From positions 1 through 64,000 of the forward strand of contig JAMOQG010000142.1 in NCBI GenBank assembly GCA_027064135.1: a DNA stretch of 64,000 nt, read 5' to 3'. The notes under the pieces are model-generated. The model was not told the origin of the DNA and ran no database searches. It saw nothing but the letters and a program-made list of their open reading frames with translations. This DNA comes from Peptostreptococcaceae bacterium. GTDB taxonomy: Bacteria; Bacillota; Clostridia; Peptostreptococcales; Acidaminobacteraceae. The stretch's first letter is position 1. Every line of letters starts with the position of its first letter. Positions 1 to 64,000 of this stretch are shown piece after piece. The position numbers and the translations under genes are program-made.

Positions 1-8
1 TCATTCAT
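1..8 (-). CDS. Start of a gene running off the left edge
   Basis: On the minus strand an ATG (8-6, or a second ATG at 4-2) follows a purine-rich AAAGGTAGGTAAAG ribosome site and lies 13 bases after the stop of the STAS gene. Only two or three codons are visible, so the product cannot be read. In SpoIIAA/RsbV-type loci the next gene is usually the anti-sigma serine kinase (RsbW/SpoIIAB). That is an inference from context only. Confidence 0.3.
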
Positions 9-21
9 TCTTTACCTACCT

Positions 22-333
22 TTATTTTATTACAAATATTTTATCTAAACCTGTAATATTAAATAATCTTTTAATATTGTTTTTAGCATTAACTATTGAA
101 ATCTGCTTTTCTTCTTTTTTTATTTTTTTCAAAATACCTATCAAAACTCCAATTCCAGTTGAATCAATATAAGATAAATTTTCGCAATTAATTTCAATAT
201 TAACAATTTTATTCTCTAAAATTTCATCTAGTTTTTCTTTAACAATTAGATAAGAATTAATATCCATTTCACCCACTATTGATATTTTACATATATCATC
301 TTTTTCTATTATTTCTGTAATTTCTAATGACAT
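22..333 (-). CDS. STAS-domain anti-sigma factor antagonist (SpoIIAA/RsbV type)
   Basis: A 103-residue protein, the usual length of a single STAS domain. It shows the family core pattern of an early beta strand with GEMDINS, then NLSYIDSTGIGVLIGIL. The serine in DSTG is the residue that partner kinases phosphorylate in this family. The start is well fixed: a very strong AAAGGGGGGAT ribosome site sits just before the ATG. Members bind an anti-sigma kinase when unphosphorylated and so release a sigma factor. The next gene begins 13 bases downstream at the window edge and is probably the kinase partner. Which sigma factor is controlled cannot be seen here. Confidence 0.85.
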   Translation of the reverse strand: MSLEITEIIEKDDICKISIVGEMDINSYLIVKEKLDEILENKIVNIEINCENLSYIDSTGIGVLIGILKKIKKEEKQISIVNAKNNIKRLFNITGLDKIFVIK

Positions 334-501
334 ATTATCCCCCCTTTAGTTTTCCTTATTCCATTATATTAATATTTTGAAAATTAAACAAATTTTTTTT
401 TTTTTTTTACATATTTTTACATATTATATATTAATTTTTATTAATTTTTTTGAATATTCATTTTTTTTAAAATATAATCTAATAAAAAGAAAGGATAATA
501 T

Positions 502-2067
502 ATGAACAAATTAAGAATATTAAAAAGTTACAAATTTATTTTGCCACTAACATTAATAATTATATTCACTAGCTTATTATCTATACTTTATTTTGAAAAA
601 ACAAAACTCCCAAATAAAAATTGGTCAAATTCTATTAAATTAAATTCTTATTATTTAAATGATAATTATGATGATTTTAATAATAAAGATATTGAATTTA
701 TTCTTATCAATGATGATTATTATTTATTTTATTTTTCAAAAAATTTCATTTTTCTTGATATATATGATGAAAATATGAATTTAATAACTCATAAAAAGAT
801 AAATAAGAAATTTAAATATATAAATAATTTAAAAGTTTCTTTAAGTGAAAATAATATTAAATTACTATTTGAAGAAAATAAAATATTAAATAAACTTCTA
901 ATTAATAAAAATGGAAATATTATTAATGATAAAATTCTTTATTCTAATATTGAAAATATTTCAATAATCGAAAATGATATTTTATACTATAAAGATAATT
1001 ATATTTTTTTAAATGATAAAAAAATTAAAAACGTAGATCATTTGATAAAATCTTCTTTTTTCAAACTTAATAATATATATTATATTTCATATATAAATTT
1101 TAATAATTATAAATATGAACTTCATTTTATTGAATTATTTAATAATGAAATTAAAAATGATAAATTTATAAAATCATATACTTTTGATTCAGTAACTAAT
1201 ATTTTTAGTTTTGACAGCAATAAAATTAAAAATGATTTTGATAATATTATCGTAGTATATAATTCAAAATTTGGAGTTTTTTCAAATTACTATTTGTCTT
1301 TAGATGAAAATTTAAATATTAAAGAATCTAAAAATTATTTTAGCAGCGGATATAATTTAAAATATTTAAATGATGGTGAATGTTTTATTCAAAATGAAGA
1401 TACAAATATTGGAAAAATTGATATTTCTACTAAAAATAAAAAATTTCCAAATGTTGTTAAATTTTCAGATGATAATAAAATACCACTTACTAAAACAAAA
1501 AAATTTCCAAATAAAATTAAATATTATATTTTCAATAATGATGAATATTTATTATTTTCAGAAAAAAGTGGTGATTCTCAATTATCAACTTTTATTTCAT
1601 CTACAAATAAAAATTTGATTAGAATAAGTCAAAAATTAACATTTAATGATTACAAAAATTTATTTTTTACTACATTTACAACTTTTTTACCTTTGTTTTT
1701 ATATGCTTTAATATATTCAATATTATTTTTAATACCAATATTTGTTATAGTATTACCAATTGCACTTTTTAAAATTACTTGGGCTGAACAAAATCAAAAT
1801 AAATTACTAATATTATCTATTAGTTTATATTTACTATCAAAATTCAAATATGTTTTTTTTAATGTTACACTCTCAAATTTGCCAATTATTTTTACAAATC
1901 CATTTTTAAGATTATTTAGTATTATTATATTAAGTTTAATTTCAATTTATTCAATGCATGATATTTCAAAAAATAAAAATTTGCATTTTTTTAAAAAATT
2001 TATAACTTTTTTTATTATTGATATAATTTTATTTACTTTATTTTTTACTCCATATTTATTAGTTTAA
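502..2067 (+). CDS. Unrecognised multi-pass membrane protein with a large extracytoplasmic region
   Basis: 521 residues. An N-terminal membrane segment (about residues 12-31) is followed by roughly 360 residues rich in Asn, Asp, Lys, Ile and Tyr, with repeating short strands such as KNFIFLDIYDENMNLI. This looks like a beta-propeller-like fold. About five hydrophobic segments fill residues 390-521. AAAGAAAGGATAATAT precedes the ATG. I recognise no family. It is the only plus-strand gene left of the origin, so it is transcribed against replication. It is also unusually G-poor, as expected for a lagging-strand gene. Codon use is extremely AT-rich. A GC-stemmed terminator follows on its own strand. 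Possible roles (sensor, transporter accessory) are guesses. Confidence 0.6.
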   Translation: MNKLRILKSYKFILPLTLIIIFTSLLSILYFEKTKLPNKNWSNSIKLNSYYLNDNYDDFNNKDIEFILINDDYYLFYFSKNFIFLDIYDENMNLITHKKINKKFKYINNLKVSLSENNIKLLFEENKILNKLLINKNGNIINDKILYSNIENISIIENDILYYKDNYIFLNDKKIKNVDHLIKSSFFKLNNIYYISYINFNNYKYELHFIELFNNEIKNDKFIKSYTFDSVTNIFSFDSNKIKNDFDNIIVVYNSKFGVFSNYYLSLDENLNIKESKNYFSSGYNLKYLNDGECFIQNEDTNIGKIDISTKNKKFPNVVKFSDDNKIPLTKTKKFPNKIKYYIFNNDEYLLFSEKSGDSQLSTFISSTNKNLIRISQKLTFNDYKNLFFTTFTTFLPLFLYALIYSILFLIPIFVIVLPIALFKITWAEQNQNKLLILSISLYLLSKFKYVFFNVTLSNLPIIFTNPFLRLFSIIILSLISIYSMHDISKNKNLHFFKKFITFFIIDIILFTLFFTPYLLV

Positions 2068-2095
2068 AAAAAATGAATCTAATAAATAGATTCAT
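2066..2095 (-). terminator. Rho-independent terminator of the gyrase operon (minus strand)
   Basis: A perfect 9-bp stem (ATGAATCTA / TAGATTCAT, 2073-2081 and 2087-2095) with a 5-base loop. On the minus strand it is followed by eight T residues (A-run 2066-2073 on the plus strand). It lies 75 bases past the gyrA stop and overlaps the last codon of the opposing gene. Confidence 0.7.
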
Positions 2096-2115
2096 CATAA
2101 TATATAAATATCAAA

Positions 2116-2154
2116 GGGGGCTATAATTGTATTATATCCCCCACAATTTTTTTT
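2116..2154 (+). terminator. Terminator of the plus-strand membrane protein gene
   Basis: GGGGG (2116-2120) pairs with CCCCC (2138-2142), and the inner TATAAT/ATTATA also pair, with one mismatch between. A run of eight T (2147-2154) follows after four bases. It is the most GC-rich stem in this AT-rich area and could also stop minus-strand transcription partly. Confidence 0.6.
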
Positions 2155-2170
2155 AAACATTTATTTTTAT

Positions 2171-4621
2171 TTATTCTTCTATTTCTTCTATTTCTTCTTT
2201 CATTACTTTTGCAATTGAAACTAATTTTGTATTTTCTTCTGATTTCATTATTTTAACACCACTTGTATTTCTACCAATAATAGAAATGTCATTTGCTGAA
2301 ATTCTAATCATTATACCATCAGAATTAATTATCATAATATCATTATCTTCATTTAAAATTAATGCACCTATCAATGAACCAGTTTTATGAGATGTTTTGT
2401 AAGTAATATTACCTTTTCCACCTCTTTTTTGTATTCTATATTCACTAATATTTGTTCTTTTCCCGTATCCATTTTCGCTTGCTAAAAATAATTGCATATT
2501 TTTATTTTCTTCATTAATTACTTCCATAGATACTATTTTTTCGTTATCTGGTAAATTCATAGCTTTAACACCAGTTGCATTTCTTCCCATTGCTCTAACA
2601 TCTGTTTCAGAAAATCTAATTGCTTTTCCTTCAGAAGAAATAACAATAATATCATCACTTCCTGTTGTTTTTTTAACATTTATTACTTTATCATTTTCTT
2701 TTAAATTAATAAAAATTAAACCTGTAGTTCTATTAGATTTTAAATCATTTAATCTTGTTTTTTTAATTATTCCATTTTCACTACAAAATACAAGATAACT
2801 ATCATCAAATTCAGTTATCGGAATTATTGAAGTTATTTTTTCATCAATATCAAGTTTTAGTAAATTTATTACATTTACACCTTTCGACGTTCTTGTTCCT
2901 TCTTTTATTTTATATGCTTTTATATGATATAATTTTCCAAAATCAGTAAAAAATAACAATTCATTATGTGTAGAAGTAGTAATTATATCAACTATTTGAT
3001 CATTTTCTTTAGTTTCTAAACCAATTTTTCCACGTCCACCTCTGTTTTGCTTATGGTAAACATCAATTGGAATTCTTTTTATATATCCATCGTTGGTACG
3101 AGTTATTATTACTTTTTTTTCTTCAATTAAATCTCCAATATCAATATCATCTTCATCCATTTCTATATTCGTTTTTCTTTCATCACCATATTTTTCTTTT
3201 ATTTCTATTAAATTATTTTTAATGATATCTAACAATAAAGAATCATTGCCTAAAATATTTTTTAATTCTTTTATAATTATTGATAATTGATTATATTCTT
3301 CATTAATTTTTTCTTTTTCTAAACCTGTTAATCTTTGTAATTTCATATTTAAAATTGCATCAGCTTGTATATCACTTAATTTATATTTTAAAATTAATGA
3401 TTGTTTAGCTTCTTCAGTAGATTTTGAAGCTTTTATTAATTTAATAATGTTATCAATATTATCAAGTGCAATAATATAACCTTCTAAAATATGAGATCTT
3501 TTTTCAGCTTTATCAAGATCATATTGTACACGTCTTGTTTCAACTTCTTTTTGATGATTTAAATAATGATTTAATATTTCAAATAAATTAAGTATTTTAG
3601 GTTCACCATTAACAAGAGCTAACATAATAATTGAATAAGTTACTTTTAAATTAGTATGCTTATATAATTTATTTAATAATATTTCAGCATTAACATCTTT
3701 TCTTAATTCAATAACAACTCTAATTCCTTCTCTATTACTTTCATCTCTTAAATCAGTAATACCATCAATAACTTTGTTTCTAACAAGTTTTGCAATTTCT
3801 TCAAGCAATCTTGATTTATTCACTTGATAAGGAATTTCAGTAATAATAATTTTATTTTTGCCTCTACCCATTTCTTCAATTGTAGATTTTGACTTAATTT
3901 TTATTTTTCCTCTTCCAGTTCTGTAAGCATTTTTTATTCCTTCAATTCCAAGAATTGTAGCACTTGTTGGTAAATCTGGTCCTTTTACAATTTTAAGTAA
4001 ATCTTCAACATTTGCATTTTCATCATCTATTAATTTAATTACTGCATCAATAATTTCATTTAAATTATGTGGTGGAATCGAAGTTGCCATTCCAACTGCT
4101 ATTCCATTTGTTCCATTAACTAATAAATTTGGATATCTTGCAGGTAATACAATTGGTTCTTTTAAGGTATTATCAAAGTTTGGCATAAAATCAATTGTAT
4201 CTTTATGAATATCTTTTAATAATTCAACTGTAATTTTTCCCATTTTTGCTTCAGTATATCTCATTGCAGCTGGTGAATCACCATCAACAGATCCAAAGTT
4301 ACCATGTCCATTAACTAATTTATATCTTATCGAAAAATCTTGTGCCATTCTAACCATTGCATTATAAACAGATTGATCACCATGCGGATGATACTTACCT
4401 AATACATCGCCGACAATACGGGCAGATTTTCTATAAGTTTTATTTGGAGTTAAACCTAATTCTTTCATTGCATATATAATTCTTCTATGAACTGGCTTTA
4501 ATCCATCTCTAACATCTGGTAAAGCTCTAGATACTATTACGCTCATTGCATAATCAATATATGAAGTTTTCATTTCATCAATTATATCTACTTTATTAAC
4601 ATTATTAAATTCTTCAGTCAA
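2171..4621 (-). CDS. gyrA: DNA gyrase subunit A
   Basis: 816 residues, normal for GyrA. It breaks and rejoins DNA in the GyrA2GyrB2 complex that introduces negative supercoils. The catalytic tyrosine is Tyr122 in AAMRYTE. The C-terminal beta-pinwheel is present with a GyrA box (QKRGGKG), which marks gyrase rather than topoisomerase IV. It lies 14 bases downstream of gyrB on the same strand, and a terminator follows. The quinolone-determining stretch reads [10 protein letters not shown]. The numbering matches E. coli exactly, so positions 83 and 87 are Gln and Asn, where quinolone-sensitive enzymes usually carry Ser/Thr and an acidic residue. The C-terminal tail is Glu-rich. Confidence 0.97.
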
Positions 4622-4635
4622 TTATTTCACCTCAA

Positions 4636-7645
<3,010 letters not shown>

Positions 7646-7668
7646 ATTTATCTCCTAACACTACAAAA

Positions 7669-7911
7669 TTATTTTTTTAATATTTCTAATTCAATAAAAT
7701 CTTCATTTAAAGTTTCATCTTCTGAAAGATCAATAGTTACTATATCTCCAGGATACACTTTTTTTCCTCGTCTATTATCTATTTCGCCATTATATTTAAT
7801 AAAATTATTTTGAATTAAATATTTTGCATGACCTCCAGTTCCAGCAATTTCAGCATATTTTAATAATTGATCCATTTTTATAAAATCAGTTTTAATATAA
7901 ATCTTTTTCAT
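7669..7911 (-). CDS. yaaA: S4-domain RNA-binding protein YaaA
   Basis: 80 residues with the short S4 fold: a helical part containing FIKMDQLLKYAEIAGTGG, then NGEIDNRRGKKVYPGDIV. This is the typical S4 pattern of RNA-binding helix-turn and G-D-V strand. In Firmicutes this small protein sits between dnaN and recF, as here (9 bases after dnaN, 23 bases before recF). A role in 50S ribosome assembly has been proposed for the family. The exact RNA target is not visible from sequence. Confidence 0.9.
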   Translation of the reverse strand: MKKIYIKTDFIKMDQLLKYAEIAGTGGHAKYLIQNNFIKYNGEIDNRRGKKVYPGDIVTIDLSEDETLNEDFIELEILKK

Positions 7912-7920
7912 TTTATCTCC

Positions 7921-9015
7921 CTACTCTACTAATCTAACTGGTAATATCATATATTTATAACTATCATCATCAAATGCTTTTATTATTGCAGGACTCATAT
8001 TATTATTGAATTCAATAATAATATTTTCACTGTCAATTACTTTAAGAACATCTAAAATATATGAGGGATTAAATCCTATTTTTAATTCACTTCCATCATA
8101 ATTTACTTTAATATTTTCTTCCATTTTTCCGTTTTCTGAATTTGAAATTATTAATAAATTATTATTACTAATTTCAAATTTTATAGATGCTTTTCTACTT
8201 TTTAGAGAAAGTAAATAAGCTCTATCTATTGAATATTTAAAATCAGATGTTTTAACTATCATTTTAGATTTAAAATTAGTAGGAATAATTTGATCATAAT
8301 TAATAAATTCTCCCTCTAACAATCTTGAAATTATCTTAACATTATTATAATTAAATAATACATGTTTATCTGTAAAAAAAATTTCAAGTTCACTATCATC
8401 ATTTAATATTTTATTTAATTCATTTAATGTCTTACCTGGAATAATTGATAAATTATCAAGTAATGAATCAATTTTAACTTTTTTATAAGATAATCTATAA
8501 CCATCTAATGATACAAGCGTTAATTCACCATTATTAATTTTAAAAAGAACTCCTGTCAAAACTGGTCTTGCTTCATCTGTTGATATTGAAAAATTAGTTT
8601 GCTTAATTATTGTTTTCATTAATTTTGAATTTATTTTATAGATATTATTTTTTTCAATAAAAGGAATTTCAATATATTCTTCTGCTGCTTTACCAACTAA
8701 ATTAAATTCAATATCATTACAAAAAATATTTACAATATTATCATTATATAAAATATTAATTATATCATTAGGTAATTTATTTATTATTGAAATAAAAAAA
8801 GATGCATCAACAACAACAGAACCTTCTTCAATAATATTTGCTTCAATTGTTGTTTCAATACCTAAATTAAGATCATTTCCAGTAATAATTAAATTGTTAT
8901 CTTTAGCATCTAATAATAATCCTGATAATATAGGCAATGAAGATTTATTAGAAATTGCTTTTGATGATGTATTTAATGCATCTAATAAAATTTGTTTGTT
9001 TATTTTAATATTCAT
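7921..9015 (-). CDS. dnaN: DNA polymerase III beta sliding clamp
   Basis: 364 residues, the usual clamp length, with three repeated clamp folds. Recognisable family segments are the N-terminal LPILSGLLLDA, the middle ARPVLTGVLFKI and the C-terminal YKYMILPVRLV. The dimeric ring encircles DNA and tethers polymerase III; here it would work with the dnaX product at 24524. An AAGGAGG-type ribosome site precedes the ATG. It is separated from dnaA by the 234-bp left half of the origin. Confidence 0.96.
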   Translation of the reverse strand: MNIKINKQILLDALNTSSKAISNKSSLPILSGLLLDAKDNNLIITGNDLNLGIETTIEANIIEEGSVVVDASFFISIINKLPNDIINILYNDNIVNIFCNDIEFNLVGKAAEEYIEIPFIEKNNIYKINSKLMKTIIKQTNFSISTDEARPVLTGVLFKINNGELTLVSLDGYRLSYKKVKIDSLLDNLSIIPGKTLNELNKILNDDSELEIFFTDKHVLFNYNNVKIISRLLEGEFINYDQIIPTNFKSKMIVKTSDFKYSIDRAYLLSLKSRKASIKFEISNNNLLIISNSENGKMEENIKVNYDGSELKIGFNPSYILDVLKVIDSENIIIEFNNNMSPAIIKAFDDDSYKYMILPVRLVE

Positions 9016-9249
9016 GTGGAAAACCTCCTTGTTTTATTTTAAAAATATTATATAAATAAATATAATTAAAATAGTAATAGTAATAGGACCTGTTAATTTG
9101 TTAATAAGCCAATAAAACATTTAAATTTAAAGAATATCAATGTTATAAACATGTGCATAACATTGAAGCATTTTTAAAGTTATTAACATGTTTTATATAA
9201 ATAATTATCAACAAAATTTAATTAACTTATCAACAAAAAATGTTAATAA
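9016..9249. other. oriC, dnaN-dnaA part, with DnaA-trio-like unwinding element
   Basis: The order of elements resembles the B. subtilis basal unwinding system. From left to right there is an AT-only stretch (about 9041-9071), then five in-register TA(G/A) trinucleotides TAGTAATAGTAATAG (9072-9086), then the small GC cluster GACC (9087-9090). DnaA-box-like nonamers follow: TGTTAATAA (9099), TTATTAACA (9180), TTATCAACA (9205 and 9227) and TGTTAATAA (9241). A 10-bp perfect inverted repeat lies at 9137-9166. The identification is by arrangement and motif; no strand opening has been shown. Confidence 0.75.
9072..9086 (+). other. Candidate DnaA-trio (origin unwinding motif)
   Basis: TAG-TAA-TAG-TAA-TAG forms five consecutive TA(G/A) units. 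Read from the DnaA boxes this is the 3'-(G/A)AT-5' repeat described for DnaA-trios. It is flanked by AT-only DNA on one side and GACC plus DnaA-like boxes on the other, in the expected orientation. Confidence 0.65.
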
Positions 9250-10587
9250 TTATTCGTTTACAATTTCTTTTATAAGATTTTTTATAGTAATAGCAAATTC
9301 TGGATTTTCATTTATTTTATTATAGATTTTATCTTTTGCATGAATAACAGTTGTATGATCTCTTCCACCAAATTCTTCTCCAATTTTAGGAAGAGATAAA
9401 TCGGTTAAATCACGACACAAATACATAGCAATTTGACGTGGAAATGAAATATTTCTTGATCTTCTTTTTGAAACTATTTCTTTTTGTGTAATATCGTAAT
9501 TTTTACATACAACACTAATAATTAAATCTACAGTTACTTTTTTAGGTTTATTATTAGAAATAATATCTTTTAATGCTTCATTTGATAATTCTACTGATAT
9601 TTCTTTATTAGTTAATGATGAATAAGCAACAACACGTATCAAAGCACCTTCCAATTCTCTAATATTGGATTTTATTTTAGTAGCAATAAATTCATATACA
9701 TCATTTGGAATTAATATATTATCTCTTTCAGCTTTTTTTTGAAGTATAGCTATTCTAGTTTCGTAATCAGGAGCTTGAATATCAGTAATTAATCCCCATT
9801 CAAATCTAGATCTTAAACGAGCTTCCAAAGTTGGTATCTCCTTTGGTGGTCTATCAGAAGATAAAATTATTTGTTTATTATCTTCATGAAGAGCATTAAA
9901 AGTATGGAAAAATTCTTCTTGAGTACGCTCTTTACCAGCAATAAATTGAATATCATCAACTAATAAAATATCAGCTTTTCTATATTTATTTCTAAATTCT
10001 ACATTTTTATCATCTTTAATTGAATTAATTAAATCATTAGTAAATTTTTCAGAAGTTACATATATAATGTTTGCATTTTTATTTTGATTTTTAACATAAT
10101 GACCTATTGCATGCATTAAATGAGTTTTACCAAGTCCTACTCCACCATATATAAAAAGTGGATTATATGCATTTGCTGGAGATTCAGCAACAGCTAATGA
10201 AGCAGCGTGTGCAAATCGGTTTGAAGTTCCTATTACAAATTCACTAAATATATATTTAGGATTTAATTTTGATTTTTCAGGGAAATCATAATTATCTATT
10301 TGTTTTTTAGGTTCTGAGTTTGAGTTTATAGTATTTAATTCTCCAGGTATAACTATTTGAATATTATATTCAATATTAGTAACTTGTTTAACTGCATTTT
10401 TAATTAAAATAAGATAACGATCTTCAAGTATCTGTTTATTAAAATCATTTGGTGTTGAAAGAATTAAGTTTTCATTATTAATATTGATTGGTTCAATAGA
10501 TCCAAGCCAAGTATTAAAACTTACTTCCGTTAATTCATCTTTTATTAAATTAAGTGAATTATTCCAAATTTGTTGTAAATTGTTCAT
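9250..10587 (-). CDS. dnaA: Chromosomal replication initiator DnaA
   Basis: 445 residues. Domain I is at the N-terminus ([21 protein letters not shown]), with a short linker ending near [13 protein letters not shown]. The AAA+ domain has Walker [16 protein letters not shown] and Walker [10 protein letters not shown]. The C-terminal domain IV helix-turn-helix contains [14 protein letters not shown], the DnaA signature that binds TTATCCACA boxes. It melts the origin and loads helicase. Both flanks carry DnaA boxes, so autoregulation is likely. The linker (domain II) is short. Confidence 0.98.
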
Positions 10588-11095
10588 TTTGAAACCTCCA
10601 TAATATATGTATTAACAGGTTATTAACATAAAAATTAATAACGCATATGTTTATAATTCTAAAAAAACCAATATAAATAAATTTTTTGATGTTAATAAAA
10701 TTGTTAATAATTAAAAAAAATACAAAAAAAATAATTTATCCCCAGATTATCAAGATAAAATATCAACTAATAAATGACTGTATATGCAAGTTTTACAAAA
10801 TTATTGTTAATAAATTTGCTATTAATTAACATATTATCCACAAAATCAATTTTTAAATAACTGTGGGTAAAAGTTATTAACATATCAATATTTAATAATA
10901 TAATATCAAAAAATGAAAAAATTATCAATTTAATTATTTATTTTATCCACAAATAAACAGGTTGTTGATAAAAGTTTGATGAATAAAATAAAATTGCTAT
11001 GTATACCGCAATGCTTGACATTTATTTTTTGACAATGTATAATAACTTTGCAGTATTATGAAGAAGTGTGCATAAGAGTATATTGAGGAGGAGAA
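10588..11095. other. oriC, dnaA-rnpA part: DnaA-box cluster
   Basis: 508 bp without a gene. Consensus DnaA boxes TTATCCACA lie at 10834-10842 and 10943-10951. Near matches are TTATCCCCA (10736-10744), TGTGGGTAA (10862-10870, reverse) and TGTTGATAA (10963-10971, reverse). A further nonamer, TTATTAACA in either orientation, occurs at 10620, 10690, 10702, 10805 and 10874. The area is A/T-rich with A-tracts. The rpmH gene that normally lies at the rnpA end is not present. The right edge is the rnpA promoter. Confidence 0.85.
11015..11043 (+). promoter_or_regulatory. Consensus sigma-A promoter of the rnpA operon
   Basis: A perfect TTGACA (11015-11020) is separated by 17 bp from a perfect TATAAT (11038-11043). 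It lies about 55 bp before rnpA and is the strongest promoter by sequence that I saw in the window. In relatives this promoter drives rpmH first; here it drives rnpA directly. Confidence 0.85.
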
Positions 11096-11431
11096 ATGCT
11101 ACCTCAGAGTATTAAAAAAAATGATGAATTTAAGAATATTTATAAAAAGGGTAAAAAAATTGTAAATAAGTATTTTGTTTTTTATTATTTTAAAAATAAT
11201 TTAGAATATGATAGAATTGGATTTACTGTTAGTAAAAAAGTAGGAAAAGCTGTTACAAGAAACAAAGCAAGAAGAATTTTAAAAGAAATATTTAGACTGA
11301 ATTTTAAAGAAACTGTTAAAGGTTATGATTTTGTAATTGTTGCGCGAAATATTATGAAAAAAGCAGAATATAAAAAAGTTGATAAAGAATTTAGAAATGT
11401 TTATAAAAAATTTAGGAGTAATATAAAATGA
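11096..11431 (+). CDS. rnpA: Ribonuclease P protein component
   Basis: 111 residues, typical length. It carries the RNR motif region as [21 protein letters not shown], the central RNA-binding helix of the family, preceded by the usual [12 protein letters not shown]. It assists the RNase P RNA in trimming tRNA 5' ends. GAGGAGGAG lies right before the ATG. It overlaps yidD by four bases (ATGA), so the two are translationally coupled. Confidence 0.95.
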
Positions 11432-11640
11432 AAAAAATATTGATTTTATTAATTAAATTTTATAGAAAATATATTTCACCTTTAAAAGGTCATTCTACAT
11501 GTAGATTTTATCCAACTTGTTCTCAATATTCATTGGAAGCTGTTGAAAAATATGGTTCAATTAAAGGCAGTTATTTAAGTGCAAAAAGAATTTTAAGATG
11601 CAACCCGTTTAACAAAGGTGGATATGATCCACTCAAATAA
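11428..11640 (+). CDS. yidD: Membrane protein insertion efficiency factor YidD
   Basis: 70 residues. It has the family signature of three cysteines in [14 protein letters not shown], the YRKYISP motif near the N-terminus, and [11 protein letters not shown] at the C-terminus. An amphipathic N-terminal helix ([13 protein letters not shown]) is expected to attach it to the inner face of the membrane, where it supports YidC. It is coupled to rnpA by a 4-base overlap and followed by yidC 12 bases later. Confidence 0.95.
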
Positions 11641-11652
11641 TAGGAGGAATAT

Positions 11653-12354
11653 ATGTATTTTTTAGCAAAATTTGTAGGACCCATTTTAGGAACAATTTAT
11701 AATATTACAAATAGTTATGGAATTTCTATAATTATATTAACGCTTTTAATTAAATTGATATTATTTCCATTATCAATTAAACAAGTTCAATCAACTAATA
11801 AAATGACTAAGTTACAGCCAGAAATAAAAAAATTACAAGAAAAGTATAAGAATGATAAAGAAACTTTAAATAAAAAAACAATGGAATTATATTCAGAAAA
11901 TGGTGCAAATCCACTTTCAGGATGTTTACCTTTATTAATTCAAATGCCAATATTGTTTGGATTATTTGGTGTTTTAAGAGATCCAACATTATATGTATTT
12001 CATGGAAATCTTGAGGCTACAAATATTGCAATAAATACAAGTTTTTTATGGTTAAAAAATCTTGACTCACCTGATTTAATTAGCAATGTTTTAACAAGTG
12101 GACCTAGTTGGTTATTAGCATTTCCAGGTATTTTTCCAATAATATCTGCTATTTCAACTTATTTTTCAATGAGCATGAGTGGAAGTTCACAACAATCTGG
12201 AGCTCAAATGAAAACATTCAGTTTAATGATGCCATTAATGATTTTATATATGGGACAAAAATTTGCGTCTGGTTTAATGTTATATTGGACAGTAAGTAAT
12301 GTTTTCCAGATAGGTCAACAATTGATAATTACGAAGTTAACTAAGGAGGATTAA
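11653..12354 (+). CDS. yidC: Membrane protein insertase YidC/Oxa1 (SpoIIIJ type)
   Basis: 233 residues, short for the family, with five predicted membrane segments. The conserved Oxa1 core includes KLQPEIKKLQEKYKNDKE and NPLSGCLPLLIQMPILFGLF. It has no lipoprotein cysteine at the N-terminus, unlike the Bacillus homologues. The positively charged cytoplasmic loop and the groove arginine region (LIKLILFPLSIKQ) are present. It inserts membrane proteins alone or with SecYEG. It sits in the standard operon between yidD and jag. AATAGGAGGAATAT is its ribosome site. Confidence 0.95.
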   Translation: MYFLAKFVGPILGTIYNITNSYGISIIILTLLIKLILFPLSIKQVQSTNKMTKLQPEIKKLQEKYKNDKETLNKKTMELYSENGANPLSGCLPLLIQMPILFGLFGVLRDPTLYVFHGNLEATNIAINTSFLWLKNLDSPDLISNVLTSGPSWLLAFPGIFPIISAISTYFSMSMSGSSQQSGAQMKTFSLMMPLMILYMGQKFASGLMLYWTVSNVFQIGQQLIITKLTKED

Positions 12355-12357
12355 TAA

Positions 12358-13002
12358 ATGGAAAGTGTTCAAAAAAGCGGAAAAACCGTTGAAGAAGCAT
12401 TACGGTATGCACTTGCTCGTTTGGGAGTAAATAGAGAAGAAGTTGAAGTTGAAGTTATTCAAGAGCCATCAAAAGGCTTATTAGGTGTTATAGGAAGAAA
12501 AGAAGCAATCATAAATGTAACAAAAAAAATTGAGAAACAAATTTTAGCTGTAGATGAAGTGAAAAATATATTAAATAAAATATTATTAAATATGGAAATA
12601 GAAGCAGAATTAAAAATTGAGGAAGTTGATAATTGTATTAATGTAGATATTAGTGGTGATGATATGGCACTAGTAATTGGAAGAAGGGGTGAAACTTTAG
12701 ATTCTTTACAATATTTAGTATCATTAGCAGTTAATAAAGATAAAGAAGAATATGTCAGAATTTTACTTGATGCTGAAGAATATAGAGTTAAAAGGAAGAA
12801 AACACTTCAAAATTTGGCTAGAAGACTTGCTAAAAAGGCTAAAACTAAGAAGAGTGATATTGTACTTGAACCTATGAATCCATATGAAAGAAGAATTATT
12901 CATTCTACTTTGCAAAATGTTTTTGGTATTAATACAATATCAAGAGGAAAAGACCCATATAGAAAAGTTGTAATTTGTTATAATAATAATCCTAAAAAAT
13001 AA
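12358..13002 (+). CDS. jag: Jag/KhpB RNA-binding protein
   Basis: 214 residues with the complete three-part plan. The Jag N-terminal domain covers about 1-52 (SGKTVEEALRYALARLG, SKGLLGVIGRKEA). The KH domain has the GxxG-like loop IGRRGETLDSLQYLV. The R3H domain follows, including MNPYERRIIHSTL. Members bind RNA and, in some Firmicutes, influence cell division and peptidoglycan synthesis together with KhpA. It begins three bases after the yidC stop. A terminator overlaps its stop codon. Confidence 0.95.
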   Translation: MESVQKSGKTVEEALRYALARLGVNREEVEVEVIQEPSKGLLGVIGRKEAIINVTKKIEKQILAVDEVKNILNKILLNMEIEAELKIEEVDNCINVDISGDDMALVIGRRGETLDSLQYLVSLAVNKDKEEYVRILLDAEEYRVKRKKTLQNLARRLAKKAKTKKSDIVLEPMNPYERRIIHSTLQNVFGINTISRGKDPYRKVVICYNNNPKK

Positions 13003-13025
13003 CCCAGTATATTACTGGGTTTTAT
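13001..13025 (+). terminator. Terminator after jag
   Basis: AACCCAGTA (13001-13009) and TACTGGGTT (13013-13021) form a perfect 9-bp stem with a 3-base loop and a short T-rich tail (TTTATT). It begins at the jag stop codon. mnmE starts 23 bases later, so some read-through into mnmE is likely. Confidence 0.75.
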
Positions 13026-13048
13026 TAATTAAAAAATGAGGTGATAAA

Positions 13049-14422
13049 ATGGAAGATACTATAGTTGCAATTTCAACACCAAACGGTGAAGGTGCTATTG
13101 GAATTATTAGAATGAGCGGAGAAAATTCGTTTGAGGTTATAAATAAAATATTTGTAAATAAATCAAAAAATAATTTAGAAAGCTATAAAAATAGAGAATT
13201 AATTTATGGACATATAATGGACGGAGAAAATGTAATTGATGAGGTTTTAGTATCTCTGATGAAATCACCAAATACATATACAACAGAAAACGTAGTAGAA
13301 ATTAATTGTCATGGTGGAAGTGTTCCAATTAGAAGAATATTAGATTTAATTTTAACTTTTGATGTAAGAATGGCTGATCCAGGAGAATTTACTAAAAGAG
13401 CATTTTTAAATGGTAGACTTGATTTATCACAAGCTGAAAGTGTTATGGATTTAATAAGTGCTAAAACACCGAAAGGTTTCGATGTAGCGTATAATCAATT
13501 AGAAGGATATTTATCTGTTAAAATCAATACTATTAGAGATAAATTATTGGAATTAATGTCAAAGATAGAAGTAAGTATTGATTATCCAGAAGAAGACATA
13601 AAAGATATTACTCATAATGAAATTTTAAATGAACTTAATGAAAATAAAAATATAATTAATAAAATGTTAAAAAATTCTGAAACTGGAAAAATAATAAAAA
13701 ATGGATTATCTACAGTTATCATAGGTAAACCAAATGTTGGAAAATCATCACTTCTTAATGCATTATTAAAAGAGGCAAAAGCAATTGTTACAAATATTCC
13801 TGGTACAACTAGGGATGTAATCGAAGAATATGTAAATATAAATGGAATACCTCTTAAAATAATTGATACTGCAGGAATTAGAGAAACTGATAATGAAATA
13901 GAAAAAATTGGAGTTAATAGAAGTAAATCTTTCTTTAATAAAGCAGATCTTGTAATTTTTGTACTTAATAATGCTGAAGAAATATCAAAAGAAGATAGAG
14001 AAATAATTCAATATATAGAAGATAAAAAAGTAATTATTGTAATTAATAAAACAGATTTAGAAAGTAAAATAGATTTTAATGAATTAAATGAATTATTAAA
14101 AAATAAAATTATGATTAGAACATCAATAACAAATGAACATGGAATTGAAGAAGTTGAAGATGAAATTGCAAAAATGGTTTATAATGGTGATATTAAATCA
14201 AGTGAAAATGAATATATTACTAATATTAGACATATTAATTTAATTAAAAAAGCCTTTAATAGTATTAATGCGGCAATTAATGCTACTGAAAGTGCGATAG
14301 GATATGATTTTATTGAAGTTGATATTAAAGATGCATACGATTATTTAGGCGAAATAACTGGTGATACAATTGGTGAAGATGTAATCGATAAAATATTTAG
14401 TAATTTTTGTTTAGGAAAATAA
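13049..14422 (+). CDS. mnmE: tRNA modification GTPase MnmE
   Basis: 457 residues. The N-terminal tetrahydrofolate-binding domain opens with DTIVAISTPNGEGAIGIIRMSG. The G domain is inserted around residues 218-375, with G1 GKPNVGKSS, the GTTRD switch, DTAGIRE and NKTD. The family's C-terminal motif is FSNFCLGK, with its catalytic cysteine intact. Together with MnmG it installs the (carboxymethyl)aminomethyl group at wobble U34 of tRNAs. mnmG follows 14 bases later. A GAGGTGATAAA ribosome site sets the start. Confidence 0.97.
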   Translation: MEDTIVAISTPNGEGAIGIIRMSGENSFEVINKIFVNKSKNNLESYKNRELIYGHIMDGENVIDEVLVSLMKSPNTYTTENVVEINCHGGSVPIRRILDLILTFDVRMADPGEFTKRAFLNGRLDLSQAESVMDLISAKTPKGFDVAYNQLEGYLSVKINTIRDKLLELMSKIEVSIDYPEEDIKDITHNEILNELNENKNIINKMLKNSETGKIIKNGLSTVIIGKPNVGKSSLLNALLKEAKAIVTNIPGTTRDVIEEYVNINGIPLKIIDTAGIRETDNEIEKIGVNRSKSFFNKADLVIFVLNNAEEISKEDREIIQYIEDKKVIIVINKTDLESKIDFNELNELLKNKIMIRTSITNEHGIEEVEDEIAKMVYNGDIKSSENEYITNIRHINLIKKAFNSINAAINATESAIGYDFIEVDIKDAYDYLGEITGDTIGEDVIDKIFSNFCLGK

Positions 14423-14436
14423 AAGGAGGTCAATGA

Positions 14437-16311
14437 ATGAATAAAAACTATGATGTTATAGTAGTTGGTGCTGGTCATGCTGGAAGTGAAGCTGCTTTGG
14501 CCTCTGCAAGACTTGGTTCAAGAACATTATTAATGACAATTAATTTAAATGCCGTTGCAATGATGCCTTGTAGTCCTTCAATTGGTGGTACTGCAAAAGG
14601 GCATTTGGTTAGAGAAATTGATGCTCTTGGTGGCGAAATGGGAAAAGTAATTGATAAAACATATATTCAGAGTAAAATGTTAAATACAAGAAAAGGACCT
14701 GCTGTACATTCTTTAAGAGCACAAGCTGATAAAAGTCAGTATCATATTGAAATGAAGAAAGTAATAGAGAATACAGATAATTTATATTTAAAACAAGCAG
14801 AAGTAATGGATATCATTATAGAAGATGGAAAAGTTGTTGGAATAATTGATAATTTAAAACAAACTTATAAAGCAAAAGCTGTTATTATTGCATCGGGTAC
14901 TTATTTAGGTGGAAAAGTATTTATAGGGAAAAACATTTTTATTAGTGGTCCAGATGGACTAAAAGCTTCAACTGAATTATCAAAAAATTTAAAAGCGCAT
15001 GGATTAAATTTAGTAAGATTTAAAACAGGAACACCAGCTAGAATTAATAGAAGAAGTTTGAATTTTGATAATATGATTTTACAAGTTGGAGATAGCGAAG
15101 TAATACCGTTTTCTTTTATGAGTGGAGATATTTCAAAAAAACAAGAACCTTGCTGGTTGACTTATACAAATGAAACAACACATGATATAATACTTAGTAA
15201 TTTGGATGAAACTGCTTTGTATGGAGGATTAGTAGAAGGTGTAGGCCCGAGATATTGCCCTTCAATAGAAACAAAATTGGAAAGATTTACAGGTAAATCA
15301 CGACATCAATTATTTATTGAACCAGAAGGTAATTATACAAACGAAATGTATGTTCAAGGAATGAGCACTTCATTACCACTTGATTTACAAATTGAGTTTA
15401 TGTCATCGATAAAAGGGCTTGAAAACGTTGAAGTTATGCGTCCTGCTTATGCAATTGAATATGATTGTATTAATCCAACTAAAATAGATGCTAAATTAGA
15501 GCATAAAAAAGTAGAAAATTTATTTTTTGCTGGTCAAACTAATGGTTCGTCAGGATATGAAGAGGCCGCTGCACAAGGAATAATGGCTGGAATTAATGCA
15601 CATTTAAAAATAAATAGTAAAGAACCTTTTATTTTAGATAGATCGGAGGCATATATTGGTGTATTGATTGATGATTTAATTACTAAAGGAACAGACGAGC
15701 CATATAGAATGATGAGTTCAAGATGCGAATATAGATTGCTTTTAAGACAAGATAATGCTGATTTTAGATTAACTGAGAAATCTTATAATATTGGACTTGC
15801 TACAGAAGAAAGATATAATACAATGCTTAATAGAAAAGAAGCTGTTAAAAATGAATTAAATCGATTAAAAGAAGTAATGATTAAGCCTAATGATCTAAAT
15901 GAATTTCTAGAAAAAAATGATAGTACATCAATTCATTCATCAAAATCACTATATGAATTATTAAAACGACCTGAATTAAATTATGAAAATTTGAGTAATA
16001 TTGATATTAATAGACCTGAATTATCAAAAGATGTGATATTTCAATGTGAAAATGAAATTAGATATGAAGGTTATATAATTAAACAACTTCAACAAGTTAA
16101 AAAATTTAAGAAAATGGAAACTAAAATGATACCAGAAGGTATAGATTATAATGATATTGAAGGATTAAGACTTGAAGCTAGAGAAAAATTAATTGAAATA
16201 TTGCCAAAATCTTTAGGGCAGGCATCTAGAATTTCAGGTGTTAATCCTGCTGATGTAAATGTAATGTATGTATACATTGAAAAAATAAAAAGAGAAAAAG
16301 AAAGTGTTTGA
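14437..16311 (+). CDS. mnmG: tRNA U34 carboxymethylaminomethyl synthase subunit MnmG
   Basis: 624 residues, standard length. The N-terminal FAD-binding Rossmann motif is VVGAGHAGSEAALA. Family signatures include CSPSIGGTAKGHLVREIDALGG and the FAGQTNGSSGYEEAAAQG segment. It is the FAD/NADH partner of MnmE (previous gene). AAAAGGAGG precedes the ATG. Its stop lies five bases before the likely start of rsmG, matching the classical gid operon. Confidence 0.97.
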   Translation: MNKNYDVIVVGAGHAGSEAALASARLGSRTLLMTINLNAVAMMPCSPSIGGTAKGHLVREIDALGGEMGKVIDKTYIQSKMLNTRKGPAVHSLRAQADKSQYHIEMKKVIENTDNLYLKQAEVMDIIIEDGKVVGIIDNLKQTYKAKAVIIASGTYLGGKVFIGKNIFISGPDGLKASTELSKNLKAHGLNLVRFKTGTPARINRRSLNFDNMILQVGDSEVIPFSFMSGDISKKQEPCWLTYTNETTHDIILSNLDETALYGGLVEGVGPRYCPSIETKLERFTGKSRHQLFIEPEGNYTNEMYVQGMSTSLPLDLQIEFMSSIKGLENVEVMRPAYAIEYDCINPTKIDAKLEHKKVENLFFAGQTNGSSGYEEAAAQGIMAGINAHLKINSKEPFILDRSEAYIGVLIDDLITKGTDEPYRMMSSRCEYRLLLRQDNADFRLTEKSYNIGLATEERYNTMLNRKEAVKNELNRLKEVMIKPNDLNEFLEKNDSTSIHSSKSLYELLKRPELNYENLSNIDINRPELSKDVIFQCENEIRYEGYIIKQLQQVKKFKKMETKMIPEGIDYNDIEGLRLEAREKLIEILPKSLGQASRISGVNPADVNVMYVYIEKIKREKESV

Positions 16312-16315
16312 TGTT

Positions 16316-17038
16316 ATGAATAATAAAAAAATATTTATAGAAAAAACATTTAAAATGAATATAAATTTAGATAGTGAAAAAGTTAATAAATTTGAAGAAT
16401 TTATGAATCATATGCTTTTATGGAATGAAAGAGTGAGATTAACCTCTATTACAGATGAAAATGAAATAATTGATAAACATTTTATTGATTCATTAACAGT
16501 TGTAAACACAAAATTATTTGATGGTCATAAAAAAGTTATGGATATGGGTACTGGTGGTGGTTTTCCAGGCATACCGCTTAAATTTTATAATGATGAAATT
16601 GAATTAACAATGATTGATTCAAGATTAAAAAAAATTGAGTATCTAGAAACTGTTATAGAAAAATTTAATTTAAAAAATACATTTGCACTTCATGGTAGAG
16701 CTGAAGATTATGGAAGAGATAATGAATATAGAGAAAAATTTGATGTTGTTGTTTCAAGAGCAGTTGCTGAATTGGCTACTTTAGCGGAATTTTGTCTTCC
16801 ATTTGTAAGTGTAAATGGATATTTTGTTGCAATGAAAGGTTCAGAAGTAGAAGATGAGTTAAATGATGCAAATAAAGCAATATCTATTTTAGGTGGAAAA
16901 GTAGAAAAAATTATGAAGTTTCAATTACCTGATAGTGATTTTAGCAGATCAATTATAGTTATAAAAAAAGTTGAATTAACACCAAAATCTTATCCAAGAA
17001 CTTCGGGGAAACCAAAAAAGAAACCAATTAAAGGATGA
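16316..17038 (+). CDS. rsmG: 16S rRNA (guanine-527-N7) methyltransferase RsmG
   Basis: About 240 residues. The class I SAM site reads MDMGTGGGFPGIPLKF, with the N-terminal family pattern WNERVRLTSITDENEI and IDKHFIDSLT. It methylates G527 of 16S rRNA; loss in other species gives low-level streptomycin resistance. I chose the ATG at 16316 because the protein then begins MNNKKIF, in line with family length. A GTG at 16304 inside the end of mnmG is possible. The Shine-Dalgarno is weak (GAAAG), suggesting translational coupling to mnmG. Confidence 0.95.
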   Translation: MNNKKIFIEKTFKMNINLDSEKVNKFEEFMNHMLLWNERVRLTSITDENEIIDKHFIDSLTVVNTKLFDGHKKVMDMGTGGGFPGIPLKFYNDEIELTMIDSRLKKIEYLETVIEKFNLKNTFALHGRAEDYGRDNEYREKFDVVVSRAVAELATLAEFCLPFVSVNGYFVAMKGSEVEDELNDANKAISILGGKVEKIMKFQLPDSDFSRSIIVIKKVELTPKSYPRTSGKPKKKPIKG

Positions 17039-17042
17039 TAAT

Positions 17043-17819
17043 GTGGAAAAAATTAACGATATATTATTTATAGATGTAGAAAACATAGTAAGAAATCCTA
17101 ATCAACCGAGAAATTATTTTGTTGAAAATTCGATAGAGGAATTAGCACAATCTATAAAGGAAGTTGGTGTAATACAGCCAATTAGTGTAAGAAAGAATGG
17201 AAAAAATTATGAATTGATACAAGGCGAGAGAAGATTAAGAGCAACTATAAAAGCGGGATTTAAGAAAATACCAACCGTAGTAGTTGATGTTAACGATGAA
17301 GAGTCAGCGGTTCTTGCACTCGTAGAAAATATTCAAAGAGAAAATTTAGGTTTTTTAGAAGAAGCTAACGCATATAAATATTTAATTGAAAAATATAGTA
17401 TTAGTCAGAAAGAATTATCAAGCAAAGTTGGAAAATCACAATCATCTATTTCAAATAAACTTAGAATATTGAAATTAGATGATGAAATAGTTACTAGAAT
17501 TATTAAAAATAAATTAACTGAAAGACATGCTAGAACATTGTTATTATTAGATAATATAGAAATGCAAAATAGAGTAATCGATAAAATTGTAAAAAACAAT
17601 TTAAATGTAAAACAAACAGATGTTCTGGTTAAAAATATTTTAGATGAAGTTAGAATTACTAGAAGAAAGAAGAATACTCAATATAAACTTGGAGCTGGAG
17701 TATATGTGAACACTATAAGAAAAGCATACAATCAAATCATTGATATTGGAGTAAACGCTGAATTTGAAAGAAATGAAACTGAAAATTATATAGAAGTGAA
17801 AATTAGAATACCGAAATAG
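17043..17819 (+). CDS. noc: Nucleoid occlusion protein Noc (ParB family)
   Basis: 258 residues starting on GTG four bases after rsmG, with an AAGGATGAT ribosome site. The ParB CTPase part carries the GERRLRATIKAG motif, then the helix-turn-helix (ELSSKVGKSQSSISNKLRIL). The C-terminal dimer domain ends IRIPK and contains VNTIRKAYNQIIDIGV, as in Bacillus Noc. Position between rsmG and soj also fits. The protein begins almost directly at the ParB core (IDVENIVRNPNQPR). The 20-odd-residue amphipathic membrane-anchoring helix that starts Bacillus Noc is missing. A likely Noc site is seen at 27194-27207. Confidence 0.88.
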   Translation: MEKINDILFIDVENIVRNPNQPRNYFVENSIEELAQSIKEVGVIQPISVRKNGKNYELIQGERRLRATIKAGFKKIPTVVVDVNDEESAVLALVENIQRENLGFLEEANAYKYLIEKYSISQKELSSKVGKSQSSISNKLRILKLDDEIVTRIIKNKLTERHARTLLLLDNIEMQNRVIDKIVKNNLNVKQTDVLVKNILDEVRITRRKKNTQYKLGAGVYVNTIRKAYNQIIDIGVNAEFERNETENYIEVKIRIPK

Positions 17820-17841
17820 TCTTAAATGGGCTATTTTTTTT
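17814..17841 (+). terminator. Terminator after noc
   Basis: AAATAGTC (17814-17821) pairs with GGCTATTT (17829-17836), including one G-T pair, and runs into T residues up to 17841. It overlaps the noc stop codon and separates noc from soj, which therefore needs its own promoter. Confidence 0.7.
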
Positions 17842-17975
17842 GTAAAAAGTAAAAAAAAATGTGATTTGAAGATATTTTGATGTGATTTACGGGATTATAA
17901 TGATTTATTTCCAATATTACTTATATTTATTGATAAAACAGTGTATAATAGAAAAAAGGATTAAAAGGAGTAATT

Positions 17976-18740
17976 ATGGGAAAAATACTAAGTATATTTA
18001 ATCAAAAAGGTGGTGTAGGTAAAACTACTACGGTAATTAATCTGGCAAGTTACTTAAGTAAGCATTCAATGAATGTTTTGATTGTTGATATGGATCCGCA
18101 AGCAAATGCAACAAGTGGTATTGGTATAAGAAATAAAAATGAATTAAGTTGTACTGTTTATGAAGCTTTAATGAGCGATAAAGAGATAGTTGAATGTGTA
18201 TCTGAAACAGAATTTGAGAGTTTAAGCATAATACCTGCGAATATTAATTTAGCAGGAGCAGAAATTGAAATGTCAAGGATGATTAATAGAGATTATTTAT
18301 TAAAAGATATTATTGATGTAATTAAAGATCAATTTGATTATATTTTAATTGATTGTCCACCATCTCTTAATGTTTTAACAATTAATTCTCTAGCAGCTTC
18401 GGATGGTGTTATTATACCAATTCAAAGTGAGTATTATGCATTAGAGGGAGTTAGTGAGTTAATAAATACATGTAAATTAGTTCAGAAACGTATTAATCCT
18501 ACTTTGAGGATAGAGGGAATTTTAATGACTATGTCTGATAAACGCACAAATTTATCAAAACAAGTTGAAGATGATGTAAGAAATTATTTTGGTGAAATTG
18601 TATATGATACGGTTATACCTAGAAATATACGATTAGCAGAGGCTCCTAGTTTTGGAAAACCAATATTTGAATATAGTCCTAATTCAATTGGAGCGATTTC
18701 ATATAAAAAACTAGCAAGAGAGATTATAAAGGGTGATTAA
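17976..18740 (+). CDS. soj: Chromosome partitioning ATPase ParA/Soj
   Basis: 254 residues. The deviant Walker A is KGGVGKTTTVIN, and VDMDPQANATSGIG follows, with YILIDCPPSLN as Walker B. This is the MinD/ParA form with the signature lysine at residue 11. It binds DNA as an ATP dimer and, with Spo0J, controls origin segregation and DnaA activity. Its stop abuts the start of spo0J (18741). TATAAT at 17944-17949 upstream is a probable -10 box, and AAAAGGAG is the ribosome site. Confidence 0.96.
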   Translation: MGKILSIFNQKGGVGKTTTVINLASYLSKHSMNVLIVDMDPQANATSGIGIRNKNELSCTVYEALMSDKEIVECVSETEFESLSIIPANINLAGAEIEMSRMINRDYLLKDIIDVIKDQFDYILIDCPPSLNVLTINSLAASDGVIIPIQSEYYALEGVSELINTCKLVQKRINPTLRIEGILMTMSDKRTNLSKQVEDDVRNYFGEIVYDTVIPRNIRLAEAPSFGKPIFEYSPNSIGAISYKKLAREIIKGD

Positions 18741-19574
18741 ATGAAAAGCAAAGGTTTAGGAAGAGGGTTAGGAGCATTAATATCAGAAAATAGCACTGAT
18801 GAAAATGAAAAATTATTATCAATGGATGTTGATAAGATTAAACCAAATAGAAAGCAACCTAGAAAAGAATTTGATAGTCTAAAAATGAATGAGCTAATGA
18901 ATTCGATACAGCAGTATGGAATAATTCAGCCTATTGTTGTTAGATCTGTTGTTAATGGGTATGAAATAATTGCAGGTGAAAGAAGATGGAGAGCTGCAAA
19001 AAATTTAAATATTGGAAGTGTTCCGGTAGTTGTAAGAAAAGCTGATGATGAAACAGTTTCAAAATTAGCGTTAATTGAAAATATTCAAAGAGAAGATTTA
19101 AATGAGATAGAGGAAGCTAATGCTTATGCGTTATTAATAGAAGAATATAATCTAACTCAGAAAGAACTTTCAGAAATTGTTGGAAAAAGTAGATCATATA
19201 TTGCAAATATCTTGAGATTATTAAAGCTTGACGAAAAAATTAAGATTGAGTTGATTAATGGTGAGATAACAAATGGACATGCTCGAGCATTATTATCTTT
19301 GGAAAATAAAAAGGATAGATTAAAGATTTTAGAGATAATAATTAAAAGAAATTATTCAGTTAGAAAAACTGAAAGCTTTATTAAAAATTACTTAACTAAA
19401 ACTGAAAAAGTAGATAAATATGTAAAAACGAATGAAGTAGTTGAGTTTGAAAATAAGCTTACTGATAGGTTTGGAACTAAAGTTAATATAAAGCATAACA
19501 ATAAATTCAAAGGGAAAATAGAAATAGAGTATTACAATTTAGATGATCTAAATAGAATACTTGAAATCATATAA
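18741..19574 (+). CDS. spo0J: Chromosome partitioning protein ParB/Spo0J
   Basis: 277 residues. It begins MKSKGLGRGLGALIS, the conserved ParA-contacting N-terminus of ParB. The CTPase motif GERRWRAAKNL and the helix-turn-helix ELSEIVGKSRSYIANILRLL follow, with a C-terminal dimer domain. It loads at parS, slides as a CTP clamp and recruits SMC. Two parS sites follow its stop codon directly. It directly abuts soj. It is clearly a separate lineage from the noc product despite the shared ParB core. Confidence 0.97.
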   Translation: MKSKGLGRGLGALISENSTDENEKLLSMDVDKIKPNRKQPRKEFDSLKMNELMNSIQQYGIIQPIVVRSVVNGYEIIAGERRWRAAKNLNIGSVPVVVRKADDETVSKLALIENIQREDLNEIEEANAYALLIEEYNLTQKELSEIVGKSRSYIANILRLLKLDEKIKIELINGEITNGHARALLSLENKKDRLKILEIIIKRNYSVRKTESFIKNYLTKTEKVDKYVKTNEVVEFENKLTDRFGTKVNIKHNNKFKGKIEIEYYNLDDLNRILEII

Positions 19575-19590
19575 TGTTTCACGTGAAACT
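19575..19590. promoter_or_regulatory. parS site 1
   Basis: TGTTTCACGTGAAACT matches the 16-bp parS consensus at 15 positions; only the last base differs. It begins at the first base after the spo0J stop codon. Confidence 0.92.
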
Positions 19591-19611
19591 CTTCATAAAG
19601 AAGAGTTTTTT
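19586..19611 (+). terminator. Terminator of soj-spo0J between two parS sites
   Basis: AAACTCTT (19586-19593) pairs with AAGAGTTT (19601-19608) around the loop CATAAAG, followed by T residues to 19611. The left arm uses the end of parS 1, and the T-run touches the start of parS 2. Confidence 0.8.
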
Positions 19612-19626
19612 GTTTCACGTGAAACA
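19611..19626. promoter_or_regulatory. parS site 2
   Basis: TGTTTCACGTGAAACA is a perfect 16-bp parS palindrome. With site 1 it makes the whole of 19573-19628 a near-perfect large inverted repeat centred on the terminator loop. Confidence 0.95.
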
Positions 19627-19705
19627 TTATATTTAAATTAAAGTGATATTGTGTTAAGATAATAATAGAATACTAATATTAATATTAATGTTAATGAGGA
19701 GTCTT

Positions 19706-20578
19706 ATGAGAAAAATACTATTTGTTATTAATCCAATTGCTGGGAAAAGGAATGGTAAAATTCTTATCCCAATTATTAAAGAACGCTTTGCAGATTATGA
19801 TTATGATATTGTAATATCAACAAAAAAATCAATTATTACAGAGTTAGTTCGAAAAAAAATTGAAGAAAAGAATTACAGTGATATCATTGCAGCGGGTGGT
19901 GATGGAACGTTAACCGAGGTAATAAATGGAGTTGTTGGGCATAATATTACTATTGGTTTATTGCCAATAGGCTCTGGTAATGATTTTGCAAAAACTCTTA
20001 ATATTGGAAGTAATATAGATGATGCAATTAACATAATAAAGGGAAATACTCGTCGAAAAGTGTATACTTGTAGTATAAATGATATTACATTTATTAATGT
20101 AGTTGGTATTGGGATAGATGCTGAGATACTTAATTATAAGGAAAATAGTAAAATTTTAAAAGGTAAAATAAATTATTTAGTTTCAACTTTAAGAGGGATA
20201 ATTAACTATTCTCCTACAAAAAAAGATGTATATATAGATAATGAATTAATCAGCAAGAATACGCTATTTATAGCCATTGGTAACGGAAAATATATAGGCA
20301 GTGGAATGAAAATTACTCCTTATGCAAATATTGAAAGCCAAGAGTTCAATATTTGTATAGTAGGAAATATAAAAAAACACACACTTGTAAAAAGCCTTAC
20401 AAAATTATATAAAGGAACACATGGAGAAGTTGATGGAATTGATATGTACTTTGGAAAAAATATAAAAATTGAATTTGAAAGTGAAATTCCAGTTGACGTT
20501 GATGGTTCATTGATGAAATTAAAAAAAGTTCATATTAAAAAGAATAAAAAAATGATAAATTTTCTAGTTAAGGAGTAA
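19706..20578 (+). CDS. Diacylglycerol/lipid kinase (DagK/YegS family)
   Basis: About 290 residues. The N-terminus reads ILFVINPIAGKRNG. The catalytic GGDGTLTEVINGV motif and the LPIGSGNDFAKTL motif define the DAG-kinase catalytic fold. The soluble family members phosphorylate diacylglycerol released during lipoteichoic acid synthesis, or related lipids; the substrate here is not proven. The ATG at 19706 is chosen because GAGGAG lies seven bases before it. It is followed six bases later by a regulator gene. Part of the transcript region just upstream is the parS block. Confidence 0.9.
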   Translation: MRKILFVINPIAGKRNGKILIPIIKERFADYDYDIVISTKKSIITELVRKKIEEKNYSDIIAAGGDGTLTEVINGVVGHNITIGLLPIGSGNDFAKTLNIGSNIDDAINIIKGNTRRKVYTCSINDITFINVVGIGIDAEILNYKENSKILKGKINYLVSTLRGIINYSPTKKDVYIDNELISKNTLFIAIGNGKYIGSGMKITPYANIESQEFNICIVGNIKKHTLVKSLTKLYKGTHGEVDGIDMYFGKNIKIEFESEIPVDVDGSLMKLKKVHIKKNKKMINFLVKE

Positions 20579-20584
20579 TAATTT

Positions 20585-21916
20585 ATGAATTATGAAAAGT
20601 TAGAATTTGATAAAATTGAAAAAACTAAGGACTTATATTTTAATACCGGTTCTTTAAGACGTTATGCATTAAGATCAGAAATTGCAAATTCATGGATTAG
20701 ATATAATCTATTTAAAAGCAAAAAAATTAAATATATTGATAAGACAGATCGTAAAAATATAAGTGTAAAAGTTTATTTGAAAAAACTAGAAAATGAGATA
20801 GAGAAAATGAATTTTAGAATATATTTAGTTGTCGATGATCAAAATATTATAACTTCTTTATACGATGAAAACGAAAAATTTTATTCAACTGGAGCTGAAA
20901 TATCAAATAAAATAAGAGAAGACTATACTGTATTTAAAAATGAACATATTTCAGATATATTTTTTAATAAATTTACTCATGGAATTAATATAAAAAAGGA
21001 TGATAAATATTTTATTACTATTGGAATTGAAGGTGATATGGATTATTATTCAATAGATAAAATTAATGCAATTAAAAAAATGACTGACGAAATTTATATA
21101 GATGAAAACAATAATGATAAAAATCTTGAATTTCTTGATTATAGAAAAATATGTGAAAATATAAATCTAAATATGCCAGTTTTTATAAAAGGGAAAAGTG
21201 GTGTTGGAAAATATTCTCTTGTTAAGTATATTTGGGAAAATTATTATAATGATTATAGTTTAAAAGTGGTTAATTGTTCAAGAATTAAAAATATTGAAAA
21301 ATATTTTAATGCAAGAAATAAAACAATGTTATACTTTGAAAAACTTGAATTGCTTGAATTCTCTGAGCAAGTAAAATTAGTGAAAATATTGGAGAGTAAA
21401 CAGGTTTACAATAACAATGATAAATACTGTGATAGCAATAACATTTTTATAATAATATCTATGGATGATTTAATTGATAATTTTAAAAGAAATGATTTGA
21501 TAAAAGAGAGGTTGTTAACTAGGTTAACAACTAATTCAATTATATTAAAACCACTTATTGAGTATGAAAGAAAATCTGTTATTGAATTCTTTGAATTAAA
21601 TGTCAACAGTATTGTTTCTGATAATGTTATTGATTTCATTTTAGAATTAAAGTGGAAAAACAACTTCCATGATTTAAAGAAATTAATTGAGATTTTAAAT
21701 AATAAAAAAACGGATGCTATTATTGAATTAAATGATTTGCCAAGAAGTTTATTTGCGGAAAGCTTTAAAATTACAACGCTTAAAGAGGCTGAAAAAAATT
21801 TAATTGAGAGAACAATTTTAGAATACGAAAAAAACATTTCACTTTGTGCTAAATCATTAGGTATTAGTAGAAGTACATTATATAGAAAAATAAATGAGTA
21901 CCAAATAGTTATTTAA
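20585..21916 (+). CDS. Degenerate bEBP/AcoR-like regulator with Fis-type HTH
   Basis: 443 residues. The N-terminal 170 residues resemble the AcoR-type sensory part (RSEIANSWIRYNL is typical of its start), followed by a GAF-like stretch. A central AAA+ domain retains Walker A GKSGVGKYSLVKYI but lacks the GAFTGA loop needed to contact sigma-54. Its Walker B is weak (MLYFEKLELL). The C-terminus ends in a clear Fis-type HTH (CAKSLGISRSTLYRKINEY). I infer a DNA-binding regulator that no longer works through sigma-54, like TyrR. The inducer and targets are unknown. It follows the lipid kinase by six bases and may share its transcript. Confidence 0.75.
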   Translation: MNYEKLEFDKIEKTKDLYFNTGSLRRYALRSEIANSWIRYNLFKSKKIKYIDKTDRKNISVKVYLKKLENEIEKMNFRIYLVVDDQNIITSLYDENEKFYSTGAEISNKIREDYTVFKNEHISDIFFNKFTHGINIKKDDKYFITIGIEGDMDYYSIDKINAIKKMTDEIYIDENNNDKNLEFLDYRKICENINLNMPVFIKGKSGVGKYSLVKYIWENYYNDYSLKVVNCSRIKNIEKYFNARNKTMLYFEKLELLEFSEQVKLVKILESKQVYNNNDKYCDSNNIFIIISMDDLIDNFKRNDLIKERLLTRLTTNSIILKPLIEYERKSVIEFFELNVNSIVSDNVIDFILELKWKNNFHDLKKLIEILNNKKTDAIIELNDLPRSLFAESFKITTLKEAEKNLIERTILEYEKNISLCAKSLGISRSTLYRKINEYQIVI

Positions 21917-21991
21917 ATTGTTGTAAAATGAAAATTCCTAAAATAATACACTTGATAATACGTACTATTTTGAGAAAAATTTATACTAAAA

Positions 21992-22024
21992 AAAGTGTAT
22001 TTATTTGATAAAAATACTTTTTTT
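21992..22024 (+). terminator. Terminator after the bEBP-like gene, with a competing upstream arm
   Basis: AAAG/TATTT (21992-22002, with a TG bulge) pairs with AAATACTTT (22012-22020), followed by T to 22024. The 5' arm contains AAGTGTATT (21993-22001), which is also the perfect complement of AATACACTT at 21945-21953. The terminator hairpin and the upstream 9-bp hairpin are therefore mutually exclusive. Confidence 0.55.
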
Positions 22025-22033
22025 CAATATATC

Positions 22034-22063
22034 TTGCATTGTTGATGAAAATTAGTGTAAAAT
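22034..22063 (+). promoter_or_regulatory. Probable promoter of the HTH/coiled-coil operon
   Basis: TTGCAT (22034-22039), an 18-bp spacer, and TAAAAT (22058-22063). It lies 25 bp before the first gene, whose ribosome site is AGGAGGAT. Moderate match only. Confidence 0.45.
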
Positions 22064-22087
22064 ATGGTTAACAGCTAGGAGGATATT

Positions 22088-22501
22088 ATGTATAAACTTA
22101 GCGAAATTGCTAAAAAATTTAATTTGGAACGTACTATTCTCATTGAGGCTCTTATTGACAACAAATTGCTTCTTGAAGGTCATACGGCTAAAAAGCTAGG
22201 TATAACTTATGTTGATGATCGTGGTATTGAAATATTATATAAGCTGTTATTAAAAAAACAAAATTTCCTTAGTGAAAAAATTTCAGATGAAAATAAGAAT
22301 GTTTTAGACGAATACAAAGATTTGAATGAAATAGAAATTAAAATTAAGAATGATATTTATAAAATGAAAGAAAAAATATTTGCTTTGGATACTGAAATAC
22401 AAAAGAAAAATGAATTTCTTATTGATTATCAGGAAAAATTATTAAATGTAAATAAACTGATAGTTAAATATGAAGAAAATTTATTGATTGATGATTTGTA
22501 A
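22088..22501 (+). CDS. HTH plus coiled-coil protein A of an unrecognised operon
   Basis: 137 residues; family not recognised. Residues 1-20 (YKLSEIAKKFNLERTILIEA) look like a small helix-turn-helix. The segment GITYVDDRGIEILYKLL follows, and about residues 65-137 form a continuous charged coiled coil. The plan resembles MerR-like HTH/coiled-coil DNA anchors such as RacA and the small plasmid replication-accessory HTH proteins. This is resemblance of plan, not proven homology. The next gene is a paralogue sharing the ITY...GIEI motif. AGGAGGATATT precedes the ATG. Location is about 11 kb from the DnaA-box cluster and 2.5 kb from parS. Confidence 0.6.
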   Translation: MYKLSEIAKKFNLERTILIEALIDNKLLLEGHTAKKLGITYVDDRGIEILYKLLLKKQNFLSEKISDENKNVLDEYKDLNEIEIKIKNDIYKMKEKIFALDTEIQKKNEFLIDYQEKLLNVNKLIVKYEENLLIDDL

Positions 22502-22514
22502 TGAAGGGGTGGAT

Positions 22515-22889
22515 ATGTTACGTGTTATTGAAGTTGCAAATAAATTTGGTGTAAGTAAAGTAACAATTTATAAAAAAATAGATAAATTATCTGAGCTTAA
22601 GCCTTTTATTGTAAAAAAGCAGAAAATAACATATATCAAAAGTGAAGGAATTGAAATAATTAAAAATGATTTAGCTAAGTTCAAGGATGATAATACAAAA
22701 TCTGTATTAAATAATAAATGGAATGACGATATTAATAATTTACAGAATTATTATAATTTCTTAGAAAGTCAGAAAAATATCAAACTTAATCAAATTAAAA
22801 ATAAAAACATTCAAATTGAAAATATAAAGTATTTGATTAAACTAAACAAAAGACGTTTGGAATTGTTAAAAAAACGCTATGGAAATTAG
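22515..22889 (+). CDS. HTH plus coiled-coil protein B, paralogue of the preceding gene
   Basis: 124 residues. The N-terminal HTH is LRVIEVANKFGVSKVTIYKKI. KITYIKSEGIEIIKNDL follows, the same pattern as in protein A, and a Lys/Asn/Ile-rich coiled coil fills the rest to the basic end LLKKRYGN. I chose the ATG at 22515 because GAAGGGGTGGAT lies just before it; an upstream ATG at 22488 would overlap protein A. The two paralogues may form a heterodimer through their coils (inference). No catalytic motif is visible. Confidence 0.6.
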   Translation: MLRVIEVANKFGVSKVTIYKKIDKLSELKPFIVKKQKITYIKSEGIEIIKNDLAKFKDDNTKSVLNNKWNDDINNLQNYYNFLESQKNIKLNQIKNKNIQIENIKYLIKLNKRRLELLKKRYGN

Positions 22890-22901
22890 GGGGTTGTAAA
22901 A

Positions 22902-23573
22902 GTGGTTGCTAAAAATATTTTTGAAAAATTAGGATTAATTGAAGCAGTTGAAGAAACAAATGAAGAAAACGAACTTCAAAAGGATGATTTTAATAATTCA
23001 GAAGAAGTAATTGATGAATTATTAAACGTAAAAGGAATTGATGAGACTATTATCAAGAGGAAAGAGGAAATAATCGAAAATCAAGATAAAATCGACAAAG
23101 ATAAAGATGATATTGAGAACAAACTTGATGTTTTGATTGAATCTTATGAAAAGAATAGATTGTTGTCAATTGATGATATCTATAGAAATGCTAGGTTAAC
23201 ATTAGATACTAAAAAATCTATATTCATGGTTGATATTTTAAGTAAAACTTTACCTGAAAACTTACCTACTGATGTTAAAAGAGGAACTGTATTAAGTTTA
23301 ATGGAAGTTTCTGAATTAAATAAGGATAGTTTATTAAATGATGCTTATCAGAGAATTGATAGTTTAAATACTGTTATGGAAGAGACTGTAGAAACTACAG
23401 AAACTATTATTAATAAAAATAATATGACTGTTAGTGAACTTAAAAAAAGAATTTCTGAATTAGAAAAAATTAATGATGAAAGAGTTGAATTTCAAAAGGA
23501 TCAAAACACTTTAATTGAATATGAAATTCAGAAAGTTATTAATTTGGTGGATTTTGTAAAACCTACAAAATAA
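22902..23573 (+). CDS. Acidic coiled-coil protein C of the same operon
   Basis: 223 residues, no recognised family. It starts on GTG, with TTAGGGGG eight bases upstream overlapping the stop of protein B. Residues 15-90 are very acidic (VEETNEENELQKDD). A more structured core follows (SIDDIYRNARL, SIFMVDILSKTLPENLPTDVKRGTVLSLMEVSEL taken in parts). Residues 150-215 are again coiled coil. It lacks signal peptide or membrane segments, so it is cytosolic. Its acidity contrasts with the basic HTH partners and suggests a protein bridge or regulator rather than DNA binding (inference). The stop is four bases before tRNA-Arg. Confidence 0.6.
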   Translation: MVAKNIFEKLGLIEAVEETNEENELQKDDFNNSEEVIDELLNVKGIDETIIKRKEEIIENQDKIDKDKDDIENKLDVLIESYEKNRLLSIDDIYRNARLTLDTKKSIFMVDILSKTLPENLPTDVKRGTVLSLMEVSELNKDSLLNDAYQRIDSLNTVMEETVETTETIINKNNMTVSELKKRISELEKINDERVEFQKDQNTLIEYEIQKVINLVDFVKPTK

Positions 23574-23577
23574 TTTT

Positions 23578-23653
23578 GCGTCTGTAGCTCAGTGGATAGA
23601 GCAATCGCCTCCTAAGCGATAGGTCGAAGGTTCAACTCCTTTCAGATGCGCCA
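23578..23653 (+). tRNA. tRNA-Arg (anticodon CCU)
   Basis: A full cloverleaf. The acceptor is GCGTCTG/CAGATGC with one G-T pair, the D arm is GCTC...GAGC, and the anticodon stem is ATCGC/GCGAT around the loop CTCCTAA. The T arm is GAAGG TTCAACT CCTTT, with discriminator G and an encoded CCA. It reads AGG codons. tadA follows, and its ribosome site begins at the first base after CCA. Confidence 0.95.
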
Positions 23654-23662
23654 GGAGAATAA

Positions 23663-24115
23663 ATGAAAAAAATATATATGGAAGAAGCATTAAAAGAAGC
23701 TAATAAAGCATTGAAAATTGATGAAGTTCCTATTGGTGCTATTATAGTGAGAGATAATGTAATTATTGGTAGGGGTCATAATTTAAAAGAAAGTTTAAAT
23801 GACCCCACAATGCATGCTGAAATTATTGCGATAAAAGATGCATGTAAAAATTTGGGGACATGGAGATTGACTGATTGTGATATGTATGTTACAATAGAGC
23901 CCTGTGTGATGTGTGCGGGTGCAATATACCAAGCACGTATAAAAAATTTAATTATTGGCTCACCTGATGAAAAAGCGGGTGGAGTTATATCCCTTTATAA
24001 TATATTATTTGATGAAAGATTGAATCATCAAGTGAAAGTATATTTGGGGATTATGAAAATGGAATGTTCAAATTTAATGAAATCATTCTTTAGCGAATTA
24101 AGGAAGAGAAAATAA
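23663..24115 (+). CDS. tadA: tRNA-specific adenosine deaminase TadA
   Basis: 150 residues with the cytidine-deaminase fold. The zinc/catalytic motif HAE is at 51-53 and PCVMC at 80-84 (cysteines 81 and 84). It converts A34 to inosine in tRNA-Arg(ACG). The N-terminal MEEALKEANKALKIDEVPIGA is typical. It follows tRNA-Arg(CCU) with only nine bases between, and the GGAG ribosome site directly abuts the tRNA CCA end. The two are thus almost certainly one transcript. The order tadA, SRP RNA, dnaX, ebfC, recR is the same as in B. subtilis. Confidence 0.95.
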   Translation: MKKIYMEEALKEANKALKIDEVPIGAIIVRDNVIIGRGHNLKESLNDPTMHAEIIAIKDACKNLGTWRLTDCDMYVTIEPCVMCAGAIYQARIKNLIIGSPDEKAGGVISLYNILFDERLNHQVKVYLGIMKMECSNLMKSFFSELRKRK

Positions 24116-24125
24116 TCTCTTTTTT
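24104..24125 (+). terminator. Terminator overlapping the end of tadA
   Basis: AAGAGA (24104-24109) and TCTCTT (24116-24121) around the stop codon, followed by T to 24125. It is a short 6-bp stem, so strength is uncertain. Confidence 0.5.
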
Positions 24126-24135
24126 ATATAAATTT

Positions 24136-24401
24136 GCTGTGCTAAATGGGGGAGTAGCGGCACCTTGTAACCTGCAATCCGCTATAGCAGGGTTGATGTT
24201 TATATGAGGTGTGTGGTTGTTTGGTCGGCCCTTGACAAGTGATGTTGAAGATTGGGTCTTGCGCAATAAAAACTTTTGAACCCCGTCAGGTCCGGAAGGA
24301 AGCAGCGGTAAGAGAGATCTTTTATGTGCCGTGAGAGTGCCTGGTTTGAGTTAACTATTAAGGTAACGCAAATGATTAAATATCGAGTATAAATGCACAG
24401 C
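24136..24401 (+). ncRNA. ffs: Signal recognition particle RNA, large bacterial (6S/scRNA) type
   Basis: Roughly 266 nt. Helix V and its apical loop carry the invariant SRP core: CGTCAGGTCCGGAAGGAAGCAGCGG lies at about 24284-24308 with the GGAA tetraloop. The Alu-type 5' domain is present near 24165-24190, as in Bacillus and Clostridium. The ends are set by the closing helix GCTGTGC (24136-24142) and GCACAGC (24395-24401). A strong terminator follows. It binds Ffh and directs ribosomes to SecYEG. Confidence 0.92.
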
Positions 24402-24412
24402 TACATATTTTT

Positions 24413-24438
24413 AAAACTAGCATTTAGCTAGTTTTTTT
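24413..24438 (+). terminator. Terminator of SRP RNA
   Basis: AAAACTAGC (24413-24421) and GCTAGTTTT (24427-24435) form a perfect 9-bp stem with loop ATTTA and a T-run to 24438. Confidence 0.85.
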
Positions 24439-24523
24439 GTTGTTGTAGAGAGATATCAGTTTATTATAAATAAACAAGTGGTGTGTTTTTGAAAAACATA
24501 ATGTTTTTAGAAAGGAAGTTAAA

Positions 24524-26143
24524 ATGTCTCATTTAGCTTTATATAGAAAATTTAGACCTCTTGTATTTGATGATGTTGTTGGTCAAGATAATGTTGTTAA
24601 TACGATTAAAAATCAGGTTTTAAATAATAGTTTTGGACATGCTTATTTGTTTAGTGGTATAAGAGGAACAGGTAAAACTACAATTGCCAAAATATTTGCA
24701 AGATCAATTAATTGTTTGAATAAAAAAGATGCAAATCCTTGTAATGAATGTAATATTTGTAAATCAATCTTAAATGGTAGTTCAATTGATATTATTGAAA
24801 TGGATGCAGCTAGTAATAATGGTGTAGATGATATTAGAGAGATTAATGAAAATGTTATGTTTGCGCCGTCTAATGCAAAATATAAAGTTTATATTATAGA
24901 TGAGGTTCATATGCTTTCAAAAGGTGCATTTAATGCTCTTTTAAAAACACTTGAAGAGCCACCAGAATATGTAGTGTTTCTTTTGGCAACAACTGAACCA
25001 AATAAAATTCCTGATACAATATTATCAAGATGTCAAAGATATGATTTAAAGCGTGTATCAAGTGATGATATATTTAAGAGACTTGTTAAAATTTTAAATG
25101 AATTAAATACTGAATATGATATCGAAGCTTTAAATTTAATTATTTCGAAATCTGAAGGTTCGGTTAGAGATAGTTTGAGTATTCTAGATCAATGTCTTTC
25201 TTATGAAAATAAATTAAGTTATAATTTGGTTGTTGATATTTTAGGTATTATAGAAATCGAAGTATTAAATGATTTAGTTAAAACAATTACAAATAAAAAT
25301 GTGAGTAGTGCAATTGAACTTGTAAATGAAACTTTTAATAAAGGAAAAGATATAAAACAATTTGTTGAAAGTATTTTGAATTATTTCAGGAATTTGCTTG
25401 TTGTTAAAATGCATTCAAATGCTATAAAATTGATTAATTCATCGGAATTACAATATGATTTTTATAAAGAATATGCTGAAAAAATTGAAATTACTGAAAT
25501 TTTAAGAATTTTAAATATTTTTATTGAGTTAGAAAAGAATATTAAATGGTCTGCTCATTCGAAAATTTTATTTGAAATGGCAGTTATAAAAATATTTAAT
25601 AATGAATATGATTTTTCAATTGAAACATTAATTCAAAAAATTAAAAAACTAGAAGATAAAATTAATTTATTGGAACTTGGTAAAATTATAAAAAAAGATA
25701 AAGAAGTTAAAGTACCAATTTCACAATCAGTTAAATATGAAACTAGTGAAAGTATAGAGAAATTTATAGAAGAAGGTAGTAAATCAGTCACAGATATAGA
25801 AGAAGTTTTATCAAAATGGAATGAAGTTTTAAAGATAATTAAAAAGGTTAGAATAAAAGTGTATGCTTTTTTAATGGAGTCTGAACCAATTGCTGTTTAT
25901 GGGAACAAAATTACTTTAAAGTTTGATTCCGAGTATAAATTTCATGGCGATAATTTAATGAAAGTTCAAAATAGGACAACTGTTGAAGAAGTTCTTGAAA
26001 AAGTTTTTTCAAAAAAATTAACAATTGATGTAACTTATGATAATGTATTAAAGGAAAGTAATAATAAAAAACCTGAAAATGTTGAAGAAGAAATTTCAAA
26101 CTATTTTTCGGGTTATAATAATCTAATAAACATAGAAGAATAA
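24524..26143 (+). CDS. dnaX: DNA polymerase III subunits gamma/tau
   Basis: 539 residues. The AAA+ clamp-loader domain carries Walker A SGIRGTGKTTIAKIFA and a zinc site CNECNICKSI. Walker B reads YIIDEVHMLS, and the sensor/SRC region is LSRCQRYDLKRV. The tau-specific C-terminal part is reduced and Lys/Glu-rich. It loads the beta clamp. GAAAGGAAG is the ribosome site. ebfC and recR follow in the conserved order. I see no slippery site obviously placed to make a separate gamma form. Confidence 0.96.
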   Translation: MSHLALYRKFRPLVFDDVVGQDNVVNTIKNQVLNNSFGHAYLFSGIRGTGKTTIAKIFARSINCLNKKDANPCNECNICKSILNGSSIDIIEMDAASNNGVDDIREINENVMFAPSNAKYKVYIIDEVHMLSKGAFNALLKTLEEPPEYVVFLLATTEPNKIPDTILSRCQRYDLKRVSSDDIFKRLVKILNELNTEYDIEALNLIISKSEGSVRDSLSILDQCLSYENKLSYNLVVDILGIIEIEVLNDLVKTITNKNVSSAIELVNETFNKGKDIKQFVESILNYFRNLLVVKMHSNAIKLINSSELQYDFYKEYAEKIEITEILRILNIFIELEKNIKWSAHSKILFEMAVIKIFNNEYDFSIETLIQKIKKLEDKINLLELGKIIKKDKEVKVPISQSVKYETSESIEKFIEEGSKSVTDIEEVLSKWNEVLKIIKKVRIKVYAFLMESEPIAVYGNKITLKFDSEYKFHGDNLMKVQNRTTVEEVLEKVFSKKLTIDVTYDNVLKESNNKKPENVEEEISNYFSGYNNLINIEE

Positions 26144-26189
26144 AATGATTTTAACTAATAATTGTATAATATGAAATGGAGGGTTTACT

Positions 26190-26519
26190 ATGGCTAAAAG
26201 AAAAATGCCTGGGAATATGGGAAATATGATGAAACAAGTTCAAAAGATGCAAAAAGATATGATGAAAAAACAAGGTGAATTAGAAAAAAGAGAATATGAA
26301 GCGACTGCAGGTGGTGGTGCAATTACTGCTGTTGTTAATGGAAAAAAAGAATTAGTGAAAATTGAACTTAATGAAGAAATTGTAGATCCAGAGGATATTG
26401 AAATGTTACAAGATTTAATTATAACATCTGTTAATGCAGCAATGTTAAAAGCAGGAGAAGATTCTGAAAAATCAATGGGTAAATTAACAGGTGGAATGAA
26501 TATTCCGGGAATGTTTTAA
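26190..26519 (+). CDS. ebfC: Nucleoid-associated protein EbfC/YbaB
   Basis: 109 residues with the family's Met/Lys/Gln-rich N-terminal helix (MGNMMKQVQKMQKDMMKKQ), a central AGGGAITAVVNGKKELVKI sheet and DLIITSVNAAMLKA. The dimer binds DNA with tweezer-like helices. The gene overlaps recR by one base (TAATG), and both follow dnaX, as in most bacteria. Confidence 0.95.
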   Translation: MAKRKMPGNMGNMMKQVQKMQKDMMKKQGELEKREYEATAGGGAITAVVNGKKELVKIELNEEIVDPEDIEMLQDLIITSVNAAMLKAGEDSEKSMGKLTGGMNIPGMF

Positions 26520-27118
26520 TGAATAGTTATGCTGGACCTATTGCTAGATTAATTAATGAATTTTCTAAATTACCAGGAATAGGAAAAAGAACTGCAGAAA
26601 GACTTGCTTATTATATTATTGAAACTGATACCGAGGAAGCAGTAAAATTATCGAATGCAATTATTGAAACAAAGGAGAAAATTAAATTTTGTTCAAAATG
26701 TTTTAATCTTGCTGAAGATGAATTGTGTGAAATATGTCAAAGTACTAAAAGAGACCGTACTACAATTTGTGTGGTAGAAAGTCCCAAAGATATTATTTCC
26801 ATTGAAAGAACTAAGGAATATATAGGAATGTTTCATGTTCTTCACGGACATATTTCACCAATGGATGGAATTGGACCGGATGATATTAAATTAAGAGAAC
26901 TTATTCAGCGGGTAAGAGATGAGAATGTTAAAGAAGTAATTGTTGCTACAAATCCGACTGTAGAAGGTGAAGCGACTTCAATGTATATTTCAAAACTATT
27001 AAAATTTTCTGATGCAAAAGTTACAAGATTAGCACATGGAATTCCTATTGGTGGAAATTTAGAATATACTGATGAAATGACACTTACTAAAGCTTTTGAA
27101 GGAAGAATTGAGATTTAA
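26519..27118 (+). CDS. recR: Recombination mediator RecR
   Basis: 199 residues. The N-terminal helix-hairpin-helix is FSKLPGIGKRTAERLAYY. A C4 zinc finger (CSKCFNLAEDELCEIC) and a TOPRIM domain (TICVVESPKDIISIE) follow, then VIVATNPTVEGEATSMYI. It forms a DNA clamp with RecO and RecF that loads RecA on gaps. It is translationally coupled to ebfC by the one-base overlap. Confidence 0.96.
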   Translation: MNSYAGPIARLINEFSKLPGIGKRTAERLAYYIIETDTEEAVKLSNAIIETKEKIKFCSKCFNLAEDELCEICQSTKRDRTTICVVESPKDIISIERTKEYIGMFHVLHGHISPMDGIGPDDIKLRELIQRVRDENVKEVIVATNPTVEGEATSMYISKLLKFSDAKVTRLAHGIPIGGNLEYTDEMTLTKAFEGRIEI

Positions 27119-27143
27119 TTGTATTATTAATAAATTTTATCAT

Positions 27144-27179
27144 TGCCCCTCAGTAAATATTATTAGAGTGGGCATTTTT
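27144..27179 (+). terminator. Terminator after recR
   Basis: TGCCCCTC (27144-27151) pairs with GAGTGGGCA (27166-27174), with one bulged T, and is followed by five T. It closes the dnaX-ebfC-recR transcript. Confidence 0.75.
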
Positions 27180-27193
27180 GTTATTTATAAAAC

Positions 27194-27207
27194 TTTTCCC
27201 GGGAAAT
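27194..27207. promoter_or_regulatory. Candidate Noc-binding site (NBS)
   Basis: TTTTCCCGGGAAAT matches the Bacillus Noc consensus ATTTCCCGGGAAAT at 13 of 14 positions. It is the only CCCGGG core I noticed in this AT-rich window, and it lies in an intergenic space 16 kb from the origin boxes. Confidence 0.7.
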
Positions 27208-27212
27208 ATAAT

Positions 27213-27248
27213 ATTATATTAGATTTTTTATTTAAAATCTAATATAAT
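27213..27248. repeat. 15-bp perfect inverted repeat before the hybrid kinase gene
   Basis: The arms 27213-27227 and 27234-27248 are exact complements with a 6-base loop TTATTT. No T-run follows, so it is not an ordinary terminator. It ends nine bases before the ribosome site of the kinase gene and could be an operator or an mRNA leader hairpin. Confidence 0.65.
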
Positions 27249-27271
27249 TAACATTGAAGGAAGTGGACAAT

Positions 27272-28756
27272 ATGGAAACTAAAAATATAACTGAGTTATT
27301 TTATTATTCTAAATATCCTATATATATTGTCAACGAGAATCATATAGTAACATTTGTTGATAAATATGTTGAAGAAAAATTTCCTAATAGTATTGGGAAA
27401 AAATGTTATAAAGCATTTTATAATAATGAAAAGCCCTGTAGTAAGTGTATATGTAGAGTGGTATCTGTTGAAAAAGATATTGTTGCTAGGACAGGAATTA
27501 ATAAAGAAAACATTTTGGATATTGAGCAAGCTCATATAAAAAAGATTTGTATGCCTATTAAAAACGAATTTGTTGTATTAGAATATGATAATACTGTTGA
27601 TTCCTTAATGTATGAAGAAACTCAAAATGAATTATTAGCTATAAAAAAAGAATTAAATAATTTTAAAATAAATGAAGATGAAAAAAATGATTATTATATA
27701 AATCTTATACATGAATTACAATCATCTCTCATAAACGTTAATAAAATTGTGTTAAACTTAAAAAATAATTATAAAATTTTAGAAAATAATGAGCTGATTG
27801 AAAATATTGAAAATTCACTTTCAAGGGGGGAAGCCTCTATAGATAAGTTATTTAAATTCAATGAAATTTCAAGAACAATTAATTTATTAAACATTGAAAA
27901 ATTCAACTTATTAGATTTGATTAAAAATATTAGAATAAGATATAATCAAACTTCAAAAAATAGAAAAATTAATTTTAGTGTAAATGTTTCAACTAATATA
28001 AAAGAAAGTTACTTTGGAGATAGAGAAAAAATTCGTCAAGTAATTGAAAATGTATTAGATAATTCTTTTGATTTTACTGTTGATGGGTTTATTAAAGTCA
28101 ATATATATGAGATTAAAGAAGAAAATTCGGTATCAACAATAAAAATTTCTGTTAAAGATAGTGGAATTGGTATTCCAAAAGAACAAATTGATTTAATATA
28201 TAAAAGATACTATAAAATAAGTAATGTTTATTCAAGATCTTTGGGAAGAGCTGGGTTAGGACTTTCTATTACAAAAGATATTATTAATTTAATGAATGGA
28301 AAAATTGATATTGAATCAGAAATAGGTGTTGGGACTACAATAGATATAATAATTAAATTGAAAAATACACAAAAAAAGGTAGAGGAAATCAGAAATTATG
28401 GTGTCAAAAAGAAAATACTTGTAGTTGGTGTGGAAGAAATATTAAAATATGTTATAAAATTTAAGTTGCATAATGATTATGAAATAGAAAAGGCGATTGA
28501 TGGAGAAGAAGGATTAATGTTGTATTATAAACATAAACCAGATATTGTACTTATAGATATGATGAGTGATAAAATTAATGGTTTTGATTTTTATGATGAA
28601 ATTTATAAAAATAATGCTCATAAAGCATCGATAATTGCAACTTCAGATAGAGTTTTGCCGACGGAGAAAGAATATTTAGTTAGCTATGGGTTTGATGATT
28701 ATATATCAAAACCAATTGATTATAAAATATTGGTGGAAAAATTAAAAAAATTATAA
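27272..28756 (+). CDS. Soluble hybrid histidine kinase with cysteine-rich PAS and C-terminal receiver
   Basis: About 494 residues. An N-terminal PAS-like domain holds Cys45, Cys56, Cys59 and Cys61 (CYKAF then PCSKCICR), a layout used for metal or redox sensing in related PAS domains. A coiled coil and an H-box (NLIHELQSSL) follow. The GHKL ATPase shows N-box IENVLDNS, G1 DSGIGIP and G2 AGLGLSITKDI. The C-terminal receiver has the phosphoacceptor Asp in LIDMM and the conserved Lys in ISKP, but Glu/Val in place of the usual acid pocket. No membrane segment is present. The ATG at 27272 is chosen on GGAAGTGG; a TTG at 27254 is less likely. Partners are unknown. Confidence 0.82.
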   Translation: METKNITELFYYSKYPIYIVNENHIVTFVDKYVEEKFPNSIGKKCYKAFYNNEKPCSKCICRVVSVEKDIVARTGINKENILDIEQAHIKKICMPIKNEFVVLEYDNTVDSLMYEETQNELLAIKKELNNFKINEDEKNDYYINLIHELQSSLINVNKIVLNLKNNYKILENNELIENIENSLSRGEASIDKLFKFNEISRTINLLNIEKFNLLDLIKNIRIRYNQTSKNRKINFSVNVSTNIKESYFGDREKIRQVIENVLDNSFDFTVDGFIKVNIYEIKEENSVSTIKISVKDSGIGIPKEQIDLIYKRYYKISNVYSRSLGRAGLGLSITKDIINLMNGKIDIESEIGVGTTIDIIIKLKNTQKKVEEIRNYGVKKKILVVGVEEILKYVIKFKLHNDYEIEKAIDGEEGLMLYYKHKPDIVLIDMMSDKINGFDFYDEIYKNNAHKASIIATSDRVLPTEKEYLVSYGFDDYISKPIDYKILVEKLKKL

Positions 28757-28767
28757 AGGTGAGTTTA

Positions 28768-29907
28768 ATGAAAAAATTTAGATTATTAGCAACGACAGCA
28801 TTTGGAACTGAAGGAATAACAAAAAAAGAAGTGAAGAAATTAGGATTTGAAAATATTAACGTTGAAAATGGTAAAGTGTTTTTTGACTCCGATAAAGAAG
28901 GAATAGTAAAAGCAAATTTATGGCTTAGAACAGCAAGTAAGATTTATTGGGTAATCGGTGAATTTGAAAGTCTTTCTTTTAGTGATTTATATGATAAGGT
29001 ATATGATTTACCTTGGGAAAAGATATTTAATAAAAACGCAAGTTTTCCAGTTAATGCAAAATCTGTAAAATCAACTCTTTTTAGTTTACCTTCAATTCAA
29101 TCTATATCTAAAAAAGCAATTGTTGATAAACTTAAGGATAAACTTCATGTTGATGTTCTTGATGAAAGTGAAGAAGAATATGAGATACTTGTTGATGTTT
29201 TAAAAGATAAAGTTACCATAAGAATTAACACAACTGGTGAAGGTCTTTTTAAAAGAGGATATAGAATTGAGAAAAATGATGCTCCTATGAGAGAAACTCT
29301 TGCGGCTACACTTGTAGATATTTCAAATTGGAATTTTAGAATTCCTTTAGTTGATCCTCTGTGTGGAACAGGAACTATATTAATTGAAGCCGCACTTAAA
29401 GGAAAGAATATTGCCCCTGGATTATATAGAAGCTTTGAATTTGAAAAATGGCCTTTTATGAAAGCAGAATTTGTAGAAGAAGAAAGAAATATTGCAAAAA
29501 GTCAAATTTCAGAAAATGAATTAATTCTTAGAGGTTATGATATCGATGAAGAAGTAATAGAAATTGCAAAAGCGAATGCTATTAGAGCTGGTGTATCTGA
29601 GTATATTAAATTTGAAGTTAGAGATTTAAAGAACTTTGAATCTGATATTAATTATGGTTATATTATATCAAATCCTCCATATGGAGAGAGATTGGGAACA
29701 TATGATGAAGCTAAATATATTAATGATTTATTAGGAAAAATTTTTATAAAGCTTGATAATTGGTCGATGTATATTTTTACAGCTTTTGAAGAATTTGAAA
29801 CAGTGTTTACAAAAAAATCAACGAAAAACAGAAAAATGTATAATGGTAAAATAAAGTGCTATTTTTATCAATATTATGGTAAAAGACCTCCGAAAAAAAG
29901 ACAGTAG
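28768..29907 (+). CDS. THUMP-domain RNA (guanine-N2) methyltransferase, RlmL/YpsC type
   Basis: About 379 residues. The N-terminal ferredoxin-like/THUMP region covers about 1-160. The class I SAM domain contains VDPLCGTGTILIEAAL, and the catalytic motif IISNPPYGERLG is typical of N2-guanine methylation of RNA. Firmicute members (YpsC-like) act on 23S rRNA; the exact base is not visible. The ATG at 28768 has AAAGGTGA five bases before it. The next gene starts directly after its stop. Confidence 0.88.
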   Translation: MKKFRLLATTAFGTEGITKKEVKKLGFENINVENGKVFFDSDKEGIVKANLWLRTASKIYWVIGEFESLSFSDLYDKVYDLPWEKIFNKNASFPVNAKSVKSTLFSLPSIQSISKKAIVDKLKDKLHVDVLDESEEEYEILVDVLKDKVTIRINTTGEGLFKRGYRIEKNDAPMRETLAATLVDISNWNFRIPLVDPLCGTGTILIEAALKGKNIAPGLYRSFEFEKWPFMKAEFVEEERNIAKSQISENELILRGYDIDEEVIEIAKANAIRAGVSEYIKFEVRDLKNFESDINYGYIISNPPYGERLGTYDEAKYINDLLGKIFIKLDNWSMYIFTAFEEFETVFTKKSTKNRKMYNGKIKCYFYQYYGKRPPKKRQ

Positions 29908-29913
29908 GTGTAT

Positions 29914-31023
29914 ATGTATAAAGTCAGAAGAAAAGGATACAGTTTTATATCTTTAATATTATTGTTTTTAATAATTTTAGTTGTGTTTAATTTTAAAGAC
30001 ATAGTAAACAGTGTTCAACCTGATTTAAGTTTTGGAAAAACAAAAGTTAATGAAATATTTAGAATGAAAAAAGATAATTTTGAGAATGATAATAGTATTT
30101 TTGTTGTCAAAAACGGATTGATTCAGATAAAAGAGAATAAAATGTATTATATTAATAATGAATATGAATCTTTATGGATGAAAGAGATAAATGGAAATGA
30201 TATTGAAATTTATAGTAGTAATAACTTCATTTATGTTATTGATAGGAATACTGGTGATATTTTCAAAGTGGATTATCAAGGGAACATTGTTTCTCGAAAA
30301 TACAGTCAAGGAAATTTTTTGAAAATTATATTTTTTAGTGACAGTGAGCTGGTTGTATTAGGTTCTAATTATCATATTTTTAAATATGATGAAGAGTTAA
30401 ATATATTAAAAGAAGAAAATTTAAATCTTGAGCATATTTTTGATGTTAAATTTTATAATGATAAATATTATATATTAAATATTGAAAATAAAAATGAATT
30501 CTTTTTTACAAGGCTTGTTATGCTTAATGAAAATTTTGAATTTATTTCTAATTCGAATATAAATGATGAAATTTTATATGATGTTTTTTTGAATTCTAAT
30601 TATAAGATGCTAAAAGGAAACAAAAAAATTGTTAAAATTGATGAGCATGATAAAATAGTATGGGAAACAAATTTTAATTATTTGATTAAAAATATTGTAT
30701 TAGGAGATAGACTATATATAAATTTAATAGATATTCAAGAATCACAAAATGGACAGTATTATAATTTTATTAAAGTGCTAAATAGTGATGGTATTGTAGT
30801 TAAAGAAGTTCAATCTCCAATTCAAGGAATCAATAAAATGTTGATTAATGATTCAAAGCTTTATATAATAAATGATAATCAAATATGTGTATTAAATGAT
30901 GAATTGGAAATAATGTTTTTGAAAGAAATAGAAGAAAATATTATTGATATAAAATTTCTTGAGAATAATAAAATACTTATAGATACTGAAAATAATATTA
31001 TTATATATCAAATGAAATTGTAA
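29914..31023 (+). CDS. Unknown membrane-anchored protein, likely beta-propeller
   Basis: About 370 residues. A basic N-terminus (YKVRRKGYSF) is followed by one membrane segment (residues 9-28). The rest is extracytoplasmic, with a repeating pattern such as NNFIYVIDRNTGDIFKVDYQGNI that suggests six or seven propeller blades. No catalytic motif is evident. It starts on ATG 29914, or GTG 29908 that overlaps the preceding stop; the ribosome site AGGTG is close. CvpA follows 10 bases later. An N-terminal anchor plus a propeller-like repeat region recalls the protein at 502-2067, but I see no clear sequence identity. Confidence 0.6.
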   Translation: MYKVRRKGYSFISLILLFLIILVVFNFKDIVNSVQPDLSFGKTKVNEIFRMKKDNFENDNSIFVVKNGLIQIKENKMYYINNEYESLWMKEINGNDIEIYSSNNFIYVIDRNTGDIFKVDYQGNIVSRKYSQGNFLKIIFFSDSELVVLGSNYHIFKYDEELNILKEENLNLEHIFDVKFYNDKYYILNIENKNEFFFTRLVMLNENFEFISNSNINDEILYDVFLNSNYKMLKGNKKIVKIDEHDKIVWETNFNYLIKNIVLGDRLYINLIDIQESQNGQYYNFIKVLNSDGIVVKEVQSPIQGINKMLINDSKLYIINDNQICVLNDELEIMFLKEIEENIIDIKFLENNKILIDTENNIIIYQMKL

Positions 31024-31033
31024 TGGAGGAAAT

Positions 31034-31732
31034 ATGGAAATTAAAAATATTGTTGATATTATAATAATTGTTTTTATATTGATCAATTTATTTTTAGGGT
31101 GGCGAAAAGGGCTTGTTTTATCGATATTCAATTTTTTTGGAATAATCGTAGCTTTTATTGTTGCAAAAAAATATTTTACTATATTTGGAGAATTTCTTAT
31201 AAATAATGTATATTGGGTAAGTGAATTAAAAAATAATATTGCATTAAGAATTAATGATTCATTTAGTTCAAATACTGAAATTGTTAGTAATATTAATAAT
31301 GGAACAATTTTAAATAAATTGGATTTACCCGAATATTTAAATAATGGAATAAATCAGATTTTACTTAATCTGGATATTACAAAAATTGATGATGTAAATG
31401 TTAAAATGGCAGATGTTATAGTAAAGGTTATAATTAATTTTTTGAGTTTTATTTTACTTTTTATTTTATTGATTTTAGCCATAAAAATTATTGGAATAAT
31501 ATTGAATACGATATTTAAACTTCCAATATTGAAAGGTATAAATCAATTTGGAGGACTTATTGTTGGTTTTATTATTAGCAATATATTTATTTTTGTATTT
31601 ATGGCTTTAATTGTATTGTTAAATCCAATGAATTTGGATTTTGGTTTAAAGGAAATTATTAATCAATCGCGGATAGGAATGTTTTATTATAATAATAATT
31701 TACTTTTTGTGTTAATAAACTACTATTTATAA
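31034..31732 (+). CDS. CvpA family membrane protein
   Basis: 232 residues with four hydrophobic segments: about 5-25, 28-45, 130-155 and 170-195. The diagnostic N-terminal pattern is VDIIIIVFILINLFLGWRKG, as in CvpA/YshB proteins, where a GxxxGxxxG-like turn (RKGLVLSIF) follows. The biochemical role is unresolved; the E. coli homologue affects colicin V secretion and envelope homeostasis. It may share a transcript with the propeller protein upstream (10 bases) and yedF downstream (13 bases). Confidence 0.82.
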   Translation: MEIKNIVDIIIIVFILINLFLGWRKGLVLSIFNFFGIIVAFIVAKKYFTIFGEFLINNVYWVSELKNNIALRINDSFSSNTEIVSNINNGTILNKLDLPEYLNNGINQILLNLDITKIDDVNVKMADVIVKVIINFLSFILLFILLILAIKIIGIILNTIFKLPILKGINQFGGLIVGFIISNIFIFVFMALIVLLNPMNLDFGLKEIINQSRIGMFYYNNNLLFVLINYYL

Positions 31733-31745
31733 AAAAGGAGAAAAT

Positions 31746-32345
31746 ATGGGATTTGTAAAAATAGATGCTAAGGGACTTGCTTGTCCAAAACCTGTTTTAG
31801 AAACAAAGAAAGCGTTAAGTACGCTTACTGAGGAAGGTCTTATAACAATAGTTGATAATGAGATCGCAGTTGAAAATGTAAAAAAATTAGTTGGAAAATT
31901 AGGATACGAGTATGAAGTTACGGGAGAAAATGATTATTTTGAAATTAAAATAATAAATGACTTAAAAAATATTGTTATAACTGAAAGCACTAATAATAAT
32001 ATAGTTGATAAAAGCATATTGTTTACAAGTGATAAAATGGGTCGTGGCGATGATGAACTTGGTAGTGTATTAATGTCTGGATATATTTATACTTTAACTG
32101 AAATGGAAGAATTACCTAAATATATTATGTTTGTTAACTCTGCGGTTAAATTGACTACTAAAGGCTCAAAATGTATTGATGATATTAAAAAACTTGAAGA
32201 AAAAGGTGTTGAGATCCTTTCATGTGGAACATGTCTTGATTTTTTAAAAATTGAGTTAAAAGATTTGGAAGTTGGAAATGTTACAAATATGTATACAATA
32301 GTAGATAACACTTTAAATGTTAAAAATACGATAACTATTGGTTAG
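31746..32345 (+). CDS. yedF: YedF-type TusA/DsrE sulfurtransferase-like protein
   Basis: 199 residues. The TusA fold at the N-terminus has DAKGLACPKPVLETKKAL, with the persulfide-carrying Cys in CPKP. The DsrE-like domain at the C-terminus carries CGTCLDFLKI. The fused architecture is the one named YedF and is often associated with selenium metabolism. No selenium genes are seen in this window, so the pathway is inferred only from the family. An AAAAAGGAG ribosome site is present. Confidence 0.88.
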   Translation: MGFVKIDAKGLACPKPVLETKKALSTLTEEGLITIVDNEIAVENVKKLVGKLGYEYEVTGENDYFEIKIINDLKNIVITESTNNNIVDKSILFTSDKMGRGDDELGSVLMSGYIYTLTEMEELPKYIMFVNSAVKLTTKGSKCIDDIKKLEEKGVEILSCGTCLDFLKIELKDLEVGNVTNMYTIVDNTLNVKNTITIG

Positions 32346-32355
32346 GAGTGTAAAA

Positions 32356-32592
32356 ATGCCATTAATTTTTGAAGTAGGAGACAAAGTAACATTAAAAAAA
32401 GCTCATCCTTGTGGATCAAAAGATTTTGAAATAGTAAGAATGGGTGCAGATTTTAGAATTAAATGTCTAGGTTGTGAAAAAGAATTATGGCTTTCAAGAA
32501 GAAAACTTGAAAGAAGGACAAGGAAAATTTATAGAAATGGTGAAAGATTAAAGAAGGCAGATATTGAAAGAGAACAATCTGAAGAGCAATAA
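32356..32592 (+). CDS. DUF951 small zinc-ribbon-like protein
   Basis: About 78 residues. The family pattern is GDKVTLKKAHPCGSKDFEIVR, with KCLGCEKELWLSRRKLE. The paired cysteine motifs (HPCG, CLGC) look suited to metal binding. DUF951 proteins are found widely in Firmicutes near parB, rpsF or ychF; here the gene lies about 1.3 kb before rpsF. Function is unknown. The ATG at 32356 follows TTAGGAGTG. It overlaps neither neighbour. Confidence 0.88.
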   Translation: MPLIFEVGDKVTLKKAHPCGSKDFEIVRMGADFRIKCLGCEKELWLSRRKLERRTRKIYRNGERLKKADIEREQSEEQ

Positions 32593-32613
32593 TAATTATA
32601 TAAGGGGGCAAAA

Positions 32614-33798
32614 ATGAAATTTGCAAAAAGAATGGACAATGTTAAAGCATCAGCAATAAGAGAAATACTTAAGTTAACAGAAAAACCTAATCTTATTTCT
32701 TTTGCAGGTGGTTTACCTGCACCAGAACTTTTTCCAGTTGAACAAATAAGAAATATTACTGGGAAAATATTAGATGAAGAAGGGGAAAAAGCATTACAGT
32801 ATAGTACAACTGAAGGATATAATCCGCTACGTGAATTGATTGCAGAAAGATTAATTGAAAAAAGTTATATTGAAAATATAACTAAAGAAAATATTCTAAT
32901 TACAAGTGGCTCTCAGCAAGGATTGAGTTTTTCAGGAAAAATATTTTTAGATAATGACGATATTGTTTTAGTTGAAAGTCCGAGTTATTTAGGTGCAATT
33001 AATGCATTTAAAGCTAGTGGTTGTAAATTTATTGAAGTTGAAACAGATGATGATGGTATGCTAATTGAAAGTCTTGAAAATGCAATAAAGGAAAATGATA
33101 AAGTAAGAATGATTTATGTCATTCCAGATTTTCAAAATCCAACCGGAAAAACATGGTCTCTTGAAAGAAGAAAAAAGTTACTTGAAATTGCAAATAAATA
33201 TGATCTTCCTGTTATTGAAGACAATCCATATGGGGAATTAAGATTTGATGGCGAAAGTATTAGACCTTTAAAATCACTTGATACTGAAGGTAGAGTTATT
33301 TATTTAGGAACTTTTTCTAAAACATTTTGTCCGGGGTTAAGAATTGGATGGGTTTTAGCAGAAAAAGAAATTCTTGAAAAATATATTTTATTAAAACAAG
33401 GGGAGGATTTGCATACAAGTTCATTAGATCAAAGAGAAATTGCAATGTTCCTTAAAGAATATGATTTTGATGCTCATATTGAAACATTAAAAAATGTATA
33501 TAGAGTGAGAAGAGATCTTATGATGGATTCAATTAAGAAGTATTTTCCTGAAGATAGTAAATATACTTATCCAGAAGGCGGATTATTTACATGGGTTGAA
33601 CTTCCAGAATATATTGATACTGAAAAAATGATGGTTAAAGCAGTTGAAAAAGGTGTAGCATATGTTCCAGGTGAATCATTTTATCCAAACGGTGGACATA
33701 AAAATACAATGAGACTTAATTTTTCGAATATGAATGAAGAAAAAATAGTTGAAGGAATTCAGATGTTAGGGGAAGTAATAAAAGCTGAAATTAAATAA
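32614..33798 (+). CDS. PLP-dependent aminotransferase, 2-aminoadipate transaminase (LysN) type
   Basis: 394 residues of fold-type I aminotransferase. The Schiff-base lysine is in GTFSKTFCPGLRIGW. Other fold motifs are NPTGKTWSLERR, IEDNPYGELRF and the C-terminal MRLNFSN with the substrate-carboxylate arginine. It lacks the GntR domain of MocR regulators. Substrate is not fixed by sequence; family members use aminoadipate, aromatic or branched amino acids with 2-oxoglutarate. TAAGGGGGC gives a clear start. Confidence 0.85.
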   Translation: MKFAKRMDNVKASAIREILKLTEKPNLISFAGGLPAPELFPVEQIRNITGKILDEEGEKALQYSTTEGYNPLRELIAERLIEKSYIENITKENILITSGSQQGLSFSGKIFLDNDDIVLVESPSYLGAINAFKASGCKFIEVETDDDGMLIESLENAIKENDKVRMIYVIPDFQNPTGKTWSLERRKKLLEIANKYDLPVIEDNPYGELRFDGESIRPLKSLDTEGRVIYLGTFSKTFCPGLRIGWVLAEKEILEKYILLKQGEDLHTSSLDQREIAMFLKEYDFDAHIETLKNVYRVRRDLMMDSIKKYFPEDSKYTYPEGGLFTWVELPEYIDTEKMMVKAVEKGVAYVPGESFYPNGGHKNTMRLNFSNMNEEKIVEGIQMLGEVIKAEIK

Positions 33799-33809
33799 AA
33801 TTAAAACTT

Positions 33810-33909
33810 GTAATTTTTATAAATTACTGATACACTATTTCAGTGTGAATGTAGCAATGTGCTACTCTCTGCTCAGAAATGAGCCAATTAGACCATAGGG
33901 AGGTGTAGA
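33810..33909 (+). promoter_or_regulatory. Structured leader of the rpsF-ssb-rpsR operon
   Basis: Four consecutive small hairpins can be drawn. GTAATTT/AAATTAC lies at 33810-33827 and ACACT/AGTGT at 33832-33846. GTAGC/GCTAC lies at 33851-33865 and GCTC/GAGC at 33871-33884. The GGGAGGTG ribosome site follows. Position suggests the S6:S18 autoregulatory leader known in many bacteria, but I could not find its CCG box, so the assignment is tentative. Confidence 0.45.
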
Positions 33910-34194
33910 ATGAGAAAATACGAAATAATTTATATTGTAAAAACAACGGTTGACGATGAAAGAAAAGCTGAAATTCTTGAGGAAGCAAAAGGCATAATCG
34001 AAACAGCTGGTACTGTTACAGAAGTTGAGGAAATGGGTAAAAGAAGATTAGCTTATGAAATTAAGAAAAATAATGAAGGTTTTTATACTGTAATTAGTTA
34101 TGAAGCTGAAGTATCTGTTAATCCAATATTGAAGAAAAAATTTAAGCTTAATGAAGATGTAATTAGAGATCTTATTGTAAGAGTAGATAAATAG
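33910..34194 (+). CDS. rpsF: 30S ribosomal protein S6
   Basis: 94 residues, normal length. It begins MRKYEIIYIVKTTVDDE and has GKRRLAYEIKKNNEGFYTVISYEA, the typical S6 sheet. It binds the central domain of 16S rRNA with S18, whose gene is third in this operon. A strong GGGAGGTG ribosome site lies upstream. Confidence 0.97.
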   Translation: MRKYEIIYIVKTTVDDERKAEILEEAKGIIETAGTVTEVEEMGKRRLAYEIKKNNEGFYTVISYEAEVSVNPILKKKFKLNEDVIRDLIVRVDK

Positions 34195-34211
34195 TATAAA
34201 AGGGGGTTTTT

Positions 34212-34646
34212 ATGAATAATGTAAATTTGATTGGAAGACTTACGAGAGACCCTGAATTAAAATATATACCAGGAACTGGAACTGCTGTAGCTAATTTTAC
34301 TTTAGCAGTTGACAGAGGGCTGTCTAAAGATAAAAAGAAAGAAATGGAACAGCAAGGAAAAGCTACTGCAGATTTTATAAGAACTGTAGTATGGGGAAAA
34401 CAAGCTGAAAATTGTGCTAATTATCTTGAAAAAGGTAGATTAGTTGCTATTTCTGGATCTATTAGAACAAGCAGCTCAAGAGATGAATCTGGTAATGTTA
34501 GTTATTATACAGATGTTAATGCATTTAAAGTTGAATTTTTGGAATGGGGAGATAAGAAAAATAATTCATCAAATTCAGGATATGATAAAGATATTAATCC
34601 AAGTGATTTTAGTTCTGTTGAAGATGATGATGATATCCCATTTTAG
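34212..34646 (+). CDS. ssb: Single-stranded DNA-binding protein
   Basis: 144 residues. The OB-fold is at the N-terminus (NNVNLIGRLTRDPELKYIPG, NFTLAVDRG). A short linker leads to the acidic tip EDDDDIPF, which is the protein-interaction tail. It sits between rpsF and rpsR, the standard arrangement that links ssb to ribosomal protein expression. AAAAGGGGG precedes the ATG. Confidence 0.97.
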   Translation: MNNVNLIGRLTRDPELKYIPGTGTAVANFTLAVDRGLSKDKKKEMEQQGKATADFIRTVVWGKQAENCANYLEKGRLVAISGSIRTSSSRDESGNVSYYTDVNAFKVEFLEWGDKKNNSSNSGYDKDINPSDFSSVEDDDDIPF

Positions 34647-34664
34647 TATTTAAGGAGAGATTAT

Positions 34665-34892
34665 ATGAGTTATAACGCAGGAAGAGGAAAGCCAAAAAAA
34701 TGTTTTCTTTGCAAAGGCGAAGATGCAACAATTGATTATAAAGATGTTAGAAATTTAAGAAGATATATTTCTGATCGTGGTAAGATTTTACCTCGTAGAG
34801 CTACAGGAAACTGTGCTAAGCATCAAAGAGAAATTGCTAGAGCAATTAAGCAAGCTAGAAAAATTGCTTTATTGCCATACATTACTGAATAA
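34665..34892 (+). CDS. rpsR: 30S ribosomal protein S18
   Basis: 75 residues. It has [24 protein letters not shown], with two cysteines of the zinc-binding (C+) S18 form, then [15 protein letters not shown] and a third Cys/His pair. The core [21 protein letters not shown] is invariant in S18. It pairs with S6 on the 30S platform. A strong terminator follows immediately. Confidence 0.97.
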
Positions 34893-34924
34893 AAAAAAGA
34901 AGTGGAAAAATCCACTTCTTTTTT
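34893..34924 (+). terminator. Terminator after rpsR
   Basis: GAAGTGGA (34899-34906) pairs with TCCACTTC (34911-34918) around AAAA. The stem is extended by the A-run and T-run on both sides, so it may work in both directions. Confidence 0.88.
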
Positions 34925-34984
34925 ATTACTTAGGAAAGTGTAATTAAAATATAATATGTGGGTTATTTTACTAAAAATAAGCTA

Positions 34985-35013
34985 TTGACTTTTATATCTT
35001 AGTGAAATATGAT
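34985..35013 (+). promoter_or_regulatory. Promoter of the gdpP-rplI operon
   Basis: TTGACT (34985-34990), a 17-bp spacer and TATGAT (35008-35013), 35 bp before the TTG start of the first gene. Confidence 0.65.
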
Positions 35014-35047
35014 AATATAATTGTAAAGATTAAATGGAGTGAGAAAT

Positions 35048-35953
35048 TTGAATATAAAAAATATTATAAGAACAGTTTTAATTATGATTTTACTTTTATT
35101 TATTGGTGAATATTTGCCAATACTTAGCACTGTTATTGTTGGGATTCCAGTGAGTTTGTTAGTTTTATATAAAAAAGAAAATTTTAAACCTGTAATTTTA
35201 TCAATAGGAATTTTTTCTTTTGTGATTTATTTTAGTTTTGGTTTTTTTAATATGTTATTTGTTTTGATATTTACAGTTTTAAATATAAGTGTTTTAATTT
35301 ATTCTGATAAAAATAAATTAAGTGCACTTATAACACAGATTTTATTGTTTTTAGCTATTTTAATTAGTTTAACATTCACAATATATGTTATTACAACTAT
35401 TAACGAGACAAGTATATTAGAAATGTTTAAAACTTCTTTGAAAGAAAGCGAAAATATTTTGGCGAGTAATAGTTTGCTTGCTGGCAGCGAATTTAATATT
35501 AATGAAGTAATTAATCAAATATTATCAATTATTCCTTTTATGGTTATTTTGTTAAGTTCTATGAATGCCATAGTAATGTATTTTTTAGCAAGATATGTTT
35601 TAAAGAAAATGAATTTTGAAGTTTTAGAAATTAATAATTTATCTGATTTTAAATTGCCAATGCATTTTGTATATGGAATTACGTTTATTTTATTTTTATC
35701 ATATATTGTTGGAGCAATGAATATTGTAAGCTTTAATAGTATTTCATTAAATGTAATTCTAATAATGCTATATATATTTGCATTTCAAGGAGCAGCAGTT
35801 TTGTCTTATTTTTTAGATAAGAAAAATGTTGCAAAAATTATTAAGATAACTTTAATTTTGATATTAATGCTTTTTCAAGGAATATTCATTTTAGCGATTG
35901 TTGGTTGGTTAGATATGATTTTTAATTTTAGAAGAGTTAAAAAAAGTGAGTGA
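35048..35953 (+). CDS. YybS-like DUF2232 membrane protein
   Basis: About 301 residues with seven or eight hydrophobic segments spread over the whole length. Its size, topology and position immediately before gdpP match YybS (DUF2232). The TTG at 35048 is the likely start because GGAG lies eight bases upstream. A GTG at 35039 sits inside that ribosome site. The function of the family is not established; some members resemble S-components of ECF transporters. The stop is five bases before the gdpP start. Confidence 0.78.
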   Translation: MNIKNIIRTVLIMILLLFIGEYLPILSTVIVGIPVSLLVLYKKENFKPVILSIGIFSFVIYFSFGFFNMLFVLIFTVLNISVLIYSDKNKLSALITQILLFLAILISLTFTIYVITTINETSILEMFKTSLKESENILASNSLLAGSEFNINEVINQILSIIPFMVILLSSMNAIVMYFLARYVLKKMNFEVLEINNLSDFKLPMHFVYGITFILFLSYIVGAMNIVSFNSISLNVILIMLYIFAFQGAAVLSYFLDKKNVAKIIKITLILILMLFQGIFILAIVGWLDMIFNFRRVKKSE

Positions 35954-35957
35954 TAAA

Positions 35958-37949
35958 ATGAAAAATAAAAAAAATAAAATATTAGAGTCAAAAAATAAAA
36001 TTTATTTATGGATTATAGGAGTATTAGATTTTTTAATCTTAGCATATGAGCCTATTTTGGGTATGCTAAGTTTTTTAATTTTAATTTATTTACTTTATTA
36101 TAATTGGAAAATAAATAGAAATAGAAATAAAAAATGGCAGAATTATATAGAAGAACTTTCAAGTGATATAGATTCTGCAGCGAAATATGCAATATTAAAT
36201 TTACCGTTTCCATTAACATTATTAGATTTAGATGGAGAAATAAAATGGTATAATTCAAAGTTTACTGAAATGATTGGAAAAAAAGAACTTATTGGTGAAA
36301 AGATGGATGTTTTATTTAACAATGTGGTTATTGATGATATAATTCGTGAAAATTGTGAGCAAATAATTAAAAAGAATGGAAAATCATATAGAATATATAA
36401 CAATATAGTTAGATTGAATTCAGATGATAAAGATAAAATTAATTATATTGTAATGCTTTATTGGATAGATATTACTGAACAAAAGAGATTAGAAATGATT
36501 ATAGAAGATAAAAAACCAATTATTGCCTCTTTGGAAATTGATAATTATGAAGAGTGTTTAAAAAATGCAACTGATGAGGAGCGGCCTATTTTAATAAGTC
36601 AGATTCAAAAAGAAATTAATTTATGGTCATCAAGAATTAATGGTTTTATACAAAAAACTGGAAATGATAAATATACTATTATATTCGAAAAAAAATATTT
36701 GAAAAATTTGGAAGCGAAAAAATTTGCAATTTTAGATAGTATTAGAGAAATTAATGAAATTTCTTCAATAAATCCGACATTAAGTATGGGAGTTTCAAGT
36801 GATGGTAAAGATTTTCTATCAATAGGGAAATTAGCAAATGATGCTTTGGAATTATCACTTGCTAGAGGTGGAGATCAAGTTTCAGTATATAAAAATGATG
36901 ATTACAAATTTTACGGTGGTAAAAGTAAAGCAGTTGAAAAAAAGAATAGAATTAAAGCAAGAGTTATTGCGCATGCATTAATACCAATAATTGATGAAAG
37001 CTCTAATGTAATTATTATGGGGCATACAAAACCTGATATGGATTGTTACGGAGCGGCAATTGGTATTCATAGTGGAGTACATGGAAGAGGTAAAGAAGCT
37101 TTTATCCTTTTAAATGATATAAGTGATGGTATAAGAGATATTCATAGTAAATTTATTGATAATAGTGATTATAAATTTATTTCAAATGATGAAGTAGACG
37201 AATTAATAGATGCAAATACATTATTAATCGTTGTTGATACTCATAGACCTTCTTTTACTGAAAATCCCGAATTATTAGATAAAATAAAAAGAGTGGTAAT
37301 GATAGATCATCATAGAAGAGGTAAAGAGGTTATTGAAAACACCTTATTAACATATCAAGAACCATATGCTTCATCAGCGTGTGAATTAGTTACTGAAGTT
37401 TTACAATATTTAAATGAAAAATTAAGTATTAATAAACTTGAAGCAGAGGCTCTTTTAGCTGGTATTTATGTTGATACAAAGAATTTTTCTTTTCAAACTG
37501 GAGTAAGAACATTTGAAGTTGCATCATTTTTAAGAAGATTGGATGCAGATACATCAGAAGTTAAGCAATTGTTTCAATATGATTTGGAAAATTATATTAA
37601 TAAATCATATATTGTAAATAATGCAGAAATTTATTATAATAATATTGCGATTTCTTTATTTGATAAAGACAATTTGGAGGAAAAACAAGTATTGGCAGCA
37701 CAAGGTGCAGATGAACTTTTAAATATAAGAGGAATTGATGTTTCATTTGTTATAGGTGTTAATAAAGAAGGGATAACTTTTATTTCTGCTAGATCACTAG
37801 GTGATATTAGCGTTCAATTGATTATGGAAAAATTTGGCGGTGGTGGTCATTTAACTGTTGCAGGAGCACAAATTAAAGATAAAACAATGCTTGAGATTAA
37901 GGAAGATTTATTGGTTATTTTAGAAGAAATGTTTGGCAAGGAGGAATAG
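35958..37949 (+). CDS. gdpP: Cyclic-di-AMP phosphodiesterase GdpP
   Basis: About 663 residues, the normal size. Two membrane helices come first (about 12-50), then a PAS domain (NLPFPLTLLDLDGEIKWYN). A GGDEF-like domain follows whose GGDEF motif is replaced (NDKYTIIFEKK). The DHH domain has HTKPDMDCYGAA, VVDTHRPS and MIDHHRRG. The DHHA1 end carries FGGGGHLTVAGAQ. It hydrolyses c-di-AMP and so affects potassium, osmotic and cell-wall homeostasis and beta-lactam tolerance. The start at ATG 35958 is preferred over GTG 35946. rplI follows by five bases. Confidence 0.94.
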   Translation: MKNKKNKILESKNKIYLWIIGVLDFLILAYEPILGMLSFLILIYLLYYNWKINRNRNKKWQNYIEELSSDIDSAAKYAILNLPFPLTLLDLDGEIKWYNSKFTEMIGKKELIGEKMDVLFNNVVIDDIIRENCEQIIKKNGKSYRIYNNIVRLNSDDKDKINYIVMLYWIDITEQKRLEMIIEDKKPIIASLEIDNYEECLKNATDEERPILISQIQKEINLWSSRINGFIQKTGNDKYTIIFEKKYLKNLEAKKFAILDSIREINEISSINPTLSMGVSSDGKDFLSIGKLANDALELSLARGGDQVSVYKNDDYKFYGGKSKAVEKKNRIKARVIAHALIPIIDESSNVIIMGHTKPDMDCYGAAIGIHSGVHGRGKEAFILLNDISDGIRDIHSKFIDNSDYKFISNDEVDELIDANTLLIVVDTHRPSFTENPELLDKIKRVVMIDHHRRGKEVIENTLLTYQEPYASSACELVTEVLQYLNEKLSINKLEAEALLAGIYVDTKNFSFQTGVRTFEVASFLRRLDADTSEVKQLFQYDLENYINKSYIVNNAEIYYNNIAISLFDKDNLEEKQVLAAQGADELLNIRGIDVSFVIGVNKEGITFISARSLGDISVQLIMEKFGGGGHLTVAGAQIKDKTMLEIKEDLLVILEEMFGKEE

Positions 37950-37954
37950 AATAG

Positions 37955-38404
37955 ATGAAAGTAATACTTAAAAAATTTGTAAAAGGTACTGGTAAAGCAG
38001 GAGAGGTTGTTGAAGTAAGTGAAGGATTTGCAAGAAATTTCTTATTTAGTAGAAATTTAGCTGAAAGAGCAACAGAAGGTAGTATTAGTGAACAAAAACA
38101 TATTGCTGAAACTAATAAAAAGAAAAATATTGAAAATGAAAAAGATGCTTTAGCAAAAAAAGAAAGAATTGAGAATGTTTCTGTAAATATCAAAACAACT
38201 GCAGGAGAAAACGGAAGATTATTTGGTTCTATTACCAAAAATGATATTGTTGATAGATTAAAAGCTGAACATAAAATTGCTATTAAGAAAAAAGATATTG
38301 TTATGGAAAATAATATTAAAAGTTTAGGTGAAACAAAAGTAAAAGTTAAATTATATAAAAAAATTAATGCTACTTTGAAAGTAAATGTAAGTAAAGAAAA
38401 ATAA
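37955..38404 (+). CDS. rplI: 50S ribosomal protein L9
   Basis: 149 residues. The N-terminal domain has VILKKFVKGTGKAGEVVEVSEGFARNFL, joined by the long helix (KKKNIENEKDALAKKE) to the C-terminal domain with NGRLFGSITKNDI. AAGGAGGAAT is the ribosome site. The gdpP-rplI-dnaB order is the same as in B. subtilis. Confidence 0.97.
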   Translation: MKVILKKFVKGTGKAGEVVEVSEGFARNFLFSRNLAERATEGSISEQKHIAETNKKKNIENEKDALAKKERIENVSVNIKTTAGENGRLFGSITKNDIVDRLKAEHKIAIKKKDIVMENNIKSLGETKVKVKLYKKINATLKVNVSKEK

Positions 38405-38410
38405 TTGTGA

Positions 38411-38433
38411 AAATGCCTTATGGCATTTTTTTT
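38411..38433 (+). terminator. Terminator after rplI
   Basis: AAATGCC (38411-38417) pairs with GGCATTT (38422-38428) around TTAT, followed by T to 38433. Confidence 0.85.
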
Positions 38434-38456
38434 GTCTAGAAATCAATCTTTATTAA

Positions 38457-38465
38457 TGGTATAAT
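38457..38465 (+). promoter_or_regulatory. Extended -10 promoter of dnaB
   Basis: TGGTATAAT is a perfect extended -10 (TGn plus TATAAT), 30 bp before the dnaB ATG. No good -35 is seen at 17 bp, which is common for extended -10 promoters. Confidence 0.6.
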
Positions 38466-38494
38466 TGCCATATAAGAATTGAAAGGTGATAAAT

Positions 38495-39835
38495 ATGGAA
38501 GATATTGGCAGAAGCTTACCACATAGCATTGATGTTGAAGAATCGTTATTGGGAGCTATGATATTAGATATAGAAGCTGTAACTACGGCATCAGAAATTT
38601 TAAAGAAAGATGATTTTTATAAAGAAAGTCATAAAATTCTTTTTCAAACGATAATGGATATGTATAAAAATAATGAAACTATAGATACATTACTTTTGAA
38701 AACGAAATTAGAAACTTTAGGTATGTTAAATGAAATTGGTGGACTATCATATATTTCAAAATTAACTGATGCTGGAGCATTAACAACAAATGCTTTTCAC
38801 TATTCAAAAGTTATTGAGGAAAAAGCTATTTTAAGACGATTAATTAGAGCGTCTAGTGAAATAGTTACAAAAGGATATAATTCAGAAAGTGCAGATAAAT
38901 TACTTGAAGCTGCAGAAAAAAGTATTTTTGATATTTCACAAAAGAAAAACAGAAAAGGTTTTTCACCTATTAATGAAATACTCGAAATTACTTATGATCA
39001 AATAGAAGCGCTTGCTGAAGCTGAAGGATCGATAACAGGTTTATCAACAGGATTTTCTCAAATTGATGAAAAAACATCAGGTCTTCAAAAATCTGATTTG
39101 CTTTTAATTGCAGCTCGACCTTCTATGGGTAAAACTTCATTAGCGATAAATATATGTCAAAATACAGCTTTAAAAGGTGCAACTGTTGCAATTTTTAGTC
39201 TTGAGATGGCTAAAGAACAGCTTGTACAAAGAATGTTATCAACTGAGGCATTAATAAAAGTTGGAGATATTAGAGATGGAAATTTAAATGAAGATGATTG
39301 GATATCTCTTTCTAAAGCATCTGCTAATTTAGCTAAAGCAAAAATTTTTATAGATGATACACCAGGAATTAATTTAATGGAAATGCGTGCAAAATCAAGA
39401 AGATTAAAAATGAAACATGGTATTGATTTAATAATGATTGATTATTTGCAATTAATGAGCAGTACTGAAGGAAATGAAAGTAGACAACAGGAAATTTCTG
39501 CTATATCTAGAGGATTAAAAGCACTAGCTAGAGAGATGGAATGTCCAGTAATGGCATTGTCACAATTATCAAGAGCACCTGAGCAAAGAGCTGATCATAG
39601 ACCTATTCTTTCAGATTTAAGAGATTCCGGTGCAATAGAACAGGATGCTGATATTGTAATGTTTTTATATCGTGATGACTATTATAATCAAGAATCAGAG
39701 GATAAAGGCATTGGAGAACTTATTATTGCAAAACAAAGAAATGGAGAAACAGGAACAATTAAATTAGCATGGCTTGGACAATATACAAAATTTGCAGATA
39801 TTAGCCGAGAAGATGAGTCACGAAATTATGGTTAA
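38495..39835 (+). CDS. dnaB: Replicative DNA helicase DnaB (DnaC in Bacillus naming)
   Basis: 446 residues. The N-terminal helical domain (LPHSIDVEESLLGAMILD) is followed by the RecA-like motor. Its Walker A is ARPSMGKTSLAINI, with FSLEM, DYLQLM (motif H2/3) and SQLSRAPEQRADHRP. It unwinds DNA at the fork. Its loader genes dnaI and dnaD lie 2 kb downstream on the opposite strand. The ATG at 38495 is chosen on GAAAGGTGAT; a GTG at 38486 is within that site. The end overlaps the GNAT gene. Confidence 0.97.
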   Translation: MEDIGRSLPHSIDVEESLLGAMILDIEAVTTASEILKKDDFYKESHKILFQTIMDMYKNNETIDTLLLKTKLETLGMLNEIGGLSYISKLTDAGALTTNAFHYSKVIEEKAILRRLIRASSEIVTKGYNSESADKLLEAAEKSIFDISQKKNRKGFSPINEILEITYDQIEALAEAEGSITGLSTGFSQIDEKTSGLQKSDLLLIAARPSMGKTSLAINICQNTALKGATVAIFSLEMAKEQLVQRMLSTEALIKVGDIRDGNLNEDDWISLSKASANLAKAKIFIDDTPGINLMEMRAKSRRLKMKHGIDLIMIDYLQLMSSTEGNESRQQEISAISRGLKALAREMECPVMALSQLSRAPEQRADHRPILSDLRDSGAIEQDADIVMFLYRDDYYNQESEDKGIGELIIAKQRNGETGTIKLAWLGQYTKFADISREDESRNYG

Positions 39836-40406
39836 AGTAAGAAAAATGAAATTTGAAGATGTATTAAAAATGAGAGATTTTGCTAAACATGGTGATATTA
39901 GATTGCTACATTATAATTTTGAATATGAAACGATAAAAGATTGTAAATTGTGGTATAAAGCTAAAACAAAACTATTTAGAAGATATGCTTTTTCAATATA
40001 TGATAATAATGTTTTTGTTGGTTATATAACTTTAAAGAATATTAATTGGTTTACAAAAAAAGCAGAAATGGGAATAGTGATGAATCCAGCACATATTTCA
40101 AAAGGTATTGGAACGCAGGCAATAAAATTGTATTTAGAAATTGTTTTTAATAAATATAAAATGAAATCAATTTATTTAAAAGTTGCTGATTTTAATATTA
40201 GAGCAAGAAAGTGTTATTTGAAAGCTGGGTTTAAAGGTGTTAATGAAGAGTATGAAGAATATGAAGAACAGGAATATTTGATTAATGATTCAAAATACTT
40301 AAATTTTGATGATATGATTTACAAGAATGGTATTATTTATACTAAATATCATAAAATGAGAATAAACACGAACTATCAGCTGGAAAAAGAAAAAAACGTA
40401 CGTTAA
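39828..40406 (+). CDS. GNAT family acetyltransferase (RimJ/RimL-like)
   Basis: About 192 residues. The acetyl-CoA fold is visible: an N-terminal VKVRKMKFEDVLKMRDF strand-helix, the beta-4 strand with AEMGIVMNPAHISKGIGTQAI (the Q/R-x-x-G-x-G/A loop in GIGTQA), and ARKCYLKAGFK near the end. The substrate cannot be told from sequence. Start is uncertain: ATG 39828 overlaps the dnaB stop in the coupled form ATGGTTAA, while ATG 39813 lies further inside dnaB. The C-terminus carries an acidic EEYEEYEEQEY stretch. Confidence 0.78.
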   Translation: MVKVRKMKFEDVLKMRDFAKHGDIRLLHYNFEYETIKDCKLWYKAKTKLFRRYAFSIYDNNVFVGYITLKNINWFTKKAEMGIVMNPAHISKGIGTQAIKLYLEIVFNKYKMKSIYLKVADFNIRARKCYLKAGFKGVNEEYEEYEEQEYLINDSKYLNFDDMIYKNGIIYTKYHKMRINTNYQLEKEKNVR

Positions 40407-40409
40407 TTA

Positions 40410-40438
40410 TTGACTTGTTTAGAACTATCTGATAGGAT
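40410..40438 (+). promoter_or_regulatory. Promoter of purA
   Basis: TTGACT (40410-40415), 17 bp, TAGGAT (40433-40438). It begins just after the acetyltransferase stop. Confidence 0.55.
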
Positions 40439-40458
40439 AAACATGTTGTAAAAATTGA

Positions 40459-41754
<1,296 letters not shown>

Positions 41755-41760
41755 ATAAAA

Positions 41761-41800
41761 AAAGTTATAAATCGTATTGATTTATAACTTTTTATTTTTT
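41761..41800. terminator. Bidirectional terminator between purA and dnaI
   Basis: A perfect 13-bp stem (41761-41773 with 41779-41791) with loop GTATT. It is flanked by an A-run on the left and T-rich DNA on the right, so it can serve both converging transcripts. Confidence 0.88.
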
Positions 41801-41808
41801 TGTTTGAT

Positions 41809-42792
41809 TTATGATTCCCACCTTAAATCAGGGCCATAAAATGATAACATTTCATAATTTCCAAATAATCTTGAAGAAATTCTATCTGAATATTTCTCTT
41901 TGATTTGAATTGGTGATAGATTTGTTGATATTATAGTTTTTTTATTCTGATTAAGTCTTGTATTTATAATATTGAAAATTTCTACATTAGTAAAAGTATT
42001 TATGAATTCAGTTCCTAAATCATCAATTATTAATAAATCTGAACTGAAAAGCATTTGATAATTTTCATCTTTATTTGAAAAATTATTTTTATTAAATCTT
42101 GCATTTTCAATAATTTCTATTAATTTAAATGCAGTTTGATAAATTACAAGATGACCTTTATTTATTAAAGAATTAGCAATACAATTACATAAATATGTTT
42201 TCCCTTGTCCAGTTGGTCCGTAGAAGAGTAAATTTTTCACTTTACTTGAGTTAAATGATGTAGCAAATGATTCGGTTTTTGATAAAATTTCTCGAATGTT
42301 TTCTTTTTGACTTTTCTTACGCCCTTCTATTGCTTTATCTGAAAAAATATTTAAATTAAAATTTTTAAAATTTTCATTATCTAATTTATGTTGAAGATTA
42401 GACATTTCATAATAGTTGCTGATAATTTTTTGCTTAAGACATTTACATCTTTTACCATTTTTTAAAAATCCAGTATCTTTACATAGATTACAATCATATT
42501 TTATAGTTAAATAATCAAGTGGAATATTATTTTCTGTTAAAATAAATGCTTTTTCTTTTTTTAATTCACCAATAAATGTTTTAAGTTTACTAATTTCATC
42601 TTCTATATTGATTGGATTTCTTAATATTAATTTATTAGTTTTTAAGGAGTGCATTTTAATTTCTTTGTCTATGATTTCAAGCCTTGGGATTTTTCTATAA
42701 AGAGCTTTCTTTTTATCTTTAAGAATGCTTTTTTTAAAATCTAATTTTTCCTGATAGTTAACAAGTATTTTATTAATATTTTCTTTTTTCAT
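41809..42792 (-). CDS. dnaI: Helicase loader ATPase DnaI (DnaC-like)
   Basis: 327 residues. An N-terminal helical part is followed by a zinc site (CNLCKDTGFLKNGKRCKC). The AAA+ domain has Walker A YGPTGQGKTYLCNCIA and Walker B LLIIDDLGTEF. It loads the DnaB helicase. It is encoded with the dnaD-domain gene (7 bases apart), which matches the DnaD-DnaI primosome. Both genes face against the replication direction of this arm, unlike nearly all neighbours. Confidence 0.9.
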   Translation of the reverse strand: MKKENINKILVNYQEKLDFKKSILKDKKKALYRKIPRLEIIDKEIKMHSLKTNKLILRNPINIEDEISKLKTFIGELKKEKAFILTENNIPLDYLTIKYDCNLCKDTGFLKNGKRCKCLKQKIISNYYEMSNLQHKLDNENFKNFNLNIFSDKAIEGRKKSQKENIREILSKTESFATSFNSSKVKNLLFYGPTGQGKTYLCNCIANSLINKGHLVIYQTAFKLIEIIENARFNKNNFSNKDENYQMLFSSDLLIIDDLGTEFINTFTNVEIFNIINTRLNQNKKTIISTNLSPIQIKEKYSDRISSRLFGNYEMLSFYGPDLRWES

Positions 42793-42799
42793 TAGACCA

Positions 42800-43816
42800 C
42801 TATTCCTTAATTCCTAATTTTTTTTCAAGTTCATCATTTGTGTACTCTTTTTTACTTGTTTGAAAAGCATGAAATGCATTTTTATTTTTTTTATTTATTT
42901 TTTTAGTTTGTTTTTGATCATTAAATAATTTACTTATAGTTGTAATGTTTTTCTCGTATGCTGTGTTAATTATACTATCTGCATAATTCATATTGAAATT
43001 TGATGTTTTTTTAGTTGCTTCTGTTATAATTTTTATAATGAAATCCTTATCAAGTTTATAAGTATCAACCCATTTATCTATTAATTCTATATCACCGGAA
43101 GTAGCAAAAGGTTTGTTATAGCCCACTGTTTTGTAAATTTTCGAGTAAAATTTATGTCTGTCTGTATTTTTATTGAAATGATTTTCTAAATCTTTATAAG
43201 TAACTATTCCTTCATCATACCAATTTCTAATAATTGCAGAAATGTAGTTTATGTTTTTATTTTTTTTCTTTTCAACAGAATAATAGAATGCCTGTATAAT
43301 AACTTTGTGATCCATATTATAGCGTTCAATTAAATTTAGTATTTTTATTTTCTCTGGTGGTTGAAGTTCTCTTCTAACAATTTCATTTAACTCTCTAAAC
43401 ATTTTTCTAATTTCATTGTTATCTTGCATTTCTAATAAAACATCTGTATTACGTGTATATTTAACTTCGTCTGAAACAGGTTTAGTTTTAGTTGAAAAAT
43501 TATTATCTATATAAAGTTGTCTTAAAGAGAAAAATTCAACGTCAAAATCAAATTTGTCATCATTCTTTGGATGTATTTTAATAATCCCCTTTTTTTTCCA
43601 GAAATCCCAAGCGTTTATAACATCCTCTAGTGGGATATTTAAATGTTTTGAAATTGTTCTATTTGTTACATCAATGCCATCAGTAGCATATTTATAACCA
43701 ATTAAATATACTTTTACAAAAGTTCCATTTGCCGTAGGCATAAAATCATTTATAAAAATATTTTCTATAGCTATTTCTCCTAAATCTAAATTCACTATTT
43801 GTTTAAAAAATCCCAT
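42800..43816 (-). CDS. dnaD: DnaD-domain primosomal protein
   Basis: About 338 residues. The N-terminal winged-helix part (IENIFINDFMPTANGTFVKVYLIGYKYATDG) and a C-terminal DnaD-like domain (INYISAIIRNWYDEGIVTYKDLE) are the DnaB/DnaD-family plan of Gram-positive primosomes. The ATG at 43816 is chosen because GGAGGTT lies immediately before it; a further ATG at 43828 overlaps that site. It remodels DNA at the origin with DnaA and recruits DnaI and DnaB. Confidence 0.88.
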   Translation of the reverse strand: MGFFKQIVNLDLGEIAIENIFINDFMPTANGTFVKVYLIGYKYATDGIDVTNRTISKHLNIPLEDVINAWDFWKKKGIIKIHPKNDDKFDFDVEFFSLRQLYIDNNFSTKTKPVSDEVKYTRNTDVLLEMQDNNEIRKMFRELNEIVRRELQPPEKIKILNLIERYNMDHKVIIQAFYYSVEKKKNKNINYISAIIRNWYDEGIVTYKDLENHFNKNTDRHKFYSKIYKTVGYNKPFATSGDIELIDKWVDTYKLDKDFIIKIITEATKKTSNFNMNYADSIINTAYEKNITTISKLFNDQKQTKKINKKNKNAFHAFQTSKKEYTNDELEKKLGIKE

Positions 43817-44029
43817 GATAACCTCCATTTGAAAATATATTCTAATTATATCATTAATGAAGTTGGATTTCTACCAAACGAATATTATATTTGAGGTTTA
43901 AATATTAAATGTAAGAAAACTAAATTGTTAGAAAAAGCTTTTTTTTAAGAAATCCCTTTAAATACTAGCTTAAGTTGTGATATAATAACTTTGGTATTTA
44001 GAAAATATGAAAATCAAAAGGGAGCTTTT

Positions 44030-45418
44030 ATGAAAGAAAGAATAACAGATTATATTGCTTGGTTTATAGCGAAGTTAATTAAGCCTGTTTACCAAAACAG
44101 AGAAGCAATTATGTCAAAAAAAATTATTATAATTTTTGCGTCAATCTTTACAATTATTGTATTGGGTGTTAGTTTTGCAAATAGTGGGAAAACACAAAAT
44201 TCTTTAGCAGAAAATGATATAGAATTAAAAACTGTTGAAGTTCAGCAAATTGAAACCGTTGAACCTATAGCAAAAGATACTTATAAAAATTCTCTTAAAA
44301 CTAAAAGCGATTATAAATATATGGATATAGATGAAATTGATTCAGCAATGATTTCAGCATATGCAATTAAAATTAATAATGAAGATAAAGTTTATCTAAA
44401 AACTGAACAAGATGCACAGAACGTTTTATATGATTTAAAGAAAATATATATATCTGATGATGAAAATACAGAAATCGTTAAAATTTATTTTGATGAAAAT
44501 ATTGAAATAGAAAAAGTATATTTAAATGTGATTGATTTAGAAAATATAAGAACAGTTGAAGATGCTTTAAATTTAATTGTTAAAGGAACTGATGAAGAGA
44601 GAAAACATAAAATTAAAAGAGGTGAAAATTTTTGGGTACTTGCAGATGATTATAAAATATCTGTAAATGATTTAATTAAAGCTAATCCAGAAGTTGTGCC
44701 AGAAAGACTTCAAATTGGTCAAGAAGTAAGTTTAATTGTACCTGAACCATTAATAAATGTATGTACAGTTGAGAATGTAACATATAATGAAAAAATCAAA
44801 TATGATGTTGTATATGAAGATAATGCAAATTTGTATAAAGATGAATATAGAGTAAAATTAAGAGGTGCTTACGGAACAAAAGAAATTGAAGCAGAATTAG
44901 TAAAAAAAGATGGACGTGAACTAGGTAAAGTTGTATTAAATGAAGAAATAATTTCCGAACCAATAACAAAAGTAGTGTATAAAGGAACAAAAAATCCGCC
45001 GCCTTCAATTGGTACAGGAGTTTTTAGTAAACCTTTAAGTCGAGGTACAATTACTTCAGGCTATGGAATGAGATTTCATCCTGTCTATAGAACATATAGA
45101 ATGCACACTGGCGTTGATATTGCAGCTCCAAAAGGGACACCTGTATTAGCTTCGGATGGTGGAAAAGTTATTTTTGCTGGATGGAAAACAGGTTATGGTA
45201 ACTGTGTTGTAATAGATCATGGAGCTAATTTAACTTCAATGTATGGACATTTAAGTTCTATTAGTGTAAAAGTAGGACAGAAAGTATATAAAGGGAAAAC
45301 TATTGGTGGAGTCGGTTCAACTGGAACATCAACTGGTAACCATTTACATTTTGAAATCAGAAAATTAGGTAATGATATAAATCCGAATAAGTATATTAAT
45401 TTATATAAGTATTATTAA
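44030..45418 (+). CDS. LysM-G5-M23 cell-wall endopeptidase
   Basis: About 462 residues. One membrane segment (about residues 33-52) anchors it, so the rest is outside. A LysM repeat follows (HKIKRGENFWVLADDYKIS), then a G5 domain. The M23 peptidase has GYGMRFHPVYRTYRMHTGVDIAAP and HLHFEIRK, so the zinc ligands H, D and H are all present. It should cut peptide cross-links of peptidoglycan. It lies directly before walRK, the regulator system that controls such enzymes. TATAAT at 43981-43986 is a possible -10. GGGAGC sets the ATG at 44030. Confidence 0.92.
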   Translation: MKERITDYIAWFIAKLIKPVYQNREAIMSKKIIIIFASIFTIIVLGVSFANSGKTQNSLAENDIELKTVEVQQIETVEPIAKDTYKNSLKTKSDYKYMDIDEIDSAMISAYAIKINNEDKVYLKTEQDAQNVLYDLKKIYISDDENTEIVKIYFDENIEIEKVYLNVIDLENIRTVEDALNLIVKGTDEERKHKIKRGENFWVLADDYKISVNDLIKANPEVVPERLQIGQEVSLIVPEPLINVCTVENVTYNEKIKYDVVYEDNANLYKDEYRVKLRGAYGTKEIEAELVKKDGRELGKVVLNEEIISEPITKVVYKGTKNPPPSIGTGVFSKPLSRGTITSGYGMRFHPVYRTYRMHTGVDIAAPKGTPVLASDGGKVIFAGWKTGYGNCVVIDHGANLTSMYGHLSSISVKVGQKVYKGKTIGGVGSTGTSTGNHLHFEIRKLGNDINPNKYINLYKYY

Positions 45419-45424
45419 AATAAT

Positions 45425-45449
45425 GTGAGTCTTAAGACTCACTTTTTTT
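45425..45449 (+). terminator. Terminator between the M23 gene and walR
   Basis: GTGAGTC (45425-45431) and GACTCAC (45436-45442) form a perfect stem with loop TTAA, followed by seven T. It stands 14 bases before walR; since no clear promoter fits in that space, walR may depend on read-through or on a promoter inside the M23 gene. Confidence 0.85.
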
Positions 45450-45462
45450 CAAGGAGGTAATT

Positions 45463-46161
45463 ATGAATAAAAAGATTTTAGTTGTTGATGATGAAGAAGC
45501 AATATTAGAGATAATTAAATTTAATTTAGTTAAAGAGGGATATTCTGTTGCTGTTGCTAGAGATGGAGATGAAGCTTTAACAAAAGCATATACTGTCGAA
45601 CCAGATTTAGTACTTCTTGATATTATGCTTCCTAAAATGAATGGTTTTAAAGTTTGTGAAAAAATTAGAGAAAGCTATAATATGCCAATAATTATGTTGA
45701 CAGCTAAAGAAGAGGAAGCTGATAAAGTTTTAGGTCTTGAATTAGGGGCTGACGATTATATGACAAAACCTTTTGGTGTAAGAGAATTGCTTGCTAGAGT
45801 AAAAGCTAATTTAAGAAGGCTTGATTTAAATGTTGAAAATGATACTGAAGAAGATGTAATTATAAAATCTGGTGATCTATATATTAATTTTGATAAATAT
45901 GAAGTTAAGAAAAATTCAGAATTGATTGAACTTACTTTAAGAGAATTTGAGCTTTTAAAATATTTAGCAGCTAAGCCAAATCAAATTTTTTCAAGAGAAA
46001 AATTATTGAAAGAAGTTTGGGGATATGAATATTATGGTGATATTAGAACTGTTGATGTTACTGTAAGAAGATTAAGGGAGAAAATAGAAGACGAATCATC
46101 TTCTCCTAATTATGTCATAACAAAACGTGGAGTAGGATATTACTTTAAGAAAGGAAAGTAA
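45463..46161 (+). CDS. walR: Response regulator WalR (YycF)
   Basis: 232 residues. The receiver has the acid pocket DDEE at 9-12, the phosphoacceptor Asp53 (LLDIML) and the Lys in MTKP. The OmpR winged helix reads LTLREFELLKYLA and VDVTVRRLREKIED, and the protein ends VGYYFKKG. WalR controls autolysin and wall genes and is usually essential. walK starts at the base after its stop. A perfect WalR box is seen at 47928-47944. Confidence 0.95.
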   Translation: MNKKILVVDDEEAILEIIKFNLVKEGYSVAVARDGDEALTKAYTVEPDLVLLDIMLPKMNGFKVCEKIRESYNMPIIMLTAKEEEADKVLGLELGADDYMTKPFGVRELLARVKANLRRLDLNVENDTEEDVIIKSGDLYINFDKYEVKKNSELIELTLREFELLKYLAAKPNQIFSREKLLKEVWGYEYYGDIRTVDVTVRRLREKIEDESSSPNYVITKRGVGYYFKKGK

Positions 46162-47910
46162 ATGTTTAATAGTATTAAATGGAGATTTACAATAATATAT
46201 TTTATTTTGATATTTATTGCATTAACATTTTCTGGAATTTTTATTGTGCAGGCTTTCGAAGAATATAATTTATCAAGTGTAGAAAAAAGGCTTGATGATT
46301 TAACAGATGTTATACTCTCAGAAATTGAAAATTTAAATGATTTAAATCCTAAAAGTGTTCAAAAAATTATTTCTAATTATAAGGAATTAGGGTTTGATGA
46401 AGAAATATATATGATAAATAATGAAGATGTAATAATAGCAACAAGCACCGAAAATATTAATAAAAATGCATCAGATTTATTAGATTTACAACTTTTAATA
46501 TCAGCTAAAAATGAAGAAACAAGAACTGCTATTGCTGCTATTAAAAATTATGATATTAGAACAATGGATAGATCATTGCCGGTTTATATTAATGGCAAAT
46601 TAAGTGGTATACTGTTTATAAGATATAATTTAAATGAAATTTATTTAACGTTAAGTAAAACTACAATGATTATAGTTAAAGCTATTGTTATTGCGACAGC
46701 ATTTACAATAGTAATATGCTTTATTATAGCTAGAACTATCTCGGAACCAATTGAAGATATTTCGAAGAAAGCACTTTTAATGAGTAATGGTGATTTTAGT
46801 AATAGAGTTGAAGTGAAATCAAATGATGAAATTGGAGATTTAGCAACTACTTTTAACTTACTTACTGATAAACTACAATTTAATATTAACGAAGTTTTTA
46901 AAGAAAAAAATAAAATGGAAACTATTATAGAATATATGAACGATGGTTTGATTGCAGTTGATTTGAATAAAAACATTATTCATATGAATTCGAGAGCACG
47001 TCATTTTTTGAATATTGATAATTGTGATGTTATGCTTGATTGTATTAATGAAATACTTGATATTGATTCTATTATTAATAATAATGAATTAATTGGAATA
47101 AAAAATGTTAAAATTGATCAAAATATTTTTAAAGTTGATTATTTGCCTTTTAAAGATGAAGAGGAAAACGAAATAGGACTTGTTTTTGTTATTAGTGATA
47201 TTACGGAAAGTGAAAAATTAGAAAAGATGAGAAAAGATTTTGTTGCTAATGTTTCACATGAATTAAAAACGCCATTGACAAGTATTAAAAGTTATTCTGA
47301 AACATTAGTAAATGATGATTATGATAAGGAAATTACTAAAAAGTTTTTAAATGTGATTAATACTGAAGCTGATAGAATGGCAAGACTTGTAAAAGATTTG
47401 CTTAAACTTTCTAATTTTGATGCGTCTTTTGATAATGTTGATATTAAAGAATGTGATTGGGTGGTTTTAATAGAAAACGTTTTATTGAAGCTTAAACCTA
47501 TTTATCAAGTTAAAGATCAACAAGTGGACTTTACTAATTTTGTAAATGATTCGTTAGGAAAGTTTGATTACGATAAAATGGAACAAGTTATTATTAATAT
47601 TTTATCCAATGCAATTAAGTATACTGAGGAAAAAGGTAAAATAATTATTAACTTAAAAAATGATTTGGAATATTTTATAGTCGAAATTATTGATGATGGA
47701 ATCGGAATACCTGATGAAGATCTTGATAATATATTTAATCGGTTTTATAGAGTGGATAAAGCACGAAGCAGAAAATTAGGTGGTACTGGTTTAGGGTTAG
47801 CAATAGCAAAAGAAATTGTGGAAATGCATAATGGAAAATTGATTATTAAATCAAAACTCGATATTGGCACAAAAGCAACATTATTTGTTCCCAAAAATGT
47901 GAAGTTGTAA
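46162..47910 (+). CDS. walK: Sensor histidine kinase WalK (YycG)
   Basis: 582 residues. Membrane segments at about 10-30 and 170-190 flank an extracellular domain of about 140 residues. Then come HAMP (SEPIEDISKKALLMSNGDFS), PAS (IIEYMNDGLIAVDLNKNI), HisKA with the H-box VANVSHELKTPLTSIKSYSE, and the GHKL ATPase (NAIKYT, DDGIGIP, GGTGLGLAIAKEI). It phosphorylates WalR. The two genes are directly adjacent, with the ribosome site within the end of walR. Confidence 0.95.
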   Translation: MFNSIKWRFTIIYFILIFIALTFSGIFIVQAFEEYNLSSVEKRLDDLTDVILSEIENLNDLNPKSVQKIISNYKELGFDEEIYMINNEDVIIATSTENINKNASDLLDLQLLISAKNEETRTAIAAIKNYDIRTMDRSLPVYINGKLSGILFIRYNLNEIYLTLSKTTMIIVKAIVIATAFTIVICFIIARTISEPIEDISKKALLMSNGDFSNRVEVKSNDEIGDLATTFNLLTDKLQFNINEVFKEKNKMETIIEYMNDGLIAVDLNKNIIHMNSRARHFLNIDNCDVMLDCINEILDIDSIINNNELIGIKNVKIDQNIFKVDYLPFKDEEENEIGLVFVISDITESEKLEKMRKDFVANVSHELKTPLTSIKSYSETLVNDDYDKEITKKFLNVINTEADRMARLVKDLLKLSNFDASFDNVDIKECDWVVLIENVLLKLKPIYQVKDQQVDFTNFVNDSLGKFDYDKMEQVIINILSNAIKYTEEKGKIIINLKNDLEYFIVEIIDDGIGIPDEDLDNIFNRFYRVDKARSRKLGGTGLGLAIAKEIVEMHNGKLIIKSKLDIGTKATLFVPKNVKL

Positions 47911-47927
47911 TTTTCTCTTAAATTTCT

Positions 47928-47944
47928 TGTAACGTAATTGTAAT
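47928..47944 (+). promoter_or_regulatory. WalR box before the secreted-protein/yycH/yycI genes
   Basis: TGTAAC-N5-TGTAAT is a perfect match to the WalR consensus TGTWAH-N5-TGTWAH. A TATAAT (47955-47960) lies 10 bp after it, so the box covers the -35 region. A third TGTAAT half-site occurs at 47906-47911. Confidence 0.72.
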
Positions 47945-47987
47945 AATAATGTATTATAATATATTATAGGAAGCGTAGGAGGAAGTT

Positions 47988-48869
47988 ATGAAATTTTTTG
48001 GAAAAACAATTTTAGTAGTTATAATGATAATGCTAAGTTCAATATTTGCTTTTGCAGATGTTGCAGAATTTGATTATGAACTTAACGATTATTTGGAAAT
48101 AATAAATCCATCTTTTGATGAATCTGGAGATATCGTTGTTAAAAATAATTTGTTTTTAAGTATGAATATAAAACAGGATGCGGATTTATATTTAACTTTA
48201 AAAAAATATGTACCAGTAATGGATGAAATGTATTTTGATAAAATTATTGATGGAGAAATAGATAGAAATGAATTTGTTGAAAATGTAGCAAATAGAGTTC
48301 TTGAGATTAATAAGACGGATGATATTGATGAGATTAATGAAAATGATGAGTTGTTTGAGGAAAAACTTTTAAATGAAAAAGAAGAAATAATTGCTATAAT
48401 TAATAGGTATTTTGATGAATATATTATTAAGAAAGAAATTGATCAAAAACTTGTTAACAGTGCAAAAGAAATGAATATGTTTGACGAAGAAAATTTAGCT
48501 TTTATTGAAGAATATAATTCAATAAGAGATGAATATCTTAGAGTTTTAGATTCTTTTAATAAAGCTAAAGATGAATATATTGAATTGTTTAAAATTAAAA
48601 TTCTTGATAAGGATCTAATTGTACCGGTAGGTGTTATGCCGTATTATGAAAAAACTATAGAAAACATAACTCCTGGGAAATATGAAATGTGTATTGAACT
48701 TGTTAATGATAACAATGAAGTTTATTTATTAAATGAATCAGAATTTAATATCAAAAAAGAAAAAGAAGTGATTTTAGTTGAGCCAAATATAGAAACAATT
48801 CAATCTGAAATAAGTGAACAGATGGAGCTGATACAACCATCAATTAATACTTATGATTTGGAGGAATAA
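47988..48869 (+). CDS. Unrecognised secreted protein of the wal operon
   Basis: 293 residues. A clear signal peptide (FFGKTILVVIMIMLSSIFAFA, cleavage after AFA near residue 23) is followed by a very acidic mature chain rich in Glu, Asp, Asn and Ile. There is no recognised domain, and no catalytic or cell-wall-binding motif. It stands between walK and yycH, where Bacillus has no such gene. It starts right behind a perfect WalR box and promoter. It shares one base with the next start (TAATG). I infer an extracytoplasmic partner or substrate-sensing accessory of WalK, or a WalR-controlled envelope protein. Confidence 0.65.
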   Translation: MKFFGKTILVVIMIMLSSIFAFADVAEFDYELNDYLEIINPSFDESGDIVVKNNLFLSMNIKQDADLYLTLKKYVPVMDEMYFDKIIDGEIDRNEFVENVANRVLEINKTDDIDEINENDELFEEKLLNEKEEIIAIINRYFDEYIIKKEIDQKLVNSAKEMNMFDEENLAFIEEYNSIRDEYLRVLDSFNKAKDEYIELFKIKILDKDLIVPVGVMPYYEKTIENITPGKYEMCIELVNDNNEVYLLNESEFNIKKEKEVILVEPNIETIQSEISEQMELIQPSINTYDLEE

Positions 48870-50338
48870 TGAAATATAAGGAATTAGTAAAATCCATAGT
48901 TTTAGTTTTATTATTTTTTACTAGTTTGTTGCTGTCTAGCCAAATATTTTTTAAAACCAATGCAGTAAGTAAAAGTGAAAGTAATAATAATGTTGTTTGG
49001 ATTAATAAAAAATTAAATATTAAAGATTATTTTTGCCCTCAAAGTTATTTTGTTAATTTTGGGGGTAGTTTACATACAGTGTTATATAATTCAGATGAAA
49101 AAAAGGAAATTACAGAAATTATTTCTAATTATTTTTTACAAATAGATGATTTAAGTTCAATAATCGAAATAGATTATGCTGTATGGCAAAATGCAATTGA
49201 GAAAAAAGGTGTTGGTTTTAAACTTAATTTCGAAATGGAATTAGATGATATTATTTCAATATATAAAAATGATGATGTTGATTTTCAAGAAGACTTTCCG
49301 GTTTCTCAAATAAGTCTTGATATTAATGGTGATATTTATTTAAGAAATAAAGATAAATATTATATGTCAAAAACTAATATAGGGAAATGCGAAAAACTTG
49401 ATTTTTTAATAAATGAAATACAAGATTCTTATTTAGAATATAGAAGTGTAGAAAAAATGTATTCACTTAAAAAAATCCTTCAAGGTGATGATGATTTTAA
49501 ATTAAATGATGAATTGATACCTATTATGAAAATTGTAGATATTCCGATAATTGAAGTAGTAGATGAAGTGGATATAACAGATGAGGAAAATATGGCTATT
49601 AAAAATTACGCTACTAGAATTTTAGGTGAAAATTTTATTAGAAAAGTATATGATTACGAAGGATCAATAATATATATGACTGGATATGGAGAAAAAGCAT
49701 TAAAAATTGATAATAATGGCTATTTTGAATATCATGAAAAAATAATTGAAAATGAAGAAGAATTAACTTTTCTTGAAGGTTTTAAAAAAAGCATAGATGC
49801 TCTTTCAACAATAAATAGCCTTCCAAGTAATATTTATATTTCAAATTATTATAAATATAATGCATCAGGAAATGAAATTACAAGATATGAATTTAATTAT
49901 TCGTATGGTGGATATGAAGTTTTATTAGATAACGAAGAATCAAGTGCATTTATTGTTGAATATAATGGATCTCAGTTAATTTCAATTAAAAGAAAATATA
50001 AAAAATTTATTAGTTCAATAAATGTAAATAAAATATGGGAAAGTGCACTTTTAATTAATGTTGTAATTGATAAAAATTATGATGTAATAGTTAGAAATTA
50101 TTTAAGAGATAATAAAATTGATGTATATTCTGAAACTAGCCAGTATGTATATGAAGTGTTGCAGAATATAAAAACTTTAGAAATTAAATATTATTTAAAA
50201 AATATTGATAATGAAGAAAAATTGGTGCCGGTATGGAAGTTTGAAATAGGAAATAGAATATATTTCATTAATATTTACGATGGAATCATTGTTTCTAGTA
50301 TTAATCAAGAGGTGGATAATGGATTGGAAAAAAACTAA
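48869..50338 (+). CDS. yycH: YycH-like WalK accessory protein
   Basis: 489 residues with one N-terminal membrane helix (about 9-28) and a large extracytoplasmic region. Sequence similarity to Bacillus YycH is weak by eye. Position after walK and directly before a yycI-type gene, with the single-anchor topology, supports the call. YycH and YycI contact WalK in the membrane and adjust its activity. GGAGGAAT overlaps the end of the previous gene. Its end overlaps the start of yycI by 20 bases. Confidence 0.72.
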   Translation: MKYKELVKSIVLVLLFFTSLLLSSQIFFKTNAVSKSESNNNVVWINKKLNIKDYFCPQSYFVNFGGSLHTVLYNSDEKKEITEIISNYFLQIDDLSSIIEIDYAVWQNAIEKKGVGFKLNFEMELDDIISIYKNDDVDFQEDFPVSQISLDINGDIYLRNKDKYYMSKTNIGKCEKLDFLINEIQDSYLEYRSVEKMYSLKKILQGDDDFKLNDELIPIMKIVDIPIIEVVDEVDITDEENMAIKNYATRILGENFIRKVYDYEGSIIYMTGYGEKALKIDNNGYFEYHEKIIENEEELTFLEGFKKSIDALSTINSLPSNIYISNYYKYNASGNEITRYEFNYSYGGYEVLLDNEESSAFIVEYNGSQLISIKRKYKKFISSINVNKIWESALLINVVIDKNYDVIVRNYLRDNKIDVYSETSQYVYEVLQNIKTLEIKYYLKNIDNEEKLVPVWKFEIGNRIYFINIYDGIIVSSINQEVDNGLEKN

Positions 50339-51131
50339 AACAATACTTATTTTGGCTCTTGCTTTAATGAATATATTTTTAATTGTTATATTTTTAAATA
50401 ATAATGATAATTATCAACATAATTTAAGTGATGAATTAATGAAAGTATTAGAAACAAAAGGTATATTATTTGAGAAAAAAGATTATGAATTCCCAAATAA
50501 TTTAAAAAGAATATATGTTGATTATAATGAATATAATAAAGAAAGTGTTGCTAGAAGATTTTTAGGAAATAGTTATATGAAAAGTAATGAAGTATATTTA
50601 AATAAAGATTATTATTTTGATATTACTGAGGATAATACTTTAACATTTACTAAAAGAGGAGTATCTTTGGGGGAAAATAAAACTACTATAGATAATAGTA
50701 TTCTTATTGCTAATGAATTCATTGAATCTGTAGGGTTTCTTAATGATAGTGTTAAACTTGTTGGATCAAAGTTTGTAAATGATAATATTGTTCTAAGTTA
50801 TAGAAAAGTAGTTGATGATAGATTTATTGAAAAATCATATATGACAATAGAGATATTTAATGATCAAATTGTTAATTTTGAACGAAAGTGGTTAAGTCAC
50901 AATATTGTTGATACTGGTAAGAATAATATTATTTCATTTGAAAATGCCCTTTATAAATTTGAAAGTAAACTGAAAGGAAAAACAGATATTGTTGTTAAAA
51001 ATGTTGAATTAGGATATGTTCTTGAAAATGATATTTTTATTCAAAATATTCAGTCGGGAGAGGCCTTTCCATATTATAAGTTTTATTTAGATAATGGAGA
51101 TGAAATATATATAGAAGCAATAAAGAATTAA
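50319..51131 (+). CDS. yycI: YycI-like WalK accessory protein
   Basis: About 270 residues. The N-terminus MDWKKTKTILILALALMNI is the hallmark of YycI: a short basic start and one membrane helix. The remainder is extracytoplasmic with the mixed sheet expected for a YycI/YycH fold. The ATG at 50319 is preferred over 50280 because AAGAGGTGG precedes it and the product then begins MDW as in the family. It is coupled to yycH by overlap. walJ follows 11 bases later. Confidence 0.85.
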   Translation: MDWKKTKTILILALALMNIFLIVIFLNNNDNYQHNLSDELMKVLETKGILFEKKDYEFPNNLKRIYVDYNEYNKESVARRFLGNSYMKSNEVYLNKDYYFDITEDNTLTFTKRGVSLGENKTTIDNSILIANEFIESVGFLNDSVKLVGSKFVNDNIVLSYRKVVDDRFIEKSYMTIEIFNDQIVNFERKWLSHNIVDTGKNNIISFENALYKFESKLKGKTDIVVKNVELGYVLENDIFIQNIQSGEAFPYYKFYLDNGDEIYIEAIKN

Positions 51132-51142
51132 AAAGGAGAAAT

Positions 51143-51940
51143 ATGAAATTTGAATTTTGTTCACTTGCAAGCGGAAGTAAAGGTAATTCACAATATATTG
51201 CAACAAATAACTTTGCATTATTAGTGGATGCAGGTATGAGTGGTAAATATATTGAGAATGCATTAAAAAAAATAGATAGGAGTTTCGAAAAAATTCAAGC
51301 TCTTTTAGTTACTCATGAACATAGCGATCATATAAATGGTGTGGGTGTTTTAATGCGTAGATATAAACTTCCGTTATATGTTAATGAAAAAACATGGGAA
51401 GGTATGAAAAATAAAATAGGAAAAATCGATGTTGAAAAAGTTCATATTATAAAAAATGATGAATGCTTTAAACTTGGTGGCATTAAAATAAAACCATATC
51501 AAATATCACATGATGCAAATGATCCAGTTGGTTTTGTTTTTGAGTATAAAAATAAAAAAATATCAATAGCAACAGATCTTGGTCATGCGCCAGAACAAGT
51601 AATTGAAAAAATAAAAGACACTGATTTATTGTTTATTGAATCAAATCACGATATTGAAATGCTTAAATCTGGAAGATATCCATATTATTTAAAAAGAAGA
51701 GTTTTAAGTATGGAAGGACATCTTTCGAATGATGAAGCGGGAAGAATTGCTAAAGAAGTTGTTAGACATGGTAGAGTTAAAAATATACTTTTAGCACATT
51801 TAAGTAGAGAAAACAATTTTCCTGAACTTGCATATGAAACTGTAAAAACAGTTTTGAAAGATTCTAATATAGAAGTTGGAGAAGATGTAGATTTATATAT
51901 GACATATCGTGAAGATACAACTAAGTTATTTGATGTATAG
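51143..51940 (+). CDS. walJ: Metallo-beta-lactamase fold hydrolase WalJ (YycJ)
   Basis: 265 residues. The two-metal motif is THEHSDHINGV, with further ligands in ISHDANDPVG and ATDLGH. It begins EFCSLASGSKGNSQYI, the typical WalJ start. The homologue in Bacillus is a 5'-3' exonuclease involved in DNA repair and linked to the Wal locus by position. AAAAAGGAG precedes it. rlmH follows immediately, as in Bacillus and Staphylococcus. Confidence 0.93.
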   Translation: MKFEFCSLASGSKGNSQYIATNNFALLVDAGMSGKYIENALKKIDRSFEKIQALLVTHEHSDHINGVGVLMRRYKLPLYVNEKTWEGMKNKIGKIDVEKVHIIKNDECFKLGGIKIKPYQISHDANDPVGFVFEYKNKKISIATDLGHAPEQVIEKIKDTDLLFIESNHDIEMLKSGRYPYYLKRRVLSMEGHLSNDEAGRIAKEVVRHGRVKNILLAHLSRENNFPELAYETVKTVLKDSNIEVGEDVDLYMTYREDTTKLFDV

Positions 51941-51942
51941 GA

Positions 51943-52431
51943 GTGATTAAAATAAAGATAACAATAATAAGTGCTGGGAAAGTAAAAGAAAAATATTTTT
52001 TAAGTGCAATAGATGAATATGTAAAAAGATTAAGTAGATATACTAAAATGGAGTTTATTTCATTAAAGCAAGGACATACTACTCAGGAAATGAGTGAAAA
52101 AGATATTCTTAATGTTAAAGAAGATGAAGGATTAAGAATGCTTGATAGGGTTAATGAAAGAGAGTATGTAATTGCACTTGATTTAAAAGGAACAGAACTC
52201 ACTTCTGAAAAATTTTCAGATAAAATTCAAAATTTAAGAGTTACAGGAAAATCAAATATTACATTTATTATTGGTGGATCTCATGGATTAAGCGAAAAAG
52301 TTTTAAAAAGAGCTAATTATAAAATTTGTTTTTCAAAAATGACATTTCCTCATAAATTAATGAAAGTAATTTTAGTTGAACAAATATATAGAGCATTTAA
52401 AATTATAAGTAATGAACCCTATCATAAATAA
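51943..52431 (+). CDS. rlmH: 23S rRNA pseudouridine-1915 N3-methyltransferase RlmH
   Basis: About 160 residues of the SPOUT family. The knot region includes TFIIGGSHGLSEKVLKRA and the end SKMTFPHKLMKVILVEQIYRAFKI. It methylates pseudouridine 1915 of 23S rRNA. The start is unusual. The ORF opens with GTG at 51943, but the only ribosome site (GGAG, 51940-51943) overlaps that codon. At the position where relatives have ATG (protein start K-I-T-I) this gene has ATA (51952), eight bases after GGAG; an ATT is at 51946. Stop and domain are certain. Confidence 0.92.
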   Translation: MIKIKITIISAGKVKEKYFLSAIDEYVKRLSRYTKMEFISLKQGHTTQEMSEKDILNVKEDEGLRMLDRVNEREYVIALDLKGTELTSEKFSDKIQNLRVTGKSNITFIIGGSHGLSEKVLKRANYKICFSKMTFPHKLMKVILVEQIYRAFKIISNEPYHK

Positions 52432-52508
52432 CTACTATTAATTAGTGAACTTTGGTTAAATAATGGTTGAATCTGTTAAGAGTTCATTAATTGAGGAAAG
52501 GGGATAAA

Positions 52509-53186
52509 ATGCGAAATATTGGTATGATTGTTGCAGTTGAAATAGAAGCTGTTCTTAAAGAGTATGGAGAAGCAATAAGAGTGATTGAGGAGAGTGGTTA
52601 CTTAATCCATCAATACAAATTAGATGATAATAATTTATATGTAATTCATAGTGGAGCTGGAGAAATTGCAGCAGCAATGACAACGCAGTTTTTAATTACA
52701 AAGTTTAATACTGATTTAATTGTGAATTTTGGTGTTGCTGGTGGGTTGAATGGAAAAATGAAATTATCAAAAACATGTATTGTAGAAAAAATAGTTCACT
52801 ATGATTTTGATACATCAGAAGCTGATAATTGCGAGCCTTGTAGATACTTAGATTATCCTTCGGTATTTATACCGACAACTAAAGAACTAGTAAAAAAAGC
52901 AACTACAATTGTACCAACGCTTTCAAGTGTCATATGCGCTTCGGGAGATAAATTCATTGCAGATGAAAATAAAAAAATCGAGCTAAACAAACTATATAAT
53001 GCAGATATTTGTGAAATGGAAGCAGCTGGTATAGTTCTGACATGTAACAAAAATGATGTCTCATGTATATTAATTAAGACTGTTTCAGATGCTGTTTCTG
53101 GAGGTGTTGAGGAATTTAAGAAATCATTTGATGAATCTGCAAGAATATGTATTGATATTACGAACCAAATTGTTAGTAATATCTAG
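52509..53186 (+). CDS. mtnN: 5'-methylthioadenosine/S-adenosylhomocysteine nucleosidase
   Basis: About 225 residues of the nucleoside phosphorylase superfamily. It shows NIGMIVAVEIEAVLKEYG, NFGVAGGLNGKM, the purine-binding loop ASGDKFIADE, DICEMEAAG with the ribose-binding Met-Glu, and KTVSDAV with the catalytic Asp. It cleaves adenine from MTA and SAH. Sequence is divergent, so a related nucleosidase (for example futalosine or other) cannot be excluded. A 12-bp imperfect hairpin (52440-52451 with 52481-52492) precedes GGAAAGGGGAT and ATG 52509. Confidence 0.82.
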   Translation: MRNIGMIVAVEIEAVLKEYGEAIRVIEESGYLIHQYKLDDNNLYVIHSGAGEIAAAMTTQFLITKFNTDLIVNFGVAGGLNGKMKLSKTCIVEKIVHYDFDTSEADNCEPCRYLDYPSVFIPTTKELVKKATTIVPTLSSVICASGDKFIADENKKIELNKLYNADICEMEAAGIVLTCNKNDVSCILIKTVSDAVSGGVEEFKKSFDESARICIDITNQIVSNI

Positions 53187-53243
53187 TAATTGGAATTGTA
53201 TAAGTAAAAAATGAAATACCATTTAAATAAGGAGTAAATTTAT

Positions 53244-53561
53244 ATGAATCAGAGTTATGATCCGTTATTTGTAGAACATTTTGTTTATGGTGGAGCAGGA
53301 ATTATAATATTTTTGCTAAATTTAATATTTCTTTTTAGAGCATACTCATATATATCAAGAGAAATCGCAATGGGCAATGGGAAAGGTATTAAAGATATAA
53401 TGTATTATATTTTTAATATAGTTAAAGGAAGTAAATTAGTAATTATTGCAAATGTTTTTTATAAAGCGATAGGGTTTTTACCTAAAGTACATCCGGTGCT
53501 TAGTTTAGCTTCAATGATATTAACATTGTTTGTTATGAGGGATGAATTTTATAGCAATTAA
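53244..53561 (+). CDS. Unknown small membrane protein
   Basis: 105 residues with three hydrophobic segments: about 14-32, 57-72 and 80-97. No recognised family. It begins MNQSYDPLFVEHFVYGGAG and has GIKDIMYYIFNIVKGSK between helices. TAAGGAG precedes the ATG. A terminator follows it. Conserved-looking composition and clear ribosome site support a real gene; the role is unknown. Confidence 0.6.
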   Translation: MNQSYDPLFVEHFVYGGAGIIIFLLNLIFLFRAYSYISREIAMGNGKGIKDIMYYIFNIVKGSKLVIIANVFYKAIGFLPKVHPVLSLASMILTLFVMRDEFYSN

Positions 53562-53575
53562 AAATAAACCGATAC

Positions 53576-53609
53576 AATCACCTAGAAGGTATAAAAAAGG
53601 TGATTTTTT
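53576..53609 (+). terminator. Terminator after the small membrane protein
   Basis: AATCACC (53576-53582) and GGTGATT (53599-53605) form a stem with a 16-base loop, followed by T to 53609. Confidence 0.65.
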
Positions 53610-53624
53610 GATGCGAAAAATGTA

Positions 53625-54215
53625 TTAATTTTTAAAAAAATTAAGTGCACCATTTGTTGCTAAATTTTGCATTAGTTTACTAATATCTCGTAGTGGAATA
53701 TTCATATCATTCTTTATCCAGAAAATTATAGTTGCTACTTGAGCAGATGATATATACTCTAAAGCATATTCATTTAAATGGCTGTTTCTTAAAGTAGTAT
53801 TTTCATATTTTTCAATTAAGGATTTTTTGAGTTCTTTCTTCATTATTTCTTCAAGATTTGATTTTCCTTTCATACAAAGAAGAACTTTAAAATATTTTAT
53901 ATTAGATTTATAGAATTCTATATTTGGAAGTGCATTTTCAATAATTTCATTATTAAATAATGCATTAACTGTATAAAAGGCAATTGATTTACTTATATTG
54001 TGAAATTTTGATTCGATTTTTTCAAGTAAATCATATATATCTAAATAATGTAAATAAAAAGTTCCTCGATTTAAACCTGCAAGATCCGTAATCATTTTAA
54101 TACTTATTTTTTCTATTGGCTTATTTTCATATATTTCAATAAATGCATCTATTATTTTTTTTTCGATTTTATTAGTTGTTTCTAATATCGATATCTCATT
54201 ATAATAATTTTTCAT
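53625..54215 (-). CDS. TetR-family transcriptional regulator
   Basis: 196 residues. The N-terminal HTH is typical: KIEKKIIDAFIEIYENKPIEKISIKMITDLAGLNRGTFYLHYLDIY in overlapping pieces, with NRGTFYLHY as the recognition helix region of TetR proteins. The C-terminal TetR_C-like domain matches the DhaS/YfiR type. It is divergent from the HXXEE gene across a 144-bp space with two palindromes, the usual layout of a repressor and its target. Ligand is unknown. Confidence 0.9.
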   Translation of the reverse strand: MKNYYNEISILETTNKIEKKIIDAFIEIYENKPIEKISIKMITDLAGLNRGTFYLHYLDIYDLLEKIESKFHNISKSIAFYTVNALFNNEIIENALPNIEFYKSNIKYFKVLLCMKGKSNLEEIMKKELKKSLIEKYENTTLRNSHLNEYALEYISSAQVATIIFWIKNDMNIPLRDISKLMQNLATNGALNFFKN

Positions 54216-54252
54216 TAGTATTCTCCTCGTTTACAATTTAATAGACAAATTC

Positions 54253-54319
54253 AACAATATTGTTTATTCACTTTAGTATCAAAGTGGCATATAATATCTT
54301 ATATCAACACGTTGTTGAT
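54253..54319. promoter_or_regulatory. Palindromes between tetR and the HXXEE gene
   Basis: AACAATATTGTT (54253-54264) and ATCAACA-CGT-TGTTGAT (54303-54319). The second is a 17-bp palindrome of the size TetR dimers bind. Both share the CAACA/TGTTG or AACA/TGTT theme, which suggests operators of the adjacent regulator. Confidence 0.55.
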
Positions 54320-54359
54320 TGCAATTAATGATTTGAAAGTTTAAAATTTTGGAGGTTAT

Positions 54360-54992
54360 ATGAAAAATAATTATATTGAATGGGTAAAAGATAATTGGCA
54401 AAAATCAGCAATATTGGTTTTAGTTTATGTTTTAATAACTGTAGTACCGCTGTATTCAAAATTAAATTTAATTGATTTTATGTTATTATTAGCATTTCCG
54501 TTATATTTAGTTCACGAAATAGAGGAATATATTTTGCCTGGTGGATTTTCAGAATTTTTTAATGAAAATCTACTTAAAGTAAATATTAATAATAAAATTT
54601 TACCAATAGATAGAGAAGTTATATTTTGGATAAATTTGATTTATATATGGCTTACAATTCCAGTGTTTTCTGGATTAGGATTTATAAATATAAAATTTGC
54701 AGCGTGGATTCCTTATTTCTTTATCTTTCAGGGTCTTTCACATTTAGGGATGGGAATAGTAGGTAAAAAGATTTTAAATGCAGGAATTAGATCATCATTT
54801 ATTTTGCATATTCCATACTCAATTATTATGATTAATTTATTAATAGCTAATGGTGTTTTTACAAATCCGTATATAAATATATATATGGTAATTGGATTTT
54901 TATTTAATGGTTCATTACCTTTATTTGCAAAATTTATAGTTATGCCGAGATACCATAAACTTTTAAATGAAGAAAAAAATAAGAAAATATAA
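54360..54992 (+). CDS. HXXEE-domain membrane protein
   Basis: 210 residues with five or six membrane segments. The name-giving motif is HEIEEYILPGG at about residues 51-61, followed later by FQGLSHLGMG, whose histidine could complete a metal-type site in the membrane. The domain is common next to TetR regulators, as here, and its activity is unknown. GGAGGTTAT directly precedes the ATG. Expression is likely repressed by the divergent TetR protein. Confidence 0.85.
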   Translation: MKNNYIEWVKDNWQKSAILVLVYVLITVVPLYSKLNLIDFMLLLAFPLYLVHEIEEYILPGGFSEFFNENLLKVNINNKILPIDREVIFWINLIYIWLTIPVFSGLGFINIKFAAWIPYFFIFQGLSHLGMGIVGKKILNAGIRSSFILHIPYSIIMINLLIANGVFTNPYINIYMVIGFLFNGSLPLFAKFIVMPRYHKLLNEEKNKKI

Positions 54993-55031
54993 ATCCAGCA
55001 TAATAGAATTATATTAAAAAAATTTTATTAA

Positions 55032-55138
55032 TTCTATTATGTTAGAATAAAGGATTGACCGATATAGTTTGAAATGATATAATTCTAATATAATAGAACA
55101 ACAAAGATATAATCCGATTTAATTCTAGCGTAATAGAA
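55032..55138. promoter_or_regulatory. Three operators TTCTA-N6-TAGAA around a promoter
   Basis: The same 16-bp inverted repeat occurs at 55032-55047, 55083-55098 and 55123-55138. Flanking bases also agree (AA before, AT or TT after). The first lies before the -35 box, the second touches the -10 box, and the third ends ten bases before the start region. A further 12-bp inverted repeat (54999-55010 with 55030-55041) uses the same half-site. Confidence 0.75.
55055..55083 (+). promoter_or_regulatory. Promoter of the AAA ATPase gene
   Basis: TTGACC (55055-55060), exactly 17 bp, TATAAT (55078-55083), embedded in the repeated operator sites. Confidence 0.8.
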
Positions 55139-55155
55139 TTAATGGAGGAGGGTGT

Positions 55156-56370
55156 ATGAAAAGTAGAGAATTATATATAGATCAATTAATTAAATATGTT
55201 GATACTCCAGTTATAAAGATTATAACTGGTATTAGACGTTGCGGAAAATCGTATTTATTAAAATTATTATTTAACTATCTTATAAGTCAAGGTGTTTTTG
55301 AAAAGCAAATAATTAAAATTGATTTTGAATCTATTCAATATGAATCATATAAAGATTATAAATCTTTATATAATTATGTTATTGAAAAAGCAGCTGATAA
55401 TAATTTAAAAAAATATATACTTATTGATGAAATACAAGAGGTTTTTGAATGGGAAAAAGCAATTAGGTCATTTAAGGTGGATATAGATTGTGATATTTAT
55501 TTGACCGGTTCTAATGCTCATTTATTATCTAGTGAATTAGCTACATATCTGTCTGGTAGATATGTAGAACTTGAATTATTTCCATTATCATTTAATGAAT
55601 TTATTGATTTTTACGAAGTTGCGGAAAATAATCAGATAGACGTAGAAAATGCATTTAATGAATATTTAAAATATGGAGGATTTCCAGGATTATACCATAT
55701 GCCTAAAGAAGATGATCTGAAAACTCAATATATAACTGGAATATATAATTCTGTTGTGCTTAAAGATGTTGTACAAAGAAATAAAATTAGAGACGTAGAA
55801 TTATTAGAGAGAATTTTAATTTATATTATGGATAATATTGGTCAGATTTTTAGTGCTAAAAAGATTGCTGATTATCTTAAAAATCAAGGAAGAAAAGTAG
55901 GAATAGAATCTGTTTATAGTTATATTTATGCATTAGAGAGTGCAATGATACTATATCCAGCTAAACGTTACGATATAAAAGGTAAGAAGATACTTGATAG
56001 AATGGAAAAATATTTCATTGCTGATTTAGGTATTCGATATAGTATACTTGGTTATAAACAAGACGATATATCACAACTGCTTGAAAATATTGTTTTTCTT
56101 GAATTAAAGAGGCATGGTTATAAGGTATATGTAGGAAAAGAGGTTGATCGAGAGATTGATTTTATAGCTATACGAAAAGGTGAGAAAATCTATTTACAAG
56201 TAACGTACTTATTAGCATCTGATCAAGTGATTGAAAGAGAATTTACACCTTTAATGAATGTCCGTGATAATTATAGGAAAATTGTTATTTCAATGGATCG
56301 TATGTTAATTGCAAATAGAGAGGGAATAGAGTGGATGAATCTAATTGAATTTATTAGAACAATTAAATAA
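55156..56370 (+). CDS. AAA ATPase with DUF4143 (COG1373 type)
   Basis: 404 residues. The N-terminal ATPase has Walker A TGIRRCGKSYLLKLL, Walker B KKYILIDEIQEV and the sensor YLTGSNAHLLSSELATYLSGR. ELFPLSFNEFIDFY follows, typical of this family. Residues 225-270 look like a winged helix (AKKIADYLKNQGRKVGIESVYSYI). The C-terminal domain resembles a PD-(D/E)XK fold, but its motif reads EIDF...QVTY, not the full nuclease set. Biological role of the family is not settled; it is often mobile or accessory. The promoter with three operators suggests tight control, possibly by its own winged helix (inference). Confidence 0.85.
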   Translation: MKSRELYIDQLIKYVDTPVIKIITGIRRCGKSYLLKLLFNYLISQGVFEKQIIKIDFESIQYESYKDYKSLYNYVIEKAADNNLKKYILIDEIQEVFEWEKAIRSFKVDIDCDIYLTGSNAHLLSSELATYLSGRYVELELFPLSFNEFIDFYEVAENNQIDVENAFNEYLKYGGFPGLYHMPKEDDLKTQYITGIYNSVVLKDVVQRNKIRDVELLERILIYIMDNIGQIFSAKKIADYLKNQGRKVGIESVYSYIYALESAMILYPAKRYDIKGKKILDRMEKYFIADLGIRYSILGYKQDDISQLLENIVFLELKRHGYKVYVGKEVDREIDFIAIRKGEKIYLQVTYLLASDQVIEREFTPLMNVRDNYRKIVISMDRMLIANREGIEWMNLIEFIRTIK

Positions 56371-56484
56371 TTATAATACTTGTTTTGTGTCAATTGTATT
56401 ACAAGTTTACATTTGTATTTCATTCTTTTAAAATTTGTTATTTCAGTTTATAATGTAATAAAGGTGAATGACAGGTGGTAGAAT

Positions 56485-56559
56485 ATGGAAGTAATTAGTA
56501 TTATAATGATGATAGTTTTATATTTATTGCTCAACGTAAAAATTGATTCGACAATTTAA
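56485..56559 (+). CDS. Possible 24-residue hydrophobic peptide
   Basis: ATG at 56485 with AGGTGG six bases upstream. The product is a short membrane-type peptide (MEVISIIMMIVLYLLLNVK, then IDSTI). TATAAT at 56449-56454 could be its -10. It lies between the AAA ATPase and veg. Composition and size are like type I toxins or small membrane regulators, but no antisense RNA or family is evident. Could be chance. Confidence 0.35.
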   Translation: MEVISIIMMIVLYLLLNVKIDSTI

Positions 56560-56586
56560 ATAATATGTAGCATATATAATGTATAT

Positions 56587-56623
56587 TTGTATTTGCTTCA
56601 ATTTTATGGTATAATATACCATA
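56587..56623 (+). promoter_or_regulatory. veg promoter with palindromic operator over the -10 box
   Basis: TTGTAT (56587-56592), 17 bp, TATAAT (56610-56615) with the extended TGG. The -10 lies within a 19-bp palindrome TATGGTAT-AAT-ATACCATA (56605-56623). Confidence 0.65.
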
Positions 56624-56648
56624 TGCTTTGAAGAGGAGAGTGATTTCG

Positions 56649-56930
56649 TTGGCTAATAAAGAGTCGCTAATGGAAATAAAGAAATATATTGAGAAACATA
56701 TTGGTGAAGAAGTTTCATTAATAACAGACAGAGGAAAAAGAAAAATGCAAACAAGAACAGGTGTTGTTATGAGTGTGTTTAGAAATATTTTCACTGTTGA
56801 AATTAACGAAAATTTTGGAAACACTAGAACGGCATCTTTTAGTTATTCTGATGTACTTACTCAAGACGTTGAGTTTATAATTAACGAAAATCAAGAGAAT
56901 TTACTTATTGAAGAAGTAAATGTTTTATAA
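56649..56930 (+). CDS. veg: Veg family protein
   Basis: About 93 residues, the usual length. The Veg core is seen in GEEVSLITDRGKRKMQTRTGVV, IFTVEINENFGNTRTASFSYSDVLT and a short acidic end. Veg affects biofilm matrix genes in B. subtilis; the molecular activity is not known. I chose TTG 56649 (M-A-N-K, as M-A-K in Bacillus), 10 bases after GAGGAG. GTG 56640 and TTG 56628 are alternatives. In Firmicutes veg often lies before ispE, which is found 5.3 kb away here with the arc operon between. Confidence 0.87.
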   Translation: MANKESLMEIKKYIEKHIGEEVSLITDRGKRKMQTRTGVVMSVFRNIFTVEINENFGNTRTASFSYSDVLTQDVEFIINENQENLLIEEVNVL

Positions 56931-56931
56931 G

Positions 56932-56956
56932 AAAATACCTTAAGGGTATTTTTTTT
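56932..56956 (+). terminator. Terminator after veg
   Basis: AAAATACC (56932-56939) pairs with GGTATTTT (56945-56952), followed by T to 56956. Confidence 0.8.
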
Positions 56957-57252
56957 GTTATAGATGAACTATAGACAAAGATATAGGCAGACCTATTTAA
57001 AAAAGTTGAAAAAATTTTTTAAATAAATATGCAAATTTATGAAAACGTTTGCTTGTCAAAGCATTAACAAGTGTGTTAATATACACACTGTTTATAAATA
57101 TACAATGTATGAATATTCATTATTTTAAAAAATATGCATTGCTAAAGAAACGTTGAAAAATAGAAGCTTGTACATAGTTTCAAAATGATATATAATCATT
57201 GCAATGGAGTGTATAATGTTAAAAGCAATTGCAAATTAGAGAGAGGTGGAAG
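56957..57252 (+). promoter_or_regulatory. Control region of the arginine deiminase operon
   Basis: 296 bp without a gene. A site matching the CcpA cre pattern WTGNAANCGNWNNCW lies at 57039-57053 (ATGAAAACGTTTGCT). TTGTCA (57053-57058) and TAATAT (57077-57082), 18 bp apart, form a probable promoter. A perfect palindrome AGTGTGT-TAATAT-ACACACT (57070-57089) is centred exactly on the -10 box and has Crp/Fnr geometry (TGTGT-N6-ACACA), as used by ArcR. ATGAATATTCAT (57109-57120) is a further palindrome. GAGAGGTGG is the ribosome site. Confidence 0.65.
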
Positions 57253-58479
57253 ATGGTTGACAAAAAAGGTTTGTTAATTAATTCAGAAATTGGGAAACTT
57301 AAGAAAGTACTAATGCACCGACCTGGAAAAGAAATTGAAAATTTAACACCAGAATTAATGGAAAGATTATTATTTGATGATATTCCTTTTCTAGAAATGG
57401 CACGAAAAGAGCATGATGATTTTGCAAATTTACTAAGATCTAAAGGTGTAGAAGTTTTATATTTGAAAGATTTAGTAGTTGAATCACTTAAAGATTTAAA
57501 TGTAAAAAAACAATTTATTATTGAGTTTATTGAAGGAACGAAAACAGATAGTAAAAATATGAAAAAAGCTTTAGAAGAGTATTTTTTATCGTTTGATGAT
57601 ACAGGTGAAATGATTGATGAAATGATACAAGGAGTTAGGTCTGATACAGTTACTATATCTAAAAGGGATACATTAAGTGATTATACTAATGATGATGAGC
57701 AATTTGTTGCTGATCCTATGCCAAATCTATATTTTATAAGAGATCCATTTTCTACAATTGCAAATGGGGTAGCTGTAAGTCATATGAAAAGTATGGTTAG
57801 ACGTAGAGAGAGCATTTTTACAAATTATATTTTGAACTATCATCCTGATTTTAGAGATGAAGAAATTTCAAAATGGTATGATCCTAAAGACCAATTCATT
57901 TTAGAGGGTGGAGATATTGCTGTTTTAAGCGAAGAAGTTGTGGTAGTTGGTATTTCAAAGCGTACAGAACCTGAAGCTATTGATGTATTAGCAAAAAGAT
58001 TATTAAAAGATAAAAATAGTATCAATACTATATTAGTATTTGAACTTCCAAAAGGAAGACAATTTTTACATTTAGATACTGTTTTTACTATGATAGATAA
58101 AGAAGTGTTTTTAATTGATCCAGATATAGAAGGTGCTTTAAAAATATATTCAATACAAAAAGATTCAAAAGATAATATGATTTTTACTGAGGAACGATTG
58201 ACTTTGGAAAGAATATTATCAAAGTATTTAAAATTAAAATATGTTGAATTAATAAGATGTGGCGGTTATAGAGGGATAGATGCTGCGCGGGAACAATGGA
58301 GTAATGCTACGAATGCATTAGCTATTGGGCCAGGTAAAGTAATAGCAAATGCTAGAAATCATGTAACAAACGATTTGTTAAAAAGAAAAGGAATATCTGT
58401 TGATATTATTTCATCTTCCGAATTATCAAGAGGCCATGGTGGGCCGAGATGTATGGTATTACCATTAGTAAGAGAATAG
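57253..58479 (+). CDS. arcA: Arginine deiminase, first copy
   Basis: 408 residues. Guanidino-modifying fold with [38 protein letters not shown] and the nucleophile Cys400 in GGPRCM. All catalytic positions (Asp in RDP, Glu in EGGD, His and Asp in HLDT, Cys) are present. It converts arginine to citrulline and ammonia, the first step of ATP production from arginine and of acid protection. The ATG at 57253 is chosen on GAGAGGTGG. It is followed by a second, clearly diverged copy 25 bases downstream; by eye a little over half of residues match. Confidence 0.93.
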
Positions 58480-58504
58480 CTTAGTAGAAGATAATGGAGG
58501 TGTT

Positions 58505-59743
58505 ATGATAATGACTGATTCAAATGGATTATTAGTAAATTCTGAAATTGGAAGATTAAAAAAAGTTTTACTTCATAGACCTGGTAAGGAAGTTGAAAAT
58601 TTAACGCCAGATTTAATGGATAGATTATTATTTGATGATATACCTTATTTAAAAGTTGCTCAAGAAGAACATGATGCTTTTGCTCAAACTTTTAGAGATT
58701 GTGGCGTAGAAGTATATTATTTAGAAGTGCTAGCGGCTGAAGCTTTAGAAGATGAAGAAATACGAACTAAATTTATTAAACAATTTATTGATGAAACTCG
58801 TGTTAAAAGTTTAGGCAGAAAGAAAGCTTTAACAAAATATTTTGAAAGCTTTGACTCAACAAAAGAATTAGTAGATAAAATGATTGCTGGAGTGAGGAAA
58901 GAGGAAATAGGACCGTATATAAAAGATTCTTTAGGTGATTATGTACATGATGATTATTATTTTGTAACTGATCCAATGCCAAATTTATATTTTACAAGAG
59001 ACCCTTTTGCAACAATCGGAACTGGAATATCATTAAATAAAATGAGAACGGTTACTCGTTGTAGAGAGACTATATTTGCAGATTATATATTTAGATATCA
59101 TCCTGATTTTAAAAAAATGGATATTCCAAGATGGTATGATAGAGATTATGATAGTGCAATAGAAGGTGGAGATGAGTTAATAATAAGTCCGAAAGTTCTT
59201 GCTATTGGAATATCTCAAAGAACCGATGCAAAGTCTATTGATAAATTAGCAAAAAATATTTTTAATGGAAATCAATCTTTTGAAACAATTTTAGCTTTTG
59301 ATATTCCAAAGACGCGTGCATTTATGCATTTAGATACTGTATTTACTATGGTAGATTATGATAAATTTACAATTCATCCTGAAATTGAAGGACCATTAAC
59401 TGTTTATTCAATTAAAAAAGGTGAAGATGGTGAATTAGTATATAAAGAAGAAACAATGGAATTAGATAAATTATTAGCTAAATATTTAGAGTTAGATAAT
59501 GTAGATCTTATTAGATGCGGTGGGAAACGTGGTATAGATGCTTCAAGAGAACAATGGAATGATGGTTCAAATACATTAGCAATTTCTCCTGGTGAAGTTA
59601 TTGTATATTCTAGAAACCATATTACAAATCAATTATTAAGAGATAAGGGCATTAAGTTACATGTGATACCATCGTCTGAGTTATCAAGGGGTCGTGGTGG
59701 TCCAAGATGTATGTCTATGCCACTTGAAAGAGAAAGTCTATAA
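58505..59743 (+). CDS. arcA: Arginine deiminase, second copy
   Basis: 412 residues with the same catalytic set ([37 protein letters not shown], Cys402 in GGPRCMSMP). Relative to the first copy it keeps the more usual family wording ([15 protein letters not shown]). The first may therefore be the specialised one. Start ATG at 58505 or 58511; GGAGG precedes both. Tandem arcA genes of this divergence are not recent duplicates. One may differ in affinity, pH optimum or substrate, but that is only inference. Confidence 0.94.
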
Positions 59744-59795
59744 TAAAAATTTAAATAAATAAAAAAATTAGGATAATTTTATAAGGAGGAAAGAA

Positions 59796-60791
59796 ATGGC
59801 AATTAATTTGAGAGGAAGAAGTTTTTTAACATTAAAGGATTTTACACCACAGGAAATAAATTATTTATTAGATTTATCTGCTGATTTAAAAGCAAAAAAA
59901 AGAGCAGGAATTAAAGGTAATTTAATGGAAAGAAAGAATATTGTATTATTATTTGAAAAATCATCAACTAGAACTAGATGTGCTTTTGAAGTAGGAGCTC
60001 TTGATGAAGGCGCAAATGTAACTTTTTTAACTAATAGTCAAATGGGTAAAAAAGAAACAGTTGCAGATACTGCTAGAGTTTTAGGTAGATTTTATGATGG
60101 AATTGAATTTAGAGGGTTTAAACAAAGTGATGTTGAAGCATTAGCTGAGTTTTCAGGAGTTCCAGTTTGGAACGGTTTAACTGATTTATATCACCCAACT
60201 CAAATATTAGCAGATATGTTAACAATTAAAGAGCATATAGCTAAACCATTAAATAAATCAAAATTTGTATTTGTTGGAGATGCTAGAAACAATATGGGTA
60301 ATTCATTAATGATTGGTGCTGCAAAATTAGGAATGCACTTTGTTGCTTTAGCTCCTAAAGAATTATGGCCTGAAGAAGAATTGGTTAATGAAATGAAAGA
60401 AGTTGCAAAAGCAACGGGTGCTGTAATTGAAATAACTGATAACATTGATGATGCTGTAATTAATGCAGATGCAATTTATACCGATGTTTGGGTTTCAATG
60501 GGAGAAGAACATTTATTTGAGGAAAGAATTAATTTATTAAAAGATTATCAAGTAAATGCTGAAATGATGGCTAAGACTGGAAATGATGATACATTATTTA
60601 TGCACTGTTTACCAGCATTCCATAATGATGAGACATTAGTTGGACAAGATATTAAAGCAAAATTTGGTTTAGATGCAATGGAAGTTTCAGATGAAGTATT
60701 CGAAGGAAAAAATTCTGTAGTATTTGATGAAGCTGAAAATAGAATGCATACAATAAAAGCTGTAATGGTTGCAACAATTGGCAACTTATAG
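59796..60791 (+). CDS. arcB: Ornithine carbamoyltransferase, catabolic
   Basis: 331 residues. The carbamoyl-phosphate motif is [12 protein letters not shown], with [11 protein letters not shown] and the ornithine loop HCLPAFHND. It cleaves citrulline with phosphate to ornithine and carbamoyl phosphate in the deiminase pathway. The biosynthetic form (argF) has the same fold, but the position between arcA and arcC makes the catabolic role very likely. ATAAGGAGG gives the start. arcC follows nine bases later. Confidence 0.95.
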
Positions 60792-60800
60792 GAGGAATCA

Positions 60801-61739
60801 ATGAAAAATAAAATAGTAGTAGCTTTAGGAGGAAATGCATTAGGAAAAACTCCTGAAGAACAATTATCATTAGTTAAAAATACTGCAAAACCTATTGTAG
60901 ATTTAATTCAACATGGTCATGAAGTCATTTTGGCTCATGGTAATGGACCTCAAGTTGGTATGATAAACTTGGCTATGGAAAATTCTGCAACGAATGGTGG
61001 TGGGACTCCTGAAATGCCTTTCCCTGAATGTGGTGCAATGAGTCAGGGATATATTGGATATCATTTACAAAATGCAATTAGAGAAGAATTGCTTAATAGA
61101 GGTATGAGTAATCCTGTAGCAACAGTTGTAACTCAAGTATTAGTAGATAAAGACGATCAAGCTTTTACAAATCCAACAAAACCAATTGGAAGTTTCTACA
61201 CAAAAGAAGAGGCTGATAAATTAATTGAAGAAAAAGGGTTTGATATGGTTGAAGATTCAGGAAGAGGATATAGAAGAGTAGTTCCCTCTCCAATCCCTAT
61301 TGATGTAATTGAAAAAGAAACAGTAAAAGCGTTGGTTAAAGCAGGAAATGTAGTAATAACTGTTGGTGGAGGTGGAATTCCAGTAATTGAGGAAGGAAAC
61401 TCATTAGTGGGTGTTCCTGCAGTAATAGATAAAGATTTTGCTAGTGCTAAAATTGCTGAAATCCTTGATGCAGATTATTTAATCATTTTAACAGCTGTTG
61501 AAAAAGTTGCAATTAACTTTGGAAAAGAAAATGAAGAATGGTTAAGTGAAATGAATATTGAAGAGGCAAACAAATATATTGAAGAAGGTCAATTTGCACC
61601 AGGTTCAATGCTTCCTAAAGTAAAAGCATGTATGGAATTTGCAAATTCTAAAAAAGGAAGAAAAGCTCTTATTACTTCTTTAGATAAAGCTGAAGAAGGT
61701 ATTGAGGGAAAAACTGGAACTATCATTATTCAAAAATAA
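60801..61739 (+). CDS. arcC: Carbamate kinase
   Basis: 312 residues of the amino acid kinase fold. The N-terminus reads KIVVALGGNALGKTPEEQ, with HGNGPQVGM, GGGGIPVIEE and PGSMLPKVKACMEF near the end. It makes ATP from carbamoyl phosphate and ADP, the energy-yielding step. AGGAGGAATC is its ribosome site. No arginine/ornithine antiporter (arcD) follows; the operon ends in a terminator, so the transporter must be elsewhere. Confidence 0.96.
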   Translation: MKNKIVVALGGNALGKTPEEQLSLVKNTAKPIVDLIQHGHEVILAHGNGPQVGMINLAMENSATNGGGTPEMPFPECGAMSQGYIGYHLQNAIREELLNRGMSNPVATVVTQVLVDKDDQAFTNPTKPIGSFYTKEEADKLIEEKGFDMVEDSGRGYRRVVPSPIPIDVIEKETVKALVKAGNVVITVGGGGIPVIEEGNSLVGVPAVIDKDFASAKIAEILDADYLIILTAVEKVAINFGKENEEWLSEMNIEEANKYIEEGQFAPGSMLPKVKACMEFANSKKGRKALITSLDKAEEGIEGKTGTIIIQK

Positions 61740-61777
61740 TTATATAAAATCTAATATTATTTAAGAATAACTAAATA

Positions 61778-61805
61778 AAATCTAGCTGAAAATGCTAGAT
61801 TTTTT
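61778..61805 (+). terminator. Terminator of the arc operon
   Basis: AATCTAGC (about 61779-61786) and GCTAGATT (61794-61801) form a stem with a 7-base loop, followed by T to 61805. Confidence 0.8.
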
Positions 61806-61816
61806 AATGTTTTTGT

Positions 61817-61904
61817 AGAGAGACATATATAAAAAATTCTTTCAGAATATTTTTAGATAAAGAGAGACATATATAAAAAATTCTTTCAGAATATTTTTAG
61901 ATAA
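61817..61904. repeat. Perfect 44-bp tandem duplication
   Basis: 61817-61860 and 61861-61904 are identical. Each unit holds a small hairpin (ATTCT-TTC-AGAAT). It lies between the arc terminator and the ispE promoter region. Exact identity suggests a recent event. Confidence 0.92.
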
Positions 61905-61974
61905 AGTATTATTGTATAAAATCCAATAATACTTTATAATGTTAATATACTGTATAATGTATAAAGTATTATTG
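61901..61974. promoter_or_regulatory. Three copies of a 14-mer around the ispE promoter
   Basis: ATAAAGTATTATTG occurs at 61901-61914 and 61961-61974, with its exact reverse complement at 61924-61937. Copies 1 and 2 form a perfect 14-bp hairpin with a 9-base loop. Copies 2 and 3 could pair instead. TTGTAT (61912-61917), 17 bp, TATAAT (61935-61940) makes a promoter inside the repeats; a second TATAAT is at 61953-61958. Copy 3 adjoins the GAGGTGA ribosome site of ispE. Confidence 0.7.
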
Positions 61975-61982
61975 AGGTGACT

Positions 61983-62858
61983 ATGGAAAAAATAGTAAGA
62001 AAAGCTAGAGCAAAAATAAACTTATCTTTGGATATTATCGGAAAAAGAGATGATGGATATCATGAAGTTGATATGATTATGCAAGAAATAGATTTATATG
62101 ATTTATTAACTTTTGAAAAAATCAATGATAATGAAATTGTAATAGAATGTAATAATAGATATGTTCCAGAAGATTCTAGAAATATTGTCTATAAAGCTAT
62201 AGTTGGAGTCAATAAATATTTAAATATTGAAAATCGTGGTATTAAAATTATTATAGAAAAAAACATTCCAGTTGCGGCTGGTCTTGGTGGTGGCTCATCA
62301 AATGCAGCTACAGCAATTGAAGCGTATAATGAATTATATACTTTGAATTTAAAAAAAGAAGAAATGATGGAAATTGGTAAAACAGTTGGAGCTGATGTAC
62401 CGTTTTTTTTTGAAGGTGGGTGTTGTCGAGCAAGAGGAATTGGTGAAATATTGACTCCTATAAAAGGTTTAGAAAATGGGTGGATAGTAATATGTAAACC
62501 GAATATTGCTGTTTCAACAAAAGAGGTTTATAAGGCTTTGAATTATCCAATGATTTTATCACATCCGGATGTAGATGGAATGGTTGAAGCTCTTGAGAAA
62601 AAAGATTTATTAATGGTTTCAAAAAAATTAGAAAATGTTTTAGAACAAGTTACTTTAAGAAAATATAAAATTGTTGAAAGTATAAAAGAGAAAATTTCTA
62701 ATTCAAATGCTACTGGAGTTCTGATGAGTGGTAGTGGACCTACTGTATTTGGATTGTTTAAAGATTACAAAAGTGGAAATAAAATGTATAAGAAGTTAAG
62801 TAATATTTATAGCGAAACATATTTGACAAAAGGATTTAATGGAGGAACTTATGAATAG
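61983..62858 (+). CDS. ispE: 4-diphosphocytidyl-2-C-methyl-D-erythritol kinase
   Basis: About 291 residues of the GHMP kinase family. The start is ARAKINLSLDIIGKRDDGYHEVDMI, the phosphate loop is PVAAGLGGGSSNAATAI, and the end motif is LMSGSGPTVFGLF. It is the fourth enzyme of the MEP isoprenoid route. ATG 61983 follows GAGGTGA. The gntR gene overlaps its end by eight bases. It is placed in an operon with a regulator and a DUF1934 gene. Confidence 0.95.
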   Translation: MEKIVRKARAKINLSLDIIGKRDDGYHEVDMIMQEIDLYDLLTFEKINDNEIVIECNNRYVPEDSRNIVYKAIVGVNKYLNIENRGIKIIIEKNIPVAAGLGGGSSNAATAIEAYNELYTLNLKKEEMMEIGKTVGADVPFFFEGGCCRARGIGEILTPIKGLENGWIVICKPNIAVSTKEVYKALNYPMILSHPDVDGMVEALEKKDLLMVSKKLENVLEQVTLRKYKIVESIKEKISNSNATGVLMSGSGPTVFGLFKDYKSGNKMYKKLSNIYSETYLTKGFNGGTYE

Positions 62859-63513
62859 TATTGAAAATTATAAACCGTTGGGTAATATTGTCTATGATAG
62901 TTTAAAAGAGTCTATATTGAATGGTTCATTAAAACCTGGTGAAAGACTTATGGAAAGTAAAATTGCTGATGATTTGGGAGTTAGCAGGACTCCAGTAAGG
63001 GAAGCTATTAGAAAACTTGAAAAAGAAAAATATGTAAAAATGGTTCCAAGAAAAGGTGCTTATGTTGAAGATTTAACAAAAGAGGATATTTTGGAAGTAA
63101 TAGAAATAAGAGTTGTTTTGGAAGGACTTGCTGCAGAATTAGCTGCCCAAAATATAACTGACGAAATGAAAGAAAAAATGAAAGAAAATGTAAGAAAATT
63201 TAATCTTGCATCATTAGAAGTTGATAGAAAAGAGCTTATTGTATTAGACGAAATTTTTCACAATATGATATATGTTGCTTCGGGAAATAAGAAATTAAAT
63301 GAAATTGTAAAAGAACTTCAAGATCAATTTCAGAGATTTAGATTAAGTTATTTTAATGAATTTGATAGTTATAATAGATTGACAGATTCACACAATAAAC
63401 TTTTTAATGCAATTGCAAATGGTAATTCTAATGAAGCAAAAAAATATGCAATAGCGCATATTAAAGAGATTAAAAAGAATTTAATTGAATGGAAAACTGA
63501 GCATGAGCAATAG
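62851..63513 (+). CDS. GntR-family transcriptional regulator (FadR/FCD subgroup)
   Basis: About 220 residues. The winged-helix domain reads GSLKPGERLMESKIADDLGVSRTPVREAIRKL, in family order, followed by PRKGAYVEDLT. The C-terminal FCD all-helical ligand domain (EVIEIRVVLEGLAAELAA, DEIFHNMIY) often binds a metal and a small acid. It overlaps ispE by eight bases. A GGAGGAA ribosome site inside ispE supports ATG 62851. It could bind the repeats before ispE and so control its own operon (inference). Confidence 0.93.
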   Translation: MNSIENYKPLGNIVYDSLKESILNGSLKPGERLMESKIADDLGVSRTPVREAIRKLEKEKYVKMVPRKGAYVEDLTKEDILEVIEIRVVLEGLAAELAAQNITDEMKEKMKENVRKFNLASLEVDRKELIVLDEIFHNMIYVASGNKKLNEIVKELQDQFQRFRLSYFNEFDSYNRLTDSHNKLFNAIANGNSNEAKKYAIAHIKEIKKNLIEWKTEHEQ

Positions 63514-63913
63514 TAAAAAAAAATTGAGAATAAGTTCTGAAATTATAAAAGACGGTGAAAAAGATAGTATTGAATTTTTTACTGAAGCAAAATATTATGA
63601 AAAAAATAATAAGAAATACTTTTCGTATAAAGAGGGTGAATTGACTGGAATGGAAGGTAGTACCACAATGCTGACTATTGATGGGGATAAATTAATAATT
63701 AATAGATATGGAACTAATAAATCTAAAATGTCTTTTATTTTAAATGAAAAAACATATACTAATTATATAACTCCGTATGGAAAATTCGAAATGGAAATAA
63801 TAACTAATTCATTACTTTTGGATTTAAGTAATAACTATATTGAAATAGAATATTTTTTAGTAGTTAAAGGATTATCTGAAAGTAATAATAAATTAATAAT
63901 TGAAATAAAATAA
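63503..63913 (+). CDS. DUF1934 (YwiB-like) protein
   Basis: About 136 residues of a small lipocalin-like beta barrel: KLRISSEIIKDGEKDSIEFFTEA, KNNKKYFSYKEGELTGMEGSTTMLTID in family order, then TPYGKFEMEI. Function unknown. It overlaps the gntR stop. Start ATG 63503 has only a weak ribosome site, so translation is probably coupled. DUF1934 genes are usually found next to argS or rpoE in Bacilli, so the place here is different. Confidence 0.82.
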   Translation: MSNSKKKLRISSEIIKDGEKDSIEFFTEAKYYEKNNKKYFSYKEGELTGMEGSTTMLTIDGDKLIINRYGTNKSKMSFILNEKTYTNYITPYGKFEMEIITNSLLLDLSNNYIEIEYFLVVKGLSESNNKLIIEIK

Positions 63914-63943
63914 AAGCCTATGATAAAATACATAGGCTTTTTT
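63912..63943. terminator. Bidirectional terminator at the end of the ispE operon
   Basis: A perfect 11-bp stem (63912-63922 with 63931-63941), loop ATAAAATA, with A/T runs on each side. It serves this operon and the converging gene on the minus strand. Confidence 0.88.
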
Positions 63944-63947
63944 AAAA

Positions 63948-64000
63948 TTATTTTTCAACTTTTACAGAGTGTTTGAATCTATAACCCATACCTCTAATAG
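63948..64000 (-). CDS. C-terminal end of an OmpR-type response regulator (partial)
   Basis: Read on the minus strand the last 16 codons are IRGMGYRFKHSVKVEK then stop. The RGxGYRF ending is the hallmark of the winged-helix domain of OmpR/PhoB response regulators. The rest lies beyond the right edge. A kinase partner would be expected nearby but cannot be seen. Confidence 0.7.
   Translation of the reverse strand, partial: IRGMGYRFKHSVKVEK

Follow-up and report, generated by a model that had tools for sequence, protein, structure and literature searches.

A conserved operon of two winged-helix coiled-coil paralogs and an acidic protein beside parABS and oriC: a possible DNA-to-envelope tether

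Results

The three genes of the operon

The window, by which we mean the entire 64,000-nucleotide stretch of DNA that was analyzed, contains three contiguous and tightly spaced genes on the same strand, at the places where the original prediction had set them: A (22088..22501, plus strand; 137 aa, pI 5.4), B (22515..22889, plus strand; ATG start, 124 aa, pI 9.9), and C (22902..23573, plus strand; GTG start, 223 aa, pI 4.5). A has a Par/RacA-type winged-HTH head with a degenerate recognition helix, followed by a strong heptad coil in which the hydrophobic fraction of the a/d positions is 0.88. B is composed of a winged HTH with an invariant SKVT.YKK helix, a beta wing, and then a single helix of about 80 residues. 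C has the N-terminal motif FEKLGLIE, a low-confidence linker, and a conserved helical C-terminal domain, and is a homolog of phage G gp246. As had been proposed, C is acidic, and all three products appear cytosolic, with no membrane segment detected in A, B, or C. A comparison of the window with its congener G001 indicated purifying selection on both B (omega 0.11) and C (omega 0.18; 0.16 for tadA, for comparison); B and C are real genes.

No annotated domain was found in A, B, or C, as all Pfam and NCBIfam matches fell under the curated cut-offs and the PHROGs matches were weak. Searches of Pfam, NCBIfam, PHROGs, and PDB sequences assigned neither A nor C to a named family; for B the only matches were weak ones of the HTH type. 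The trio is undescribed in the family libraries used (Pfam, NCBIfam, and PHROGs) and in the literature found.

The proposed paralogy of A and B was confirmed by BLASTP (36% identity over the first 50 aa, E 1e-5) and by hhalign of the two families (probability 99%, E 8e-18, 144 columns). The further claim that both are basic HTH proteins holds for B but not for A, which is acidic and in which the HTH residues are poorly conserved; the pI of nearly all A orthologs lies between 4.5 and 6.2, with one at 8.7. The SKVT.YKK sequence of the recognition helix is kept by all 17 B orthologs, whereas in the A orthologs this helix is almost unconserved and acidic residues are frequent in it. As the recognition helix is invariant in B and degenerate, often with acidic residues, in A, B appears to be the sequence-reading protein. 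A, judged from its sequence, looks like a coil partner and is probably a poor DNA binder.

Position near oriC and parS

The operon lies, as predicted, close to both oriC and parS. The dnaA gene occupies positions 9250-10587, and the gap between dnaA and rnpA (10588-11095), the likely oriC, is about 11 kb from the start of A. The soj (parA) gene (17976-18740, plus strand) and parB (18741-19574, plus strand) form a conserved upstream context, together with two parS sites (19575..19626, plus strand) located directly 3' of parB and outside the trio. Of these, the site at 19611 is exact and that at 19575 has one mismatch, and the operon is found about 2.5 kb beyond them. Five parS sites with up to three mismatches were counted, against 0.17 expected, and parS is likewise positioned in most trio-bearing relatives. 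Following parS, the order in the window is a diacylglycerol-kinase-like gene (DGK), an AAA/Fis regulator-like gene (20585..21916, plus strand), A, B, C, tRNA-Arg(CCU) (23578..23653, plus strand), tadA, SRP RNA, dnaX, ybaB, and recR, in agreement with the housekeeping neighbors that had been noted. The AAA/Fis-like gene is directly 5' of A in every A/B operon for which upstream sequence is present; the tRNA gene is directly 3' of C in the window, while most relatives have a fourth gene, D, in between.

Several other features of this region were recorded. A Noc-like second ParB-family protein, present in only some relatives, is encoded at 17043-17819, directly 5' of soj-parB; its profile had no match to the ParB C-terminal dimerization domain. 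The AAA/Fis-like gene gave only degenerate sigma-54 activator matches, and in relatives TGTATCATTTTGACA-like inverted motifs are located 3' of this gene, perhaps as its own sites. Further along, at 57229-59743, a tandem pair of arginine-deiminase-like genes (416 and 412 aa) precedes genes resembling those for ornithine carbamoyltransferase and carbamate kinase.

Conservation among relatives

Genome-wide searches covered 61 genomes, namely the window's own and 60 relatives, with a family subset (the Fusibacter/Acidaminobacter family) of 37. C was found in 21 of the 61 genomes, B in 18, and A in 16. Within the family, C and B occurred together in 18 genomes and were both absent from another 18; C was present without B in one, and B was never present without C (Fisher 1e-9, uncorrected for phylogeny). 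The genes follow an almost invariable order, mnmG-rsmG-soj-parB-DGK-AAA/Fis-A-B-C-(D)-tRNA-Arg-tadA and then, at some distance, dnaX-ybaB-recR, so that the trio is almost always directly downstream of soj-parB-DGK-AAA/Fis. In G013, which is a single contig, it lies approximately 12-14 kb from dnaA, counted across the contig ends; in G005 soj-parB has shifted to the other side of dnaA, and A-B-C are still found at approximately 12-15 kb from it. The expectation that the trio is kept together near oriC was therefore borne out in this family, where the block is retained beside parABS, and the synteny is stable over about a dozen genera. It may, however, reflect ancestral gene order only.

C was also found in other settings. 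Anaerovorax-type genomes carry C alone or C with D, away from parB and without A or B, and some genomes have C without A/B, without D, and without the parABS neighborhood. Separation of the genes in relatives, which had been named as an outcome that would speak against a joint system, was thus seen in part: C stands apart in a few genomes, but in the family B never occurs without it.

A fourth gene in most relatives

A gene designated D is located directly 3' of C in 15 family genomes. Its product has a short, basic tail (typically Y[RK][LVI]T.RGK), a single membrane helix, a linker of acidic character, and a peptidoglycan-binding domain of the OmpA type. The latter (PF00691) was matched in all 17 D proteins at E 0.01 or better, the L076 protein scoring 50.1 bits against a cut-off of 27.2. 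When 42 genomes were searched with a D profile, true D proteins were matched at E 1e-26 or better and were always encoded beside C, while unrelated MotB-like proteins were matched at E 5e-15 or worse. The description of the locus as a three-gene operon was accordingly incomplete, having missed both D, which is present in most relatives, and a tandem operator described below.

D is absent from the window's genus, from G005, and from G014, and in the window's genus it is lost. Three candidates for a D encoded elsewhere in the window genome were considered and rejected: the best match was motB in a flagellar cluster, and the others were a transmembrane protein weakly matching CarD-type sequences and a MotB-like protein beside a MotA-like one. 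In a distant genome, G128 (L151:970-2373), the gene after C encodes not an OmpA-type D but a longer membrane protein with one helix, beginning YRITMIAK, which is possibly another envelope partner with a similar tail.

Protein C and a phage cassette

C is an acidic, helical protein whose C-terminal domain is conserved and whose N-terminal part carries the motif (K)KSxFEKLGLIE. No sequence match to it was found in Pfam or the PDB, and its structural model gave no convincing match (Foldseek E 0.8 or worse; VIA Z 5.8 or less). The N-terminal motif was considered as an amphipathic membrane anchor and discarded, its hydrophobic moment being not above that of shuffled sequences.

Homologs of C were found in large phages. 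In tblastn, C matched Bacillus phage G gp246 with 37% identity over 135 aa (E 2e-12), and in hhalign it matched a fecal-phage protein (99%, E 5e-18, 193 columns); the homology of C to the gp246 family is full-length and includes the N-terminal FE+.G motif. In phage G the block around gp246 encodes an ABC permease, an ATPase, a membrane-anchored coil protein, and two fusions of an NMT1-type substrate-binding domain (SBP) to OmpA. The fecal phage record has the same order for the genes other than the ATPase. A scan of IMG/VR with the OmpA fusion yielded 29 loci, several of them near-duplicates, and each of the 29 has a C homolog (E at most 1e-22) ahead of the coil protein and the OmpA fusion. 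Many of the phage fusions carry, like D, a short basic tail (of the KLT.AGK/R type) before the membrane helix. Since the protein that constantly accompanies C is an OmpA-domain membrane protein, this linkage suggests that C is an envelope-side protein.

The cassette can also be described in its own right. In large phage contigs five genes keep a strict arrangement, encoding an ABC permease, its ATPase, a C-family protein, a coil protein anchored in the membrane, and an NMT1-type SBP-OmpA protein behind one membrane helix. This arrangement was found at L175 (Bacillus phage G 165349-181750), L236 (MT835556.1), and L237-L265 (IMG/VR), with the ATPase match missing in a few. The phage SBP-OmpA gene was not found in 398 bacterial genomes of the phylum at 1e-40, a search that had no positive control.

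Fold and distant kin of A and B

B was modeled by AlphaFold (pLDDT 89.7) as a winged HTH and a subsequent helix at residues 43-123. This model was compared with PDB structures, taking the best rows among 1000 re-aligned chains and treating rows within 1 Z unit of each other as tied. The highest score was obtained for the DNA-binding domain of pSK1 Par (8csh_A; Z 9.8, rmsd 1.0, 53/53 residues, 23% identity), followed by RacA (5i41, Z 9.0, rmsd 2.4 over 58 residues; 5i44, Z 8.9) and by MerR-type regulators (Z 8.7 and below). By the tie rule Par and RacA are tied, and the first MerR protein nearly so; the firmer point is the close fit of the B model to Par across the whole domain. The profile of A also gave a colinear match to pSK1 Par (positions 4-139; E 0.04), a suggestive result at most.

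The match to RacA raises the explanation that the trio is a RacA ortholog system that acts only in sporulation. This we consider very improbable. Spo0A_C was not found in the window genome or in 13 of the 18 trio genomes, while the control in Bacillus subtilis was positive; with Spo0A absent from these carriers, sporulation is not the setting, and the explanation is largely refuted.

Neither A nor B has a C-terminal domain beyond the coil, and the effector-binding domain of MerR-type proteins is thus missing. Among the top 25 Pfam families listed at E 0.1 or better for the B and A proteins (17 of each), PF04394 (DUF536) did not appear; this motif is short and weak, and was missed in the Par-like L268 as well. 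Outside the family, three proteins matched by the A/B profiles have the complete wHTH-coil plan, each with an MTS-like stretch close to or at its C-terminus (KRGWFSKLFRG, KKKPSLLAKLFG, and KSLFKIFSK), and no C gene was found near these three, which were among the weak B matches opened. B and the window's A have no C-terminal amphipathic membrane helix. In the Acidaminobacter clade, A ends with KKSGFFNKLMK or KKSSFFNRLKK, similarly to the RocS membrane anchor KKGFFARLFGGK; this tail is clear only in L087-L089, and a weaker, similar one is seen in L084 and L086. Such tails occur in 7 of the 405 ORFs of at least 100 aa in these loci, and three of the seven are A.

Two of the opened matches stand out. 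One of the three, a RocS/Par-like protein (L266:9268-9816, minus strand) with a wHTH, a coil, and KKKPSLLAKLFG near its C-terminus, is encoded in a distant clostridial genome, G508, where it adjoins a parB-like gene, 6-8 kb from dnaA and with no C nearby. In G013, the A and B profiles both matched a coil protein (L270:7938-8447, minus strand) with a weak DUF536-like stretch and the tail KFSFFNIFKNR, encoded near the middle of the contig and far from the origin.

The original prediction had stated that a match to a known phage or plasmid regulator family would count against the system. A and B do resemble a plasmid family, but as this is a partition family the resemblance favors the idea of a tether rather than ending it. 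An additional scenario sees in the trio a maintenance module of plasmid or phage origin that was domesticated; it would consist of a Par-type pair and a phage-derived C, and would now be a relic with little function. The likeness of B to plasmid pSK1 Par and the full-length homologs of C in Bacillus phage G and gut phages are consistent with such an origin; against it, none of the three proteins had a plasmid match, neither A nor B matched a phage (a viral scan with B was empty), mobile genes are absent next to the trio, the synteny is stable over about a dozen genera, and omega is 0.11-0.18. We therefore regard this scenario as improbable.

A predicted operator upstream of A

Two TTWACWGTWAA palindromes, each with at most one mismatch and with a spacing of exactly 11 bp, were found upstream of A in 15 of 20 operons. 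They are located about 25-45 bp or 68-83 bp from the start codon of A, between its promoter region and ribosome-binding site. When as many as two mismatches were allowed, 13 of 22 genomes contained the tandem palindrome, each between one and three times; all exact tandems found in the 22 genomes sit at this operon, and the remaining matches deviate at one or more positions. The window has no full site, and what remains there is the half-site TTAACAG (22068..22074, plus strand), again between the promoter region and the ribosome-binding site of A. No origin-proximal clusters of the palindrome were found in the 9-20 kb stretches searched. On sequence grounds the tandem palindrome would fit an autorepressor site and a partition protein's own centromere alike, and TTAACAGTTAATTTACTGTTAA is the predicted tandem target DNA for B.

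As the sole strong site is at the operon's own promoter, autoregulation would explain the palindrome without a tether. This is the core of the strongest rival to the tether, according to which A and B are local transcription regulators, with B, perhaps together with A, repressing the operon through the tandem palindrome; C (with D) would then be an envelope complex unrelated to chromosome placement, and the nearness to oriC would be inherited. The placement of the palindrome between promoter region and ribosome-binding site, as the only exact match in the searched genomes that carry it, agrees with this, and so do the occurrence of C and D without A/B, away from parB, in Anaerovorax relatives and the membership of C in phage ABC/OmpA cassettes. 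However, no ligand-binding domain is present in A or B, a simple repressor needs no second, acidic paralog with a long coil, and the closest folds are those of partition proteins, which may also bind sites beside their own genes. The operator of the window is, moreover, eroded, and yet B is under purifying selection. We consider the regulator explanation a serious possibility, though on balance a doubtful one.

Discussion

The explanation that we prefer, and to which we give not quite an even chance, is that A, B, and C form a Par/RacA/RocS-like tether between DNA and envelope near oriC. Of the functions originally suggested for the trio, a RacA-like tether or origin anchor is the best-supported reading, through the fold of B, the synteny with parABS, and the OmpA-type partner of C; it is weakened by an acidic A that is probably a poor DNA binder, by a single site that lies at the operon's own promoter, and by the presence of C without A/B, away from parB and in phages. 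Also counting against it are the lack of D in the window's genus and in G005, the survival of only half a site in the window, the failure to find a site cluster near oriC in the stretches searched, and the unmatched fold of C.

Starting from what was observed, that is the operon, its conservation and synteny, the fold match, the operator, D, and the linkage of C to OmpA proteins, the DNA binding, the protein-protein contacts, and the anchoring could be pictured as follows. The winged HTH of B would bind DNA, at least at the tandem palindrome just upstream of the operon and about 11 kb from oriC, and B would oligomerize through its long helix, probably with its acidic paralog A, which would add coil rather than sequence reading. 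C would be the acidic envelope-side partner, its conserved helical domain taking the coils of A/B and its FEKLGL motif taking the membrane side. In most relatives D would supply that membrane side and grip peptidoglycan with its outer OmpA domain; in one clade the RocS-like membrane-targeting tail of A itself would reach the membrane. Such a complex would keep parS and oriC close to the envelope and aid ParABS. In the window, where D is missing and the site is eroded, C may bind the membrane or another protein, although the hydrophobic moment of its motif does not favor direct contact with the membrane. The complete chain, running from DNA through B/A (Par/RacA-like), C, and D (membrane helix and OmpA domain) to the cell wall and encoded beside parABS, would combine a phage-shared envelope adaptor with a duplicated partition protein; in this full form we hold the proposal to be unlikely, if still a reasonable one to entertain.

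The trio plausibly works like the Par, RacA, and RocS tethers, while its membership in each of these groups is incomplete. pSK1 Par, a single-protein plasmid partition system of the DUF536 type, binds centromere DNA (8csh; PMC11500499) and has, like B, a MerR-type winged HTH followed by a long coil; it is the best structural match over the whole domain. Here, in contrast, there are two paralogs, they are chromosomal and have the extra partners C and D, B and the window's A have no C-terminal membrane motif, and DUF536 was not among the Pfam families listed for A and B. It has been suggested that DUF536-type proteins work with a partner not yet identified (PMC11500499). RacA of Bacillus subtilis shares with B the winged-HTH fold and the HTH-plus-coil plan, and the proposed task of tethering DNA to the envelope is alike. 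Unlike in RacA, most carriers here have no Spo0A, the anchor would be C/D and not DivIVA, which RacA binds at the pole, and the operon itself carries the sole strong site, a tandem palindrome rich in AT.

RocS, built on the same plan of domains, links DNA to the membrane as a tether (PMC11500499), and in Streptococcus it carries the C-terminal membrane anchor KKGFFARLFGGK (PMC11500499, PMC13042908). The wHTH and coil of Streptococcus pneumoniae RocS, and the RocS-like tail of A in the Acidaminobacter clade, resemble what is found here, and the nearest distant sequence relatives of A/B look RocS/Par-like. Interaction with ParB is a further trait of RocS. The difference is that the work would be split over two proteins, parA is present, and in most relatives the membrane link would be the separate D, reached through C; the combination of wHTH, coil, and C-terminal MTS in one protein is seen only in the A of the sister clade and not in the window proteins. 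MerR regulators have the head fold in common with B but possess the effector-binding C-terminal domain that A and B do not. The gp243-gp250 cassette of phage G (ABC permease, ATPase, C, coil protein, SBP-OmpA) has in gp246 a full-length homolog of C, and both C and gp246 lie 5' of a gene for an OmpA protein that carries a KLT..GK-membrane helix in its N-terminal part; the cassette differs from the trio in having no A/B and no parABS, in containing an ABC transporter and a substrate-binding domain, and in its unrelated surroundings.

The holding of origins at fixed places is known for few bacteria, with the RacA-DivIVA and RocS-membrane tethers as the models in the literature consulted. For a protein of the Par/RacA/RocS type, the present operon offers candidate partners encoded in the same operon, C and also D with its cell-wall-binding domain. 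Together with the single predicted binding site, these candidate partners make the idea directly testable. In addition, C, an unnamed protein family of bacteria and large phages, is now linked to OmpA-type envelope proteins.
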